Below, piece after piece: positions 1 to 56,688 of a stretch of DNA of 56,688 bases (its first letter is position 1; each line of letters starts with the position of its first letter). The translations under genes and the position numbers were made by a program. Origin of the DNA: an uncultured Desulfotomaculum sp. (GTDB lineage: Bacteria > Bacillota > Desulfotomaculia > Desulfotomaculales > Desulfotomaculaceae); assembly GCA_946411205.1 (NCBI GenBank), contig CAMKDG010000002.1, positions 1-56,688 of the forward strand, given 5' to 3'. The notes under the pieces were generated by a model. That model was not told the DNA's origin, did not search any database, and saw only the letters and a program-made list of their open reading frames with translations.

Positions 1-226
1 GCTTTATCTTACCATGTCTTTCACTTTCTTGCAAGTAAAAGTTTTGGTAATTTGTCTTGCTCGTTGCCACCGCTCAGCGGCGACATTTGTTATCTTACCA
101 CTATCATTTCGTTTGTGCAAGAACTTTTTTTAAGAATATCAATCTTTTTGCAGGGAATACTTTTTCAATGTCAAAATCATCATAAGTCTTCTTAAATATA
201 GGTACTAAATGAATGTGGGTGGACAA

Positions 227-601
227 ATGGATATATTAGCAGCACTCGCAGAAAACAAAATACGCGAGGCCGTGGAAAAGGGAGAACTAAATAACCTACC
301 TGGTAGTGGTCAACCCCTACAAGTGGAAGATCTATCCCATGTACCTGAGGAGTTAAGGACTAGCTACCGGTTGCTTAAAAACGCTAACATTTTACCCGAA
401 GAAATGGAACTAAAGAAAGAAATCATTACTCTACAAAAACTAATTGATTGTTGCCAGGAAAATAAGGATAAGAGGCATTTAGTAAAAAAGCTAAACGAAA
501 AAATTCTTAGGTTTGATATCATGATGGATCAAAGAAAAACCTATTCTTCAGCTCTCACCTATTATAGAGATAAAATATATAACAAGTTTCTTGGATATTA
601 G
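227..601 (+). CDS. DUF1992 (DnaJC28-like conserved domain) protein
   Basis: The 124-residue protein opens MDILAALAENKIREAVEKGE and continues with a NLPGSGQPL segment, the hallmark of the DUF1992 family, also called the DnaJ subfamily C member 28 conserved domain. No J domain is present; bacterial members are usually stand-alone proteins of this length. The biochemical role of the family is not known. An in-frame ATG lies 18 bases upstream, but GGGTGG sits four bases before the chosen ATG and family members start with MDIL. The gene is monocistronic and its stop nearly touches the stop of the convergent DUF3795 gene. Confidence 0.85.
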   Translation: MDILAALAENKIREAVEKGELNNLPGSGQPLQVEDLSHVPEELRTSYRLLKNANILPEEMELKKEIITLQKLIDCCQENKDKRHLVKKLNEKILRFDIMMDQRKTYSSALTYYRDKIYNKFLGY

Positions 602-603
602 TT

Positions 604-1047
604 CTAGTATCGAGGAATCTGTTTTTGTTCGTTGTAAAATTCAACAACCCCAATTTCTTTCATTCGATTATTTTTTTGTAACCATCGTTCTCTTAGCATC
701 GGATTGTTTTGCTCGGAGCAAGGATACTCCTTACATTGAAAACAAAAGTCCACCCCTTTCTCCTTATGACAGGTCTTGGCAATACAATCTAAAGGACAGG
801 CCGATGCATCACTCCTGCAGCCAGCACAAGAGGCTTGGGAAAAGGATGTCAAAATCTCTTTAAATGATTGATAATCCGAAAAGGCTGGATTATGATCACT
901 CAACATTTTAGCCAATCTTTCATAATTTCCTAACAAATTCAGTAATTTAGCACTATGTTCTTTAATCTCCCCCTGTGAATATCCGGCACATCTCCGGCAA
1001 TCCAAGCCACAAGGGGCAATTTCTTTGACGATCTGTTGATAGTCCAT
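604..1047 (-). CDS. DUF3795 cysteine-rich protein
   Basis: This 147-residue protein has the DUF3795 pattern: an N-terminal APCGLDCRRCAGY motif and two later clusters, CAGCRSD..ACPLDCIAKTC and FCFQCKEYPC. More than ten cysteines in this arrangement suggest a zinc- or Fe-S-binding protein (inference); no enzymatic function is established for the family. AGGGGA lies eight bases before the ATG. It sits 36 bases downstream of comM on the same strand and may be co-transcribed with it. Confidence 0.8.
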   Translation of the reverse strand: MDYQQIVKEIAPCGLDCRRCAGYSQGEIKEHSAKLLNLLGNYERLAKMLSDHNPAFSDYQSFKEILTSFSQASCAGCRSDASACPLDCIAKTCHKEKGVDFCFQCKEYPCSEQNNPMLRERWLQKNNRMKEIGVVEFYNEQKQIPRY

Positions 1048-1082
1048 TTTAGTATTCCCCTCACTATTGACGATTTAATAAT

Positions 1083-2615
1083 TCAAACTCTAAACAACCG
1101 GTCCAATCCTCTATACTGTATTGCTTCTGCTATGTGGTGAGGTAATATGGCTTGGCTGTTGTCAATATCTGCAATAGTTCGTGCTACTTTCAAAATTCTA
1201 TTGTAGGAACGGGCACTAAGAGACATCTTAGTAAAGGCTTCTTTGAGCAAATTGGTCCCCGACTGATCCAGCTTGCAAAATAGTCGTACCTCCTTGGTAC
1301 CCATGGCAGCGTTGCAACTTATCGGTCGCTCTTTAAATCTTTTCCGTTGTATTGCTCTTGCCTGTTCAACCCTTACTTTAATTTGCTGAGATGATTCACT
1401 GGATGCCGTTTCATTTAAGTCAGAATAGGATATTTTAGGTACCTCTAAATGAATATCAATGCGATCCAATAACGGCCCGCTAATTCGGTGTAAGTATTTT
1501 TGTACTTGAAAGGGCGTACAGGTACACTCCTTTTCCTTATCTAGCTGATAGCCACAGGGACAGGGGTTAGCCGCACCAACTAACATTAAGCTAGCTGGAA
1601 AACTTACGCTGGCTGCCACTCTGGAAACATTAACACACCCATCCTCCAGTGGTTGTCTTAGCGCTTCTAAAGTATTTTTATGAAATTCCGGCAACTCATC
1701 CATAAACAATACTCCATGATGGGCTAAACTTATTTCCCCCGGTTTGGGTATCCGTCCCCCTCCCACAATGCTAGTCGAAGATGAAGTATGGTGCGGCGAT
1801 CTAAAGGGACGTTTTCTTACCAAGGGATTTTGTGAACTTAGCTGTCCCGCTAAACTATGAATTTTTGTAACCTCTATGGCTTCTTCAAAGGTTAAATCTG
1901 GAAGAATGGAGGGTAGTCTACGAGCCAACATCGTTTTCCCGCAACCAGGACTCCCCAGCATTAAGAGGTTATGTCCTCCGGCGGCGGCTACTTCCAAAGC
2001 TCGCTTAGCTGCCAGTTGACCCTTTACATCAGCAAAATCTAGGTTCTCCCCCTCGGAACAAGCAAGAAAATCTTCCTCCTCTACTATAGAAGGTTGCAGC
2101 TCCGCCTCACCCCTAAGTGCTACAGCAAGCTCTGCCAAGGTCTTAACACCAAATATCTCCACATCCCGAACCAGAGCTGCTTCTGGGGCATTTTCCAACG
2201 GAACAACCACTTGTTTGATGCCCAGCTCCCTAGCAGCTAAGACAAGGGGAAGTACTCCATGAACACCTCGGACCGAACCATCCAAGGATAGTTCACCAAT
2301 AAAGATTAAACCGGCTAGTATTTCCGGATTAATTTGTTCAGTGGCCGCCAGAATGCCTACCGCAATGGGTAAATCAAAAACTGGCCCTTCTTTTCGTAAA
2401 TCAGCGGGCGCTAGATTTACGGTAATTCTTTGAATAGGAAAATCCAAACTAGAGTTTTTTATGGCAGTGCGAACTCTATCCTTGGCCTCTCTGATTGCAG
2501 CGTCAGGTAAACCAATAATTTCCAGGCAAGGTAGCCCATGCGACACATCTACCTCTACCCGTACTTTCTGCCCATTTAAACCAAGTAATGCTACACTATC
2601 AATAATAGCCAGCAC
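1083..2615 (-). CDS. comM: YifB/ComM family Mg-chelatase-like AAA+ ATPase
   Basis: About 510 residues, full family length. In order: a Lon-protease-like N-terminal domain (VEVDVSHGLPCLEIIGLPDAA), the AAA+ core with Walker A GSPGCGKTMLARRLP and Walker B GVLFMDELPEF, a CPCGY..CTC zinc-type loop, and the C-terminal Mg-chelatase helical domain with RSYNRILKVARTIAD. ComM in Gram-negative bacteria is a hexameric helicase promoting branch migration during natural transformation; the Firmicute role is inferred. The start is taken as GTG, giving VLAIIDSVALLG, because GGAGG precedes it and family proteins begin there; a longer reading adds eight residues. comM is a known insertion hotspot elsewhere but is intact here. 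Confidence 0.92.
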   Translation of the reverse strand: MLAIIDSVALLGLNGQKVRVEVDVSHGLPCLEIIGLPDAAIREAKDRVRTAIKNSSLDFPIQRITVNLAPADLRKEGPVFDLPIAVGILAATEQINPEILAGLIFIGELSLDGSVRGVHGVLPLVLAARELGIKQVVVPLENAPEAALVRDVEIFGVKTLAELAVALRGEAELQPSIVEEEDFLACSEGENLDFADVKGQLAAKRALEVAAAGGHNLLMLGSPGCGKTMLARRLPSILPDLTFEEAIEVTKIHSLAGQLSSQNPLVRKRPFRSPHHTSSSTSIVGGGRIPKPGEISLAHHGVLFMDELPEFHKNTLEALRQPLEDGCVNVSRVAASVSFPASLMLVGAANPCPCGYQLDKEKECTCTPFQVQKYLHRISGPLLDRIDIHLEVPKISYSDLNETASSESSQQIKVRVEQARAIQRKRFKERPISCNAAMGTKEVRLFCKLDQSGTNLLKEAFTKMSLSARSYNRILKVARTIADIDNSQAILPHHIAEAIQYRGLDRLFRV

Positions 2616-2737
2616 GGAATTTTCCTCCAAGTCAATCACTATACTATTGTCTGTATTTCGACAGAAGTACTATCATTCCTTTATTCCAATCCTTTGATAT
2701 ACTCAAACATACCATTGAATTTTGCGGAGGTGTTCTT

Positions 2738-3025
2738 ATGAGAATTCCACTTTTAATTGGCCTAGCTATTCCCTTGCTAATATTCGTTATCTTTCGATCA
2801 ACTGAATCAATAATTACCTATTCATTCTTTGTTGGTCTAGGTTTTTGGTCAATCTCTGGAATAATTCGAGGTGGGATCGGTAGTGGGGATAAAGCCAGAG
2901 CACATTATCACTCCATTCCGGATGCTGACAGAGCTGACAGAGCAAAGTGGGCTAGTACTTTCTTTTACCTGGGTCTTCCTGGAATGATCATTGGCTTGGT
3001 TTATTTAGCTTGGGGGTTGGTATAA
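2738..3025 (+). CDS. small membrane protein of unknown function
   Basis: A 95-residue protein with hydrophobic stretches at roughly residues 3-18, 27-45 and 73-93, separated by a polar loop rich in Asp, Arg and Ala (residues 49-70). I do not recognise the family. TGCGGAGGTG lies eight bases before the ATG, so translation is well supported. It is divergent from comM and followed about 40 bases later by a strong terminator. Confidence 0.7.
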   Translation: MRIPLLIGLAIPLLIFVIFRSTESIITYSFFVGLGFWSISGIIRGGIGSGDKARAHYHSIPDADRADRAKWASTFFYLGLPGMIIGLVYLAWGLV

Positions 3026-3065
3026 GCGAATGAAAATTATTAGGAGGCTCTATCTACTAACGTTT

Positions 3066-3099
3066 AAGGGACGACAGCTAAAACATTGTCGTCCCTTTT
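3066..3099. terminator. bidirectional intrinsic terminator
   Basis: Perfect 11-bp stem AAGGGACGACA / TGTCGTCCCTT with a 10-base loop. T-runs occur on the plus strand after the stem and A/T-rich sequence on the other side, so it can end both convergent genes. The left arm and flank (TTTAAGGGACGACA) recur at 11408-11421. Confidence 0.85.
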
Positions 3100-3113
3100 G
3101 AATACATGGCAAT

Positions 3114-4574
3114 TTAGTCCTTCTTTTTTTCCTGCAGATCTAATTCAAGCGACTTCTGCAACATATTATTAGCAAGGTGCTTTTGACCTAAAGCCTCATA
3201 AGCTTTACTTATGTTATAAAAATAAAGTGATTTCGTTTTATCAAGTTCGATAGCTTTTTGGAAATCAGAAAGTGCTTTCTCATAATTTGCACTTAAATAG
3301 TAGGCATATCCCCTACTATGATAGGCATCGGCATAATCATTTTTTAACTCTATAGATTTATTACAATCAATTAATGCTTTATCATAGTCCTGTAACTTAG
3401 CATAGGCATAACCCCTTTTATTATAGGTAGACGCTAAATACGGAAAGCTAGGATCTATCTCAATGACTGTATTTAAATCCTGAATAGCTTCTGCATATTT
3501 TTCAGCCTTAATATAAGCTGAAGCCCTGTTATTATAGGGATAGGAAAATTGAGGTGCTAAAGTACAAGCGTTTGTATAGTCCGATATGGCCCTCTCATAC
3601 TGACCGAGTTCATTATAGACCCACCCTCTACCATTATAGGCTTCAGAGAAGTTCGGATTTATCTCTAGTGCCTTGGTATAATCGCTGATAGCTTCACGAT
3701 GATTGCCGATGCTTTCAAAGGCCATGCCTCTTTGTAAATAAGCATTGGCATCATCTTTATTTAAATCTATAGCTAAAAAATAATTTGTAATGTTACTATC
3801 AAATTGTCCTGGCTTCATTGTAAGCAGAGTATCAAGGGTATGATTACTCATGCCTCCGTAAACATTTATCCGTGGCAATTGGTATAGATTATCTTTGGCA
3901 GATGAAATATCAGTATGAACTGTGACAGCTGACTTATAGCCAGCTTTCCTAACAGATTCGATAACATCATCATTAAAATCACCATAGGGGTAACAGAAAT
4001 CAGTTACTTTTTTATTCAACATTTCCTCTAGCTTTTGTTTTGATCCCTCAACCTGCTTTTGCAACGATGAACTGTCCAGCTTTGATAAATAGGGGTGGGT
4101 TGCCGAATGACTTCCTACTTCAACCCCCTCATTCATCAGTTTTCTCAACTGTGTCCATGTCATATGGTTGGGTGTATCTATCATATCCGTAATGATAAAA
4201 ATAGTAGCGGTATAATTGTACTTCTTCAATATCGGGTAAGCCTTCTCATAAAATGAGGCATAACCATCATCAAAGGTTAGCGCAACAAGCTTATCCCCTG
4301 CTTCTCGTTTAAAGTTACTGTCCAGTAGCTGTGATACCGTAACAGACTTATACCCCTCTTTTTTTAAATGATCTATTAGTCGCTCAAAATCCTGTTCCGG
4401 AACATAAAGACTATGGGGTCCCTGGCCAATTTCATGCAACAAAAAGATGTGCGTGTTTCCATTGACGGTAGCAGAAACTTGATCCTTTGCCTGGGCAGAG
4501 AGAGGTTGGACAAATAATAAGAATAAAAAAAGCAGTAGTGTGGTGACTCTCAAAAAGAAGCACTTCCTTATCAA
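3114..4574 (-). CDS. secreted polysaccharide deacetylase with C-terminal TPR array
   Basis: 486 residues. An N-terminal signal peptide (about residues 1-29, LLLFLFLLFV core, SAQA cleavage region) precedes a NodB-type carbohydrate esterase 4 domain (about 40-255) with the metal and catalytic motifs TFDDGYAS (100-107), HSATHP (156-161) and YPYGDFND. Residues about 265-480 form roughly six tetratricopeptide repeats (recurring GRGWVYNELGQYERAISDYT-like units). Family members remove N-acetyl groups from peptidoglycan or exopolysaccharide outside the membrane; the substrate here is unknown. The TPR tail suggests a partner-docking surface (inference). It is convergent with the small membrane gene and divergent from the stalk-domain gene. 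Confidence 0.9.
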   Translation of the reverse strand: MIRKCFFLRVTTLLLFLFLLFVQPLSAQAKDQVSATVNGNTHIFLLHEIGQGPHSLYVPEQDFERLIDHLKKEGYKSVTVSQLLDSNFKREAGDKLVALTFDDGYASFYEKAYPILKKYNYTATIFIITDMIDTPNHMTWTQLRKLMNEGVEVGSHSATHPYLSKLDSSSLQKQVEGSKQKLEEMLNKKVTDFCYPYGDFNDDVIESVRKAGYKSAVTVHTDISSAKDNLYQLPRINVYGGMSNHTLDTLLTMKPGQFDSNITNYFLAIDLNKDDANAYLQRGMAFESIGNHREAISDYTKALEINPNFSEAYNGRGWVYNELGQYERAISDYTNACTLAPQFSYPYNNRASAYIKAEKYAEAIQDLNTVIEIDPSFPYLASTYNKRGYAYAKLQDYDKALIDCNKSIELKNDYADAYHSRGYAYYLSANYEKALSDFQKAIELDKTKSLYFYNISKAYEALGQKHLANNMLQKSLELDLQEKKKD

Positions 4575-4710
4575 TTTAATGTCTTTATAACTTTTATATG
4601 AACCGCCAAAATTCCTCTATTTTCTAACCTTTTTTACAAAACTTGCTATGTTAAAAAGGATTCAGAATGATACCTGAAGAAATTAAAAGAAAACATACAT
4701 TGGGGGATAT

Positions 4711-5478
4711 ATGCTGAATTATATGAAAAAGATAACATTTTCTGTCGCACTGTTCGTATTGGGGTTATTTTTATTTGCCGTTCCTACCTTAGCTGCTAAT
4801 ATCGTTATTCCAGTGGGAGAAAAAAATATTGTTGATGACCGGCCAGATCTAAGGGATGTTCCATCTTTTCTAATGAATGGCAGAATATATGTTTCCTCCC
4901 GTTCCTTAGGAGACTATCTAGAAGCAGATGTAACATGGCTAGATAAAGTAGATTATCAGAGTATTACCTTTACTAAAAATGACCACCATGTTGTTTTTTT
5001 AGTAAATGAAAATAACTATTTAGTTAAACATAAGGAGTTTTATTCTAATTTAGAAGAAATGGATACCTGCCCATTATTAATTGGTGAAAAAGCCTATATT
5101 CCGGCTAAGTTTTTATTAGAAAATTTAGGGTACAAGGTAACCTATAATACAGTTGACAATTCTGTTAGGGCAATATTCACAGGTGAATTTTCCAAGGAAG
5201 GGTTCACTATTCCACTAGAATCATCAATTCAAAGGGTAAAAGTATCTCCGGCTGACATTCTACTAGAGTTAGTCATTGAAAATAATGGTGATTTGAATAA
5301 ACAGTTAACGGATGTTGCCTATATTCTGGATTCTAGGTCAATTGATCCACTTCCTATTGTCAACCAGATCCAAACTTATTTTACGAAGAGCAATTTAAAT
5401 ACTGCCTCGAAGATTGAAAATAAGATATCTTTACAGCTACTATCCAATAACTCCCTTTTAATCAGAATATGGAGATAA
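4711..5478 (+). CDS. secreted stalk-domain (copper amine oxidase N-like) protein
   Basis: 255 residues with a signal peptide (about 1-28, ending LAAN) followed by tandem copper-amine-oxidase-N-like stalk domains: VPSFLMNGRIYVSSRSLGDYL..V.W (about 48-95) and CPLLIGEKAYIPAKFLLENLGYKV (about 118-150). Such domains are common exported modules in Desulfotomaculum-type Firmicutes and Paenibacillus; the exact ligand is unknown. The remaining about 85 residues match nothing I know. GGGGGAT is placed four bases before the first ATG, which favours it over the ATG four codons later. A terminator follows. Confidence 0.75.
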   Translation: MLNYMKKITFSVALFVLGLFLFAVPTLAANIVIPVGEKNIVDDRPDLRDVPSFLMNGRIYVSSRSLGDYLEADVTWLDKVDYQSITFTKNDHHVVFLVNENNYLVKHKEFYSNLEEMDTCPLLIGEKAYIPAKFLLENLGYKVTYNTVDNSVRAIFTGEFSKEGFTIPLESSIQRVKVSPADILLELVIENNGDLNKQLTDVAYILDSRSIDPLPIVNQIQTYFTKSNLNTASKIENKISLQLLSNNSLLIRIWR

Positions 5479-5528
5479 TTATCGGCATGATTTAATATCA
5501 TTTGTAGATTTTGATATAGTAAGATAGT

Positions 5529-5555
5529 CCTGCCCTTTTGAGGCAGGGCTTTTTT
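5529..5555 (+). terminator. intrinsic terminator after stalk-domain gene
   Basis: CCTGCC / GGCAGG stem with a TTTTGA-type loop followed by GGC and a run of six T. Confidence 0.8.
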
Positions 5556-5645
5556 GTGTCTTATACTCGACCAATTTTTTGGGGGTAAATTTAACTTATA
5601 GAAATCATTGCTTGTTTTTGTGCAAGCTGGTTCGTCACAAAAATA

Positions 5646-5672
5646 GAAAAATCCCCAACCGAAGCCGGGGAT
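5646..5672 (-). terminator. intrinsic terminator after holin gene
   Basis: On the minus strand ATCCCC pairs with GGGGAT around a CCGGCTTCGG-type core and is followed by TTTTT. It lies about 33 bases beyond the stop of the holin-like gene. Confidence 0.6.
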
Positions 5673-5704
5673 ACATAGATCCATATGACAACTGCTTATT
5701 CTAC

Positions 5705-6076
5705 TTACTGTGCCGGGGATTTTTTCCCCCATTCATTGCCAAACTGATCCTTGGCTAAGCGAATGGCCGCCTCTATAAGCCCTTTTATTTCATCCGATGA
5801 CAACTTTAATCCCTGCTCTGCCGCCCTGGCTGCCAACCATTCGGCAGCCTTTGCAAACCGTTCTGGGCCACTTAAATCAAACCAGACCTGTTGCACAAAC
5901 TTGACAGCCAGATCAGCAAGCTCTTTTTTAGCCGCTAACTCCTCCTGGATTTTCTTCATTTTCTCGGTACCCATCTTTCTACGTAGGAATTCTATTCCTA
6001 TGGTCACAAGAACTGGTACTAAGATGGCAAGTGCATTGTAACCAATCTCAATAAGTTTAACTTCCATATTTATCAT
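5705..6076 (-). CDS. phage holin, LLH/superfamily 6-like
   Basis: 123 residues starting MINMEVKLIEIGYNALAILV. One N-terminal hydrophobic segment (about residues 8-26) is followed by a long charged helical region (MKKIQEELAAKKELADLAVKFVQQVW) and FAKAAEWLAARAAEQGLKLSSDEIKGLIEAAIRLAK, the layout of the LLH phage holin family. Holins permeabilise the membrane to release endolysin. GGTGGT upstream supports this start; a longer reading has no ribosome binding site. No endolysin or structural phage gene lies next to it, so it is probably a leftover of a decayed prophage. Confidence 0.7.
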   Translation of the reverse strand: MINMEVKLIEIGYNALAILVPVLVTIGIEFLRRKMGTEKMKKIQEELAAKKELADLAVKFVQQVWFDLSGPERFAKAAEWLAARAAEQGLKLSSDEIKGLIEAAIRLAKDQFGNEWGKKSPAQ

Positions 6077-6310
6077 AACACCACCGTCTGATATTTTGAT
6101 CCCACTCCACTTTATGCCCCAAGACTTCAGACGGTGCACGTACTGAGGATATAAGATTGGTCTATTTTGGCATCCCAAGCAGCTTCTTTACCCAAAGTTC
6201 TATTTAAGGCATAAACCATGTTGTGCTAGGAAACTGTCTTTACTTAGCTTTTGGAGCATACCGCAGCATCAATCATCACCATCTTTTCTTGTATCTGTCG
6301 GTCGATACAT

Positions 6311-6335
6311 AAAAAAAGCACCCTAGCTGGGCGCT
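6311..6335 (-). terminator. intrinsic terminator after unknown phage-region gene
   Basis: On the minus strand AGCGCCC and GGGTGCT form a 7-bp stem (one G-U pair) with loop AGCTA, followed by seven T. It abuts the stop of the gene at 6336. Confidence 0.8.
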
Positions 6336-6725
6336 TTATCTCTGAAACTTAATAGTAATATCCGGCAAATATTTTCGGATCGCTGCAAATGGTTCATCAA
6401 TAATATACTGCTCATCATTTAACATCTTTTCTAAGGCACTTCTCTCAATGATTGCATATAGTTTTATCATTCCTATCGGGTGGTGCAACTCCGACGATAA
6501 CACCCCGAACTCAACATCACTAATGTGTATTCCGTTAAGATGAAAAGTATATTCACCAACTGTAGACCCATTCTCCGTGACCCGCATCCCAACCTTGTTA
6601 TTTTTCCCTGTCAGATATTTATCTACCATCCCCAAAATATGAGGGTGTTTCTTAAGTAGCGCTTCAACTACCCGCTCACGCATAGGGATTATTTTTTCTT
6701 TTATTACCATATCAAGTTCGTTCAT
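6336..6725 (-). CDS. hypothetical protein in decayed phage region
   Basis: 129 residues, soluble, no motif I recognise. It starts MNELDMVIKEKIIPMRERVV and contains a central strand-rich stretch (VTENGSTVGEYTFHLNGIHI). GGAGGTG is positioned seven bases before the ATG and a clean terminator follows, so the gene looks intact and expressed. It was the last gene of a two-gene unit: the broken gene just upstream ends in a TAG overlapping this ribosome binding site. Confidence 0.55.
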   Translation of the reverse strand: MNELDMVIKEKIIPMRERVVEALLKKHPHILGMVDKYLTGKNNKVGMRVTENGSTVGEYTFHLNGIHISDVEFGVLSSELHHPIGMIKLYAIIERSALEKMLNDEQYIIDEPFAAIRKYLPDITIKFQR

Positions 6726-6736
6726 AGATACACCTC

Positions 6737-7003
6737 CTAACGTTTTAATTCAATGATATATTTTCCGGCAGGTGTAAAAATAATACTACGTCATAAATCT
6801 CTACTTCTAAGAATCCTTCATTGACTTTATATTACTCCTTGGTTTTACCATTATAGTAAACTGTATCATCCTTTAGTGAAAATTTATCTCCATTTCTTGC
6901 ATTTCTTGCAAGTACCCCATTGCCATTTCCTTTCGGGCTTGCCCTATATCTATATCTGTATCCGTGACCAGTTTTACAGTGATACTGACTCTATCCCTAA
7001 GGG
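6737..7003 (-). pseudogene. decayed short gene upstream of the 6336 gene
   Basis: Minus-strand reading gives a coherent protein: HCKTGHGYRYRYRASPKGN, then GVLARNARNGDKFSLKDD, TVYYNGKTKE, an in-frame TAA (6832-6834), YKVNEGFLEVEIYDVVLF, then a one-base frameshift and TPAGKYIIELKR before TAG at 6737-6739. The stop sits on the ribosome binding site of the next gene, as expected for a former operon. One nonsense codon and one frameshift mark it as a pseudogene. The N terminus is not clear and I do not recognise the family. Confidence 0.55.
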
Positions 7004-7140
7004 GGTGGGGCTTTTATTTTAGTACGCTAAGTTTAGCGAATGTACTGCAAAATAATTCTCTTATTGAATCGACATTTTATTACAAATAATACCAAGGGAT
7101 TTTGTAACATGTCATCAAATAATGTCTTATAACAATACAA

Positions 7141-7485
7141 CTACGAAGAAAACTAGAAATCCCCTCAGACATCCTGGTAGATTTCGCCCTGGAGGCGCAA
7201 GGGGACAGCATGATTGGCGTAGGCATGTTGGGCGGCGACTATAGCTATCTGCCGGGAAGCTAAGACCGCCCGTAACGCGATATTGTGGTTGGCCTCCATC
7301 GGACATCTTCAGAAACCAGCGAAACCACTTTAAAATTTTATTTCAAAGACGGCAACTGTACCGTCCTAAGAGCATCTAACCCAAACTTTGAAGATATAGA
7401 TATAGAGATGGATGAAGAGTGGTACATAGACAACGTTTTAGTGGCGATCCTTCGCAAAGACACCCCGACGTACAAAAATATATAA
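7141..7485 (+). pseudogene. C-terminal remnant of a LexA/S24 phage-type repressor
   Basis: Frame reading gives IPSDILVDFALEAQGDSMIG and VGMLGGDY, the S24 peptidase block around the catalytic Ser of LexA/cI-like repressors. In another frame AICREAKTARN follows, then the first frame resumes with RDIVVGLH, and TTLKFYFKDGNCTVLRASNP with a VAILRKDTP ending, the canonical TLKR...L.ANP...V.R end of the domain. The catalytic Lys region is thus present but two compensating single-base shifts (near 7240 and 7278) and stop codons at 7261 and 7273 break it. No helix-turn-helix coding is visible upstream, so the N-terminal half is gone. It is orphan evidence of a former prophage or integrative element. 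Confidence 0.8.
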
Positions 7486-7537
7486 TAGTTACCTGGCAGT
7501 GAGGGCTAGTCAACTGTGAATTGAGCCAAATCGGGTA

Positions 7538-7657
7538 ATGACTATGCTGGAAACTATGCACCAGGTTATGAAAGGCAGATAGTTTGAATTTGACATCAAG
7601 GATGACACCATTACGCGGTCATCTCTTTATTTTAAGGAAGTTGTACGGGGGATATAA
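7538..7657 (+). other. possible short relic reading frame
   Basis: A single frame reads MTMLETMHQVMKGR, TAG, then FEFDIKDDTITRSSLYFKEV and VRGI before TAA. The composition looks protein-like but there is no family match and it is short. It may be a relic gene that followed the S24 repressor. Confidence 0.2.
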
Positions 7658-7678
7658 ATAATTTAAGGAAGGTGCAAG

Positions 7679-8929
7679 ATGAATTTTAAAGAACAATTAG
7701 AACAACTATCACAACAAGTTGCTGAGCGAAAAAACCATGTAGTAAATGAAGAAATGACTAAACAGTCTTTGATTATACCTTTCATACAACTTCTTGGATA
7801 TGACATTTTCAATCCATTAGAAGTTCGGCCTGAATATTCCGCCGATTTTGCTAAAAAGAAAGGTGCTCGTGTTGATTATGCCATTTTTAATGATAATGAT
7901 GCTTCAATCTTTATCGAAGCTAAAACAGTAAACGAAAGCCTAGAAAAGTATAATTCACAATTAGCTTATTACTTTAATGCCACTCATCAGCTAAAACTTG
8001 CTATCTTGACGAACGGAGTAGAGTATTACTTTTTTACCGATTTAAATGTTACGAACGTAATGGATGAAAGTCCTTTTCTTCGTTTCAATATTCTCTCAAT
8101 AACAGATGAGAGCTTAAAAATTTTAGAACAAATACGAAAACAAAACTTTAATACTAAACTAATATCTGCACTAGCTGAAGAATTAGTTTACAAAAAAGAT
8201 TTGGACACTGCTATTTCCCGACTTCTAAAAGACCCAAACAATGATTTTATCCGTTTTGTTATAAAGGATGTTTTTCCTACCCGTATTACAGCGACAGTTA
8301 TTGATAAATTTAGGCCTATGGTAAAAAAATCAATCTTGGATTCTATAGAAATGATTTACCATGAAAGAGTTGAAGGAGCGACAAAACAAACTAGTGATCT
8401 TAAAACGCCTACTTCATTAACTAGAAACCGAAACAAGAAGCCTACGGTTGCCCAGATTACTAATGAAGAAATTACTTCGTCAGATAGTATAAAAACAGCC
8501 AACCCCACAGAATTGGCGATTGATGAAGTTGCAGTAACAGTTGAAGAACAAATCATTGAGCAATCTAGCATTGAACCAAGCGAAACAGATATGGAAGTTT
8601 ACCAGTGCGTAAAAAATATTCTGTCATTAGAAAAATATGATGCCGCTGAATTAGGATTCCATGCTGCCCCAAACTGCTTTAATATATATTTTAAAAATAC
8701 TGCCGATTCAATTTTGAAACTCTACTTTACAGATTCATCCAGTTATATAGTTATCCCACTTTCTATTGACGATATAGCTAAACGTATTGGGAATCTCTTA
8801 CGATACGAGCAAGATTCCAATTTTAACTCAACAAAGATCCACATTGATAATGTGCAGGATACATATAAATTGGCTAGATTAATTATTCAAAGAGTTAAAA
8901 CATTACAGACCAATAGCACTGGTATTTGA
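7679..8929 (+). CDS. orphan type I restriction HsdR N-terminal-like nuclease
   Basis: 416 residues. Residues about 20-150 match the HSDR_N/COG4748 PD-(D/E)XK nuclease fold: TKQSLIIPFIQLLGYD, LEVRPEYSADF, GARVDYAIF (Asp66) and SIFIEAKTV (Glu80, Lys82), then QLAYYFNAT and LAILTNGVEYYFFTD. These are the catalytic D...ExK residues. No HsdR motor, HsdM or HsdS is present. The C-terminal about 250 residues include a charged linker and an unrecognised domain (about 300-410). Stand-alone members are often annotated as restriction endonuclease subunits; a defence role is inference. GGAAGGTG precedes the ATG. It is embedded in the decayed element between broken phage genes. Confidence 0.75.
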   Translation: MNFKEQLEQLSQQVAERKNHVVNEEMTKQSLIIPFIQLLGYDIFNPLEVRPEYSADFAKKKGARVDYAIFNDNDASIFIEAKTVNESLEKYNSQLAYYFNATHQLKLAILTNGVEYYFFTDLNVTNVMDESPFLRFNILSITDESLKILEQIRKQNFNTKLISALAEELVYKKDLDTAISRLLKDPNNDFIRFVIKDVFPTRITATVIDKFRPMVKKSILDSIEMIYHERVEGATKQTSDLKTPTSLTRNRNKKPTVAQITNEEITSSDSIKTANPTELAIDEVAVTVEEQIIEQSSIEPSETDMEVYQCVKNILSLEKYDAAELGFHAAPNCFNIYFKNTADSILKLYFTDSSSYIVIPLSIDDIAKRIGNLLRYEQDSNFNSTKIHIDNVQDTYKLARLIIQRVKTLQTNSTGI

Positions 8930-9064
8930 TTGTCAAAATCCTAATATTTTGCTGGACCGGTTTTATTTAACCCATATTTTCCCATAAAACTAACCTTTAT
9001 GGTGGACTCGTTTTTGGAGAGAAGGTTACTTTGATTAAATCTAAACTGACGAGGAAGTTTTGAT

Positions 9065-9910
9065 ATGACGTTTAAGTTAGATGATATTAAGACCCTGCTC
9101 ATATTACTCCCAATTATTATTCTATTAATAAAAAAGATCATTAATATTATTGGAATATTAGAAGTTGAAAAGATTTTTATGCAAAAGGACAGTGTTTTAA
9201 TATCAAATATGAAAGACTATCTTACTCTAGGTGCTATATTTTTTGTAATCTCTGCTTATGTGTCATTGATTCTAAAAGAATATAATTTTTATCATAATAG
9301 CTTTGTAAAAGATAAATTACTTATTCTGATACTATATATATCAGTTAGGGTTTTTCTGTTTTCTGCTTTCTTTTATCTTTTCAGATCATATGTTGAAAGT
9401 AACAAGAAGGCTTATGAGATACTAATTAAACATGATATTTTGAAAAAGCTATATAGACTTATAAACGTAATATTATTAATATACTGGCTCCTAATTATGG
9501 CATTTTTGTTTTCCGGTGCAATTAACAAATATTTGTTTACCGGGATCAAGTTAGACCAACTATTTATATCTTATGCAATTGTAGTTACTATTCCATGGGG
9601 TGCCTATAAATACTACATTGAAATGGAAAAGCTCTATAGAAAAAGTAAATTCAAATTCATAATTGTCAAATTAAAAAATAACGAAACATTCAAAAATTTA
9701 TATTTACAGTCTCAAAATGAGAAATATTTTTTCTTAGGTTATAATGATGATTCAAAACATCCATTAGTAAAGGATCACCTAGTAATAAATAAAGATTGTA
9801 TTGATTATTTCTATGTAGTTAGAGAAGATTATTATTGGGGGAATCTTCTACATACACTTAATATGCAAAACTATGTAGAAACAAAACGACAGTTTATATT
9901 AAAGAAATGA
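9065..9910 (+). CDS. multi-pass membrane protein of unknown function
   Basis: 281 residues, very AT-rich coding. Four to five hydrophobic segments at about residues 10-30, 52-70, 84-105, 133-153 and 162-180 are followed by a C-terminal cytosolic-looking domain of about 95 residues (KFIIVKLKNNETFKNLYLQS). I recognise no family. GAGGAAG lies six bases before the ATG. It follows the orphan nuclease by 135 bases on the same strand, so the two may form a module, but this is unproven. Confidence 0.55.
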   Translation: MTFKLDDIKTLLILLPIIILLIKKIINIIGILEVEKIFMQKDSVLISNMKDYLTLGAIFFVISAYVSLILKEYNFYHNSFVKDKLLILILYISVRVFLFSAFFYLFRSYVESNKKAYEILIKHDILKKLYRLINVILLIYWLLIMAFLFSGAINKYLFTGIKLDQLFISYAIVVTIPWGAYKYYIEMEKLYRKSKFKFIIVKLKNNETFKNLYLQSQNEKYFFLGYNDDSKHPLVKDHLVINKDCIDYFYVVREDYYWGNLLHTLNMQNYVETKRQFILKK

Positions 9911-10032
9911 GTATCTATAGCTGATTAAGTGAAAACAGATGTCGGTGAATACATAGTTGGTGCCTACCTCAAAATTAGATGCACCGTTGTCTGCTTCCCA
10001 GGCAGCAGCCTAAAAAGATTGAATGAAGTGAA

Positions 10033-10429
10033 TGTTATTGGTTGGAGTTTAAGAATAAAATTGCCTATCTCTGTAAGGTTACCATTCAATCAAAGGCACC
10101 CTTTATAAGGACAATCCAACTACAGTTGAAAAGATACTTAAGAAGCATAAGGTTTAAAAGGAATATGCAGGAAAATACCTTTCCGACTTCCTTAACACTC
10201 ACTTAATGTTCTGGTCCCCAGTAATCCCGAAAGATTATATAACCGACCAGTTTGGACAAGTTAGCATCCTGGAATTACATCATTAACCAAGAATACACTC
10301 GCTGTATATATGAACTCCTGAATAAGGCAAAGGTTCTGATCAACAATGCCGATAACCCTTCTTCCAGACATTGCAGGTATTGGAGTCATTAAGGAGATAA
10401 CTAATCAAGTCTTTCTTTTTAATAAATAA
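10033..10429 (+). pseudogene. decayed gene with several frameshifts and stops
   Basis: Plus-strand segments read as a coherent protein across frames: WLEFKNKIAYLCKVTIQSK, shift, TLYKDNPTTVEKILKKHKV, stop, KEYAGKYLSDFLNTHL then MFWSPVIPKDYITDQFGQVS, ILELHH, stop, shift, NQEYTRCIYELLNKAKVL, INNADNPSSRHCRY, shift, GVIKEITNQVFLFNK. At least two stops and three shifts are needed, so it is dead. The family is not recognised. The stretch 9911-10032 before it holds nothing I can identify. Confidence 0.45.
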
Positions 10430-10492
10430 TGAAAAAACTGTTAGACATATCATTTCTCATAGTAACCAATCTAACTAGTAAGGAGGCAATTA

Positions 10493-11137
10493 ATGAGAAT
10501 AATTTTAATTACCTTGTTGCTATCATTATCAATGACTACCTCTACCTTATCCTGGGCGAGTCCAAACGTCTATATTAACGGAACACAAAAAGATTTACAA
10601 GTTATACAAATCGATGGTAAGTCATTTGTTCCCTTACGAGTAATTACCGAGAGCTTAGGGTCAAAAGTTGAGTGGAAAGAAACTGATATTTATATCACTC
10701 CAGATTTAAAAAGGCCTTCAATCAAGGGGGAGGCAAAATATACAAATATGATCAACAAATCATTAGACCTTTTATCAATACGAAATCCGGTAGGTTATAT
10801 CTTAATTTGCAAGTATGTATCAAGAATTAATGTTGACAACAAACCCATTCCAAAGCAAGAGTCTGATTATTATGCGTATACTCTTTTTGATACTGTTACT
10901 GTCAATACCAATTTATTAGAAGACAAGGAGAAAAATATCCCAGAATTCCTAGCCGCCATTTTAGTACATGAAGGAGTACACGCTGCTCAGAATGGTTTCC
11001 AATTCACCCTTCTTTCTAATAAAGAAGATATAGAAAAAGAGGCTTATGTTTACGCATTAAATTCATTATGGTTACTTAACGCACCAAAGTGGTCAGTGGA
11101 CGAGGTCTTGCACGGTCTTGGTTCAACCATAGACTGA
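10493..11137 (+). CDS. secreted stalk-domain protein fused to a HExxH metallopeptidase-like domain
   Basis: 214 residues. A signal peptide (about 1-23, ending SWAS) precedes a copper-amine-oxidase-N-like stalk domain (about 25-68: VYINGTQKDLQV..IDGKSFVPLRVITESLG..VEW). Residues about 80-200 contain FLAAILVHEGVHAAQ, a HExxH zinc motif at 159-163, with a plausible third ligand Glu about 20 residues on (DIEKEAYVYAL, 179-189). This matches a zincin layout; peptidase activity is inferred, no substrate is evident. TAAGGAGG lies seven bases before the ATG. It is intact although surrounded by relics. Confidence 0.75.
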   Translation: MRIILITLLLSLSMTTSTLSWASPNVYINGTQKDLQVIQIDGKSFVPLRVITESLGSKVEWKETDIYITPDLKRPSIKGEAKYTNMINKSLDLLSIRNPVGYILICKYVSRINVDNKPIPKQESDYYAYTLFDTVTVNTNLLEDKEKNIPEFLAAILVHEGVHAAQNGFQFTLLSNKEDIEKEAYVYALNSLWLLNAPKWSVDEVLHGLGSTID

Positions 11138-11407
11138 TATGAAAAGATGGTTAATCACCAGTAGTTTTGGTAACATCTTCTTCTGGAACCTTGCAGATAT
11201 TGGAGTCATTAAGAAATCGACCTGTATCTGAACTAAATTGAAGGATATTCTGTTATCATGTCAAATAACTATTTTAGCTACCATAGTAAAACATCCTTAA
11301 GTGGGTGCTTTTATGTTTTATAGGTAATTCGACATATACCGTCATTATCTTTCGTTGCATAATTATTTATTTGAACAAACAGCCATATCAACAGTCATGG
11401 ATAGACA
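11138..11407. other. intergenic stretch with duplicated fragment
   Basis: No gene is visible. Bases 11175-11213 repeat, with changes, the tail of the decayed gene at 10362-10402 (shared core ATTGGAGTCATTAAG). A weak hairpin CATCC/GGGTG followed by TTTTA lies near 11291-11313 and could end transcription of the metallopeptidase-like gene. Confidence 0.4.
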
Positions 11408-11410
11408 TTT

Positions 11411-11446
11411 AAGGGACGACATCTAAAGGATGAATGTCCCTTTGTT
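11411..11446 (+). terminator. terminator-like hairpin related to that at 3066
   Basis: AAGGGAC / GTCCCTT stem followed by TTGTTT. The left arm and 5' flank share TTTAAGGGACGACA with the terminator at 3063-3076, suggesting a common origin. Confidence 0.55.
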
Positions 11447-11481
11447 TATATTTAATAAAGCGAGAGCGAGGTCATCCATCT

Positions 11482-12204
11482 ATGGCCACAAGTTACAGCA
11501 TATGCCTGGTAAATAATTTTGAGAAAAAACAGAGACATTATGCCGCTACTCAAGTAACTTTGCAGGACACAGAAGAACCGCCGGAAAGTTACTACAACCT
11601 GGATAATCAAGATTTCATGGAAACGGAAATTGATAACGAATTAGTAATAATCTCATCCTATAACGCATACCAAGATGTAAAACAAAATAAACATGGCAGA
11701 GTTTTTGGCAGATCATTTAAATGGTACTTAGAGCCACATGAGTTTAAGATGTATTATATTCCGGGATTACAATTAATGATTTTTAATAGTGGAAAAGATA
11801 CTGTAAATGCATTTTTAGCACAAATGAAGGAAGATAGAGGCTCTGGGTTTAATTGTAATAAACTAGAGGTGGATTTTAGGACAGTACAATCATTGCTTCC
11901 TATGATCTCAGGAGCTTGGTTTGCTGAACTACAAAAGAAAAAACAATACCTAAAATCGGCCGGACTATACGGACCTCAAGTTGATAAAAGTGAAGAGTTT
12001 AAAGCGGCTGCTGAAGCGGGCGTTATTAGCTCACTAATTTTCCCTTATAAATTCCGAGGGCAAGAAATACTATTAGGAATAACCCGTAATGGTGCAGTAG
12101 TATTTTATAATCGTTTAAAGAATCCTATAACTAAACAACACGATTTAATATCTGAAATTAATGTAACACTCGAGCTATATCGAATTTTCCTTAAAAAAAC
12201 GTAA
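11482..12204 (+). CDS. hypothetical protein
   Basis: 240 residues from MATSYSICLVNNFEKKQRHY; soluble, mixed alpha/beta composition, no motif recognised. An alternative start 48 bases upstream lies inside the hairpin at 11411-11446, so this ATG, preceded by GCGAGG, is preferred. C-terminal sequence GQEILLGITRNGAVVFYNRL looks like beta strands. The neighbours are relics and unknown genes, and the function cannot be assigned. Confidence 0.5.
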   Translation: MATSYSICLVNNFEKKQRHYAATQVTLQDTEEPPESYYNLDNQDFMETEIDNELVIISSYNAYQDVKQNKHGRVFGRSFKWYLEPHEFKMYYIPGLQLMIFNSGKDTVNAFLAQMKEDRGSGFNCNKLEVDFRTVQSLLPMISGAWFAELQKKKQYLKSAGLYGPQVDKSEEFKAAAEAGVISSLIFPYKFRGQEILLGITRNGAVVFYNRLKNPITKQHDLISEINVTLELYRIFLKKT

Positions 12205-12225
12205 CCCCACAGTTTTACTGTGGGG
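12205..12225. terminator. hairpin between convergent genes
   Basis: Perfect CCCCACAGT / ACTGTGGGG stem with a three-base loop. It overlaps the stop of the minus-strand gene at 12215. On the minus strand a run of seven T follows within eight bases, so it probably terminates that gene and also blocks read-through on the plus strand. Confidence 0.65.
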
Positions 12226-12940
12226 AAATAGCAAATATATCTTTGGAGGTTTGAATTAACTCTCCAATATTTTTTGTTTGAATGATAATCTTGTCCTTAT
12301 GAACCTCCACCCTATTATTCTCCATCATAAATGTAACATCGAAACTGATTAAATCCCTTGCTGCGATCTTACTCATGTAGAGTCCATAGAACGGATTTTC
12401 ATTATGAAATTTAACCGAAAGGAAGTATGATTTAGATTCTGGGTGAATAACCTTTTCCACCTCATCAAACAATGGTATAATTATCTTTTTTAAAACATCA
12501 TTACCTCTTCTATATGTTACAGGTATATCAAAGACATAAAGGGAAAATGTATTTGTTTTTTCAATTAACTGAATAACTATTCCTTCTGATCTAAGTTCAA
12601 GTGCACCGCTATATAATTTAGTTATTTTTAAATTGCTAAATAAATTTGCATTGAGTATCCCATTACGAACACCACATATCATACTCCCACCCGGCTTCAG
12701 ACCGTAATTTACGGTTAGATTCCATATTGTATCCAATCCAAACAATTGATATTTTAACTTTTGAACAGCTAAATAAAATCTATCCCATTTTTCGTATAGT
12801 ACTCTTACGCAAAATAAAACCCATCCAGAAGCTGCTAACCAAAAGGTTTTGGTCTGATATGGAAAAGTAGCGACAACTACGCCAAAAATCACAGCAGTTA
12901 TCAATAAAAAAAGGATAATTGTTATTTGGGCTTTGGACAT
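12215..12940 (-). CDS. hypothetical membrane-anchored protein
   Basis: 241 residues with two N-terminal transmembrane segments (about 6-26 and 32-48) and a cytosolic domain of about 190 residues. The domain ends with strand-rich MMENNRVEVHKDKIIIQTKN. No family recognised. A GGGGG-type ribosome binding site lies upstream of the ATG. It is convergent with the hypothetical gene at 11482. Confidence 0.5.
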   Translation of the reverse strand: MSKAQITIILFLLITAVIFGVVVATFPYQTKTFWLAASGWVLFCVRVLYEKWDRFYLAVQKLKYQLFGLDTIWNLTVNYGLKPGGSMICGVRNGILNANLFSNLKITKLYSGALELRSEGIVIQLIEKTNTFSLYVFDIPVTYRRGNDVLKKIIIPLFDEVEKVIHPESKSYFLSVKFHNENPFYGLYMSKIAARDLISFDVTFMMENNRVEVHKDKIIIQTKNIGELIQTSKDIFAISPQ

Positions 12941-13227
12941 AGTATCGCCCCCTTGCGCTTTAGATTATCCCTATGTAAAGAATATCATAATGGTTAAGTT
13001 TGGCAAGCATCTCTCTAAATTAATATATTATAACGCCGGCCCTCTTCCTGCTACGCTACCAAGATTCATACTTCTCAATTATCTTATACTCTTCTGATAA
13101 AGCTTTATCCTTTCTTAAACTCTTACATTAAATTATATTACCAAACACTTGTGCGGGTCAATGGGCTATAATAAACTTTTTACCCCGTCCAAAACATATG
13201 TACTTTATCAATAAGAGGTGACGGTAC
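12941..13227. other. AT-rich stretch with no recognisable gene
   Basis: Probably carries the promoter of the minus-strand gene at 12215 near its left end and the lost start region of the recombinase relic at its right end. No repeat or RNA is evident. Confidence 0.4.
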
Positions 13228-13767
13228 ATTTCCCAGCGTGTTGTAATATATTGCAGAGTATTGTCCGGGGATCAACAGGAGCGCGGAACGATAGAAAGTC
13301 AGATTGAGTTTGCAACCAAGTACTGCGACCTTCAAAAATTACGAATTAGTAGATTGGTACAAAGATGATGAAGTTGGATAATCAAGTACGTCTTATACAA
13401 AGGCCCTCAAAGAAAAAGAGACTGAGAAACAAAGTATTCTTGACCTCTTCTGAAAAAAACTTATAGATAGCACTGATGTGAAACAACAACTTCAGAAAAT
13501 ATCATTGGAAAAAGACTCACTTGAGCGAGGTTTGGATGAACTAGAGCAGCAAATAAATGCTGAGAATAGTGTTGCTAAAAGTTTTTCTGGAGCTGAAGAG
13601 CTATTAAGAGAGCTTCGAGAAAAGTAAGCGATGGTTTATCTTTCGATTGCAAAAGAGAGATTATAAGGAACCTTGTGAAGGAGATCCGCGTTCAACTAAG
13701 ATCAATGAAAAAGGTAATCCCAGGCAACAGTAACATCAAAGTTTATCTTTGTCAGGATGTTATATAA
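13228..13767 (+). pseudogene. broken large serine recombinase (site-specific integrase)
   Basis: The first part reads ISQRVVIYCRVLSGDQQERG and TIESQIEFATKYCDLQKL, the resolvase catalytic N terminus with the nucleophile Ser in the RVLSGDQ motif. A shift gives LVDWYKDDEVG. The central recombinase and zinc-ribbon region is missing. It then resumes with the coiled-coil region (KEKETEKQSILDLF, TGA, KKLIDSTDVKQQLQKIS, LEKDSLERGLDELEQQINAE), a stop and a shift, and a typical C-terminal tail SFDCKREIIRNLVKEIRVQL..KVYLCQDVI. An internal deletion, at least three stops and several frameshifts make it inactive. Such recombinases integrate phages and conjugative elements, so it marks one end of the former element. 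Confidence 0.8.
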
Positions 13768-14040
13768 ACCGCCAAGCGTGTGGATAACATCCTTGACCAA
13801 TCGGTTGTAAAGCGGTATTGTTTGACGCTACTGTTAAAAGATGTTGAATTATCTGGTGATCCCCCGGGACCCAACTACGTCAGATTAGGCTAGAAAATCA
13901 AATGGCTATTCGGAATTTTGTAAAGAAGATAGCACCACCACTACACTCATTAGGCAATCTTTATAAATTTCCCACTAAAATTTGATAATTTACCACAATA
14001 TTTTAATCTTGCTTTAATATTGCAGTGATACAATCTAGAC
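13768..14040. other. intergenic stretch after the recombinase relic
   Basis: A short open segment (VVKRYCLTLLLKDVEL and on) could be further decayed coding sequence, but nothing is assignable. The right part is AT-rich with a TACAAT near 14027 that could serve as a -10 element for the aminotransferase unit. Confidence 0.3.
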
Positions 14041-14076
14041 AATCCTCTTTTTAATATAGATTTCCTCTTCTTGTGG

Positions 14077-14100
14077 CACCGCGTTATTAGCGGTGTTTTT
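14077..14100 (+). terminator. intrinsic terminator or attenuator before the aminotransferase gene
   Basis: CACCGC / GCGGTG stem with a seven-base loop, followed by TTTTTCTTTT. The 5' side reads TGTGGCACCGCG, which resembles the conserved T-box antiterminator sequence, but no other T-box element was found upstream. Confidence 0.65.
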
Positions 14101-14225
14101 CTTTTCGGTCTATCTAGGGAACTAGGGAATGATTTAATTCTCAGTTATTTATCTGGACGTTCTAAAGGATTTATCAATCTAATTCTAGAAGATGAACTAA
14201 AATGTAACAAAGGAGATATCTGTAC

Positions 14226-15356
14226 GTGAAACTGCCCGATTTTAAACTGGAACGATATTTTGCTAAGTATGAATTTAACTCCTCCTACCTACTTTGTTGC
14301 TCGGATTGTGAATCTTTCACTGTCAAAGAGATCCTGAAATTGGGTGATGCATCTGCCGCTGAGGCTTTAGAAAAACTCTGGCTGGGTTACACCGAAGCCC
14401 AGGGTCATCCTGAATTACGGGGGGCTATTGCTAATTTGTACCGGGAGGTATCAGAGAAAAATGTTCTCGTTTGTTCTGGTGCCGAAGAGGCTATTTTTAT
14501 TTTTATGAACATTGCCCTGAACAAGGGAGATCATATCATTGTCCAATACCCTTGCTATCAATCTCTCTTTGAAATTGCCCGTTCTATTGGTTGCGAAATT
14601 ACTCAGTGGGCAATGAAGGAAGAAAATAACTGGCAGCCAGACTTGGACATTTTGAAAGACAACATCAAAGCTAACACAAAGGCAATCATTATTAATTCAC
14701 CCCATAACCCCACTGGCCATTTAATGAGCCAAGACATGTTACAACAAATTATCGATTTAGCCAGGCAGAAAAACATCCTCCTCTTCTCCGATGAGGTTTA
14801 CCGAGGTTTGGAATATGATGTAACAGACCAGTTGACAGCAGCCTGTGATATTTATGAAAACGCAGTTTCTCTGGGAGTTATGTCCAAAACCTATGGTCTA
14901 GCCGGTTTAAGAATTGGTTGGATTGTCACCCGTAATCAAGAAATCTATCAAAAAATGGCTTCCTTTAAGGACTATACTTCCATTTGTAACAGTGCTCCCA
15001 GTGAATTGCTAGCTACCATCGCCTTAAGGAACCATCAAAAACTAGCACTTCGTAACTTGGAGATTATTAAAAACAACCTGCAACTGCTAGATCATTTTTT
15101 TACGAAATACAAGCATTGGTTCAACTGGCAAAAACCGAAAGCCGGTCCCATTGCTTTCCCAAGTATCAAAGGAGATAGAAACGCTGAAGACTTTTGTCAT
15201 GATCTGGTAACCAGCAAAGGCGTACTTTTACTACCCGGAAACTATTACGATTTCGGCCACCGTAATTTTCGGATTGGCTTTGGTAGAAAGAACCTGCCCC
15301 AGTGTTTAGCCGGACTGGAGCAGTACATCTGTGAGGAGGATTCCCCATGTCTCTAA
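14226..15356 (+). CDS. PLP-dependent class I/II aminotransferase
   Basis: 376 residues of fold-type I. Visible are the substrate/PLP region YTEAQGHPELRGAIA, VCSGAEEAIFIFMN, the INSPHNPTGHLM Asn-Pro motif, LLFSDEVYRGLEY (Asp binding the pyridine N) and VMSKTYGLAGLRIGW with the PLP lysine; the C-terminal Arg lies in NFRIGFGR. The N terminus is shorter than in typical AspC, as in the capreomycidine-synthase-like subgroup. Its substrate is unknown. The start is GTG with AAAGGAGA upstream. The end overlaps the next gene by 10 bases, implying translational coupling with the MBL-fold hydrolase. Confidence 0.85.
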   Translation: MKLPDFKLERYFAKYEFNSSYLLCCSDCESFTVKEILKLGDASAAEALEKLWLGYTEAQGHPELRGAIANLYREVSEKNVLVCSGAEEAIFIFMNIALNKGDHIIVQYPCYQSLFEIARSIGCEITQWAMKEENNWQPDLDILKDNIKANTKAIIINSPHNPTGHLMSQDMLQQIIDLARQKNILLFSDEVYRGLEYDVTDQLTAACDIYENAVSLGVMSKTYGLAGLRIGWIVTRNQEIYQKMASFKDYTSICNSAPSELLATIALRNHQKLALRNLEIIKNNLQLLDHFFTKYKHWFNWQKPKAGPIAFPSIKGDRNAEDFCHDLVTSKGVLLLPGNYYDFGHRNFRIGFGRKNLPQCLAGLEQYICEEDSPCL

Positions 15357-16234
15357 TTAAACTGACTGATGCAGTATTTGTATTGAAAGCTCCCACCAAT
15401 ATCGGGGTGATTAAGGCTACTGATGGTTCGGCGGTGATAATCGACACCGGAATTGATGAATCCGTTGCCCGCAAACTGCTCCGGGAACTGACGAATGAGG
15501 GGCTTCAGATAAAGGCCATCATCAATACCCATTCCCATGCTGATCATATTGGTGGCAACTCCTTCATTGTATCTCGTACCGGGGCGGTTGTTTATGCCTC
15601 GGAGGCAGAAACTCCCCTTCTTGAGAATCCACTATTAGAACCCTCCATGCTCATCGGGGGAGCTTATCCCTGGAAAGAGATGCACAATAAATTTTTGTTG
15701 GCTAAACCCAGTACCGTAAGTGAAAAGGTAACGGAAGGTACAGTAACAATCAATAACATACCCTTAGAAATTATCCCCCTAGCCGGTCACAGCCTGGGCC
15801 ATATTGGTGTGTTGTATGATGGTGTGCTTTTTACCGGTGACGCTTACATTAGTGCCATTGCTTTAGAGAAATACAGTATTCCTTATAATGTTGATATCCC
15901 AACCTATCTGTCCAGTCTGGAAAAACTGGCCAGCATACAATGTCAATGGTTTGTTCCTTCCCACGGTGACCCGGCTCAAGATATTTCCCGTGATCTCGAA
16001 AACAACCGTACCACCGTGCTAAAGCAAATTCAATTGCTTGAAGATTGGCTGCACGAACCCCAAACAGCGGAAGATCTACTGGTAAAATTGTGCTCTCATC
16101 TAGATACTTCTGCCGCTAACCCCAGCCTGTTCTTTTTATATCGTACAGCGGTGTTAGCCTACCTAAGTTACTTATACGAAACTAACCGCATCAAAACTAC
16201 CCTGCAAGATAACCGCCTGCTTTGGTTAAAGTAG
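15347..16234 (+). CDS. metallo-beta-lactamase-fold hydrolase
   Basis: 295 residues. The MBL core is clear: VIIDTGIDES, NTHSHADHIGGN (HxHxDH metal motif, about residues 61-69), PLAGHSLGHIGVLYDG (third metal His) and LFTGDAYIS (bridging Asp), then FVPSHGDPAQD. The C-terminal about 80 residues form a helical domain. Glyoxalase II-like hydrolases and ribonucleases share this fold; the substrate is not predictable. It overlaps the aminotransferase gene and presumably acts in the same, unidentified pathway. Confidence 0.85.
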   Translation: MSLIKLTDAVFVLKAPTNIGVIKATDGSAVIIDTGIDESVARKLLRELTNEGLQIKAIINTHSHADHIGGNSFIVSRTGAVVYASEAETPLLENPLLEPSMLIGGAYPWKEMHNKFLLAKPSTVSEKVTEGTVTINNIPLEIIPLAGHSLGHIGVLYDGVLFTGDAYISAIALEKYSIPYNVDIPTYLSSLEKLASIQCQWFVPSHGDPAQDISRDLENNRTTVLKQIQLLEDWLHEPQTAEDLLVKLCSHLDTSAANPSLFFLYRTAVLAYLSYLYETNRIKTTLQDNRLLWLK

Positions 16235-16296
16235 CTTTTCATTTTTGTTGCTTCATGTTACCATAGGCTAAAATAATTTTCAGGAGTGATGTACCA

Positions 16297-16455
16297 GTGC
16301 AAAGGGAGCGCCCCAGTTTATCGAAATCTTTACGGGTCACGGGAATATTATTTATTATCCTTAGTTTCTTCGTGGATCGAACTGTTGAATTTGGCCTGCT
16401 GGGGATTGGCTTTTTTGTGCTAGGAACCATGCAGTTTAAATGGCCTAGAAAATAA
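16297..16455 (+). CDS. 52-residue small membrane protein
   Basis: GTG-initiated reading frame, preceded by CAGGAGTG at seven bases. The product starts with a basic segment (QRERPSLSKSLRVTG) and then has two short hydrophobic stretches (ILFIILSFFV and LLGIGFFVLG), ending KWPRK. Length, ribosome binding site and position 19 bases before the next gene support it. Function unknown. Confidence 0.5.
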   Translation: MQRERPSLSKSLRVTGILFIILSFFVDRTVEFGLLGIGFFVLGTMQFKWPRK

Positions 16456-16474
16456 TTCAGTTAGGAGGTATCCC

Positions 16475-16729
16475 ATGGGTGGCGGACCTAATTTAAACTA
16501 TCACCGTTCTGATTCTCCCCCGGACTGTTATGAAGAAATCTGTTATGGTTCTCGGGGTAAAGCCTGTTTGCGCTATGGCTGTACCCCGTCCTGTGTAGCT
16601 TGTGCTTATTCTCGGCCCAAAAACATACCTGCCTGCTTTGAGAGCTTGCCCGGTTTTCCGGATGATTGTGTATCGCCCCATTTTGTTGCGGCCTGTAAGA
16701 AGTTTTGCAAATATGCACAAATTACCTAG
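16475..16729 (+). CDS. 84-residue cysteine-rich protein
   Basis: Ten cysteines in 84 residues (positions about 18, 23, 31, 36, 40, 43, 54, 65, 74 and 78), spaced as CYEEIC, CLRYGCTPSCVAC and CKKFC. There is no signal peptide or membrane segment. Spacing suggests metal or Fe-S binding, but no family is recognised. TTAGGAGGT lies seven bases before the ATG. It follows the small membrane gene and is convergent with yraN. Confidence 0.6.
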   Translation: MGGGPNLNYHRSDSPPDCYEEICYGSRGKACLRYGCTPSCVACAYSRPKNIPACFESLPGFPDDCVSPHFVAACKKFCKYAQIT

Positions 16730-16748
16730 TCAATTAGAAAAATTTTAT

Positions 16749-17117
16749 TCAAAAAGCATTTTTAATGTGACGAAGCGCTTTTTTCTCCCCGTTAGGAGTA
16801 AACTCTACGGCTATCACGTCAAATCTGCAAGGACCGTCGGCAAGCTTAGGACGGGTCAGCAAGTATTGCTGAGCCAACATCCTAAGCTTATACTGTTTCC
16901 TCTGGGTTATACTCTCTTCTGGCAGACCGTGACTATTGCCAGCCCGGGAGCGTACCTCCACAAAAACCAGCGTACCACCTTCGTCCTTGGCTATAAGATC
17001 TAATTCTCCGATGCGGCAGCGGTAATTCCTTTCCAGAATCCGCCAGCCCAAACCCTGGAGATATCTTGCTGCCTCTTCTTCCCCTCTGCTTCCCAAACCC
17101 TTTCTATAGAAAGTCAC
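16749..17117 (-). CDS. yraN: YraN/UPF0102 family nuclease-fold protein
   Basis: 122 residues with the family signature: LGSRGEEEAARYLQGLGW, NYRCRIGELDLIAKD (E and D of the PD-(D/E)XK core), TLVFVEVRSRAG (ExK-like ExR) and a C-terminal RFDVIAVEF. Length is normal for UPF0102. Members are predicted Holliday-junction-resolvase-like nucleases; the physiological role is not settled. It is often near rnhB in Firmicutes; here rnhB lies 14 kb away with the nuo operon between. Confidence 0.88.
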   Translation of the reverse strand: MTFYRKGLGSRGEEEAARYLQGLGWRILERNYRCRIGELDLIAKDEGGTLVFVEVRSRAGNSHGLPEESITQRKQYKLRMLAQQYLLTRPKLADGPCRFDVIAVEFTPNGEKKALRHIKNAF

Positions 17118-17209
17118 CTCAAAGACCCCTTTGTTTTTTTATCATTGGGTTTCTCTCATTCCTTTCACTTTTCCTTTGAGCTTCTCCCGCAACCTTAGAA
17201 AAACAGAAA

Positions 17210-17250
17210 AAAATCTCCCGTCACATCTAACAACGGGAGATTTTCCTTAC
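17210..17250 (-). terminator. intrinsic terminator of the nuo operon
   Basis: Perfect 11-bp stem AAAATCTCCCG / CGGGAGATTTT with a 13-base loop. On the minus strand it is followed by T-rich sequence, 10 bases after the nuoN stop. Confidence 0.85.
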
Positions 17251-17253
17251 CGC

Positions 17254-18684
17254 TTATTTCAAGAAAAAGGAGATAGCTGCACTGTTGGCCACTTCCGAGA
17301 GCGGGTTGGGGTAAATACCCAGGAAGATGGTAGCCACCATGGTAATAATTAAAGTAATGTTGGCTGCACTGCCCATTTCAATCGGAGCCGGATCTTTGGG
17401 GTCATCCCGAAACATCACCAGAACTACCCGGAGGTAATAATAAACCGAGATCATACTCATAATCAGTCCGAGATAAACCAACCACAGATAGCCGGATACG
17501 ACCGTACTAAATAGATAGAACTTACCCACAAAACCCGCCAGAGGTGGAATACCCGCCATGGAAAGTAGACAAATCAGCATAACCGCCGCTGCCAAAGGTG
17601 CTCTTTGCACCAAGCCAGCGTAGTCGGCAATTTCGTCACTCTTAATTTTGTTGTAAACCACTGCCACCACCGTAAAGGCTCCCACCGTGGCAAAAATATA
17701 AAGGAAGGAATAAAACATCACAGCTTTAACTCCTGCCGGGCTGGCCGTCACCAGCCCCACCAGGAGATAACCGGCCTGGGCAATACTGGAATACGCCAGC
17801 ATTCTTTTGATATTGGTCTGGGGAATAGCCACCAGATTGCCAATTATCATACTAAGAGCCGCCAGAACTGCCACCAGTATATCCCAGTGCTGATGAACTC
17901 CGGCGAGGCCAGCCACAAACAATCTTAATAACGCGGCAAAGGAGACCGCCTTGGAACCTACTGCCAGGAAGGCCGTGACCGGGGTGGGTGCTCCTTCATA
18001 AACATCCGGTGACCACATATGGAAAGGCACCGCAGACACTTTAAAGCCTAACCCTGCTACCAGCATCACCATTCCTGCGATGAGTATGGGGCTGGCCTGC
18101 CCTTGCAAAGTAGCATGGGCAACATCTAGGATAACAATCGTTCCGGTGGCTGCATAGATCAAACTGAAACCATACAAAATCACCGCGGAAGATAAGCCTG
18201 CCTGTAGGAGATATTTAATACCCGCCTCCAAAGACTTGCCATCTTGAGAGCGAAAGGCTACCAAGATGATAAAGGAGATCGTCATTAATTCTATGCCTAG
18301 ATACAGGGAAATAAAGTCCCCAGCCGAGGCAATTACCATCATCCCCAGCGTAGCAAAAACAATGGTGGAATAGTATTCAAAGTGATTGCCCAAATGCTCA
18401 TCAACATACCGCAGGGAACCCAAAATAACCAAAATAGCTGTGCTGAGACAGAGAATTTTAAAGAACATGGCGTAGCGATCCACCAAGTACATACCGTTTA
18501 ACAGCACCCCTTGTTGATCCCAATTGAGCACTGTCAGACCCAACACTGCCAGCAAACCAAAGAGAGCAAAGGCACCGATACCCCGTCGAGATCGGGAGGG
18601 AACCACTAGGCCCAACACAAAGGTAGCTAAACCCAGGATAAACATACTTAGTTCAGTGGTTAAAAGCGAGAAATCAAAATGCAT
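17254..18684 (-). CDS. nuoN: NADH-quinone oxidoreductase subunit N
   Basis: 476 residues, about 14 transmembrane helices, antiporter-like subunit of complex I. The key proton-channel lysine is present in GLGFKVSAVPFHMW, and the TM5 Glu in YLGIELMTIS. It forms the membrane-arm module together with NuoL and NuoM. It is the last gene of the operon and starts directly where nuoM ends. Normal family length. Confidence 0.95.
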   Translation of the reverse strand: MHFDFSLLTTELSMFILGLATFVLGLVVPSRSRRGIGAFALFGLLAVLGLTVLNWDQQGVLLNGMYLVDRYAMFFKILCLSTAILVILGSLRYVDEHLGNHFEYYSTIVFATLGMMVIASAGDFISLYLGIELMTISFIILVAFRSQDGKSLEAGIKYLLQAGLSSAVILYGFSLIYAATGTIVILDVAHATLQGQASPILIAGMVMLVAGLGFKVSAVPFHMWSPDVYEGAPTPVTAFLAVGSKAVSFAALLRLFVAGLAGVHQHWDILVAVLAALSMIIGNLVAIPQTNIKRMLAYSSIAQAGYLLVGLVTASPAGVKAVMFYSFLYIFATVGAFTVVAVVYNKIKSDEIADYAGLVQRAPLAAAVMLICLLSMAGIPPLAGFVGKFYLFSTVVSGYLWLVYLGLIMSMISVYYYLRVVLVMFRDDPKDPAPIEMGSAANITLIITMVATIFLGIYPNPLSEVANSAAISFFLK

Positions 18685-20199
18685 CTATCTCCCCCCTATC
18701 TGCAGGGTTTCCTGAATATGGGCCAGGATTGGTGCTACACCGCTGTTGACCATATCAAAGAGCAATGAAGGGAGAAGTCCCCCAATGACCAATACACCGC
18801 CCAACACTATCAGTGGTACCAGTTCTGCTCCTCGTAAATCCTTTACCTGACGGTACTCCTCCCTGGCTGGACCAAACAACGTATTGGCTCCGGCACGCAG
18901 GACGTATAGAGCGGTAATGATAATCCCGGCAATGGCTAAAACGGCCAGCCAACCAAAGACTCGGAAGGATTCCACAAAGATGGTAAACTCCGGTACAAAG
19001 CTAATTAAACCAGGTAATCCCAGGGATGCCATCCCTGCCATCATAAAGCCTACAGAGAGCCTTGGTGCCTGGTGCGACAGTCCTCCCAGGTCCGGAATCC
19101 AGCGAGTGTGGGTTTTTTCATAGATGAACCCGATCATGGAAAAGAACAGAGCCGCCATCACGCCGTGCGCGAACATGTTGGCTACCGCACCGTTAACCCC
19201 GATCACTCCCAGGGAGGCTACCCCCAGTAAGACATATCCCATGTGAGAGACCGAAGAATACCCCACAACATACTTCAAATCCTTTTGGGCTAGCGCCCCC
19301 ATTGCTGCGTAAGCCACCCCAATCACACCCAGTACCGCGATATAGGGTGCCCAAAACTTAGCTCCCAGGGGTAATACATAAATGGCGATGCGGATTAAAC
19401 CGTAACCGCCGATCTTTTTCAGCACCCCGGCATGAATCATCGATACCGCAGTGGGAGCACCCGCATAACCATCCGGTGACCAAGAGTGCAGCGGCCACAT
19501 GGAAAGTAAGGAACCAAACCCAATCAACATTAAGCCAAACATATAAATCTGAAAATCCTCTGGGAAGGGCACCCGGGCCAACCCCTCAAAGCTCATATTC
19601 GCTTGGCCGGTAATCAGAACCGACTGGATAAAGGTAGCAATCACGCCCACCAGTAAAAAGGCTGAACCAATGAGCAAATAGATGGTTAATTTCATCCCGG
19701 CATATTCCTTGGTCACCCGTTTGGAGCTACCCCAAATAATCACCATAATATAGATGGGAATAACCACCACTTCATAAAACAGCAGGAAGATAAAAAGATC
19801 CTGCGCAATAAAGGTTCCCATGACACCCGCAATTAAAATGAGCAAGTAAATCATTAGTTCCTTGGCCCTGTGAGTGACATTCCAGGAGGCGAATACGGCG
19901 GTAAAACCAATGAGGTTGGTTAAGAGCAGCATGGGTAAACTCAGACCATCCACTGCCATGAAATAAGTAACCCCTAAGTCTTTAATCCAGGGTACGGGGC
20001 CTCCAAAATCAACCCATTGTAATCCACCCACGGACTGATCATAGCCAAAGTAAACATAGAGACTTAGCAGTAAGGCTGCTCCGGTTCCAATGGCTGCAAT
20101 CCATTTACAAAGTTTTTCTTCTTCTTTAGGTACAAAGACAATGACCAGAGCCGCTACTATGGGAGCCAGCAGGGTTATGGTTAGGATCGGTAAGCTCAT
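18685..20199 (-). CDS. nuoM: NADH-quinone oxidoreductase subunit M
   Basis: 504 residues, about 14 transmembrane helices. The TM5 glutamate is present (LLFYEVVVIPIY, Glu143), and the TM8 lysine pair in GVLKKIGGYG (261-262). The TM7 lysine, which in Escherichia coli sits five residues before the P-L-H-x-W motif, is a leucine here (GFGSLLSMWPLHSW, Leu231). nuoM overlaps nuoL by 4 bases and abuts nuoN. Except for that residue it is a typical antiporter-like subunit that should translocate one proton per cycle. Confidence 0.94.
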   Translation of the reverse strand: MSLPILTITLLAPIVAALVIVFVPKEEEKLCKWIAAIGTGAALLLSLYVYFGYDQSVGGLQWVDFGGPVPWIKDLGVTYFMAVDGLSLPMLLLTNLIGFTAVFASWNVTHRAKELMIYLLILIAGVMGTFIAQDLFIFLLFYEVVVIPIYIMVIIWGSSKRVTKEYAGMKLTIYLLIGSAFLLVGVIATFIQSVLITGQANMSFEGLARVPFPEDFQIYMFGLMLIGFGSLLSMWPLHSWSPDGYAGAPTAVSMIHAGVLKKIGGYGLIRIAIYVLPLGAKFWAPYIAVLGVIGVAYAAMGALAQKDLKYVVGYSSVSHMGYVLLGVASLGVIGVNGAVANMFAHGVMAALFFSMIGFIYEKTHTRWIPDLGGLSHQAPRLSVGFMMAGMASLGLPGLISFVPEFTIFVESFRVFGWLAVLAIAGIIITALYVLRAGANTLFGPAREEYRQVKDLRGAELVPLIVLGGVLVIGGLLPSLLFDMVNSGVAPILAHIQETLQIGGR

Positions 20200-22133
20200 G
20201 ACTGTACACCTCCCATACTACCGGCTAAGGTGGGATTACCAAAGGCTAACACCACAGTAATCACCAGCAGCGCCAGGAAAAACACCAGTGCATAAGTTTG
20301 AATTTTCCCGGTGTGGAAATAACGCAGCCCCTGACCGGACAGTTTCGTAGCACCTGCCAACCCATTCACCAGATTGTCTACCACATGAATGTCAAACCAG
20401 TAGAATACTGCGGCACTGGCATCCACTACCTTCCTGGTAAACCATTGGTACAGTTCATCGATATAGTATTTGTGATAGGATAACTTGTAAAGGGGCTGGT
20501 ATCGCTCGGCCAACTGTTTGGCCAACTTCTTTTCTTCATCCTGATAATATAACCGATAGGCTAGGCCAATCCCGGTTACGGCCAGGGCCACGGAGAAGAT
20601 CATCAGGCCGTAACTTGGTTCCCCATGATGGGGGTGTCCAAAGTGAATCCATTTACCCCAAACATTGGCCCAAGGTGTACCGACCAAACCACCTACCGCA
20701 GACAGCACTGCCAACACCAGTAAAGGAAAGGTCATACTTAGGGGTGATTCATGGGGATGATTCTCTGGCTTCTCCTTACCAAAGAAAGTCAGGAAAATCA
20801 TGCGCCACATATAAAAGGCGGTCAGCAAAGCTGTAAAGGAGGCCAGGAAAAACAGTAGATATCCTAAAGCATGACCCTGTTTGGCATACTCCAGTGTCAC
20901 CACTAATATTTCATCCTTGGACCAAAACCCAGCAAAGGGTGGAATCCCGGCAATCGCCAAGCCACCAATGACAAAAGTCCAGCCGGTAATCGGCATCTTC
21001 TTGATCAGCCCGCCCATTTGCCAGACATCGGCTTTATCGTGCAAAGCATGTAACACCGAGCCGGCCCCTAAGAACATCAAAGCTTTAAAGAAGGCGTGGG
21101 TCCATAGATGGAACATGCCGGCGGAGAGACTGCCTACCCCTAAGGCCAGCATCATATAACCTAATTGGGATACCGTAGAGTACGCTAAAATACGTTTAAT
21201 CTCCCGCTGGGTAATAGCAATGGTTGCCGCAAAGATCGCGGTAAAGGCACCGATAAAGGCTATTACCTCGGCCGCCCCAGGCACTTCCGAAAAGAGGAAC
21301 AAGGTGCGACCCACCAAGTACACCCCAGCTACCACCATGGTAGCCGCGTGAATCAGGGCCGATACCGGCGTGGGGCCTTCCATGGCGTCCGGCAGCCACA
21401 CGTGGAGTGGGAACTGACCAGACTTACCAATGGGTCCGATAAATACCAAAATGGCAATGAGCGTTAAAAGCCCTAGGGAGATACCATATTGTTCGTAATG
21501 GGGCACCCTCTCAGCTAAGCCTGCCAAATCTAACGTACCAAAAATAATTTGCAAAAACAGCAGACCCAACAACATACCAAAGTCACCAATTCTGGTGGTC
21601 ATAAAGGCCTTTTTCGCTGCCTCCCGGGCAGAAATCTTAAAGGTGTAGAAACCGATTAACAGGAAGGAACATAGTCCCACCAGTTCCCACAGGATAAACA
21701 TTTGCAGTAAATTGCTGGAAATGACCAAACCCAACATGGAAGCTGCAAAAAGCGACAGATAAGAGAAAAACACTGAATATTGCGGGTCTCCATGCATATA
21801 GCCGGTGGAATAGATTTGGATAAGAGTCGCCACCATGGATACCATAAACAACATCATGGCCGATGTAGGATCAAGCATAACCCCCACATCCACAGTAAAG
21901 CCTTCCATACCAAACCACCGGAGGGAATAAATTAGAGGTTTTTCTATAAATCCTGGATTTGTAAACACCCCATAGGCGATGAACGAGGCCAAAACAAAAG
22001 AAGAAAACATCGCTGCAATCGAAACCGCTCCGCTAAGTTTAGGCCAGGGCCTTGTGAGAAAAACAATAATCACAAAGGCTAACGCCGGCAACAGGGGCAC
22101 TAACCAGGCATGCGTTAAAGCAAAATCAACCAT
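20196..22133 (-). CDS. nuoL: NADH-quinone oxidoreductase subunit L
   Basis: 645 residues, the distal antiporter-like subunit of the complex I membrane arm. Conserved features: LWELVGLCSFLLIGFY (TM5 Glu), GPIGKSGQFPLHVWLPDAMEG (TM7 Lys), PVSALIHAATMVVAGVYL, THAFFKALMFLGAGSV (TM12 Lys), and the C-terminal long amphipathic helix region followed by a final helix. Overlaps nuoM by 4 bases; 27 bases after nuoK. Confidence 0.95.
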   Translation of the reverse strand: MVDFALTHAWLVPLLPALAFVIIVFLTRPWPKLSGAVSIAAMFSSFVLASFIAYGVFTNPGFIEKPLIYSLRWFGMEGFTVDVGVMLDPTSAMMLFMVSMVATLIQIYSTGYMHGDPQYSVFFSYLSLFAASMLGLVISSNLLQMFILWELVGLCSFLLIGFYTFKISAREAAKKAFMTTRIGDFGMLLGLLFLQIIFGTLDLAGLAERVPHYEQYGISLGLLTLIAILVFIGPIGKSGQFPLHVWLPDAMEGPTPVSALIHAATMVVAGVYLVGRTLFLFSEVPGAAEVIAFIGAFTAIFAATIAITQREIKRILAYSTVSQLGYMMLALGVGSLSAGMFHLWTHAFFKALMFLGAGSVLHALHDKADVWQMGGLIKKMPITGWTFVIGGLAIAGIPPFAGFWSKDEILVVTLEYAKQGHALGYLLFFLASFTALLTAFYMWRMIFLTFFGKEKPENHPHESPLSMTFPLLVLAVLSAVGGLVGTPWANVWGKWIHFGHPHHGEPSYGLMIFSVALAVTGIGLAYRLYYQDEEKKLAKQLAERYQPLYKLSYHKYYIDELYQWFTRKVVDASAAVFYWFDIHVVDNLVNGLAGATKLSGQGLRYFHTGKIQTYALVFFLALLVITVVLAFGNPTLAGSMGGVQS

Positions 22134-22160
22134 TCCTTACACCTTCCTTCCGGCCTGTGA

Positions 22161-22478
22161 TTACCATTTCATCCAGTTGAAATCGTCCAAATCCACGGTG
22201 TGGCGATTGCGATAAATCGCAATGATGATAGCCAAGCCTAATCCCACTTCGGCGGCTGCCACGGTAATCACAAAGATGGCGAAAATTTGCCCAATAAAGG
22301 CCTCTGGGGTGAGAAACTTATTAATCGCCACCAGGTTTATATTGACAGCTGTCAGCATAATTTCAATCGAGATTAAGACCGCAATGGCATTTTTCCTGGA
22401 CAGTGCACCATATAATCCAATGGCGAAAAGGGCGGCACTGAGCACCATAAAATAAGAGGGATTAAGAGCCGTTCCCAT
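22161..22478 (-). CDS. nuoK: NADH-quinone oxidoreductase subunit K
   Basis: 105 residues, three transmembrane helices. The two membrane glutamates of the family are present in LISIEIMLTAVN and AAAEVGLGLAI. The start overlaps the end of nuoJ by 17 bases, as is common in nuo operons. Part of the E-channel of the proton pathway. Confidence 0.94.
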   Translation of the reverse strand: MGTALNPSYFMVLSAALFAIGLYGALSRKNAIAVLISIEIMLTAVNINLVAINKFLTPEAFIGQIFAIFVITVAAAEVGLGLAIIIAIYRNRHTVDLDDFNWMKW

Positions 22479-22980
22479 TGGCCTTCACCTCCTTTACCAA
22501 CAACAGGGCACCCGTTAGGGCGACCGTTAATAAAATGGCTGCTACTTCAAAGGGAATGACAAAATCATTTAGTAAAATAGGAGCCAGGGCTTGCACCGTT
22601 TGTGCCGGAACCTCTTGTCCTGAAACAACCAACTGTGACTTGGCGGTTAGCCAACCAATCACGATAAAGAGACCTCCCACCAACGGTGCTGCTAGCTTAA
22701 AACGCCAATTGATGGGGTTAGAGTGTTCCATATTGGGCCTTTGTACCAGCATCACGCCAAAAACAAGCATGATACAAACCGCACCGGCATAAACCAGTAC
22801 CTGCACTGCCGCCACAAAGTCCGCGTTTAAAAGCAGAAAGGTACCTGCCACTCCGATAAACATAACAATTAGCCAAAGAACACTATGCACTAAGTTTCTT
22901 AGGGTAACCACCAGCAAAGCAGAACCAAGTATCATCCCAGCCAAGAGAACAAAAGCCAGTAAACTGTAAACATTGTCCAT
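22462..22980 (-). CDS. nuoJ: NADH-quinone oxidoreductase subunit J
   Basis: 172 residues, five transmembrane helices. The family core LLNADFVAAVQVLVYAGAVC, with the TM3 pi-bulge region YAGAVCIMLVFGVML, is intact. A Gln/Val-rich loop (about 105-125) separates the last helices. It lies 4 bases after nuoI and overlaps nuoK. Confidence 0.93.
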   Translation of the reverse strand: MDNVYSLLAFVLLAGMILGSALLVVTLRNLVHSVLWLIVMFIGVAGTFLLLNADFVAAVQVLVYAGAVCIMLVFGVMLVQRPNMEHSNPINWRFKLAAPLVGGLFIVIGWLTAKSQLVVSGQEVPAQTVQALAPILLNDFVIPFEVAAILLTVALTGALLLVKEVKANGNGS

Positions 22981-22983
22981 CTT

Positions 22984-23493
22984 TTAGGTTCCCTCCTTGT
23001 CTGCTATTTCTGGTTTTAAGGTAGCCTCTTGTGCCGCCTTGGCGGCCTCCGCAGCAGCTTTTTCTGCTGCCGCTTTACGAATTTCTTCTTTCTTTTGCTC
23101 TACTTGTTCTGGCTTAACAAATTTGATTTTAATATCCGGACGGTTATACTGCGTTAATTCAAAGTCCTTGCTGAATTTAATAGCATCCTTGGGGCAAGCC
23201 TCCTGACAAAGACCGCAGAAAAGGCAATATTGCTGGTCAAAATCATAACGGGTAACTACCTTTTTCTTATCCACCGCTTCCGTTTCCAGCTTAATTACTT
23301 TGTTGGGGCAGGCATTGACACACATATTACAGGCAATACATTTATCATAGTAAAATTCCGGTTTGCCATAAAAACGGTCCGGTAGGGGTAAACGTTGCTC
23401 AGGATACTGCACAGTAACTTTGGGCTTGAAGAAGCGCTTTAAGGTTATCCCCAGTCCCTTCAACAATCCTTTGCCTTTCACTTGCATCACCAT
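22984..23493 (-). CDS. nuoI: NADH-quinone oxidoreductase subunit I (two 4Fe-4S ferredoxin)
   Basis: 169 residues. Two [4Fe-4S] motifs, CIACNMCVNACPNKVI and CLFCGLCQEACPKDAI, carry clusters N6a and N6b, which relay electrons to NuoB. The last about 35 residues form an Ala/Glu/Lys-rich helix (KKEEIRKAAAEKAAAEAAKA) not needed for cluster binding. It overlaps the end of nuoH by 7 bases. Since NuoEFG are missing, this subunit or a bound ferredoxin is the likely electron entry (inference). Confidence 0.94.
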   Translation of the reverse strand: MVMQVKGKGLLKGLGITLKRFFKPKVTVQYPEQRLPLPDRFYGKPEFYYDKCIACNMCVNACPNKVIKLETEAVDKKKVVTRYDFDQQYCLFCGLCQEACPKDAIKFSKDFELTQYNRPDIKIKFVKPEQVEQKKEEIRKAAAEKAAAEAAKAAQEATLKPEIADKEGT

Positions 23494-24536
23494 CCTAAAG
23501 AGTGGTACAGATATTTACCAATGCCGGTAACAAAAATATTGGCAATTGAAAGAGGCACCAGTACCTTCCACCCAAATTCCATTAATTGGTCTACTCTAAC
23601 CCTCGGATAGGTCCAACGGAACCACATGAACAAGAAAATCATCAGATACACTTTGAGCAAAAACCAGATCCAGGAGGGAATAAAGGTGAGACCAAAGGGC
23701 GCCAACCAGCCTCCTAAAAACAATGTTGTGGCCATCACTGAGACCAACACCACATTGGCATATTCCGCCAGAAAGAACATAGCGAAACCCATCCCGCTGT
23801 ATTCTGTAAAGGGTCCACAAATAATTTCCGATTCACCTTCTACCAAGTCAAAGGGTGCACGGTTCGTCTCTGCCACCGCAGCAATAAGATAAATCAAAAA
23901 GCCCAGGGGCTGGAGAAAAATAAACCAGACATTTTCCTGTGCGTGAATAATGTCACTCATATTGAGTGTGCCCGTAAGAATGATCACGCCAACGATGGAT
24001 AAGATTAAAGGCATTTCATAACTGACCATCTGAGCCACCACCCGCATACTACCAATAAGGGAGTACTTGTTGTTAGAGGCCCAACCAGCCAGCCAGATAA
24101 TTACGGTGGATAAAGAAGCTATGGCTAAAAAATAGTAAACACCAATGTTCATATCGATGGCGACCATGCCCTTACCAAAGGGTGCCACAGCAAATACCGC
24201 TAAAGGTGGCATAAAGATTAAAATCGGTCCCAACAAAAATAACTTTTTGTCTGCATCCTTGGGAATAATGAATTCCTTACTGATCAGCTTTCCAATATCA
24301 GCGGTGGTTTGCAATAATCCCATGGGTCCTACCCGGTTAGGACCTATCCGGCACTGCATATAGGCAGAAACCTTTCTTTCCATATATACCAGCCAGAGGG
24401 CGCTGACGAGAATATACACCAGGATGGCACCTAATTTTAAAAACATTACCAAGAAATCAGTTGCCCATTCGGACAGTCCGCCCGATCCCAGCAGGGATCT
24501 GATGCCCGCTGCCATACTGACAAACAGGTTCTCCAT
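23487..24536 (-). CDS. nuoH: NADH-quinone oxidoreductase subunit H
   Basis: 349 residues, eight transmembrane helices. Signature stretches: YMERKVSAYMQCRIGPNRVG, MVSYEMPLILSIVG, AAVAETNRAPFDLVEGESEI and EYSGMGFAMFFLAEY, which form the quinone cavity and E-channel. An N-terminal extension of about 20 residues precedes the first helix. Between nuoD (22 bases) and nuoI (overlap). Confidence 0.95.
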   Translation of the reverse strand: MENLFVSMAAGIRSLLGSGGLSEWATDFLVMFLKLGAILVYILVSALWLVYMERKVSAYMQCRIGPNRVGPMGLLQTTADIGKLISKEFIIPKDADKKLFLLGPILIFMPPLAVFAVAPFGKGMVAIDMNIGVYYFLAIASLSTVIIWLAGWASNNKYSLIGSMRVVAQMVSYEMPLILSIVGVIILTGTLNMSDIIHAQENVWFIFLQPLGFLIYLIAAVAETNRAPFDLVEGESEIICGPFTEYSGMGFAMFFLAEYANVVLVSVMATTLFLGGWLAPFGLTFIPSWIWFLLKVYLMIFLFMWFRWTYPRVRVDQLMEFGWKVLVPLSIANIFVTGIGKYLYHSLGW

Positions 24537-24557
24537 CTTGCCTCACTCCCAACTTAT

Positions 24558-25658
24558 CTAGGCGTCAACTTCTCCCAGAACGATATCAATGCTCCCTAGA
24601 ATGGCGATGGCATCTGCTATTTTCCAGCCTTTTAACATCTCATCCAAGTAACCTAAGTTAACAAAGGAGGGGCGTCGAAAGTGGACCCGATAGGGATTGG
24701 TGCTGCCATCACTCACTACATAGGTTCCCATAATTCCCTTGGAGCTTTCAATTTCAGCATAGGCCTCACCAGCTGCAGGCTTGATCACTTTGGGGACTTT
24801 TCCCTTAATAGGACCTTCCGGTAATTGATCCAAGGCTTGGCGAATAATTTTAGCCGATTGCTCCATTTCTAACAGGCGCAAGTAGTAACGCTCGAAACAA
24901 TCTCCCTTGCTACCCACTGGTACTTCAAAATCAAACCGATCATATACACTGTAGGGTCTGGCCTTCCGCAAATCATAGTTTACCCCGGAAGCCCGCAATA
25001 CCGGCCCGGAAAGGCTCATTTCAATGGCTTTTTCAGCCGATATGATCGCTACATTTTGGGTTCTCGCCTGGAATATTTCATTCCCTGTAATTAAGCCGTT
25101 ATATTCATCAAGGGCTGCTGGGAAGTAGTCTAAAAACTGGCGACACTTATCAATAAATCCATCCGGTATATCATCGGCTACACCACCCACCCGCATATAA
25201 CTAGGGGTCAGACGGGCACCACTGATCATTTCAAATAAGTCCATGATATCTTCCCGATCCCGGAAGGTATAAATAAAGCCGGTCAATCCGCCAACATCTG
25301 CTGCATAAGCTCCGGTAGCCACCAGGTGGCTGGCCATACGAGCAAGCTCTCCGACAATCACCCGAATATACTCCGCGCGTTCCGGTACTTCTACATTCAT
25401 CAATTTTTCCACAGCATGGACATAACCCCAGTTCATCAGCATCCCGGCCAAATAATCAAGCCGATCGGTATAGGGAATAACCTGGGTGTAGGTTCTAGAC
25501 TCAGCAATTTTTTCGATACCCCGGTGCAGATAGCCAGGTATTGGTACCGCTTTAACCACTGTTTCACCGTCCAGGGTTAAAAGAATTCTAAATACGCCGT
25601 GGGTACTGGGGTGCTGTGGCCCTAGGTTTAATAAAAATTCTTCCGTCTTAAAAGTCAA
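24558..25658 (-). CDS. nuoD: NADH-quinone oxidoreductase subunit D
   Basis: 366 residues, the 49-kDa subunit related to the large subunit of NiFe hydrogenases. Visible are [20 protein letters not shown] (quinone-binding His), [17 protein letters not shown] and [11 protein letters not shown]. The hydrogenase cysteines are absent, as in all complex I. Separate from nuoC (no CD fusion). Confidence 0.95.
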
Positions 25659-25679
25659 GCTTTCTCACCTCTTTCCTGG

Positions 25680-26126
25680 CTATGACTCCCTACCGCCTTC
25701 CCACTGATAATCCTTACGCAGGGGATGTCCTTCCCACTGGTCATCCAGCAATATTCTTCTTAAATCGGGATGTCCCTCAAAGGTAACGCCCAGGAGATCA
25801 TAAACCTCTCGTTCCTGCCAGATGGCACCACCCCAAATTGGTACCATAGAGGGTACCACTGGGTTATGCCGGTCTAGCCTGGTTTTTATGTGTAGCATAT
25901 GCGGCTGTTCAACAATACTAACGTTATAAACAACTTCGAAGTAATCTCGATAATCCACACCGGTTACATTGGTAAGGTAGTTAAAGTGATAGTTTTCTTT
26001 GATCTCCCGCATGAAAGCCACTAATTGATCTACCGCCACGGTAATACTCCCGGATTCAGCAACCTCGATACTTGGGTACCGCGTCTTTAATTCTTCAATA
26101 ATCTCCTCAAGGGGTTTGGGGTTCAT
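25680..26126 (-). CDS. nuoC: NADH-quinone oxidoreductase subunit C
   Basis: 148 residues, the 30-kDa subunit. The family signature is the C-terminal block [20 protein letters not shown] followed by [18 protein letters not shown]. Slightly short compared with fused NuoCD, normal for stand-alone Firmicute NuoC. Overlaps nuoB by 20 bases. Confidence 0.93.
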
Positions 26127-26670
26127 TAATTTTCACCACCTCAGGATTAATAATCTTCTCTTTTAGTTTCATAAAAGCATGAATCACTGCATCCGGCCGT
26201 GGTGGGCAACCGGGCAAATAGACATCCACCGGAATAATTTTATCTACCCCAGGAACTACACTATAGGAATCCACAAAGGGTCCACCGGAAATAGCGCAAC
26301 TGCCCATGGCAATGACGTATTTCGGTTCGGCCATCTGTTCGTAAAGTCGTACCACAAAGGGTGCTGCTTTTTTCGTTACCGTCCCGCAAACCAGCATCAC
26401 ATCGGCTTGTCGTGGAGAGGCCCGCATCACCTCATAACCAAACCTGGACATATCAAATCTGGCCATATTGGCGGCCATAAGTCCCTCAATAGCACAGCAG
26501 GCTAACCCGAAGCCCATCGGCCAAAGGGAGTTAGCCCGGGCTAAGTTTAGTAGTTTTTCCAAGGGTCCCACGGATACCACCCTGGTAAGCTCGCCAATCT
26601 CCGCGGGTTCTGCCCCAATTTTTTTAAGTCGATTGACGGTTTCTTCATGCATTTCGTCCTTTATTTCCAT
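26107..26670 (-). CDS. nuoB: NADH-quinone oxidoreductase subunit B
   Basis: 187 residues. All four ligands of the terminal cluster N2 are present: tandem Cys in [11 protein letters not shown], Cys in [11 protein letters not shown] and Cys in [11 protein letters not shown]. The protein passes electrons to quinone at the NuoB/NuoD interface. Overlaps nuoA by 10 bases and nuoC by 20 bases. Confidence 0.95.
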
Positions 26671-27014
26671 TCAAGGGCACCTTCCTTCCAGGCATACCAG
26701 AGTCCTAACACGAGAATAAAAATAAAGATGAACATTTTTACCAGACCGGCAAATCCTAAATTTTCAAAGCTCACTGCCCAGGGATAAAGATAAATAACTT
26801 CCACATCAAAAATAACAAACATAAGTGCATAGGTAAAATATTGTGTTTTAAATCTAATCCAACTGGGACCTTCTGTGGGCAAGCCGCATTCATAAGTTTC
26901 TAACTTATACCTATTTTTGGAACGGGGGTGAATCAGAAAACTGGTCAACAAACCACCTGCTCCAAATACAAGGCCCACCACTAAGAACAAAGCAACGCCA
27001 ACCCAATCTGACAA
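26661..27014 (-). CDS. nuoA: NADH-quinone oxidoreductase subunit A
   Basis: 117 residues, three transmembrane helices. The family core is [20 protein letters not shown], with the conserved Cys loop and [15 protein letters not shown]. The start is TTG, preceded by GGAAAGGAG. First gene of the 11-gene operon. Confidence 0.94.
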
Positions 27015-27612
27015 GGTAATCTCTCCTTTCCTTTTAATTTTTTATTATCTTAATTTTCTAACTTTTCTACGTTGCTTGTTTATAACCACACACCCATTAG
27101 TTTTTATGCAAATTTAATACCAAAATATCGGGACTTTATCAGTGATAAGATACCCCATTAAGCAAGCAAAAAAACATAAATGTTCCATTTGAAAACAATC
27201 GTGTCAGAAATAATCTATTTTTGTTCATTTAGGGAACATACTACTATACTTCAAATTTATAACAGATACATTCTTAGGACAGTGAGCTACATCACAACAG
27301 CAGAAAGACATTTGGCTGGTCAATTGGAAAAGGTATCCTGTAGAGGATAACTCAAGGGTCACAGGCAAACAAGCAGATAGGAGACAAGATTGCCCCTTAA
27401 TCAATATCATCTATAAAATTATTTCTGAAATTCGTAATTACGTCTGATAAGATATCCTGAAAATTATTCTCTGCAAATTTTCACTATCTAAAAAATATAA
27501 TAACTGCAAAATTGCCCTATCGTTTTTATAAGTTAGCTGGTTACGCGATAAGATCAAAAGAAATCGGTCCCAAACTCCGTACATTTAGACATTACGGAAG
27601 TTGGTGATAAGT
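27015..27612. other. long intergenic region between nuoA and the selenoprotein gene
   Basis: No gene is convincing. It holds the nuo promoter region, a TGTTC/GAACA inverted repeat at about 27221-27239, four copies of a GATAAG-type motif (27143, 27445, 27546, 27605) and a GC-richer block at about 27280-27400 with small hairpins (TATCC/GGATA). The block could hold a small RNA but I cannot assign one. Confidence 0.4.
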
Positions 27613-27642
27613 TTGTCATAGCGTAGGGATTTACGTTATAAT
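27613..27642 (+). promoter_or_regulatory. sigma-A-type promoter of the selenoprotein gene
   Basis: TTGTCA and TATAAT separated by 18 bases, ending 36 bases before the ATG. Confidence 0.65.
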
Positions 27643-27678
27643 TACTCCATAAAATAATCAAACAGGAGGGCTAACAAA

Positions 27679-27918
27679 ATGGCTGAGCAAGTTAAATTGT
27701 CTATTGAATATTGTACTTCTTGAGGCTACCGCCAAAAAGCAGTCGGTCTGGCTGAAAAACTTTTGCAGATTTACAAAAATAAGATCAGCTCCTTTGAAAT
27801 AATACCTTCCGCCGGTGGGGTATTTGAAGTAAGAAAAAATGGAGAACTCCTTTTCTCTAAGAAGGAACTAGGCAGGTTTCCAGAAATGACAGAAATAGTA
27901 GCTATGTTAAATCTATAG
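27679..27918 (+). CDS. SelW/Rdx-family selenoprotein with in-frame UGA (Sec)
   Basis: Reads MAEQVKLSIEYCTS, TGA at 27721-27723 (codon 15), then GYRQKAVGLAEKLLQIYKNK, ISSFEIIPSAGGVFEVRKN and a regular end at TAG, 79 residues. The CxxU motif at positions 12-15 just after a first beta strand, followed by GYR, is the redox site of the SelT/SelW/Rdx family, a thioredoxin-like fold. CAGGAGGG lies nine bases before the ATG, a promoter precedes and a strong terminator follows. Coding character continues after the TGA with no frame change, which favours Sec decoding over a nonsense mutation. It requires selA/B/C/D elsewhere in the genome. Its redox partner is unknown. Confidence 0.85.
27725..27752 (+). 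promoter_or_regulatory. candidate bacterial SECIS hairpin
   Basis: Immediately after the UGA, ACCG (27728-27731) pairs with CGGT (27744-27747) around a 12-base loop, and lower bases GC (27725-27726) can pair with GC (27751-27752). Bacterial SECIS elements lie in this position and bind SelB. The lower stem is imperfect, so this is tentative. Confidence 0.45.
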
Positions 27919-27919
27919 A

Positions 27920-27978
27920 AAATAAAACGAGTGAGAGTTCGCAAAGCCACTTTTTGCGAACTCTCACTCGTTTTATTT
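27920..27978. terminator. 26-bp perfect bidirectional terminator
   Basis: AAATAAAACGAGTGAGAG and TTCGCAAA pair perfectly with their reverse complement, 26 bp, around a seven-base loop. T-rich on both strands, it lies exactly between the selenoprotein gene and the convergent comB. Confidence 0.9.
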
Positions 27979-27997
27979 TTTACTTCCCCTCGTTGCT

Positions 27998-28738
27998 TTA
28001 CGTATAGTGACCATCCTTACACTCATTGGCCAACAGAATTTTTCCCTCTCGATATTCCGGCACGATATCTAGCCGATCCCTTTGAAAACAATACACGATA
28101 TCATACATCCGGTTCAGGTCGTATAATCGTTTACCATTTCGGCTTTCAACGGCTGTCTCTATCAATGTATCCTTCGCTTGAGTATACATTAGCAACGCCC
28201 CACGAGCTGCATCTGACTGCTCCACTTCCCCATCTTTAGTTAGTAAGCGAACTAATAATCCCGCACAGAGTGTATCTTCCAGGGAAAAAAGCCCCTCTGT
28301 TCCAGCGCAGACAATTAAAATATCTTTCCCATATCCTTTTGCCTGTTGGCAAACAGCCGTTGCGTTTAAGAAGGAGCCAATCAAGGTACGATACGCCCCT
28401 TCTGTAGCCTTGATGGCGACAGTTCCATTGGTAGTGGTCATAATAATCGTTTGATTCCTTACTTTCTCCTGTGAAAATTCAAAAGGAGAATTTCCCAAAT
28501 CACAACCGTCTATCCTGATGGACTGTCGTTCGCCTGCAAATAAAACAGGTCCTATGTGGTTAGCCAGAGCACGGGCATCTTCAATGCATAATACTGGAAC
28601 TATTGTTTTACAGCCATTTGCCAGGGAAGTGACGATAGTGGTTGTTGCCCGAAATATGTCTAACACGATACAAACTGTATTAGAAAGGTTCATCCTGGTA
28701 ACGTCTTTAGGTAAGATCGCTACATCGACCTTCAGCAA
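27998..28738 (-). CDS. comB: 2-phosphosulfolactate phosphatase family protein (ComB-like)
   Basis: 246 residues with the ComB family pattern: VLDIFRATTTIVTSLANG (about 27-44), VLFAGERQS, GNSPFEFS, IIMTTTNGTVAI, and CAGTEGLFSLEDTLCAGLLV. ComB hydrolyses 2-phosphosulfolactate to sulfolactate in coenzyme M synthesis. In clostridia the reaction partner genes are usually absent, so its role here is uncertain; none of the other coenzyme M genes are in the window. Convergent with the selenoprotein gene. Confidence 0.85.
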   Translation of the reverse strand: MLKVDVAILPKDVTRMNLSNTVCIVLDIFRATTTIVTSLANGCKTIVPVLCIEDARALANHIGPVLFAGERQSIRIDGCDLGNSPFEFSQEKVRNQTIIMTTTNGTVAIKATEGAYRTLIGSFLNATAVCQQAKGYGKDILIVCAGTEGLFSLEDTLCAGLLVRLLTKDGEVEQSDAARGALLMYTQAKDTLIETAVESRNGKRLYDLNRMYDIVYCFQRDRLDIVPEYREGKILLANECKDGHYT

Positions 28739-28878
28739 GCTAGATCATCTCCTTTAGGCACTGCAAAGCCAACATCATGATTGACTTCGCTAATTCTTCC
28801 CTGCCAACTACGTGCGTCACCTTGGTTTTACAGTGCAGTTTATTCCTTTAACTCGTAAGGTATGATTCATTCTTGTCC

Positions 28879-31254
28879 TTACTGCGGGTTATATCTTTTT
28901 AGCAACAAAGAATTTGTTACTACAGACACCGAACTGAAGGCCATTGCTGCACCACCCATAATGGGTGTCAATACTCCAAATGCCGCCAGAGGAATGCCAA
29001 TTACATTGTAAATGAAGGCCCAAAAAAGGTTTTGACGAATTTTGCGTAAAGTGCGACGCGATAATTTTATGGCCATGGCAATAGTAGCTAATTCACCCCG
29101 CATCAAGGTAATGGATGCGCTCTCAATGGCTACATCTGTACCCGTGCCGATAGCTAACCCCACATCGGCAATTGCCAAGGCAGGGGCATCATTAATTCCG
29201 TCACCTACCATCGCCACAATTTTACCGGTATTCTTCAATTCTTGTACCACTTCAGCTTTGTGTTCCGGTAGAACCTCCGCTATCACATGCTTAATCCCTA
29301 CCTGACGGGCGATAGCCTGGGCTGTACGTTCCTGGTCTCCCGTCAGCATATATACCTCCATGCCCATGTCTATAAGTTCTTGGATGGCTTCCCTGGCATG
29401 CTCTTTCACCGTATCTGCCACCGCAATGGCTCCTGCTAATCGATCATCGCTGATAGCAAGCATAACTGTTTTGCCCTCTTCTTCCCATTCATTTTTAACT
29501 GCCAGGATAGAAGAAATATCTATATTCAGGGAATGGGCCAGTGTTTCATTGCCAACATGCCAAATTCTTTGCTCTAAATGATAACGAATCCCCTTGCCCG
29601 GTAAGGCTAAAAAGTCGCTGACTTCCATAAGTTGCGTTTCACGCTCGATGGCAGCCTTAAGAATTGCCTGGCCCAGGGGATGTTCCGATTTTTTCTCCCC
29701 GGAAGCAACAGCCTGTAAAAGTTCCTCCTCCGTAAAGGGTGCCATAACCAATACATTGGTTAAAGAAGGTTCTCCTTTGGTGATGGTACCGGTTTTGTCC
29801 AGCACGATGGTGTTAACTCGACCGGCCCTTTCCAGGTGCTCGCCACCTTTAATTAATATTCCCTTTTCAGCCCCGACACCGGTTCCCACCATAATTGCCG
29901 TGGGAGTTGCCAATCCCAAGGCACAAGGACACGCTATGACCAGTACCGTGGTCATATGAATCAAGGCCTCTGTAACACCGGCCCCTGAACCATACCAACC
30001 GGCAAAGGTCAGTAACGCAATTACCACAACCACAGGTACAAAGATACCGGAAACTTTATCAGCCAGCCGTTGAATTGGAGCCTTAGAACCCTGAGCTGCC
30101 TCTACCATGCGGATAATCTGAGCTAAGGCAGTGTCTTTACCAACCTTGGTAACTCGAAAAGTAAAACTGCCTTGCTTGTTCACAGACGCACCCACAACTT
30201 CGCTGCCAGGGCTCTTCTCCACGGGTATACTCTCGCCGGTCAACATGGATTCGTCCACTGAAGAGAATCCTTCAATAATTGTACCGTCCACCGGTATTTT
30301 TTCTCCCGGACGAACCAAAACGACATCACCAGCTTGCACTTCATTAACAGGAATATCTATTTCTACACCATCGCGAACAATTCGTGCTGTTTTCGGTTGT
30401 AGACCAATCAATTTTTTAATCGCTTCGGATGTTTTTCCTTTAGCCACGGCCTCCAGATACTTGCCCAGCAAGATCAGAGTGATCACAATGGCAGCGGATT
30501 CAAAGTAGAGGTCGTGCCAACCCTTGAAAACAGCTACCACGCTGTAGAAGTAAGCCACCGATGTACCCAGTGCCACCAGTACGTCCATGTTGGCTCCGCC
30601 TGATCTTAAAGAATGATAGGCACCCCGGTAAAATTGCCAGCCGGCCAAAAACTGTACAGGGGTTGCTAAAAGTAACTGAATCCAGGGATTCAGCATAAAC
30701 TGGTGCCAACCAAACATCATGGCAACCATCATCCACCCTAGGGGTAAGGATAAAATCGCGGCTCCAGTAAATCGAATAACCTGCAGACGAATTTCCTTCT
30801 GCCGCGCTTGAGCTTCTCGATCTTGGTTATCCTCCTGAACCCAGTTTGCCCCGTAGCCAAGGTTCTCTACTGCTTGCCGTACTTCAGTCGGTTCCGTTAA
30901 ACCAGGAATGTATTGCACAGTGGCCCTGCCGGTGGCCAGGTTTACCGTGGCCTCCTGTACACCCACCAGCGCGTTTAATTTCTTTTCAACCCTGGCAGAG
31001 CAAGCAGCACAGGTCATCCCTGAGACGGCAAGTTCTATCCGTTCAACCGGCACATTGAAACCTAGCTCACGAATCTTGGAAATAAACTCTGCTACGTTGA
31101 TTTGTTGGACATCATAGGTAATCGAGGCTTTTTCCGAAGCCAGATTAACACTGGCCTCAGAAACACCGGGCATCTTTCGTAAAGCCCGTTCGATCCGTGC
31201 AGAACACGCTGCACAGGTCATGCCTTTGATAAAAATAGTAATCGTTTTAGGCAT
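28879..31254 (-). CDS. copA: copper-exporting P1B-type ATPase
   Basis: 791 residues. Two N-terminal heavy-metal-associated domains carry [12 protein letters not shown] (Cys14, Cys17) and [12 protein letters not shown]. The membrane region includes the CPC motif in [13 protein letters not shown]. Cytosolic motifs are TGES in [13 protein letters not shown], the phosphorylation site [13 protein letters not shown] in [10 protein letters not shown] and [11 protein letters not shown]. These specify Cu(I) export driven by ATP. It lies 24 bases downstream of csoR in the same unit and is expected to be induced by copper. Length normal. Confidence 0.95.
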
Positions 31255-31278
31255 AATTTATCACCACCATCATTATTT

Positions 31279-31602
31279 TTATCGCATCATCTTAAAGATA
31301 GTCTTCAATACTTCATCAATAACCTGTTCATCGCCTGCCTGAAGTTGTTCTTTAACACAGGATTTCATATGCTTTTCCAAAAGCAACTTAGAAACACCGT
31401 GCAAAGCAGCATTGGCCGAGGAAATTTGATTTAGTATTTGATCGCAGTAGGCCCGTCTTTCAATCATTCCCTTGATGCCTCTTAGTTGGCCCTCGATGCG
31501 GTTAATTCTATTGACAAGTTCCTTAATGGTCTTCTCATCATGATGGCTAACCCTAACGTCAGCAGAATTGTCTTGACCACACAAACAATTTTTATTGTTC
31601 AT
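31279..31602 (-). CDS. csoR: copper-sensing repressor CsoR
   Basis: 107 residues of the CsoR/RcnR helical family. The Cu(I) ligands are recognisable as Cys in RRAYCDQIL and His plus Cys in EKHMKSCV. The core INRIEGQLRGIKGMIERR is intact. An N-terminal extension with CLC and His residues is unusual but unlikely to matter. CsoR binds DNA without copper and is released by Cu(I); it probably represses itself and copA through the operator just upstream. Confidence 0.92.
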   Translation of the reverse strand: MNNKNCLCGQDNSADVRVSHHDEKTIKELVNRINRIEGQLRGIKGMIERRAYCDQILNQISSANAALHGVSKLLLEKHMKSCVKEQLQAGDEQVIDEVLKTIFKMMR

Positions 31603-31621
31603 GGTAATCTCACCTCCACTT

Positions 31622-31647
31622 ACATAGTATACCCCCCTACCCTATGT
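31622..31647. promoter_or_regulatory. candidate CsoR operator
   Basis: ACATAG / CTATGT inverted arms flank TATACCCCCCTACC, 20 bases upstream of the csoR start. The dyad with a run of C resembles known CsoR sites. Confidence 0.6.
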
Positions 31648-31731
31648 GTCAATCCTGTTAATACATGTTAATACAACTATCTTATAGATAGTCCGCCAAT
31701 TAATCTCTTCGGCACTGGCAAATCCTTTTAT

Positions 31732-32406
31732 TTATAAGATTTTTTCCGCAAAATATTCATTCTTAAATAATTCCTGCTGTTCAACAGTGGCCCGAGCCAT
31801 AATTTTTTTTAAAAAACTCGCCCGATGCAATGGCGTAGGACCAAACTTCAACAAGGCCTCTACATGCTCCCGGGTACTATAACCCTTGTGTTTGGCAATC
31901 CCATAACCGGGAAAACGCTCTTCCCATTCCAGGCATTTTCTATCTCGATATACCTTGGCTATAATGGAAGCCGCTGCAATGCTGTGGCAAAGGGCATCCC
32001 CATGAATAATTTTTTCCTGGGCTATTTCCAGGTCTACCGTTTCCCCGTCAACTAACAAATACTCCGGGATTACTGGTTTACCATCTCTGTCTTTCAGCTC
32101 ATGTACTGCTATTTTCATAGCCAATCGGCTAGCTTGCCTGATATTAATCAGATCTATCAAACGGTTATCCACTTCCCCAACACCCACAGCGAGAGCCTTT
32201 TCCATAATAATACTATATAGGTTCTCTCTTTTTTTAGGGGTAAGCTTTTTGGAATCGTTAACACCTTCAATTAATAAACCCTCTGGCATAATCACGGCGG
32301 CAGCGACCACGCTCCCCAAGAGAGGACCTCTGCCTGCTTCGTCGCAACCGGCCACATAAGCGACACCGTTCTGCCAAGCTCTTTGTTCAAAATCCAATGA
32401 TACCAT
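31732..32406 (-). CDS. rnhB: ribonuclease HII
   Basis: 224 residues. The catalytic carboxylates are visible in AGCDEAGRGPLLGSVVAAAV (DEAGRG motif), VNDSKKLTPKKRE, YLLVDGETVDL and AASIIAKVYRDR. RNase HII cleaves the RNA strand of RNA-DNA hybrids and single ribonucleotides in DNA. Downstream of rbgA, separated by a terminator-like hairpin. Full length. Confidence 0.94.
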   Translation of the reverse strand: MVSLDFEQRAWQNGVAYVAGCDEAGRGPLLGSVVAAAVIMPEGLLIEGVNDSKKLTPKKRENLYSIIMEKALAVGVGEVDNRLIDLINIRQASRLAMKIAVHELKDRDGKPVIPEYLLVDGETVDLEIAQEKIIHGDALCHSIAAASIIAKVYRDRKCLEWEERFPGYGIAKHKGYSTREHVEALLKFGPTPLHRASFLKKIMARATVEQQELFKNEYFAEKIL

Positions 32407-32443
32407 GCGTACTCTTCCTTCTTTACTTAAGAATCGGGCATAA

Positions 32444-32485
32444 AAAAATCCCCCGTAAGAATATCTTCTCTTCCAGAGGATTTTT
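32444..32485 (-). terminator. terminator downstream of rbgA
   Basis: AAAAATCC pairs with GGATTTTT across a 26-base loop region; on the minus strand the right arm runs into a series of T. It lies 26 bases beyond the rbgA stop. Confidence 0.5.
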
Positions 32486-32510
32486 ACCTTCTTTTATGTC
32501 TTCTGATTCG

Positions 32511-33359
32511 TTAGGGCAAATCCAGTGTATAACGACCCAGGATACCATCCCGAAATTCTTTTAATACTAGGTGGGCAGCTTTAAAAGTATCCACTTCGCC
32601 CCCTGCGATCAACATACCACGACGTGCACCAATATTCGTTAACAAAGCAGGTAATTCCGGAGCAAGTTCGGTCAATTTATATCTTTCCTTTAATTTTTCG
32701 GGATTGTTCTCCACCAACCACCCTAACAGCTTAATGGCGACTTCATAAATATCAAAAACCTGCTCCTTAATAGCACCTGTGATGGCTAGTCTAAAACCCA
32801 CCTCGGGGTCTTCAAATTTTGGCCATAAGATACCTGGGGTATCTAATAAATCCAGTGCTCCCTCGGTACGAATCCATTGCTGCCCCTTGGTAACACCCGG
32901 TAGATCACCTGTTTTGGTAGCTTTACGCCCTACCAAGCGGTTAATGAAAGAGGATTTACCGACATTGGGAATGCCCAGCACCATGCAACGTATCGCTCGG
33001 GGGCGGCGTCCTTTGGCTGCCAGCTTGGCCATTTGTTCCGCTACTAAGACAGCGGCTGCCTTGGGTACTTCCTTCAACCCCTCACCCCTAATGGTATCTA
33101 CAGCAATGGCTTTAATTCCTGGTTGCTCCAACTTTTTCAACCACTGCTTGGTTATCGTGGGATCTGCCAAATCACTTTTATTCAGGATAATTAATCTTGG
33201 TTTATTCCCTACTATTTCACTAATCATCGGATTGCCACTGCTTACTGGAATGCGTGCATCCAGCAGTTCGAAGGCTACATCCACCAACTTCAGTGCTTCC
33301 TGCACCTGGCGCCTAGCCTTAGCCATATGACCAGGAAACCATTGAATCTGTATCTCCAC
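32511..33359 (-). CDS. rbgA: ribosome biogenesis GTPase RbgA (YlqF)
   Basis: 282 residues of circularly permuted GTPase: G4 NKSDLAD (about 55-61) precedes G1 GIPNVGKSSFINRLVG and G3 DTPG (LLDTPGILWPK). The C-terminal ANTAR-like domain follows. RbgA acts in late assembly of the 50S subunit in Firmicutes. The family starts near QWFPGHMAKA; I take GTG at 33359 because GGAGG precedes it by nine bases, while the upstream ATG overlaps that site. Confidence 0.92.
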   Translation of the reverse strand: MEIQIQWFPGHMAKARRQVQEALKLVDVAFELLDARIPVSSGNPMISEIVGNKPRLIILNKSDLADPTITKQWLKKLEQPGIKAIAVDTIRGEGLKEVPKAAAVLVAEQMAKLAAKGRRPRAIRCMVLGIPNVGKSSFINRLVGRKATKTGDLPGVTKGQQWIRTEGALDLLDTPGILWPKFEDPEVGFRLAITGAIKEQVFDIYEVAIKLLGWLVENNPEKLKERYKLTELAPELPALLTNIGARRGMLIAGGEVDTFKAAHLVLKEFRDGILGRYTLDLP

Positions 33360-33498
33360 GTAACGGTACCTCCACATATACAGTTGCTTACCTGTAACTT
33401 TACCCTCTGAAAGTGAAAAGAAGCTTCCGTAAGAGTTTACCCAAAACCGCCCCTACGAAAGCTTATTTACACTTCCAGTTTCTCTAATGGTTCCAGTA

Positions 33499-34056
33499 TT
33501 ATTTAGCAAGTCCCAGTCTGTTATACGGCCAATAGATAACCTCCGCATTACCGACAATCAATTCTTTATCCAGGAAACCCCAAACACGGCTATCATCACT
33601 GTTATTCCGGTTATCTCCCATCATAAAGTACTGGCCTGCGGGAACTACCTGGGGTCCGTAATCTTGGAACTTAAGTCCTTGGGGCAGGTAATTTTCCGGC
33701 GTAGGCTCATTGTTGATGTAAAGTACACTGTTCCTGATTTCAACAGTATCCCCGCCAACGGCAATAAGTCTTTTGACAAAATTACGACTAGTGTCCAAGG
33801 GAAACTTAAAGACCACGATATCACCCGGTTGGGGTTCCCTTAGTAGATAAGTAACTTTGCTGACAATAATCCTATCACCGATCATAAGTGTAGGCTCCAT
33901 GGAACCGGAAGGGATGTAAAAAGGTTCCAAGATGAAAAGTCGTATCACTGCAGCCAACAATACCGCAATAACTACAGATTCCAACATTTCCCTAAGGGCT
34001 GATTTTTTTGGTTTATTTTCTGATTCAGCTGTTTGCTGAGGATCCTTCTGCTCCAT
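33499..34056 (-). CDS. lepB: signal peptidase I
   Basis: 185 residues. An N-terminal transmembrane segment (about 24-43) is followed by box B YIPSGSMEPTLMIGD with the nucleophile Ser, box D with the general base Lys in DRIIVSKVTYLL, and box E YFMMGDNRNNSDDSRVWG. It cleaves signal peptides of exported proteins such as the stalk-domain and deacetylase proteins seen here. Start chosen at ATG preceded by GGGAGG; an upstream TTG adds five residues. Confidence 0.94.
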   Translation of the reverse strand: MEQKDPQQTAESENKPKKSALREMLESVVIAVLLAAVIRLFILEPFYIPSGSMEPTLMIGDRIIVSKVTYLLREPQPGDIVVFKFPLDTSRNFVKRLIAVGGDTVEIRNSVLYINNEPTPENYLPQGLKFQDYGPQVVPAGQYFMMGDNRNNSDDSRVWGFLDKELIVGNAEVIYWPYNRLGLAK

Positions 34057-34081
34057 AGTAATACCTCCCAAAAGCTAAAAA

Positions 34082-34102
34082 AGGGACTGGAAGCCAGTCC
34101 CT
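34082..34102 (-). terminator. intrinsic terminator after rplS
   Basis: AGGGACTGG / CCAGTCCCT stem with a three-base loop followed by six T on the minus strand. It separates the ribosomal operon from lepB. Confidence 0.85.
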
Positions 34103-34109
34103 CTCTAGT

Positions 34110-34457
34110 TTAGCGAGTGGTAAGTTCTTTAATACGAGCTTTCTTACCACGCAGAGCACGTAGATAGTAAAGTCTGGCTCTCCGCACTTTACCGCGACGA
34201 ACCACTTCAATTTTATCAATCTTAGGAGCATGCAGAGGAATGGTTCTCTCTACACCAACGCCATAGGTAACACGGCGAACAGTAAAGGTTTCGCTCATGC
34301 CGCCGCCACGACGACGGATAACAACGCCTTCGAATACCTGAATACGTTCACGAGTACCCTCAATAACCTTGTAGTGTACTTTTACTGTATCACCAGGTTT
34401 GAAAGCGGGAATATCTTTTTTAATTTGTTCTTGTTCTAAAGATTGGATGAGGTTCAT
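34110..34457 (-). CDS. rplS: 50S ribosomal protein L19
   Basis: 115 residues matching bacterial L19: [56 protein letters not shown] and the basic [14 protein letters not shown] tail. Last gene of the SRP/ribosome cluster and the normal length. It is preceded by a likely autoregulatory leader. Confidence 0.97.
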
Positions 34458-34530
34458 TGGACCTAACCCCCTTCCTCGCCTAGACGTTCATACCTGTCCC
34501 AAGGTAGCGGACCGCCCGTAATTCAACAAA
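34458..34530 (-). promoter_or_regulatory. putative L19 leader RNA element
   Basis: On the minus strand the sequence contains AATTACGGGCGGTCCGCTACC followed by GAACGTCTAGGCGAGG upstream of the ribosome binding site. It resembles the L19 leader of Firmicutes as I remember it; in such leaders excess L19 is thought to repress its own gene. Not computationally checked. Confidence 0.45.
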
Positions 34531-34573
34531 TGTTATTATATCATAGACTACCCTAAGGGGCAAGAATTTTTCA

Positions 34574-35335
34574 TCATAACGATGGTAAATCCAAGGATTG
34601 TAACAACTTTTTCAACTCGAGTAACACTTTCTTATCTTCTTTGGTTAATGTCACTTCTTTGAGCAATTCAGGGCGTCGTTCCAAGGTTCGTAGGAGAGAT
34701 TGCCGTCTACGCCATTTGCGAATGTTTTCATGGTGCCCGGACAGAAGAATTTCTGGTACCTCATACCCTCGGTACACCCGCGGCTTAGTATAGTGGGGAT
34801 GCTCTAACAGCCCATGATAAAAAGAATCTTCCTCTGCACTGGCTGCCTCTCCCAAAACTCCAGGTATCATTCTGGCCACGGCATCTACCACCACCATAGC
34901 CGGTAGCTCACCACCGGTGAGTACATAATCGCCAATGGAAATTTCATCCGTCACCAGGGCTTCCCTTACTCTTTCATCGATACCCTCATAGTGCCCGCAG
35001 ACAATCACCAGGTTCTCTTCCTGAGCTAATTCTTTGGCATATTCCTGGGTAAAGGGCTCCCCCTGAGGGCACATCATAACCACCCGACCCAGTTTATCTC
35101 CCCGGATGCTCTTTACGTAATCAAAACATTCGAATAGAGGTTCTGGCCCCATCACCATCCCGGCTCCACCACCACAGGGGGTATCATCTACGGTATGATG
35201 TTTGTTGCGAGAAAAATCCCGAATATTAATCGTATTGATTTGCAGCAGGTTTTTTTCTTGGGCACGCTTGATGATACTGTGGCCAAAGGGTCCGTCAAAC
35301 ATGTCGGGAAACAGCGTTAAAATATCAACATACAT
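34574..35335 (-). CDS. trmD: tRNA (guanine37-N1)-methyltransferase
   Basis: 253 residues of the SPOUT class. Visible are [20 protein letters not shown], the TrmD signature [24 protein letters not shown] and the trefoil-knot region [20 protein letters not shown]. It methylates G37 of tRNAs to prevent frameshifting, with S-adenosylmethionine. Follows rimM by 18 bases, with rplS behind it. Confidence 0.96.
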
Positions 35336-35353
35336 GGTTTTTCACCTATCTAA

Positions 35354-35863
35354 TTATAGTAAGCCCTCGGGCAATTCTACTTCCATTTTGCCTCCGGGCA
35401 AATCAATTTTTTTAATAATAGCTTTGAGGGCTGGTATTAATAGATCTTTTCCCTCAGGCCTTTTCACCTCATAAACGTCGTTGGCACCGGTTCTCAGGAT
35501 ATGGGAGACTGTCCCTAATTCCAACCCATTTTCATCAACCACTTTGAGTCCAATGATCTGAAACTGATAATAGCTACCTTTAGGCAGCGGTGTCAATTCT
35601 TCCGCTGTGATTTGTAACAGGGCACCCTTTAATTTCTCTGCGCTAGTCATATCTGGAATTTCTGCAAATTTTAGAATAACAAATTTTTTGTGCTCCCAGG
35701 CTTTTTCAATAGCATATTCCCGCCTCTGCCCCTTTTGTAGCACCAGAATTTTTTTCGTTTTGAAAAAACGTTCAGGAAAATCAGTAGCCGGTATCACCCG
35801 TACTTCGCCATGAACCCCCTGGGTATTGACGATTTCCCCTACCGTAATATACTGTTCTGTCAA
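35354..35863 (-). CDS. rimM: 16S rRNA processing protein RimM
   Basis: 169 residues. N-terminal RimM domain (VGEIVNTQGVHGEVRVIPAT, RFFKTKKILV) and C-terminal PRC-barrel (YYQFQIIGLKVVDENGLELG, NDVYEVKRPEGKDLLIPA). RimM binds S19 and assists 30S maturation. Overlaps ylqD by 4 bases and sits before trmD. Confidence 0.94.
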   Translation of the reverse strand: MTEQYITVGEIVNTQGVHGEVRVIPATDFPERFFKTKKILVLQKGQRREYAIEKAWEHKKFVILKFAEIPDMTSAEKLKGALLQITAEELTPLPKGSYYQFQIIGLKVVDENGLELGTVSHILRTGANDVYEVKRPEGKDLLIPALKAIIKKIDLPGGKMEVELPEGLL

Positions 35864-36279
35864 AGCGATCCCCCCGGTTGCAGCGTACGTATTTCAACGA
35901 TCTTACCGTCTTCTACGATGATTTCTGCATTCATTAATTTCTGCCAGTCATCACCTAGCTGTACCTCTACCAGGCTTTCCACCTGACCGTGCAGCACTTC
36001 GTTGCCATTCGCTAGATTAGCAACTTCTTTTATTTTATCCAACAGTTTCACTCTGGTATCCAGACGCTTTTGTTTTTCCTGTTCTATTTGCACCAGGGCC
36101 TTCTCTACACTGTTGGGATTTTTCTGAGCCAGTTCTTGCAGTCTACGATTTTGCAATTCTAACTGTTGCAGTTCCAATTCCATTTTGGCCACACCTTGCT
36201 GCAACTCCAAGGCTAAATTCTTTTTATAGCTATCGGTAATTCGAACCTTAACCACAACAGGGCGTGTAATCGTGAGCAA
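35860..36279 (-). CDS. ylqD: YlqD family protein
   Basis: 139 residues in the ylqD position between khpA and rimM. It opens with a short strand region (TITRPVVVKVRITDSYK), continues with a coiled-coil (about 25-85, rich in Gln, Glu, Leu) and ends with strands (VQLGDDWQKL...IVEDGKIVEIR). No function is known. Context and architecture support the assignment. Confidence 0.8.
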   Translation of the reverse strand: MLTITRPVVVKVRITDSYKKNLALELQQGVAKMELELQQLELQNRRLQELAQKNPNSVEKALVQIEQEKQKRLDTRVKLLDKIKEVANLANGNEVLHGQVESLVEVQLGDDWQKLMNAEIIVEDGKIVEIRTLQPGGSL

Positions 36280-36319
36280 GGAAACGTACCCCCTACGTTT
36301 AAAACTTCTAAAAGTGAAC

Positions 36320-36346
36320 GTAAAGGAGGCTGATAGCCTCCTTTAC
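36320..36346 (-). other. perfect hairpin between khpA and ylqD
   Basis: GTAAAGGAGGCT pairs with AGCCTCCTTTAC around a three-base loop, 12 bp, without a T-run directly after it. It may be an RNA-stability or attenuating element within the ribosomal operon; the arm contains a GGAGG-like sequence. Confidence 0.5.
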
Positions 36347-36448
36347 TTTACCGGGATATCCGGTTAGAAAAACTAGGTTTTCGCCGCGGCGGAAGCCTTA
36401 ATTTTTCTTATACTTTCATCATTAGAAATAGTGTATTTCCTGAAAGTG

Positions 36449-36676
36449 TTAAATAATTTCTACTACAACTTTCTTGCGCTGCTTGGTAGCAGCGGCCTTG
36501 ACCACCGAACGAATGGCTCGGGCGATACGCCCTTGCTTGCCAATCACCTTGCCCATATCTTCAGGTGCTACACGAAGTTCAACCACCACGGATCTTTCTT
36601 TTTCCACCGTGGTTACTTCGACCTGCTCCGGTTGGTCTACCAGGGCTTTGGCTAAAATCTCAACCAATTCTTTCAC
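36449..36676 (-). CDS. khpA: KhpA (YlqC) KH-domain RNA-binding protein
   Basis: 75 residues with a single KH domain: [20 protein letters not shown] then [20 protein letters not shown], the GxxG loop being GKQG. Partner of KhpB in Firmicutes, controlling small RNA and cell-wall-related mRNAs. In the standard position after rpsP. Confidence 0.93.
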
Positions 36677-36699
36677 GGTTATAGACCTCCCCCGTAACC

Positions 36700-36969
36700 T
36701 TAGGCCTCTTTGCTCTTGGCCTGGCTTGGGATAATGCCGGCTTTAACAAATAAAGACTTAGCGGTCTCAGAAAGCTGAGCGCCTTTCTTAATCCAATCTT
36801 GAGCCTTAGTCTCATCAATCTTAACCACAGCAGGTTGCTTGACGGGATCGTAATAGCCAATCTCCTCAATAAAGCGACCATCGCGAGGGGAACGGGAGTC
36901 GGCAACTACTATACGGTAAAAGGGGTTTTTCTTGGCCCCCATACGTCTCAGACGAATTTTTACAGCCAC
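36700..36969 (-). CDS. rpsP: 30S ribosomal protein S16
   Basis: 89 residues: [59 protein letters not shown]. Normal length; the final residues SQAKSKEA are a short basic tail. Lies between ffh and khpA in the usual Firmicute order. Confidence 0.97.
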
Positions 36970-37022
36970 TTGTTATTTCACCTCCTTAAACAGGTTTAAA
37001 ATCTATGTTGGTAAGAACAAAT

Positions 37023-38363
37023 TTATTGCAAGAATGGTAATTTCATTTTGCCCTTTTTGCCGCCTTTGGTCATGTTGGAGATTTGTTTCATCATTTTTCT
37101 TGTCTGCTCAAACTGTTTTAGGAGCTGGTTAACATCCTGCACCCTGGTACCACTGCCCCGGGCAATCCGCTTTTTACGGCTGCCATCAATTTTTTCGGGG
37201 TGTTGGCGTTCCCAGACAGTCATGGAATAAATGATGGCTTCTACCTGCCCCATCTCTTTTTCATCCACCTGCTGATCCTTCAATTGCTTGGTCAATTTAC
37301 CCATGCCAGGAATCATACCTAAAACCTGTTCCAGGGGACCTAATTTCTTCACTTGCTGCATCTGCTCTAAAAAGTCTTCCAGGTTAAATTCTGCCTGGCG
37401 AATTTTCTTATTTAGCTTGGCAGCCTGTTCTGCATCAAAATTGGCTTGGGCCTTCTCAATCAAAGTCAGTACATCACCCATGCCTAGGATACGATCAGCC
37501 ATGCGATCTGGATGGAAGGGCTCCAAAGCATCTAACTTCTCGCCCATACCAGCAAATTTAATCGGTGTGCCGGTTACCTTACGTACCGAGAGAGCCGCCC
37601 CACCTCGGGCATCACCGTCCAGCTTGGTCATGATAATACCGTCTAGACCTAGCTTTTGATTAAAAGTATCTGCCACATTCACGGCTTCCTGACCAGTCAT
37701 GGCATCCACCACCAGTAGGATTTCGTGTGGCTTTACAGTACCCTTAATATTGGCCAACTCATCCATTAACTCTTCGTTAATGTGCAGACGACCCGCGGTA
37801 TCAATAATGACTAAATCTCTGCCTGTGCTGTTGGCATTTTCCACAGCACTCTGCGCAATCTTGACAGGGTTCTCTTGACCCATGCTGAAAACGGGAATTT
37901 TCAGTTGCTCACCTAGTACTTGAAGCTGCTTAATGGCCGCAGGACGGTAAATATCACCAGCCACCAACAGAGGACGACGTCCTTGTTTACTTAACAGTTT
38001 GGCCAACTTACCCGCTGTGGTGGTTTTACCAGCCCCCTGTAAACCGACCAACATAATAATTGTAGGTGGTTTTGAGGCAATATTAATTTTAGCCTGGGTA
38101 CCCCCCAGCAGTTCAGTTAACTCATCCTTAACAATCTTAATAACCTGTTGGGCTGGACTAAGGCTCTCCAGCACATCCTGACCAATAGCCCGTTCCTTTA
38201 CCTGGGCCACAAATTCCTTAACAACCTTGAAGTTAACGTCTGCTTCCAGGAGAGCCATCTTGACTTCCCGCATGGCTTGGCTAACATCATCTTCCGTAAT
38301 GCGTCCTTTGCCTTTAAGGGATTTAAAAATATCATCCAGGCGTTCGCCCAAACCTTTAAACAT
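37023..38363 (-). CDS. ffh: signal recognition particle protein Ffh (SRP54)
   Basis: 446 residues. N domain, then the G domain with GLQGAGKTTTAGKLAK (G1), [13 protein letters not shown] (G3) and TKLDGDARGG (G4), followed by the methionine-rich M domain (LGMIPGMGKLTKQ; RQHPEKIDGSRKKRIARGSGT). It binds signal peptides and 4.5S/6S-type SRP RNA and docks to FtsY, encoded 10 kb away here. Last about 20 residues are Met/Lys rich, as usual. Confidence 0.97.
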   Translation of the reverse strand: MFKGLGERLDDIFKSLKGKGRITEDDVSQAMREVKMALLEADVNFKVVKEFVAQVKERAIGQDVLESLSPAQQVIKIVKDELTELLGGTQAKINIASKPPTIIMLVGLQGAGKTTTAGKLAKLLSKQGRRPLLVAGDIYRPAAIKQLQVLGEQLKIPVFSMGQENPVKIAQSAVENANSTGRDLVIIDTAGRLHINEELMDELANIKGTVKPHEILLVVDAMTGQEAVNVADTFNQKLGLDGIIMTKLDGDARGGAALSVRKVTGTPIKFAGMGEKLDALEPFHPDRMADRILGMGDVLTLIEKAQANFDAEQAAKLNKKIRQAEFNLEDFLEQMQQVKKLGPLEQVLGMIPGMGKLTKQLKDQQVDEKEMGQVEAIIYSMTVWERQHPEKIDGSRKKRIARGSGTRVQDVNQLLKQFEQTRKMMKQISNMTKGGKKGKMKLPFLQ

Positions 38364-38414
38364 ACTCAGTGCCTCCTTCCCCTAGGAAATAATCGGGAAC
38401 CAGAACTGCTCCTA

Positions 38415-38768
38415 TTAAAATCGCTGCCAATTGTCCAACACTGATTGCAATATCCCTTTAGCTTTATCCAGACCATCGGGTACAACACCCGTCTGGTAGT
38501 CATGTATGAGGGTTACTATTTCTTCCAGTGATCGATAATCACCACTTAGTTTCCTTACCAATCCCAGTTTCTCTTCGTATGTATTGAGGATTTGTTCGGC
38601 TCTTTTTAAAGTATCGTGAACCGCTTGACGAGTTACAGCAAACTGTTCAGCAATTTCACCCAGGGACCAATCATCCCCATAATATAGCTCAACAAATTTC
38701 TGCTGTCTCTCTGTAAGCAGACTGCCGTAAAAATCGAAAAGAAGATTTATTTTATGGAACTCTTTCAA
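38415..38768 (-). CDS. ylxM: YlxM/p13-like DNA-binding protein
   Basis: 117 residues, sigma-factor region 4-like helix-turn-helix: LLTERQQKFVELYYGDDWSL, GEIAEQFAVTRQAVHDTLKR. YlxM is usually directly upstream of ffh, as here. It stimulates the SRP system in some streptococci; otherwise its role is poorly known. First gene of the operon, under a strong promoter. Confidence 0.9.
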   Translation of the reverse strand: MKEFHKINLLFDFYGSLLTERQQKFVELYYGDDWSLGEIAEQFAVTRQAVHDTLKRAEQILNTYEEKLGLVRKLSGDYRSLEEIVTLIHDYQTGVVPDGLDKAKGILQSVLDNWQRF

Positions 38769-38822
38769 GTGTACTCACCCTTTTTTATGGTATAAAGGAC
38801 TTTCACTTTACAGACATTTATT

Positions 38823-38851
38823 ATTTTACAAAAATCTTGTCTTGCTGTCAA
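38823..38851 (-). promoter_or_regulatory. sigma-A-type promoter of the ylxM-ffh operon
   Basis: Minus-strand TTGACA and TAAAAT with a 17-base spacer, about 55 bases before the ylxM start. Confidence 0.8.
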
Positions 38852-38965
38852 GGGATAGTAGCTGACGGTTGATGGAATCTTTTAACTGTCCGTTAAATCT
38901 TTGTGCTATTTCCCCTGCCCGTCCACATACTTTATTACAAGGAATTTCTATGGGAGGTGCGAGAA

Positions 38966-40384
38966 TTGTCCCAACAAAACTGCCAATGTGGCTGTTGTGG
39001 TTTAATGGGCTTTGAGCAAGCCTTGGCATTACCAAAGGAGCAAATAAAAGAGCTGCACAGCCAGTATCTCAATGCCAGCTTGGTTACACTGTTAAGCCTA
39101 ATAAATTTTGATGCTCCTTTTGTTGCCGCCAGCGGTGTCTCTGTTTACGATGCCGCGGGTAATGAGTACCTGGATTTTCTAGGTGGTTACGGTGCCTTGA
39201 ACCTTGGCCATAATCATCCGGAAATTTATGCTGCTTTACAAAAGGTACAGTCATTACCCAATATTCTCCAGGCCTCGCTAAGTGGTATCAGTGCGGCTCT
39301 GGCCCATAATTTAGCACACCTGGCACCGGGTCAGCTCAAACGCAGTTTTTTCTGTAACAGTGGAGCAGAAGCCGTGGAAGGGGCCTTAAAGCTTTCTCGG
39401 ATCGCCACGGGTCGCCAAAAATTTATCTATTGCCATAACTCTTTTCATGGTAAAACCTTTGGCGCTCTCTCGGTAACCGGTAGAGAAAAATATCAGGCCC
39501 CTTTCCAGCCGTTACTTTCACAAACGCTAGCTGTTCCCTATGGGGATCTCACTGCCCTAGAGCAGGCCTTAGCCCCTGGTGATGCTGCTGCTTTCATTGT
39601 AGAACCGATTCAAGGAGAAGGAGGCATTGTGGTGCCACCTCCTGGTTATCTAGCCAAGGCGAAAAGAAAATGTGCAAAGTCAGGAACTTTATTCATTGCC
39701 GATGAAGTACAAACAGGCTTTGGCCGTACCGGAGATTTCTTTGCTTGCCAAGCGGAAGATGTCGTACCGGATATTCTTTGTATAGCTAAGTCCCTGGGAG
39801 GTGGCGTTATGCCCATGGGGGCCTATCTAACCAATGATGAAATCTGGCGTAAAGCCTATGGCACCATGGAGAAATCTCTTTTGCATACCTCTACCTTTGG
39901 CGGCAATACAGCAGCCTGCGCTGCTGCTTTAAAAACCATTGAGATCATTGTAGATCAGAATTTAGTCCAGCAGGCCAAAGATAAGGGAACTTATTTTCTC
40001 AGGGAATTAAAAAAATTAAAAGAGGAATATCCTCTGCTGAAGGATGTTCGCGGTCGTGGACTGATGATCGGTTTGGAATTCCAACAACCCCCCACGGGTG
40101 GAAAGAAATACTCTTTTACATTTACCATGAATGTAGTCAATAAACTGGCTCAGGAATACATGGGCAGTCTTGTCGCCGGAGAACTTTTAAACAAGCACCG
40201 GATTATTACCGCCTACACCTTAAATAATCCCAATGTTATTCGTCTAGAGCCACCCCTTACCGTTACCCAGGAGCAACTGGATCGGGTTTTAACCGCCCTA
40301 AAAAGTATTTTGTCCAGTCATTCAGGCTTCCTAAGCATGGTTGGTTCCAGTGCCAAAAACGTTTTGTTAAATATGAAAAAATAA
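38966..40384 (+). CDS. class III PLP-dependent aminotransferase (putrescine/ornithine type)
   Basis: 472 residues. Motifs: DAAGNEYLDFLGGYGALNLG, FFCNSGAEAVEGALKLSR, FHGKTFGALSVTG, IVEPIQGEGGIVVPPPGY, FIADEVQTGFGRTGDFFA and the PLP lysine in CIAKSLGGGVMPMGAY. The N-terminal block ahead of the core (QALALPKEQIKELHSQYLNA) and DFLGGYGALNLGHNHP agree with the putrescine aminotransferase subgroup, but substrate specificity is not certain. Start is TTG after GGGAGGTG; a longer reading has no ribosome binding site. The N terminus has QNCQCGCCG, a small Cys cluster of unknown meaning. Divergent from ylxM. Confidence 0.85.
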   Translation: MSQQNCQCGCCGLMGFEQALALPKEQIKELHSQYLNASLVTLLSLINFDAPFVAASGVSVYDAAGNEYLDFLGGYGALNLGHNHPEIYAALQKVQSLPNILQASLSGISAALAHNLAHLAPGQLKRSFFCNSGAEAVEGALKLSRIATGRQKFIYCHNSFHGKTFGALSVTGREKYQAPFQPLLSQTLAVPYGDLTALEQALAPGDAAAFIVEPIQGEGGIVVPPPGYLAKAKRKCAKSGTLFIADEVQTGFGRTGDFFACQAEDVVPDILCIAKSLGGGVMPMGAYLTNDEIWRKAYGTMEKSLLHTSTFGGNTAACAAALKTIEIIVDQNLVQQAKDKGTYFLRELKKLKEEYPLLKDVRGRGLMIGLEFQQPPTGGKKYSFTFTMNVVNKLAQEYMGSLVAGELLNKHRIITAYTLNNPNVIRLEPPLTVTQEQLDRVLTALKSILSSHSGFLSMVGSSAKNVLLNMKK

Positions 40385-40390
40385 GTGTAT

Positions 40391-40416
40391 GCCGTCACCC
40401 CAAGGATGACGGCTTT
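40391..40416 (+). terminator. terminator after class III aminotransferase gene
   Basis: GCCGTCA / TGACGGC stem with a nine-base loop followed by TTTA. The T-run is short, so termination may be partial. Confidence 0.55.
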
Positions 40417-40469
40417 ACTATGAAGGTAGGAACTATGGTAAAATAAAGAAAAACCCACGGAGGAACGCT

Positions 40470-41630
40470 ATGCTTAACCCATTTGGTAAGCCACTGGAAC
40501 AGCTGGAAGAGGCGGACCTGGACAGATTAATAGACGAAGAAATTTCCGAAGGAATCTATGTAGAATACAAAGAAGACTTTCCTACCCATCTAGCTAAGAT
40601 TGTGGCCAGTTTTGCCAATACTTTTGGTGGCTGGATTGTTATCGGTGCCAATGCCCGCAACCCAAGCAATGTACCCACGTCCTTTCCAGGTATTGATACT
40701 TCTCATGATCCCAAGGATCGATTCAGAAATATCTGCCAGGGCAACATTACTCCGGTACCCTTATTCTCTTCTAAACTAATTCTCAAATCAGACAATAAAA
40801 GCCGGGGTATTCTGGTGGTGCGCATTCCCGAAAGTACCTACCCGCCACATTTAACCAAAGACGGGCGTATTTACCGGCGCAATATGGAAGGTTCCGACCC
40901 GATGGCTGAAACGGACCGCCATATCCTTGATCGCCTCTTCGAAAAAACAAAGCTTAATAAAACCGAGGTAAAAGCCTTTATTACCAGAAAACTGCAAAAG
41001 AGTGACCAAAGTGAAGTTCTCTTTAAAGTGGTATGTTGTCCGGTGCCCTTAAACCTTAAGCTAATCGACCCCTTCTTTGTGCCTGAGCGGATTTCCCGCC
41101 TAAAAAAAATGGCCAGGAATATCTGGAAGAATACCCTGCCCCGGAATATTCGTTTTGAACCGGAAGGCTTTGCCTTCGAAGGTGGTGATCACCGGCTGGA
41201 AATTCTGCGCTCCGGTGTTATTACCTATGTTTGCCCTATCCCCACCGCGGTTAAGACCATTGACCGGGAGGATGAGCCTCACCAGTTGGCTTTTCTCGAC
41301 TATCTGGCAGTGCAGGTAGCTCTGCTGCGCACCATCAAACTAACTAGGGAAGTCTACCGTTTTACCGGCTATATGGGTTTATTTGTACCTAAGGTGGCTC
41401 TGGAAAACATTCAAGGTAAAGGGCTGGATGACCCCAAATTCTTAAACTTCTACAAAAACTTCCCACAACCCGAGTGTAAATATGCCGATATCATACTACC
41501 CTACGGCTTTACTCCTCAGGAGGCCAAAACTATGGAAAATCCAAGGCAAGTGGCTGACCCGCTGTTAGGATATATCTATCGCTGCTTTGGCTTTGAAGCA
41601 TTGGATACGCACTCGCTCGCCCGGAGTTGA
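40470..41630 (+). CDS. AlbA_2/Schlafen-type putative DNA-binding protein
   Basis: 386 residues. The N-terminal about 130 residues form an AlbA_2 (Schlafen) domain: GIYVEYKEDFPTHLAKIVAS, FANTFGGWIVIGANARN, RGILVVRIPES, PPHLTKDGRIYRRN. The family has an ATP-binding or nuclease-related fold and is often found in transcriptional regulators and phage-defence systems. The remaining about 250 residues are not recognised. ACGGAGGAACG precedes the ATG. Role cannot be inferred from the neighbours. Confidence 0.8.
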   Translation: MLNPFGKPLEQLEEADLDRLIDEEISEGIYVEYKEDFPTHLAKIVASFANTFGGWIVIGANARNPSNVPTSFPGIDTSHDPKDRFRNICQGNITPVPLFSSKLILKSDNKSRGILVVRIPESTYPPHLTKDGRIYRRNMEGSDPMAETDRHILDRLFEKTKLNKTEVKAFITRKLQKSDQSEVLFKVVCCPVPLNLKLIDPFFVPERISRLKKMARNIWKNTLPRNIRFEPEGFAFEGGDHRLEILRSGVITYVCPIPTAVKTIDREDEPHQLAFLDYLAVQVALLRTIKLTREVYRFTGYMGLFVPKVALENIQGKGLDDPKFLNFYKNFPQPECKYADIILPYGFTPQEAKTMENPRQVADPLLGYIYRCFGFEALDTHSLARS

Positions 41631-41669
41631 GGATAGCTGCCAGCAATCTTCTATGAACCGGTGTTAGAT

Positions 41670-41721
41670 ACTAAAAATAGTAGCACAGACCACAGCCATG
41701 GTTTGTGCTACTATTTTTAGT
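41670..41721. terminator. bidirectional terminator between AlbA_2 gene and mtaD
   Basis: ACTAAAAATAGTAGCACAGA and CC pair with GGTTTGTGCTACTATTTTTA and GT, 22 bp with one G-U, loop of eight bases. Confidence 0.8.
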
Positions 41722-41739
41722 AGTAGAAGTGGAGGAAAG

Positions 41740-43044
41740 TTACTTCTCACCCGCCAGCCTTGCCGCCCGCGTTCTTACTTCATACATCACGCGCTCTTCA
41801 TCGATGGTCAACACCAAGCGATCCTGCATAATAACTTTACCATCAATGATAACCGTGCTCACATCAGAAGCATTAGCAGAATAGGCAATGTTCGCCACCA
41901 GGTTATGTTGAGGACACATATGAGGTTCTCTGGTATCAATTAGAATAATATCTCCTCGCATACCCTCTTTAATTAAACCTACCCGGTCTCCCAACCCCAT
42001 ACATAATGCCCCGTCTATGGTGGCCATTTGCAAGGCCCGGTAAGCCGGCACGACTTCCGGATTCATGGTGGCAACCTTTTGCAAGAAGGAACCAACCCTG
42101 AGTTCTTCCAGCATATCCAGGTTGTTATTACTGGCAGTCCCGTCGGTACCAATCCCTACCGTTGCCCCCAAATCAATTAGCTTGGCCACAGGAGCGATGC
42201 CACTGGCCAGTTTCATGTTACTCTGGGGATTATAGGCAATGCCCATGGCCTTTTGGGCCAAAATCTCCAGTTCCTCTTCATCTAGATGAACACAGTGGGC
42301 AGCCAAGACGGGAAACTTAAATAAACCTAAGCTATCCAAATGTTTCACCGGTGTTTGGCCATACTGTTTCTTAATATCTGCGACCTCAGTAAGGGTTTCC
42401 GCTACATGAATATTGATACCCAGTTTCAGTTTCGCTGCTAGATTCATGACCTTATCCAAATATTCCGGAGGGCAGGTATAGGGTGCATGGGGACCAAGCA
42501 TAACGGTGATTCGCCCGTTCGCTTTACCGTTCCAGGTCCTGGCTAAATCCTCTGCCGCTGCTAGGGCGTTATCTGCATTGGGGGAGATGCCAATCATCCC
42601 CCTGGATAGCATAGCCCGCATACCAGTCTGCTCAACTGCTCTGGCCACACTATGCATAAAATCATACATGTCGCCAAAACAGGTGGTGCCGGACTTGATC
42701 ATTTCTAAACAAGCCAGCATGGCTCCCCAGTAAATATCTTCACTGGTCATTTTGCCCTCAAAGGGCCAGATTTTTTCCGATAACCACTGCATCAAAGGTA
42801 AATCATCTGCATAGCCCCTGAGCAGAGTCATGGATGCATGGGTGTGACAGTTGACAAAGCCAGGCATTGCTACCTGTCCGTCGGCCTCAATGATTTCATC
42901 CATATCAAAGGAACCGGATGCCGACCCTGGAAGTCCCACATGGGTGATCCACCCGTCTTCAATTAATATTTCGCCGATATCAATGATGGCATCCGGGCCT
43001 TCCATCGTTAGGATTGTCGCCCCGCGGATCAGTAGCTTCTTCAA
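41740..43044 (-). CDS. mtaD: 5-methylthioadenosine/S-adenosylhomocysteine deaminase
   Basis: 434 residues, amidohydrolase family. Metal and catalytic motifs: GFVNCHTHASMTLLRGYADD (HxH), NIHVAETLTEV (His), LAAHCVHLDEEE (His), and GIGTDGTASNNNLDML (Asp). Family members deaminate MTA and SAH to the inosine forms MTI and SIH. It is the last gene of the salvage operon, 36 bases after the aldolase gene. Pairing with ahcY and a 6-oxopurine-type phosphorylase suggests a deamination-first route. Confidence 0.9.
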   Translation of the reverse strand: MKKLLIRGATILTMEGPDAIIDIGEILIEDGWITHVGLPGSASGSFDMDEIIEADGQVAMPGFVNCHTHASMTLLRGYADDLPLMQWLSEKIWPFEGKMTSEDIYWGAMLACLEMIKSGTTCFGDMYDFMHSVARAVEQTGMRAMLSRGMIGISPNADNALAAAEDLARTWNGKANGRITVMLGPHAPYTCPPEYLDKVMNLAAKLKLGINIHVAETLTEVADIKKQYGQTPVKHLDSLGLFKFPVLAAHCVHLDEEELEILAQKAMGIAYNPQSNMKLASGIAPVAKLIDLGATVGIGTDGTASNNNLDMLEELRVGSFLQKVATMNPEVVPAYRALQMATIDGALCMGLGDRVGLIKEGMRGDIILIDTREPHMCPQHNLVANIAYSANASDVSTVIIDGKVIMQDRLVLTIDEERVMYEVRTRAARLAGEK

Positions 43045-43080
43045 AATTCATCTCTCCTACTCTACCCCTTAGGGTGCACT

Positions 43081-43740
43081 CTATTTTTTAGGCTGTCCAT
43101 AAGAATTTCGGTAAACTTGGCTTAATGTTAATACATCCTGATCTGGGATAATCACTGGCTTTCCCAGGTTCCGAGCCCAGGCGTAAATTTTAGCAGACTT
43201 TTCCACCACCTGGCAGACGGTAAAAGCCTCATCCACATGGCGGCCAACCCCCACCAACCCATGATTGGCCATTAAAACAGCGTAACGATCGCCCAGTGCT
43301 GCCACCACATGCTGAGCTAATTCTTCCGTCCCCGGGAGGGCATACTCCGCCACTGCCACGGCTCCTCCCACCAACATAGCAGCATCTTCCACCACTGGCG
43401 GTATCGGCTCACGGACCACAGCAAAGGCCGTCGCCACTTCGCTATGGGTATGCACCACACCAGCTACATCACGCCGTGCTTGGTAGATAGCCAAATGCAG
43501 CGGTGCTTCACTGGAGGGTTTACGATCACCCTCCAGTATCTTACCCTGTAGGTCTAATACCACTATATCGGAGGACTGAAGGTTGGCATAGTCCATCCCG
43601 CTGGGAGTGATGACCATTACACCTTCCTGGTGCACCAAAGCAGAGATATTACCCCAAGTACCCGCTACCAGTCCACTGGTCAGCATTTTTTTACCGAGTT
43701 CCGCTACCTTTAGCCTGGCCTTTTCGATTGCAACACTCAT
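43081..43740 (-). CDS. class II aldolase (Ald2/fuculose-phosphate aldolase family)
   Basis: 219 residues. Zn-binding His residues are visible in GVVHTHSEVATAFA and LMANHGLVGVG, and the catalytic Glu in KPSSEAPLHLAIY; WGNISAL and ITPSGMDY form the phosphate site. Class II aldolases of this type next to mtnP and mtnA cleave 5-methylthioribulose-1-phosphate or 5-deoxyribulose-1-phosphate to DHAP and an aldehyde (the DHAP shunt); that role here is inference from context. Start MSVAIEKARL has GGGGGAG upstream. Lies between ahcY and mtaD. Confidence 0.85.
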   Translation of the reverse strand: MSVAIEKARLKVAELGKKMLTSGLVAGTWGNISALVHQEGVMVITPSGMDYANLQSSDIVVLDLQGKILEGDRKPSSEAPLHLAIYQARRDVAGVVHTHSEVATAFAVVREPIPPVVEDAAMLVGGAVAVAEYALPGTEELAQHVVAALGDRYAVLMANHGLVGVGRHVDEAFTVCQVVEKSAKIYAWARNLGKPVIIPDQDVLTLSQVYRNSYGQPKK

Positions 43741-43754
43741 TGTTACTCCCCCGC

Positions 43755-45011
43755 TTAGGTGGTGTGGTTCCATTCGTTAATATAGGCTTGTTGTTCCGGT
43801 GTCAGGGAATCAATGGTAACTCCCAGGGAATTTAACTTAATGTTGGCCACACGGTCATCAATTTCCTTGGGCACTACATAAACCTGCTTGGTCAATGCTT
43901 TAGCATTCTCCAGGACATATTTAGCACTTAACGCCTGTAAAGCAAAGGACATGTCCATGATTTCGGCAGGATGTCCATCCCCTGCTGCCAGATTCACTAA
44001 ACGCCCTTCTGCCAACAAATAAATCTTTCTACCATCCTGTAAGGTGAATTCTTCAATGTCTTTTCTCACAATACGACGGGAGACTGCGACCTTCGCTAAA
44101 TCATATTTATTAACTTCAACATCGAAATGTCCGGCATTACATAGAATGGCTCCGTCTTGCATTAATTCATAGTGATTACGGGTAAATACATCTTTACAAC
44201 CAGTTACGGTAATAAAGATATCTCCTAATTTGGCAGCTTCCAAACTGTTCATGGGATGGAAACCATCCATATAGGCTTCAATGGCCTTGACCGGATCCAC
44301 TTCCGTAACAATAACCTTCGCGCCCATTCCTTTGGCCCGCATAGCAATCCCTTTACCACACCAACCATAACCTGCCACCACCACAGTCTTACCGGCAATA
44401 ATTAAGTTGGTGGTCCGCATAATACCCGACCAAACGGATTCACCAGTCCCGTAGCGGTTATCAAACAGATATTTGCATTGGGCATCATTAACGGCCATCA
44501 TGGGGAAACGCAAGTCTCCTTGCTTGGCTAGAGAACGTAAGCGCAGTACGCCGGTGGTAGTTTCTTCACAACCACCGATAACTTTAGCCGCTACTTCGGT
44601 CCTCTCGGTATGCAAAAGCTGCACCACATCACCACCGTCATCAATGACGATGTCCGGTTGATCGTCAATTAGATGTAAAAGGTGATCTTTATATTCTTCA
44701 TCGGTGGCATTGTACCAGGAATAGACATTGAGACCTGCCACTGCTAAGGCAGCAGCCACATCATCTTGGGTAGAAAGTGGGTTAGACCCGGCAATGGAGA
44801 CCTCTGCTCCACCGGCCTTTAATACTTCAGCCAAATAAGCAGTTTTAGCTTCCAGGTGAATACTCACCGCCACCCGGTAGCCTTTAAAGGGCTGCTCCTT
44901 CTCAAACTGCTCACGGATAACGTTTAATACCGGCATATGTTGACGAACCCAATCAATTTTTAAACGTCCGGCCGGAGCTAAGGTAATATCTCGAATAATA
45001 GAATTGGACAT
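43755..45011 (-). CDS. ahcY: S-adenosylhomocysteine (or S-inosylhomocysteine) hydrolase
   Basis: 418 residues. The family features are VSIHLEAKTAYLAEVLKAGG, GSNPLSTQDDVAAAL, VIDDGGDVV, the NAD-binding VVVAGYGWCGKGIAMRAKG, and the C-terminal YVVPKEIDDRVAN. The HLEAKTA variant resembles the archaeal and Thermotoga type; some archaeal members act on S-inosylhomocysteine. With a deaminase in the same operon, either substrate is possible. Start MSNSIIRDIT follows AGGAGG by six bases; a longer reading has no such site. Confidence 0.92.
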   Translation of the reverse strand: MSNSIIRDITLAPAGRLKIDWVRQHMPVLNVIREQFEKEQPFKGYRVAVSIHLEAKTAYLAEVLKAGGAEVSIAGSNPLSTQDDVAAALAVAGLNVYSWYNATDEEYKDHLLHLIDDQPDIVIDDGGDVVQLLHTERTEVAAKVIGGCEETTTGVLRLRSLAKQGDLRFPMMAVNDAQCKYLFDNRYGTGESVWSGIMRTTNLIIAGKTVVVAGYGWCGKGIAMRAKGMGAKVIVTEVDPVKAIEAYMDGFHPMNSLEAAKLGDIFITVTGCKDVFTRNHYELMQDGAILCNAGHFDVEVNKYDLAKVAVSRRIVRKDIEEFTLQDGRKIYLLAEGRLVNLAAGDGHPAEIMDMSFALQALSAKYVLENAKALTKQVYVVPKEIDDRVANIKLNSLGVTIDSLTPEQQAYINEWNHTT

Positions 45012-45021
45012 GTTTTGCCTC

Positions 45022-46065
45022 CTATTTGGTATTCTTACCACAGATTTTCGCTAAATTTTCCACATAGGATGGGTAGACTACACCCATTTCTGTAATAATG
45101 GCCGTCACCAGGGAGTTGGGGGTTACATCAAAGGCGGGATTCCAAACCTGAACACCCTCCGGGGCCATGGGTTGCCCCCCATGATGCGTTACTTCCTGTG
45201 GATTCCTCTCCTCGATGGGGATTTCCTCTCCCGAGGAAAGACACATATCAATGGTGGACAGGGGTGCTGCCACATAAAAAGGGATGTTATGGTATTTAGC
45301 CAGTACGGCAACTCCATAGGTGCCAATTTTGTTGGCCACATCTCCGTTCGCGGTAATCCGGTCTGCCCCCACAATTACACAATCAATTTTCTTCTGAGCC
45401 ATTAAATAGCCCGCCATATTATCCGTGATTAAAGTAACAGGAATCCCTTCCTGAACCATTTCCCAGGAGGTTAGCCTAGCCCCTTGCAAAAGTGGCCTGG
45501 TTTCATCCGCAAATACGCTAACCTGCTTGCCCTTTTCTTGGGCCGCCCGGATAACCCCCAGGGCTGTACCATAACCGGCTGTAGCCAAGGCACCGGCATT
45601 GCAGTGGGTGAGTATTCTGGCCCCTGCCTCGAGGAGCTCTTGACCATATTCACCCATCCGGCGATTGCTTTGAACATCCTCCTGGTAGATGCTATGGGCT
45701 TCTTCCAACATTATCTCAAGTAGTTCATTAACATCCTGTACCGGTGCTGTATTCACTCGCAGCATCATCCGCTCCAAGGCCCAGCGCAGGTTTACGGCAG
45801 TAGGTCTGGTGGCTCCCAGTTCACCGGCAATAGCCTCCAGTTTTTCCAGAAAAGTTTGCCGGTCGGTGGCATCGATTTGTTTTGCCCCCACGACCAAACC
45901 ATAGGCTGCCGCCGCACCAATGGCCGGCGCCCCACGGACCGAGAGGCGTTTAATCGCTTCAGCCACAACCCGGTAATGATTGCAATCGATATATTCAATA
46001 CAGCCGGGCAGCTTGGTTTGATCCAGCAGCCTTAAATGGTTATTTTCCCAAATGATGGCATCCAT
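45022..46065 (-). CDS. mtnA: methylthioribose-1-phosphate isomerase
   Basis: 347 residues, related to eIF2B. Visible are RVVAEAIKRLSVRGAPAIGA, LTHCNAGALATAGYGTALGV, VFADETRPLLQGARLTSWEM, the catalytic Cys/Asp region NCA and GADRITANGDVANKIGTYG. It converts 5-methylthioribose-1-phosphate to the ribulose-1-phosphate. AAGGAG precedes the start, 10 bases after the phosphorylase stop; 10 bases before ahcY. Confidence 0.94.
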   Translation of the reverse strand: MDAIIWENNHLRLLDQTKLPGCIEYIDCNHYRVVAEAIKRLSVRGAPAIGAAAAYGLVVGAKQIDATDRQTFLEKLEAIAGELGATRPTAVNLRWALERMMLRVNTAPVQDVNELLEIMLEEAHSIYQEDVQSNRRMGEYGQELLEAGARILTHCNAGALATAGYGTALGVIRAAQEKGKQVSVFADETRPLLQGARLTSWEMVQEGIPVTLITDNMAGYLMAQKKIDCVIVGADRITANGDVANKIGTYGVAVLAKYHNIPFYVAAPLSTIDMCLSSGEEIPIEERNPQEVTHHGGQPMAPEGVQVWNPAFDVTPNSLVTAIITEMGVVYPSYVENLAKICGKNTK

Positions 46066-46074
46066 TTGCTACGT

Positions 46075-46866
46075 TCACTCCTTATTTAACTTTTCCAGGG
46101 CATCCTGACACAGGCAGCCCCTCTCGGGATCAAGTAAACTAATGGCTTTCATAGCCAGTTTTCTTAGATTTTCTGCATTGGCAGCCATAACTTCCAATAC
46201 TTCTTGGTGGGTCAACTTGGTAGGGGAAATACCCGCCCCATAGTTGGTAACCATCGAAATATTCGCATAGCACATTTCTTTTTCTCGGGCTAAGACCACT
46301 TCCGGCACACTGGTCATACCTACTAAATCGCCACCCAATAATTTATACATCTTGATTTCTGCAGGGGTTTCAAAACGGGGGCCTTCGCTGGTTACATAGG
46401 TACCGTACTGATGATAAGTTACCCCTAACTCTGCCGCGGCATTGCTTAAAACTTGGCGAAGTTCCGGGCAGTAGGGGTCGGTCATGTCGGTATGTACAAC
46501 ACCTTGTTCCCCACCTTCAAAAAAGGTGTGTTGACGAACCTTGGTAAAATCCAAGAACTGATCGGCAAACACAAAATGTCCAGGGCCCATGTTTAAGTTT
46601 AAGGAACCCACGGCCGCTGTGGCAAAAATACTCTTAACTCCCAGTTCTTTTAAAGCAGCAATATTGGCCCGGTAATTCACTAGGTGAGGTGGCACTGAGT
46701 GGCCGGCACCATGTCGGTTGAGAAAGGCAACAGACCTTCCCTGGTAATCACCCACCTTTAATCCTACTTCTCCGTAGGGTGTGCTCACCTTCTCATCCCG
46801 GATGTTGGTTAAAATATTGGGGTCGTAAACGCCGGTTCCCCCAATGATAGCGATACGTATGGTCAT
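46075..46866 (-). CDS. mtnP: MTA/MTI phosphorylase (6-oxopurine-type active site)
   Basis: 263 residues. Motifs: IIGGTGVYD, FLNRHGAGHSVPPHLVNYRA, GTYVTSEGPRFETPAEI and GGDLVGMTSVPEVVLAREKE. The adenine-recognising pair of human MTAP (Asp220/Asp222, in ATDYDCW) is Asn208 and Gly210 here (MVTNYGAG). Asn at that site is the 6-oxopurine (inosine) pattern of purine nucleoside phosphorylases and of methylthioinosine phosphorylase from Pseudomonas. So MTI, made by MtaD, is the likelier substrate; this is inference. Start MTIRIAIIGG follows AAAGGAG. Confidence 0.88.
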   Translation of the reverse strand: MTIRIAIIGGTGVYDPNILTNIRDEKVSTPYGEVGLKVGDYQGRSVAFLNRHGAGHSVPPHLVNYRANIAALKELGVKSIFATAAVGSLNLNMGPGHFVFADQFLDFTKVRQHTFFEGGEQGVVHTDMTDPYCPELRQVLSNAAAELGVTYHQYGTYVTSEGPRFETPAEIKMYKLLGGDLVGMTSVPEVVLAREKEMCYANISMVTNYGAGISPTKLTHQEVLEVMAANAENLRKLAMKAISLLDPERGCLCQDALEKLNKE

Positions 46867-46890
46867 ATTGATTTCTCCTTTTCCCACAAT

Positions 46891-46990
46891 ATTTTTAGAA
46901 AAACTTGGCTTGCCTGCCTGTAATCTTTAGGTTATGACCTGTGAGGTACACCAAGTCTTTAGACGTCGGAAGCGTAGTCAGCCCTATGTC
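46891..46990 (-). promoter_or_regulatory. structured leader RNA upstream of mtnP
   Basis: Between the gntR stop and mtnP, the minus strand can form ACTTGG / CCAAGT enclosing AGGT-CATA-ACCT, followed by TTTTTC (terminator-like). An upstream GGGCT can pair with AGCC overlapping the terminator arm, offering an alternative fold. No known riboswitch class was recognised. Confidence 0.4.
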
Positions 46991-47056
46991 TATCAAAAAG
47001 TTTATATTTTTATAGGCTACAGTTAGCATGGTTTATACAAACTTGAGTTATTCTCT

Positions 47057-47767
47057 TTACTGGCTATGATTTCCTTCATTAGTAATGTTTTTTGGGTTAC
47101 GCTTTTTAAAATAGGCTCGCCTGGAATTCTCAATATGCTCCCGGGCCAGACTCTCCGCCAGGGAGCCATTGCCTATTTTGATGGCCTCCAGCAATTGTCT
47201 GTGCTCTCGATTGGCCTCTTCTATACGTCCTGGATGACTGTAGCCCACCCGGGTATAGCGATTGATATGCTCCACTAAGGTAATAATCATACTATATAAT
47301 CTCTGACTGTCCGCAGCTCGGTAAATCACGTCGTTAAATGACTGGTGTGTCTGTTCAAGTTTTTCCATCTGAGAACCTTTAGCATATTCCTCTATCTTTG
47401 CTAGCAATTCCGTTAATTGCTCTACTTCCTGTGGCTTAACCTTTTCCGCCGCCATACGGGCACATAATCCTTCTAATACCGCCCTGATACGATAAATCTC
47501 CATAACCTCAATATCGGAAACCTGAGTTACCACCACACCGACCCGGGGAAAATGCGCCACCAAACCTTCTAGCTCCAACACTCGAATAGCTTCTCTCACA
47601 GGGGTCCGACTAACCCCCAGCAGTTCCGCCAATTTTCTTTCTATCAGACGCTCACCGGGCTGCATATAACCGTTTAAGATAGCTCTTTTTAACTGCTCGT
47701 ATACCTTATCTCTGATTTGTGGTTGGGCTACGGTTTCGATTGGAGTAAATTTAAATTGATCCTGCAA
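47057..47767 (-). CDS. GntR-family (FadR subfamily) transcriptional regulator
   Basis: About 236 residues. N-terminal winged helix (QIRDKVYEQLKRAILNGYMQ, PGERLIERKLAELLGVSRTP, VREAIRVLELEGLV) and a C-terminal FCD ligand-binding domain (VSDIEVMEIYRIRAVLEGLC, HQSFNDVIYRAAD, HRQLLEAIKIGN). The effector is unknown; the next gene is the SAM salvage operon, which it may control (inference). The start is uncertain: a TTG with AAGGGGG seven bases before is preferred over one two codons earlier. Confidence 0.85.
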   Translation of the reverse strand: MQDQFKFTPIETVAQPQIRDKVYEQLKRAILNGYMQPGERLIERKLAELLGVSRTPVREAIRVLELEGLVAHFPRVGVVVTQVSDIEVMEIYRIRAVLEGLCARMAAEKVKPQEVEQLTELLAKIEEYAKGSQMEKLEQTHQSFNDVIYRAADSQRLYSMIITLVEHINRYTRVGYSHPGRIEEANREHRQLLEAIKIGNGSLAESLAREHIENSRRAYFKKRNPKNITNEGNHSQ

Positions 47768-47856
47768 ACTCAATCCCCCTTGGTATACGGGTATGTCTGG
47801 CTGTTCATATTATTATTATATAACTTACTGGAATACACAAGGGCTCGGACATAATA

Positions 47857-47882
47857 AAAACCCATGCGCAAACATGGGTTTT
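47857..47882 (-). terminator. terminator after DUF1540 gene
   Basis: AAAACCCATG / CATGGGTTTT stem with a six-base loop, T-run on the minus strand. Confidence 0.8.
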
Positions 47883-47900
47883 AGGAGTAGCACCTTGCTA

Positions 47901-48098
47901 TTACTTAGAGTTTTTAAAAGTCTGGCAGCAAGTTTCGTCATTGCTACCAGCAGGTGTTGCAGCTAGGCTTTGTAAGCTGGCGTTGGGACCGAAACCGCCG
48001 CCTTCAGCATCGTTTTGTACAATGATTTGTTTGGCTGTACAGTGGTTTTCCTGGGTCCAATACTTGCAGTTATTGACGGTGCATGCTACTTCCGGCAT
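47901..48098 (-). CDS. DUF1540 cysteine-containing protein
   Basis: 65 residues: VACTVNNCKYWTQENHCTAK near the N terminus and ETCCQTF near the C terminus, the four-plus-one Cys pattern of DUF1540, probably metal-binding. Small DUF1540 proteins are common in clostridia; the function is unknown. GGAGG precedes the ATG; it is flanked by terminators, so it is transcribed alone. Confidence 0.88.
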   Translation of the reverse strand: MPEVACTVNNCKYWTQENHCTAKQIIVQNDAEGGGFGPNASLQSLAATPAGSNDETCCQTFKNSK

Positions 48099-48169
48099 AT
48101 AATCTCCTCCTTAATAGTAGATTCAAAACTATGATTTCTTTTCTTTAGACTTTTTATGCAAAAAAAAGA

Positions 48170-48195
48170 GAATCTTTGGCACTAACCAAAGATTC
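48170..48195 (-). terminator. intrinsic terminator after ftsY
   Basis: GAATCTTTGG / CCAAAGATTC stem with a six-base loop; a T-run follows on the minus strand, 20 bases beyond the ftsY stop. Confidence 0.85.
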
Positions 48196-48215
48196 CTAAA
48201 ATTAATTATTTGTTT

Positions 48216-49145
48216 TTACTCCTCATCGTTTCTTCTGCCGTATAAGGCATCAATAAAATCTTTAGGATTGAAGGGCCGCAAGTCGTCCATACCCTCCCCA
48301 ATACCAATTAATTTGACAGGGATGGCCATTTCGGTAACGATGGCGGTTACTACACCACCCTTCGCTGTGCCGTCCAATTTGGTCAAAACAATGCCCGTTA
48401 CATGAACCGCTTCACTGAAAATCTTCACTTGACTTAAAGCATTCTGACCGGTGGTGGCATCCAGAATTAACAATACTTCATGGGGAGCCCCTGGCATTTC
48501 CCGGGCCACAATTTTATGAACCTTGCTTAGTTCATCCATCAGGTGGCTTTTGTTATGTAAACGACCCGCTGTATCAATTAAAAGAACATCGGCCTTGCGG
48601 GAGCGGGCTGCATGAATGGCATCATAGGCCACAGCACCAGGATCGGAGCCTTCCTGGTGTTTTATCAGATCCACACCTACCCGGTCTGCCCAAATCTCCA
48701 GCTGGTCGATGGCCGCAGCCCGGAAGGTGTCGCCGGCAGCCAACATAACTTTTTTTCCCTGTGCTTTATAATTATGGGCCATCTTACCTATAGTGGTTGT
48801 TTTACCAACACCATTTACCCCTACCACCATAATTACGGTAGGACCCTCAGGGTTTGTTTTAATAGGGGAGATTTTTCCCCCCATCAGATGCTCTAATTCC
48901 TCTTGAAAAATATCCTTTAGCCGGGCAGCCTCTTGCACATTCCGGGCCTTAACCCCTTTCCGTACCCGCTCCACCAACTTCATGGCAGTACTGACTCCCA
49001 CATCAGCCTGAATCAATACCTCTTCCAGTTCTTCGTATAAATCTTCATCAATACCCTTGCGTCCGGTAAAAACTTGGTCAATTTTTTCCACGAAGCTTTC
49101 CCGGGTCTTGGTTAAACTTTCTTTCAAACGGTTAAAAAAGCCCAC
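48216..49145 (-). CDS. ftsY: signal recognition particle receptor FtsY
   Basis: 309 residues, NG domain without the long acidic A domain, as in Firmicutes. G1 [16 protein letters not shown]3 [12 protein letters not shown] and G4 [10 protein letters not shown] are clear, and [15 protein letters not shown] is the insertion-box end. Receptor for Ffh. GTG start, normal for this genome. Transcribed with smc-rnc-fab genes on the minus strand but separated by a 320-base gap. Confidence 0.96.
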
Positions 49146-49464
49146 TTTCCGATACCCCCAGTATTTAACGAATAGTAGTAAAAACTAGCTTGTTTACCTG
49201 CCCGTAACCTATAATATGGACAAAGCCTGTCCCTACTATAATGCCAAAGAAAAGGCACTGTCAACCATGGTAGGGGGCAAATGCATGAATGAATAATTTA
49301 TAGACAAAACGGCGTTTTTTGTTGTAGGGGCGTGCTTTGCACGTCCGAAAATCATGATCTCATACCATTTTTCGGGCTTAAGGACGAGCAAAGCTCGCCC
49401 CTACATTGTACAATACACATTTTTGTAATGGAAAATTTACAATCTGTTCATTTATACGTTTGCC
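49146..49464. other. smc-ftsY spacer with a repeat element
   Basis: Contains no gene. Holds the inverted-repeat element at 49323-49405 and a related short palindrome around 49217-49235 (GGACA AAGCC TGTCC), plus whatever promoter drives ftsY. Confidence 0.5.
49323..49405. repeat. MITE/REP-like palindromic repeat
   Basis: Arms TGTAGGGGCGTGCTTTGCACGTCC (49323-49346) and the reverse complement of GGACGAGCAAAGCTCGCC plus CCTACA (49382-49405) match at 22 of 24 positions. The structure is typical of small mobile palindromic repeats in Firmicute intergenic regions. Confidence 0.65.
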
Positions 49465-52400
49465 TTACGCTAGTCTTTTGCGATCTGGCTTCTCTTCTAA
49501 AGACATGGACAACAGGCGGGTGACCCCAGCCTCATCCATGGTGACTCCGTAAAGAGTGTCCGCCTGTTCCATGGTTCCCTTACGGTGGCTAATGACAATG
49601 AACTGAACTTCTTCCGAAGTATGGGCAAGATAATTGGCAAACCGATTGACATTGGCTTCATCCAGAGAAGCCTCAATCTCATCCAGCACACAGAAGGGAC
49701 TGGGCTTATAGCGTAAGATGGCAAACAGCAGTGCAATGGCCGTCAGGGCCCGTTCTCCTCCAGACAATAAAGATAGATTCTGGTTCTTCTTCCCCGGGGG
49801 ACGTGCTGTTATATCGATACCGCAGGTGAGGGTGTCACCTTCCGTCAGTGACATGGTGGCACCACCACCCCCGAATAACTGTTGGAATACCACACTGAAA
49901 TTCCCATTAATCTCCTGAAAGGCACTGGTAAATTGACTGGACATCAGGCGGTTTAATTCTTCAATTACTTGCTGTAGAGATTGTTTGCTTTCTTCCAAGT
50001 CAGACCTTTGCTGCTGCAAAAATCCGTATCTCTCATTGACCTCTCGATATTCAGCCTCGGCACCCGCATTAACAGGTCCCAGGGCTGTAATCTGCTCCCG
50101 TAGTTCAGCCAACTGGCTGCGAGCCTGTCGCTTGCTGGCCACCGCCTCTACCGCTAATTCGGAAGGGTCATGGATTCCCAGTTCTTCTAATCGGCCAGTT
50201 AATAATTCCAGTTCAGTTTGCAGCCGGGCCTGCTGCAGTTCCAGGTAATGCACCCGCTCACCGGTTTCTTGCCAGCACTGTTGGAACTCTTGAAAGGATT
50301 CCTCGCATCCTTTGACGGCTGCTATCGCCGCCACCTGCCGACTCTGCTCGGCTTGTAGAGCTTCCTGGGCTGCTGCTTGCTGCACTGCTAATTTCTCTGC
50401 AGCCTGCTCTAACTCTACCTGTTGCTCCCGGAGTTCTCCGGTTCTTTTTCTGGAGTTCCCCAATGATTTTTCCAGAGTAGCCTGGGCCAACTGACGATTT
50501 CTAATGTCTAGCTCCAATCGATCAGCAATTTTTTGTACACCAATTAATTCTTGGCGCAGCTCTGCCTGGCGGATCCTCTCCCGGTGGACAACATTCTCTA
50601 ATTCAGCCTTTTTCTCTCTGGCTGCTGTCAATTCTTCTTGGGTAACGGCCAACTTAGTTTGCACTTCGACAAGTTGTTGCTCAAAATCTGCTAGTTTTGC
50701 GGCAGCCTCTGTTTCTGTTTGGTGCCATTGTTGGAATTCCAGCTCTATACTAGCTTTCTCCCAATGGCCTTCCTCACTACGCCGATTTACTCGGGTTAAC
50801 TCCTCCTGAGCCCTGTTTAACTCCATCTCGGCGGCTTGCAAGGCCAACCCCAGAGAAATCAGTTCCTCTTGATGTTGTTTAAGTTCATTCTGTCCTTGCT
50901 GTTGAAGCTGCTGCCTTTGGGTAACCTGCCCTGTCAATTGGTGGATTTCCTGGTGGAGTTGCTTAACAGTATTGGCCAATTCGTCCCGCTCCCGGCGGGT
51001 ATGCAGCATACCTCCTGTATTACGGGCCAGCCCACCTCCGGAAAGGGATCCGCCGGGTTGCAACAATTCGCCTGCCAACGTCACAATCCGTACCCGTTGT
51101 TGTAGCCTTTTGGCTACTGTAATAGCATTTTCAATGGTATCTACTACCACCAAACGGCCCATGAGTAATTCCACCACGGACCGGTATTTAGCGTCTACCT
51201 CTACCAAATTGGCCGCCAGGCCAATGACACCGGTTACTCCCAATGCTTTTTTTTCCCATTCCCCGGCGGGTGTCGGGCGTAAGGAATCCAAGGGCAGAAA
51301 CGTAGCTCTGCCTAAACCGTGCCGCTTAAGATATTCGATGGCTTCTTTGGCCTGGGAGGAAGTTTCACAAACCAGGTTCTGCAGGGCCCCACCCAAGGCC
51401 GCTTCAAGAGCCGTTTCAAAACCTTTCGGAACCCTGAGGATATCCGCTACCGCCCCACACAAGCCGCTGATCCGTTCTCTCCCTTGTTCTGCAGCTTTCA
51501 GCAATTCCCTTACTGGTTTCATAAAACCACTGTGGGAGCTAAGGTTTTCTTCCAAAACCTTAAGCCGTGAATGTTTGGCCACCATTTCTTCCTTTTTAGC
51601 AGCCAACTTGCTTTGCAAAGTAGCCAACTCATTTGCTACTTGCTTAATCTCTTCTTCCTGAAGCAACTTTTGCGATTTTAGTTGTTCATTTTTATTGGTA
51701 AGCTCGGCTACCTGCGCACTGGCATCTTGAATGGTCCGCTCAATAGCAACTTCGTTTTCCTTAGCCTCTTTTTCGCGTTTTTCTAAATGTTTAAGGCGCC
51801 CCGCAAGTTGTTCTTTACGATCCGAGGCTTGTTGCTTACTATTTCGTTGATTGGCCACCAGATTCAGCTGATCGATTAATTCGGTGTTTAGATTTTGGAA
51901 TAATTCTTGCTTTTCATCCAACTGTTTCTCCAACTGTTGTAGCACTTCATCTTCGGTGGAGGTTTTTTCTACCCAAACATCTGCCTGTAGCTTGTTCCGT
52001 TTCTCCTGTTCCACTGCCAGTTCTAAAGTAATGGCCTGTAAAACTTCTCTGGTTTCCTCAAGTTCATTTATCATTCTCTGCTGTTCAGCAGCGTGATTGC
52101 CTAGTTGTTCTTGCATTAAAGCCTTTTGACTTCTATTTTTCTCTTTTGCCGATTCAATGGTAAAAAGATGTTCCCTGGCCTGGACAATTTGGTTTTCAAC
52201 AATTTGCAAAAAGTTTTTGGCTTGTTCCAGTCGCTCCTGGAGAACTGGCCGTTCATCTACCAAATCCGCTCTCACTTGCTGTAATTGCTGGGCAATATCT
52301 GCTGCTTTAGTTTGCAGATCGTCCCACTCTCTTTTATAAAGGGATAATTCTACCCGCCTGACCTGGCTTTGTAGTGTATTATACAATTTTGCCTGTTCTG

Positions 52401-53025
52401 CTTGCGCAGCCAGTGGCTCTAAGCGGCTACCCAGTTCATGTATGATATCAGAAACTCTATTTAAATCCTGCTCTGCAGAGGATAATTTTCGTAAGGCCTC
52501 TTCTTTACGATGACGATATTTGACAATGCCCGCTGCTTCCTCAATAATATGTCTTCTTTCTTCGGGCCTACTGCTCAAAATTTCATCTACTTTACCCTGC
52601 CCGATAAGAGAGTAGGCCCCGCGGCCTAATCCAGTATCCATAAAAAGAGCCTGGATATCCTTTAGCCTGCAGGGCACCTTATTAATTAAGTATTCACTTT
52701 CACCGGAACGATAAAGGCGCCTGGTAACAGCTATCTCCTCGTAGGGCAGGGAAAACAGTTTCGCAGTATTGTCTAGGGTTAAGGTTACTTCTGCCATGCC
52801 TATCGCTTTACGTTTATCGCTGCCGGCAAAAATAACATCCTCCATACGGGAGCCCCTAAGTGAGGAAGCCCGCTGCTCTCCCAAACACCAACTAATGGCA
52901 TCAGAAATATTACTTTTCCCACTGCCGTTGGGACCTACAACCACAGACAAGCCCGGATGCAATTCCAACTTAATGCGGTCGCCAAAGGACTTAAAACCCT
53001 GTATATCAACTCTTTTTAAACACAA
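49465..53025 (-). CDS. smc: chromosome segregation ATPase SMC
   Basis: 1186 residues. N-terminal ATPase with Walker A GPNGSGKSNISDAI, then a long coiled coil, the hinge (about 510-660, around GRATFLPLDSLRP and ELLQPGGSLSGGGL), a second coiled coil and the C-terminal half with the ABC signature LSGGERALTAIALLFAI and Walker B FCVLDEIEASLDEAN. The protein loads on DNA with ScpA/B. TTG start. Downstream of rnc as usual. Confidence 0.96.
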   Translation of the reverse strand: MCLKRVDIQGFKSFGDRIKLELHPGLSVVVGPNGSGKSNISDAISWCLGEQRASSLRGSRMEDVIFAGSDKRKAIGMAEVTLTLDNTAKLFSLPYEEIAVTRRLYRSGESEYLINKVPCRLKDIQALFMDTGLGRGAYSLIGQGKVDEILSSRPEERRHIIEEAAGIVKYRHRKEEALRKLSSAEQDLNRVSDIIHELGSRLEPLAAQAEQAKLYNTLQSQVRRVELSLYKREWDDLQTKAADIAQQLQQVRADLVDERPVLQERLEQAKNFLQIVENQIVQAREHLFTIESAKEKNRSQKALMQEQLGNHAAEQQRMINELEETREVLQAITLELAVEQEKRNKLQADVWVEKTSTEDEVLQQLEKQLDEKQELFQNLNTELIDQLNLVANQRNSKQQASDRKEQLAGRLKHLEKREKEAKENEVAIERTIQDASAQVAELTNKNEQLKSQKLLQEEEIKQVANELATLQSKLAAKKEEMVAKHSRLKVLEENLSSHSGFMKPVRELLKAAEQGRERISGLCGAVADILRVPKGFETALEAALGGALQNLVCETSSQAKEAIEYLKRHGLGRATFLPLDSLRPTPAGEWEKKALGVTGVIGLAANLVEVDAKYRSVVELLMGRLVVVDTIENAITVAKRLQQRVRIVTLAGELLQPGGSLSGGGLARNTGGMLHTRRERDELANTVKQLHQEIHQLTGQVTQRQQLQQQGQNELKQHQEELISLGLALQAAEMELNRAQEELTRVNRRSEEGHWEKASIELEFQQWHQTETEAAAKLADFEQQLVEVQTKLAVTQEELTAAREKKAELENVVHRERIRQAELRQELIGVQKIADRLELDIRNRQLAQATLEKSLGNSRKRTGELREQQVELEQAAEKLAVQQAAAQEALQAEQSRQVAAIAAVKGCEESFQEFQQCWQETGERVHYLELQQARLQTELELLTGRLEELGIHDPSELAVEAVASKRQARSQLAELREQITALGPVNAGAEAEYREVNERYGFLQQQRSDLEESKQSLQQVIEELNRLMSSQFTSAFQEINGNFSVVFQQLFGGGGATMSLTEGDTLTCGIDITARPPGKKNQNLSLLSGGERALTAIALLFAILRYKPSPFCVLDEIEASLDEANVNRFANYLAHTSEEVQFIVISHRKGTMEQADTLYGVTMDEAGVTRLLSMSLEEKPDRKRLA

Positions 53026-53052
53026 TGTCTCCTGCCCCCTGTTGTCCGCCGA

Positions 53053-53790
53053 TTACTTGTTGATCCCGTTCTGTCTGGAAGCATTTTTTAGCGATTCAAG
53101 TCTGCTAAAGGCATCCTTAGCAGCTCGCTGCTCTGCTTCTTTCTTAGAGTGACCACTGCCCTTGCCAATAATCTCCCCACGGTACAAGATACCCGCGGTG
53201 AAGGTCTTATCATGGTCGGGACCCGTTTCGTTCATAATCATATACGTTACAGGTTCCGGTGAGGTTTGCTGTAGGATTTCCTGCAGCTCGGTTTTATAAT
53301 CCCGATCCAACCTACCAGCCACCACATCCTCTAGAATGGGACTTAGGCAATGCAGAACAAAGGTTCTAGTCACATCTAAACCCTGATCTAAATAAACAGC
53401 TCCCAACAAAGCCTCAAAGGCATCAGCCAGTATGGATGGCCGCTCTCTGCCGCCGGAGCGTTCTTCACCACGCCCCATGCGCAAAGAGCGCCCCAAGTCC
53501 AACACACGGGAAACTTTGGCTAAGGAGGGTTCACAAACAGTTGCTGCCCTCATCTTCGTCAGCTCGCCTTCGGTACGTTCCGGGAAAGATTTATACAGAT
53601 GCTCGCTGATAATGAGTTCTAAAACCGCATCACCAAGGAATTCCAACCTTTGGTTATGGGAGAAACCATGTCCCCTATTTTCGTGAACGCAGGAACTGTG
53701 TGTTAGAGCCTGCAGCAGCAAGGACGGCTGGTGCCAGTGGAAGCCCAGTCTATGTTTTAAACGGTTTAATTGTTCATCCTGCTTTGACAA
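53053..53790 (-). CDS. rnc: ribonuclease III
   Basis: About 245 residues. RNase III domain with QRLEFLGDAVLELIISEHLY (catalytic Glu/Asp) and ADAFEALLGAVYLDQG; C-terminal dsRNA-binding domain with DHDKTFTAGILYRGEIIGKG and GHSKKEAEQRAAKDAF. Processes rRNA precursors and duplex RNA. The start is placed at TTG (LSKQDEQLNRLKHRLGF) with AGGTGA before it; the upstream part of the reading frame overlaps fabF and lacks family similarity. Start is moderately certain. Confidence 0.94.
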   Translation of the reverse strand: MSKQDEQLNRLKHRLGFHWHQPSLLLQALTHSSCVHENRGHGFSHNQRLEFLGDAVLELIISEHLYKSFPERTEGELTKMRAATVCEPSLAKVSRVLDLGRSLRMGRGEERSGGRERPSILADAFEALLGAVYLDQGLDVTRTFVLHCLSPILEDVVAGRLDRDYKTELQEILQQTSPEPVTYMIMNETGPDHDKTFTAGILYRGEIIGKGSGHSKKEAEQRAAKDAFSRLESLKNASRQNGINK

Positions 53791-53806
53791 ATGGATCACC
53801 TGAAAT

Positions 53807-55048
53807 CTATGGAATAAACTTTTTAAAGGCCAAGGTAACGTTATGACCACCAAACCCAAAGGAGTTGGAGATAGCCACATCAACGTTCATCTGACGAGCG
53901 TGGTGCGGCACAAAATCCAGATCGCACTGGGAATCGGGGTTTTCTAAATTAATCGTGGGGGGAACCAAACTATCTCTAATGGCCAAAATTGAGGCCACCC
54001 CTTCAATGGCACCGGCAGCACCTAACATGTGGCCAGTCATGGATTTAGTGGAAGAAACCACTAACTTGTAGGCATGTTCACCAAATACTTTTTTAATGGC
54101 GCCCACCTCGGCCACATCTCCTACAGGGGTAGAAGTACCGTGAGCATTAATATATTGTATATCCTCTGGTTTTAGATTGCCATCTTTCAGAGCCATTTCC
54201 ATGGCCCCAATGGCTCCGGAACCCTCTGGATCCGGGGCAGTAATGTGGTAAGCATCGCAGGTACTGCCATATCCGACAATTTCTGCGTAAATGGTAGCGC
54301 CCCGTTTTTGGGCATGTTCCAAAGTTTCCAACACCATGACAGCAGCACCCTCACCCATCACAAAACCATTCCTGTTGACATCAAAGGGTCTACTGGCTTT
54401 TTCCGGTTCCTCATTATTGGTGGACATCGCTTTCGCAGCACAAAAACCAGCCACTGCCAGCGGAGTAATCGGTGCTTCAGTTCCTCCGGCTATTACTACT
54501 TCAGCATTATCCCGTTGAATCAATTTAAAAGCATCACCAATGGCATTGCCACTGGAGGCACAGGCGGTAATGGTAGTAATATTCGGACCTTTCAGACCAA
54601 ATTTAATGGCAATTTGACCCGCTGCCATGTTGGCAATCATCATCGGAATGAGGAAGGGGCTAATCCTGCTGGGACCCCGGTTTACCAGAACCTTACATTG
54701 CTCCTCAAAGGTTTCCATGCCACCAATGCCAGAGCCAATAATCACCCCGGTACGATCCTTATCAAGGGCTTCCATATCCAGAGCAGCATCTTCAATGGCC
54801 ATGGCGGCAGCAACCACACCGTATTGGGAAAATTTATCCATCCGGCGGGCTTCTTTTTTATCTAAATACTGCGAGAAGTCAAAATCTTTTACCTCTCCCG
54901 CAATTTGCGTGCTGAATTCGGACGGGTCAAACCTGGTTATTTTAGCAATTCCAGACACTCCTTTAGTCAGAGCGTTCCAGAACTTGTCCAGCCCGGTACC
55001 CAGGGGAGAGATAACTCCCATGCCGGTTATCACAACCCGTTTAGACAA
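53807..55048 (-). CDS. fabF: beta-ketoacyl-ACP synthase II
   Basis: 413 residues, full length. Motifs: [30 protein letters not shown] (catalytic Cys), [15 protein letters not shown] and [18 protein letters not shown] (catalytic His and Lys), and NSFGFGGHN near the C terminus. Condenses acyl-ACP with malonyl-ACP. TTG start with AAGGAGG. Lies between acpP and rnc in the fab cluster. Confidence 0.96.
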
Positions 55049-55121
55049 AATGATTTCCTCCTTACGTTAGAAAAGCTAAATTATGCTTACTATTTAGAAA
55101 GCTAATTATGTGAGTTGAGAA

Positions 55122-55152
55122 AAAGTCCCGGTATGAAAAATGCCGGGACTTT
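55122..55152 (-). terminator. terminator between acpP and fabF
   Basis: AAAGTCCCGG / CCGGGACTTT stem with an 11-base loop; on the minus strand followed by TTTTC. May attenuate fabF expression relative to acpP. Confidence 0.7.
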
Positions 55153-55162
55153 AACCATCGTA

Positions 55163-55393
55163 TTACTGGCGGTCCTGAATAAATTTAACGGCATCGCCTA
55201 CGGTGCGAATTTTTTCTGCCTCTTCATCGGGAATTTCGAGACCGAACTCTTCCTCCAAAGCCATTACTAGCTCCACGATATCAAGAGAATCAGCACCCAG
55301 ATCATCAACAAAGGAAGCTTCCATAGCCACCTCGGACTCCTCCACACCCAGTTGATCTACAATAATTGCTTTAACCTTATCAAAAATTGCCAA
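55163..55393 (-). CDS. acpP: acyl carrier protein
   Basis: 76 residues, from [19 protein letters not shown], and [20 protein letters not shown], with the phosphopantetheine Ser in DSLD. A longer reading adds nine residues without family similarity; GGAGGGGGG sits eight bases before the TTG. Carries growing acyl chains for FabD, FabF and FabG. Confidence 0.95.
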
Positions 55394-55466
55394 CCCATTC
55401 ACCCCCCTCCGGGATATCATCTATTTTTATCATGAATTCAAATCGAGGAAAAACTACCCCTCGAAG

Positions 55467-56210
55467 CTACATTACAATGCCACCGTCCACCGCGATAACC
55501 TGCCCAGTGATGTAGCCGCAAAAATCGCTGGCCAGAAAAGCTACCAGGCTAGCTACATCTTCCGGTTTACCCAACCGGTTTAAAGAGATACTGGCGGTCA
55601 TCTTCTCGCGGGCTTCGGCACTCAGTTGCTCAGTCATATCTGTCATAATAAAGCCCGGTGCCACGGCATTGACAGTAATATTTCTGGGTCCTAGCTCCTT
55701 GGCCATGCTCTTGGTAAGGCCGATCAGACCCGCCTTGGCAGCGGCATAGTTGGCTTGGCCAGCGTTACCGTGTAAACCAACAACGGAAGAAACATTAATA
55801 ATGCGGCCATAGCGTGCTTTCACCATTGAACGAGACACAGCTTTAATGGAATTAAAGGCAGATTTGAGGTTAACTTGCAGGACAGTATCCCAATCCTCCT
55901 CTTTCATTCTCAGGATTAAGTTATCCCTGGTAATCCCGGCATTATTCACTAGAATGTCCACCTTGCCGAATTCAGCCAGGGCTGCATCTACCATCCCTTG
56001 AACCTGGCTGGTATCGGATACATCTGCCTGATACACCATAGCCCGGCGACCCAATTGACGAATCGCTGCGGCAGTTTCTTCGGCAGCATCGGCCCGACCA
56101 GCATAGTTTACAACAATATCAGCCTGAGCACCGGCCATGGCCAGAGCTATGGCTTTGCCAATACCACGGGAAGCTCCGGTGACAATGGCAACTTTACCAT
56201 TCAGAAACAT
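55467..56210 (-). CDS. fabG: 3-oxoacyl-ACP reductase
   Basis: 247 residues, SDR fold: VAIVTGASRGIGKAIALAMA (NADPH binding), NNAGITRDNL, catalytic Ser in INVSSVVGLHGN, YAAAKAGLIGLTKS (Tyr and Lys), and PGFIMTDMTEQL. Reduces 3-oxoacyl-ACP. The ATG follows AAGGAGG; the start overlaps the fabD stop region by a few bases, consistent with coupled translation. Confidence 0.95.
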   Translation of the reverse strand: MFLNGKVAIVTGASRGIGKAIALAMAGAQADIVVNYAGRADAAEETAAAIRQLGRRAMVYQADVSDTSQVQGMVDAALAEFGKVDILVNNAGITRDNLILRMKEEDWDTVLQVNLKSAFNSIKAVSRSMVKARYGRIINVSSVVGLHGNAGQANYAAAKAGLIGLTKSMAKELGPRNITVNAVAPGFIMTDMTEQLSAEAREKMTASISLNRLGKPEDVASLVAFLASDFCGYITGQVIAVDGGIVM

Positions 56211-56211
56211 T

Positions 56212-56688
56212 TTAGCCAACCTCCTTGAACAGTGCAAGGACTTTTTCCAAGCTTGCCAGATCTTCTACGTTACCAGTAGTTATTTCCTTGTTAATTTTCT
56301 TGATTAGACCACACAAAACCTTCCCCGGTCCAATCTCGATCATGGTGGTGCTACCCTCTACAGCCATCTTCTCCACGCTGTCTTCCCAAAGTACAGCCCC
56401 GGAAATCTGACGCACCAGAGAATCTCTGATTTCTGATGCTGTCTGCACATTGCCGGCACTGACATTGGCCACCACCGGCACGGTGGGGTTATTAATGGTA
56501 ATTTGCTCTAAAACATCGGCTAATCTTTCACCTGCAGACTTCATTAAACTGGAGTGAAAGGGACCACTGACAGCCAATTCAATGGCTCTTTTAGCTCCAG
56601 CCTGGCGACATAACTCCATAGCCTGTTGCAGAGCAGCCCTTTCTCCGGCTATCACCACCTGACCCGGGCAGTTAAAATTAACGGGCTC
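56212..56688 (-). CDS. fabD: malonyl-CoA-ACP transacylase, C-terminal part (cut by window edge)
   Basis: Only the C-terminal about 158 residues are in the window: EPVNFNCPGQVVIAGERAAL, then the ferredoxin-like subdomain, the catalytic His in AVSGPFHSSLM (active-site His), and VEIGPGKVLCGL-like IEIGPGKVLCGLIKKI. The start lies beyond the end of the window. First of the visible fab genes; overlaps fabG. Confidence 0.92.
   Translation of the reverse strand, partial: EPVNFNCPGQVVIAGERAALQQAMELCRQAGAKRAIELAVSGPFHSSLMKSAGERLADVLEQITINNPTVPVVANVSAGNVQTASEIRDSLVRQISGAVLWEDSVEKMAVEGSTTMIEIGPGKVLCGLIKKINKEITTGNVEDLASLEKVLALFKEVG

Follow-up and report, generated by a model that had tools for sequence, protein, structure and literature searches.

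The window analysed here, a stretch of 56,688 nucleotides from an uncultured Desulfotomaculum sp., almost certainly carries a stand-alone gene for a SelW-type selenoprotein, in which a SECIS element directs selenocysteine (Sec) to an in-frame UGA and the product is a CxxU redox protein. This gene, selW (Table 1), is a true and well-supported gene and ordinary in kind, such genes being known from the same genus since 2006. The first-pass annotation had read it as a SelW/Rdx selenoprotein and had named, among its checks, a comparison with SelW/Rdx profiles, a search of the genome for selA, selB, selC and selD, and a bacterial SECIS prediction past the TGA. We found that the Pfam Rdx and CXXU_selWTH profiles both match, that all four sel genes are present and that a SECIS-type hairpin follows the TGA, with its pairing kept in relatives, all of which supports that reading. 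One stop codon inside its reading frame is decoded as selenocysteine, which makes selW easy to miss, and it is plausible that the gene is hidden from gene annotation.

Table 1 Features of the selW locus in the window
Feature	Position	Strand	Basis
selW (Rdx family) CDS, 79 residues, Sec at 15, stop TAG	27679..27918	+	letters, profile matches
TGA, codon 15, read as selenocysteine (U15 of C12-T-S-U15)	27721..27723	+	reading frame, relatives
Bacterial SECIS-type apical hairpin, 5 bp, loop GGUCU (27745-27749), 21 nt past TGA	27740..27754	+	comparative pairing
Promoter-like site TTGTCA-18-TATAAT, 11/12	27613..27642	+	consensus match only
Ribosome binding site AGGAGG, 9 nt upstream of ATG	27664..27669	+	read by eye
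Terminator-like hairpin, 20-pair stem + T tract	27926..27972	.	consensus match only

The reading frame opens with the ATG at 27679 and closes with the TAG at 27916-27918, leaving 14 codons ahead of the TGA and 64 beyond it. The in-frame TGA was borne out at codon 15, the Sec position of the CxxU motif, where the first-pass annotation had placed it. The claim that coding character goes on for 64 codons past the TGA also held, as these codons are present and pN lies below pS beyond the TGA. In fact, comparison with any of the 8 other genus genomes gave a pN lower than pS both ahead of the TGA and past it; over 61 codons past the TGA, pN was 0.03-0.25 and pS 0.31-0.84, with several silent distances saturated, and the stretch ahead of the TGA is short (12 codons). 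The other two frames contain 4-9 stops each in the 9 genus sequences. A scan of the window for read-through genes against one of these genomes (G005) was uninformative, because antisense frames were equally conserved at such a distance, among the matches listed.

The claim of a ribosome binding site, a promoter and a terminator stood in part: AGGAGG is present, while the promoter and terminator are consensus matches only. Between 27000 and 28750 we counted 9 promoter-like sites, where shuffles gave 4.7 (sd 2.1), and 3 terminator-like hits, where shuffles gave 1.0 (sd 1.0); all 3 hits represent one hairpin, detected on either strand and at two registers. The terminator-like hairpin is usable from both sides and is common to selW and a convergent 2-phosphosulfolactate-phosphatase-like gene. 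Rfam, at gathering scores, gave 0 matches within the window.

The 79-residue read-through product matches Pfam Rdx (PF10262) with 79.2 bits against a gathering score of 22.6 (E = 2.7e-22) and is thus no chance reading frame; it also matches NCBIfam CXXU_selWTH with 68.5 bits (cut-off 34.2). For the NCBIfam equivalog NF041051 SelTWH_Campy it scored 87.6 bits, under the curated cut-off of 88, and we therefore did not file it there. A search of PDB sequences with E up to 1 returned 8 matches, ranging from Atu0228 (PDB 2fa8; 1.6e-11), a Cys-type Rdx protein that has Cys in the alignment where selW has Sec, to mouse Selenoprotein W (0.0038). The columns of C12 and U15 are invariant (Cys or Sec) in all 24 aligned sequences. 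In the predicted model, the CxxU motif sits between the first strand (5-12) and the first helix (18-32), and the model has a thioredoxin-like fold.

The assembly to which the window belongs, as contig C2, spans 3.62 Mb in 210 contigs with a completeness of 94.69%, and the machinery for selenocysteine lies elsewhere in it. We found selA (538 bits, contig C54) with selB adjoining it (358 bits), selD (403 bits, contig C30) and selC, the tRNA-Sec gene (66 bits, contig C63), whose anticodon is TCA by ARAGORN. The selD gene (L037, G000:C30:12166-13083) itself contains an in-frame TGA. Across the class, a selA match exceeds the cut-off in 21 of the 22 Rdx-bearing genomes (that of G007 being split into pieces); the sole exception is G070, which is 84% complete. 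However, this co-occurrence is weak evidence, because selA is common in the class (over the cut-off in 107 of 113 genomes).

The TGA is kept in relatives. Searching 100 genomes with the protein gave matches in 18, the genome of the window included, and each match has a single internal TGA. Among the named relatives found, the nearest was Desulforamulus aeronauticus DSM 10349 (L021), with 94% identity over the whole protein. A Pfam family search of 113 class genomes gave 23 matches in 22 genomes, all 23 with one TGA; in this class, SelW was found only in its Sec form. The same search of 398 phylum genomes, a sample that has six matching genomes in common with that of the class, gave 31 matches in 31 genomes, with one TGA in 28 and none in 3. 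The latter are a Cys form (G453), a form with the Arg codon CGA (G256) and a 28-position fragment that stops short of the site (G284). A homologue lacking both Cys and TGA at the site, which the first-pass annotation had named as speaking against its reading, thus occurs once (G256) among the 31 phylum matches, set against 28 TGA copies. This locus (L106, G256:C12:56925-57131), a distant Rdx homologue, matches the family weakly (37.5 bits) and still forms the hairpin. We take it to be a single derived or faulty copy; its Arg codon would reflect a recent loss of Sec or a sequencing error.

A scan of a contig collection gave 8 loci, 7 with TGA and 1 with Cys (Nocardiopsis). Among the plasmid-borne relatives looked at, 2 of 10 carry the TGA. 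One is a Sec-type selW on a large plasmid of Thermomicrobium roseum (L115, NC_011961.1 408170-408385), annotated only from after the TGA; the other, on a large plasmid of Cytobacillus spongiae (Bacilli; L119, NZ_CP089998.1 370638-370862), is absent from the gene table, PLSDB gene tables being incomplete.

We then compared the hairpin past the TGA between relatives. The first alignment held 21 of 23 prepared rows, which did not include L020 (a weak match), L021 (a repeat of L004), L026 (Cys) or the class matches L065-L070; the two rows left out (L027 and L028, Chloroflexota) form 1 and 4 of the 5 pairs. Columns 20-24 pair with columns 30-34 in 99.0% of the 105 cells, and sliding the register by one to three columns lowers pairing to 44% or less. 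Cells changed on both sides numbered 16, compared with a shuffled mean of 4.7, a value reached by 0 of 500 shuffles. Two of the five pairing measures were not above the shuffles: pairs changed on both sides (2 vs 1.8) and further pair types (5 vs 6.0).

The wider set comprised 53 Sec rows. Its count excludes L106 (Arg at the site, with all five pairs present), L020 and L021, which repeat L067 and L004, and any second locus of a gene that was already in the set. All five pairs form in 39 rows, at least four in 50 and fewer in 3, and all 53 have G in the first two loop positions, as do 8 of the 10 Cys rows. In contrast to selW, the ten Cys-type Rdx homologues lack the full hairpin, with five pairs in none and four in one, a comparison in which lineage is not matched because the Cys rows are mostly Alphaproteobacteria and Halobacteria. 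As Cys controls, ten of 34 plasmid records were fetched, but two of them, L115 and L119, turned out to carry Sec and were added to the Sec rows. Of 51 distinct Sec rows, 48 keep the pair between columns 21 and 33, both third codon positions, and all four Watson-Crick types occur there; 20,000 shuffles gave a mean of 22.4 and a maximum of 34. The pair between columns 24 and 30, likewise third positions, also forms in 48 of the 51 rows (shuffled mean 40.3, with 1 of 20,000 reaching 48); the shuffles ignore the relatedness of the rows. Four pair types at silent positions would be hard to get without pairing of the RNA.

The loop GGUCU presumably resembles that of E. coli fdhF. Folding energy was -9.5 kcal/mol for 27724-27757, a segment that includes a 3-bp side stem; when flanked by 4 nt on each side, the hairpin itself gave -5.3, compared with a bSECIS threshold of -7.5. 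The folding z was -0.9 for a 40-nt segment and -2.7 for the bare 15-nt hairpin, and in 57- and 76-nt segments other folds win over the hairpin; energy alone does not set it apart. The bSECIS model described in PMC13188914 sets the loop at 3-9 nt, the stem at 4-16 bp and the distance from UGA to loop at 16-37 nt, with a G within the first two positions of the loop, and the selW hairpin fits the loop, stem and spacing given there.

Our model suggests that selW is transcribed from its own putative promoter to the putative terminator. Judging from the comparison of relatives, SelB and Sec-tRNA would bind the hairpin, and selenocysteine would be inserted at the UGA. The predicted product is a small thioredoxin-fold Rdx/SelW protein in which Cys12 and Sec15 would form the CxxU redox pair. 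By analogy with its family, it is probably a thiol/selenol oxidoreductase acting on small thiols or protein disulfides.

A pseudogene, in which a nonsense mutation had disrupted an Rdx gene, would likewise show a stop in frame at codon 15. We regard such a pseudogene as next to impossible, as the same TGA recurs throughout the class matches (23/23) and in 28 of the 31 phylum matches, is found across families, and is followed by sequence in which protein-level constraint is kept. The TGA could instead be read as Cys, Trp or another residue through suppression or an altered code, with no selenium involved; Cys would fit the fold, because Cys homologues exist (10 rows). This too is highly improbable, given that the Sec machinery is present, with a tRNA-Sec whose anticodon is TCA, and that the hairpin accompanies the TGA and not Cys codons. 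It is well known that termination competes with Sec insertion at UGA, which would allow selW to yield mostly a 14-residue leader peptide, with the UGA as a selenium-sensitive stop and the full-length protein rare. Against this reading, which we likewise hold to be very improbable, stand the protein-level constraint over 61 codons past the TGA and the full-length translation reported for a relative in C. jejuni (PMC11955535). We rejected all three readings, and a SECIS-directed selenoprotein stays our preferred one.

Selenoproteins of this kind have been described before. A SelW-like protein is among the 8 selenoproteins tabulated in 2006 for Desulfotomaculum reducens, now named Desulforamulus reducens (PMC1794560); like selW, it is Sec-containing and of the same family and genus, but from a different species, as far as known. 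The same source describes very few or no Cys forms of SelW-like proteins in Sec-using organisms. In Campylobacter jejuni, a lineage distant from that of the window, SelW (CJnc60) is a similarly small UGA-decoded Sec protein of 80-81 residues (79 here), whose UGA is read by tRNA-Sec and which had previously been classed as a small RNA; its full-length translation is backed by Ribo-seq and proteomics (PMC11955535). We found no literature combining the words 'selenoprotein' and 'Desulforamulus', a result that holds for that wording. In the Sargasso Sea set, SelW-like proteins made up the most abundant selenoprotein family, with 48 genes, and PMC1088965 calls their function unclear; selW adds a well-supported member to this family. 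Its covarying hairpin, with at least four of five pairs in 50 of 53 Sec rows, makes a clean test case for SECIS finders, and the locus illustrates that recoded genes can be spotted by a reader without tools.

In the window, selW sits between nuoA of a nuo operon and the convergent phosphatase-like gene. We rejected a functional tie to these neighbours, because only G005 has the same context among 16 relatives' loci. A phage origin was also rejected, since neither DNA nor protein comparison with a phage collection gave a match. When ORFs of 80 or more codons are counted, the first one upstream of selW, on its own strand, is a cysteine-synthase-like gene in 5 of 9 genus genomes (G001, G004, G006, G007 and G008). 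In G002 this place is taken by a MoaD/ThiS-like ORF, a label that is a guess because ThiS scored under its cut-off (21.7 vs 22.5); in G003 (L073) the nearest upstream ORF is a TnpB-like gene and the cysteine-synthase-like gene is the fourth. Downstream of selW lies a VanW-like gene in G001, G002, G003 and G004, shortened in G008, and a carbohydrate-phosphorylase-like ORF in G006; in G007 the contig ends past selW, and the VanW-like gene is on another contig with no selW within 1.5 kb. An aldehyde-ferredoxin-oxidoreductase and MoaD/ThiS-like pair lies near selW in some genus genomes. Pfam matches underlie these labels, with 262.9 bits for PALP, 168.2 for VanW and 439.4 for AFOR; the PALP match was taken together with NCBIfam cysKM, which scored 332.8 against a cut-off of 344.15.

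In the genome of the window (G000) and in G005, the cysteine-synthase-like gene is on another contig than selW, where its match and the VanW-like match end 40 nt apart with no selW between them (L113 3269-5639, L127 513-2865); by eye, the gap carries a terminator-like stretch. The simplest reading is that selW would have moved in the common ancestor of the two, although the move may have run in the opposite direction, or selW may have been lost and regained. A cysteine-synthase operon including selW was rejected, as TATAAT-like motifs seen by eye ahead of selW in four genus genomes favour separate transcription. Because selW was found solely as a Sec form in the class and lies directly past the cysteine-synthase-like gene in most of the genus, it might, in a reading that we consider unlikely, serve sulfur/selenium amino-acid chemistry instead of general thiol redox, for example through the reduction of persulfides or selenides. 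In that reading, its relocation to a place where it has its own promoter-like site would suggest an independently working unit. We found no literature tying selenoprotein W to cysteine synthase in a bacterial operon. Gene context yields no lasting partner for selW. Further along the window, at 28879-31602, lies a heavy-metal P-type ATPase gene with a metal-sensitive repressor gene alongside.
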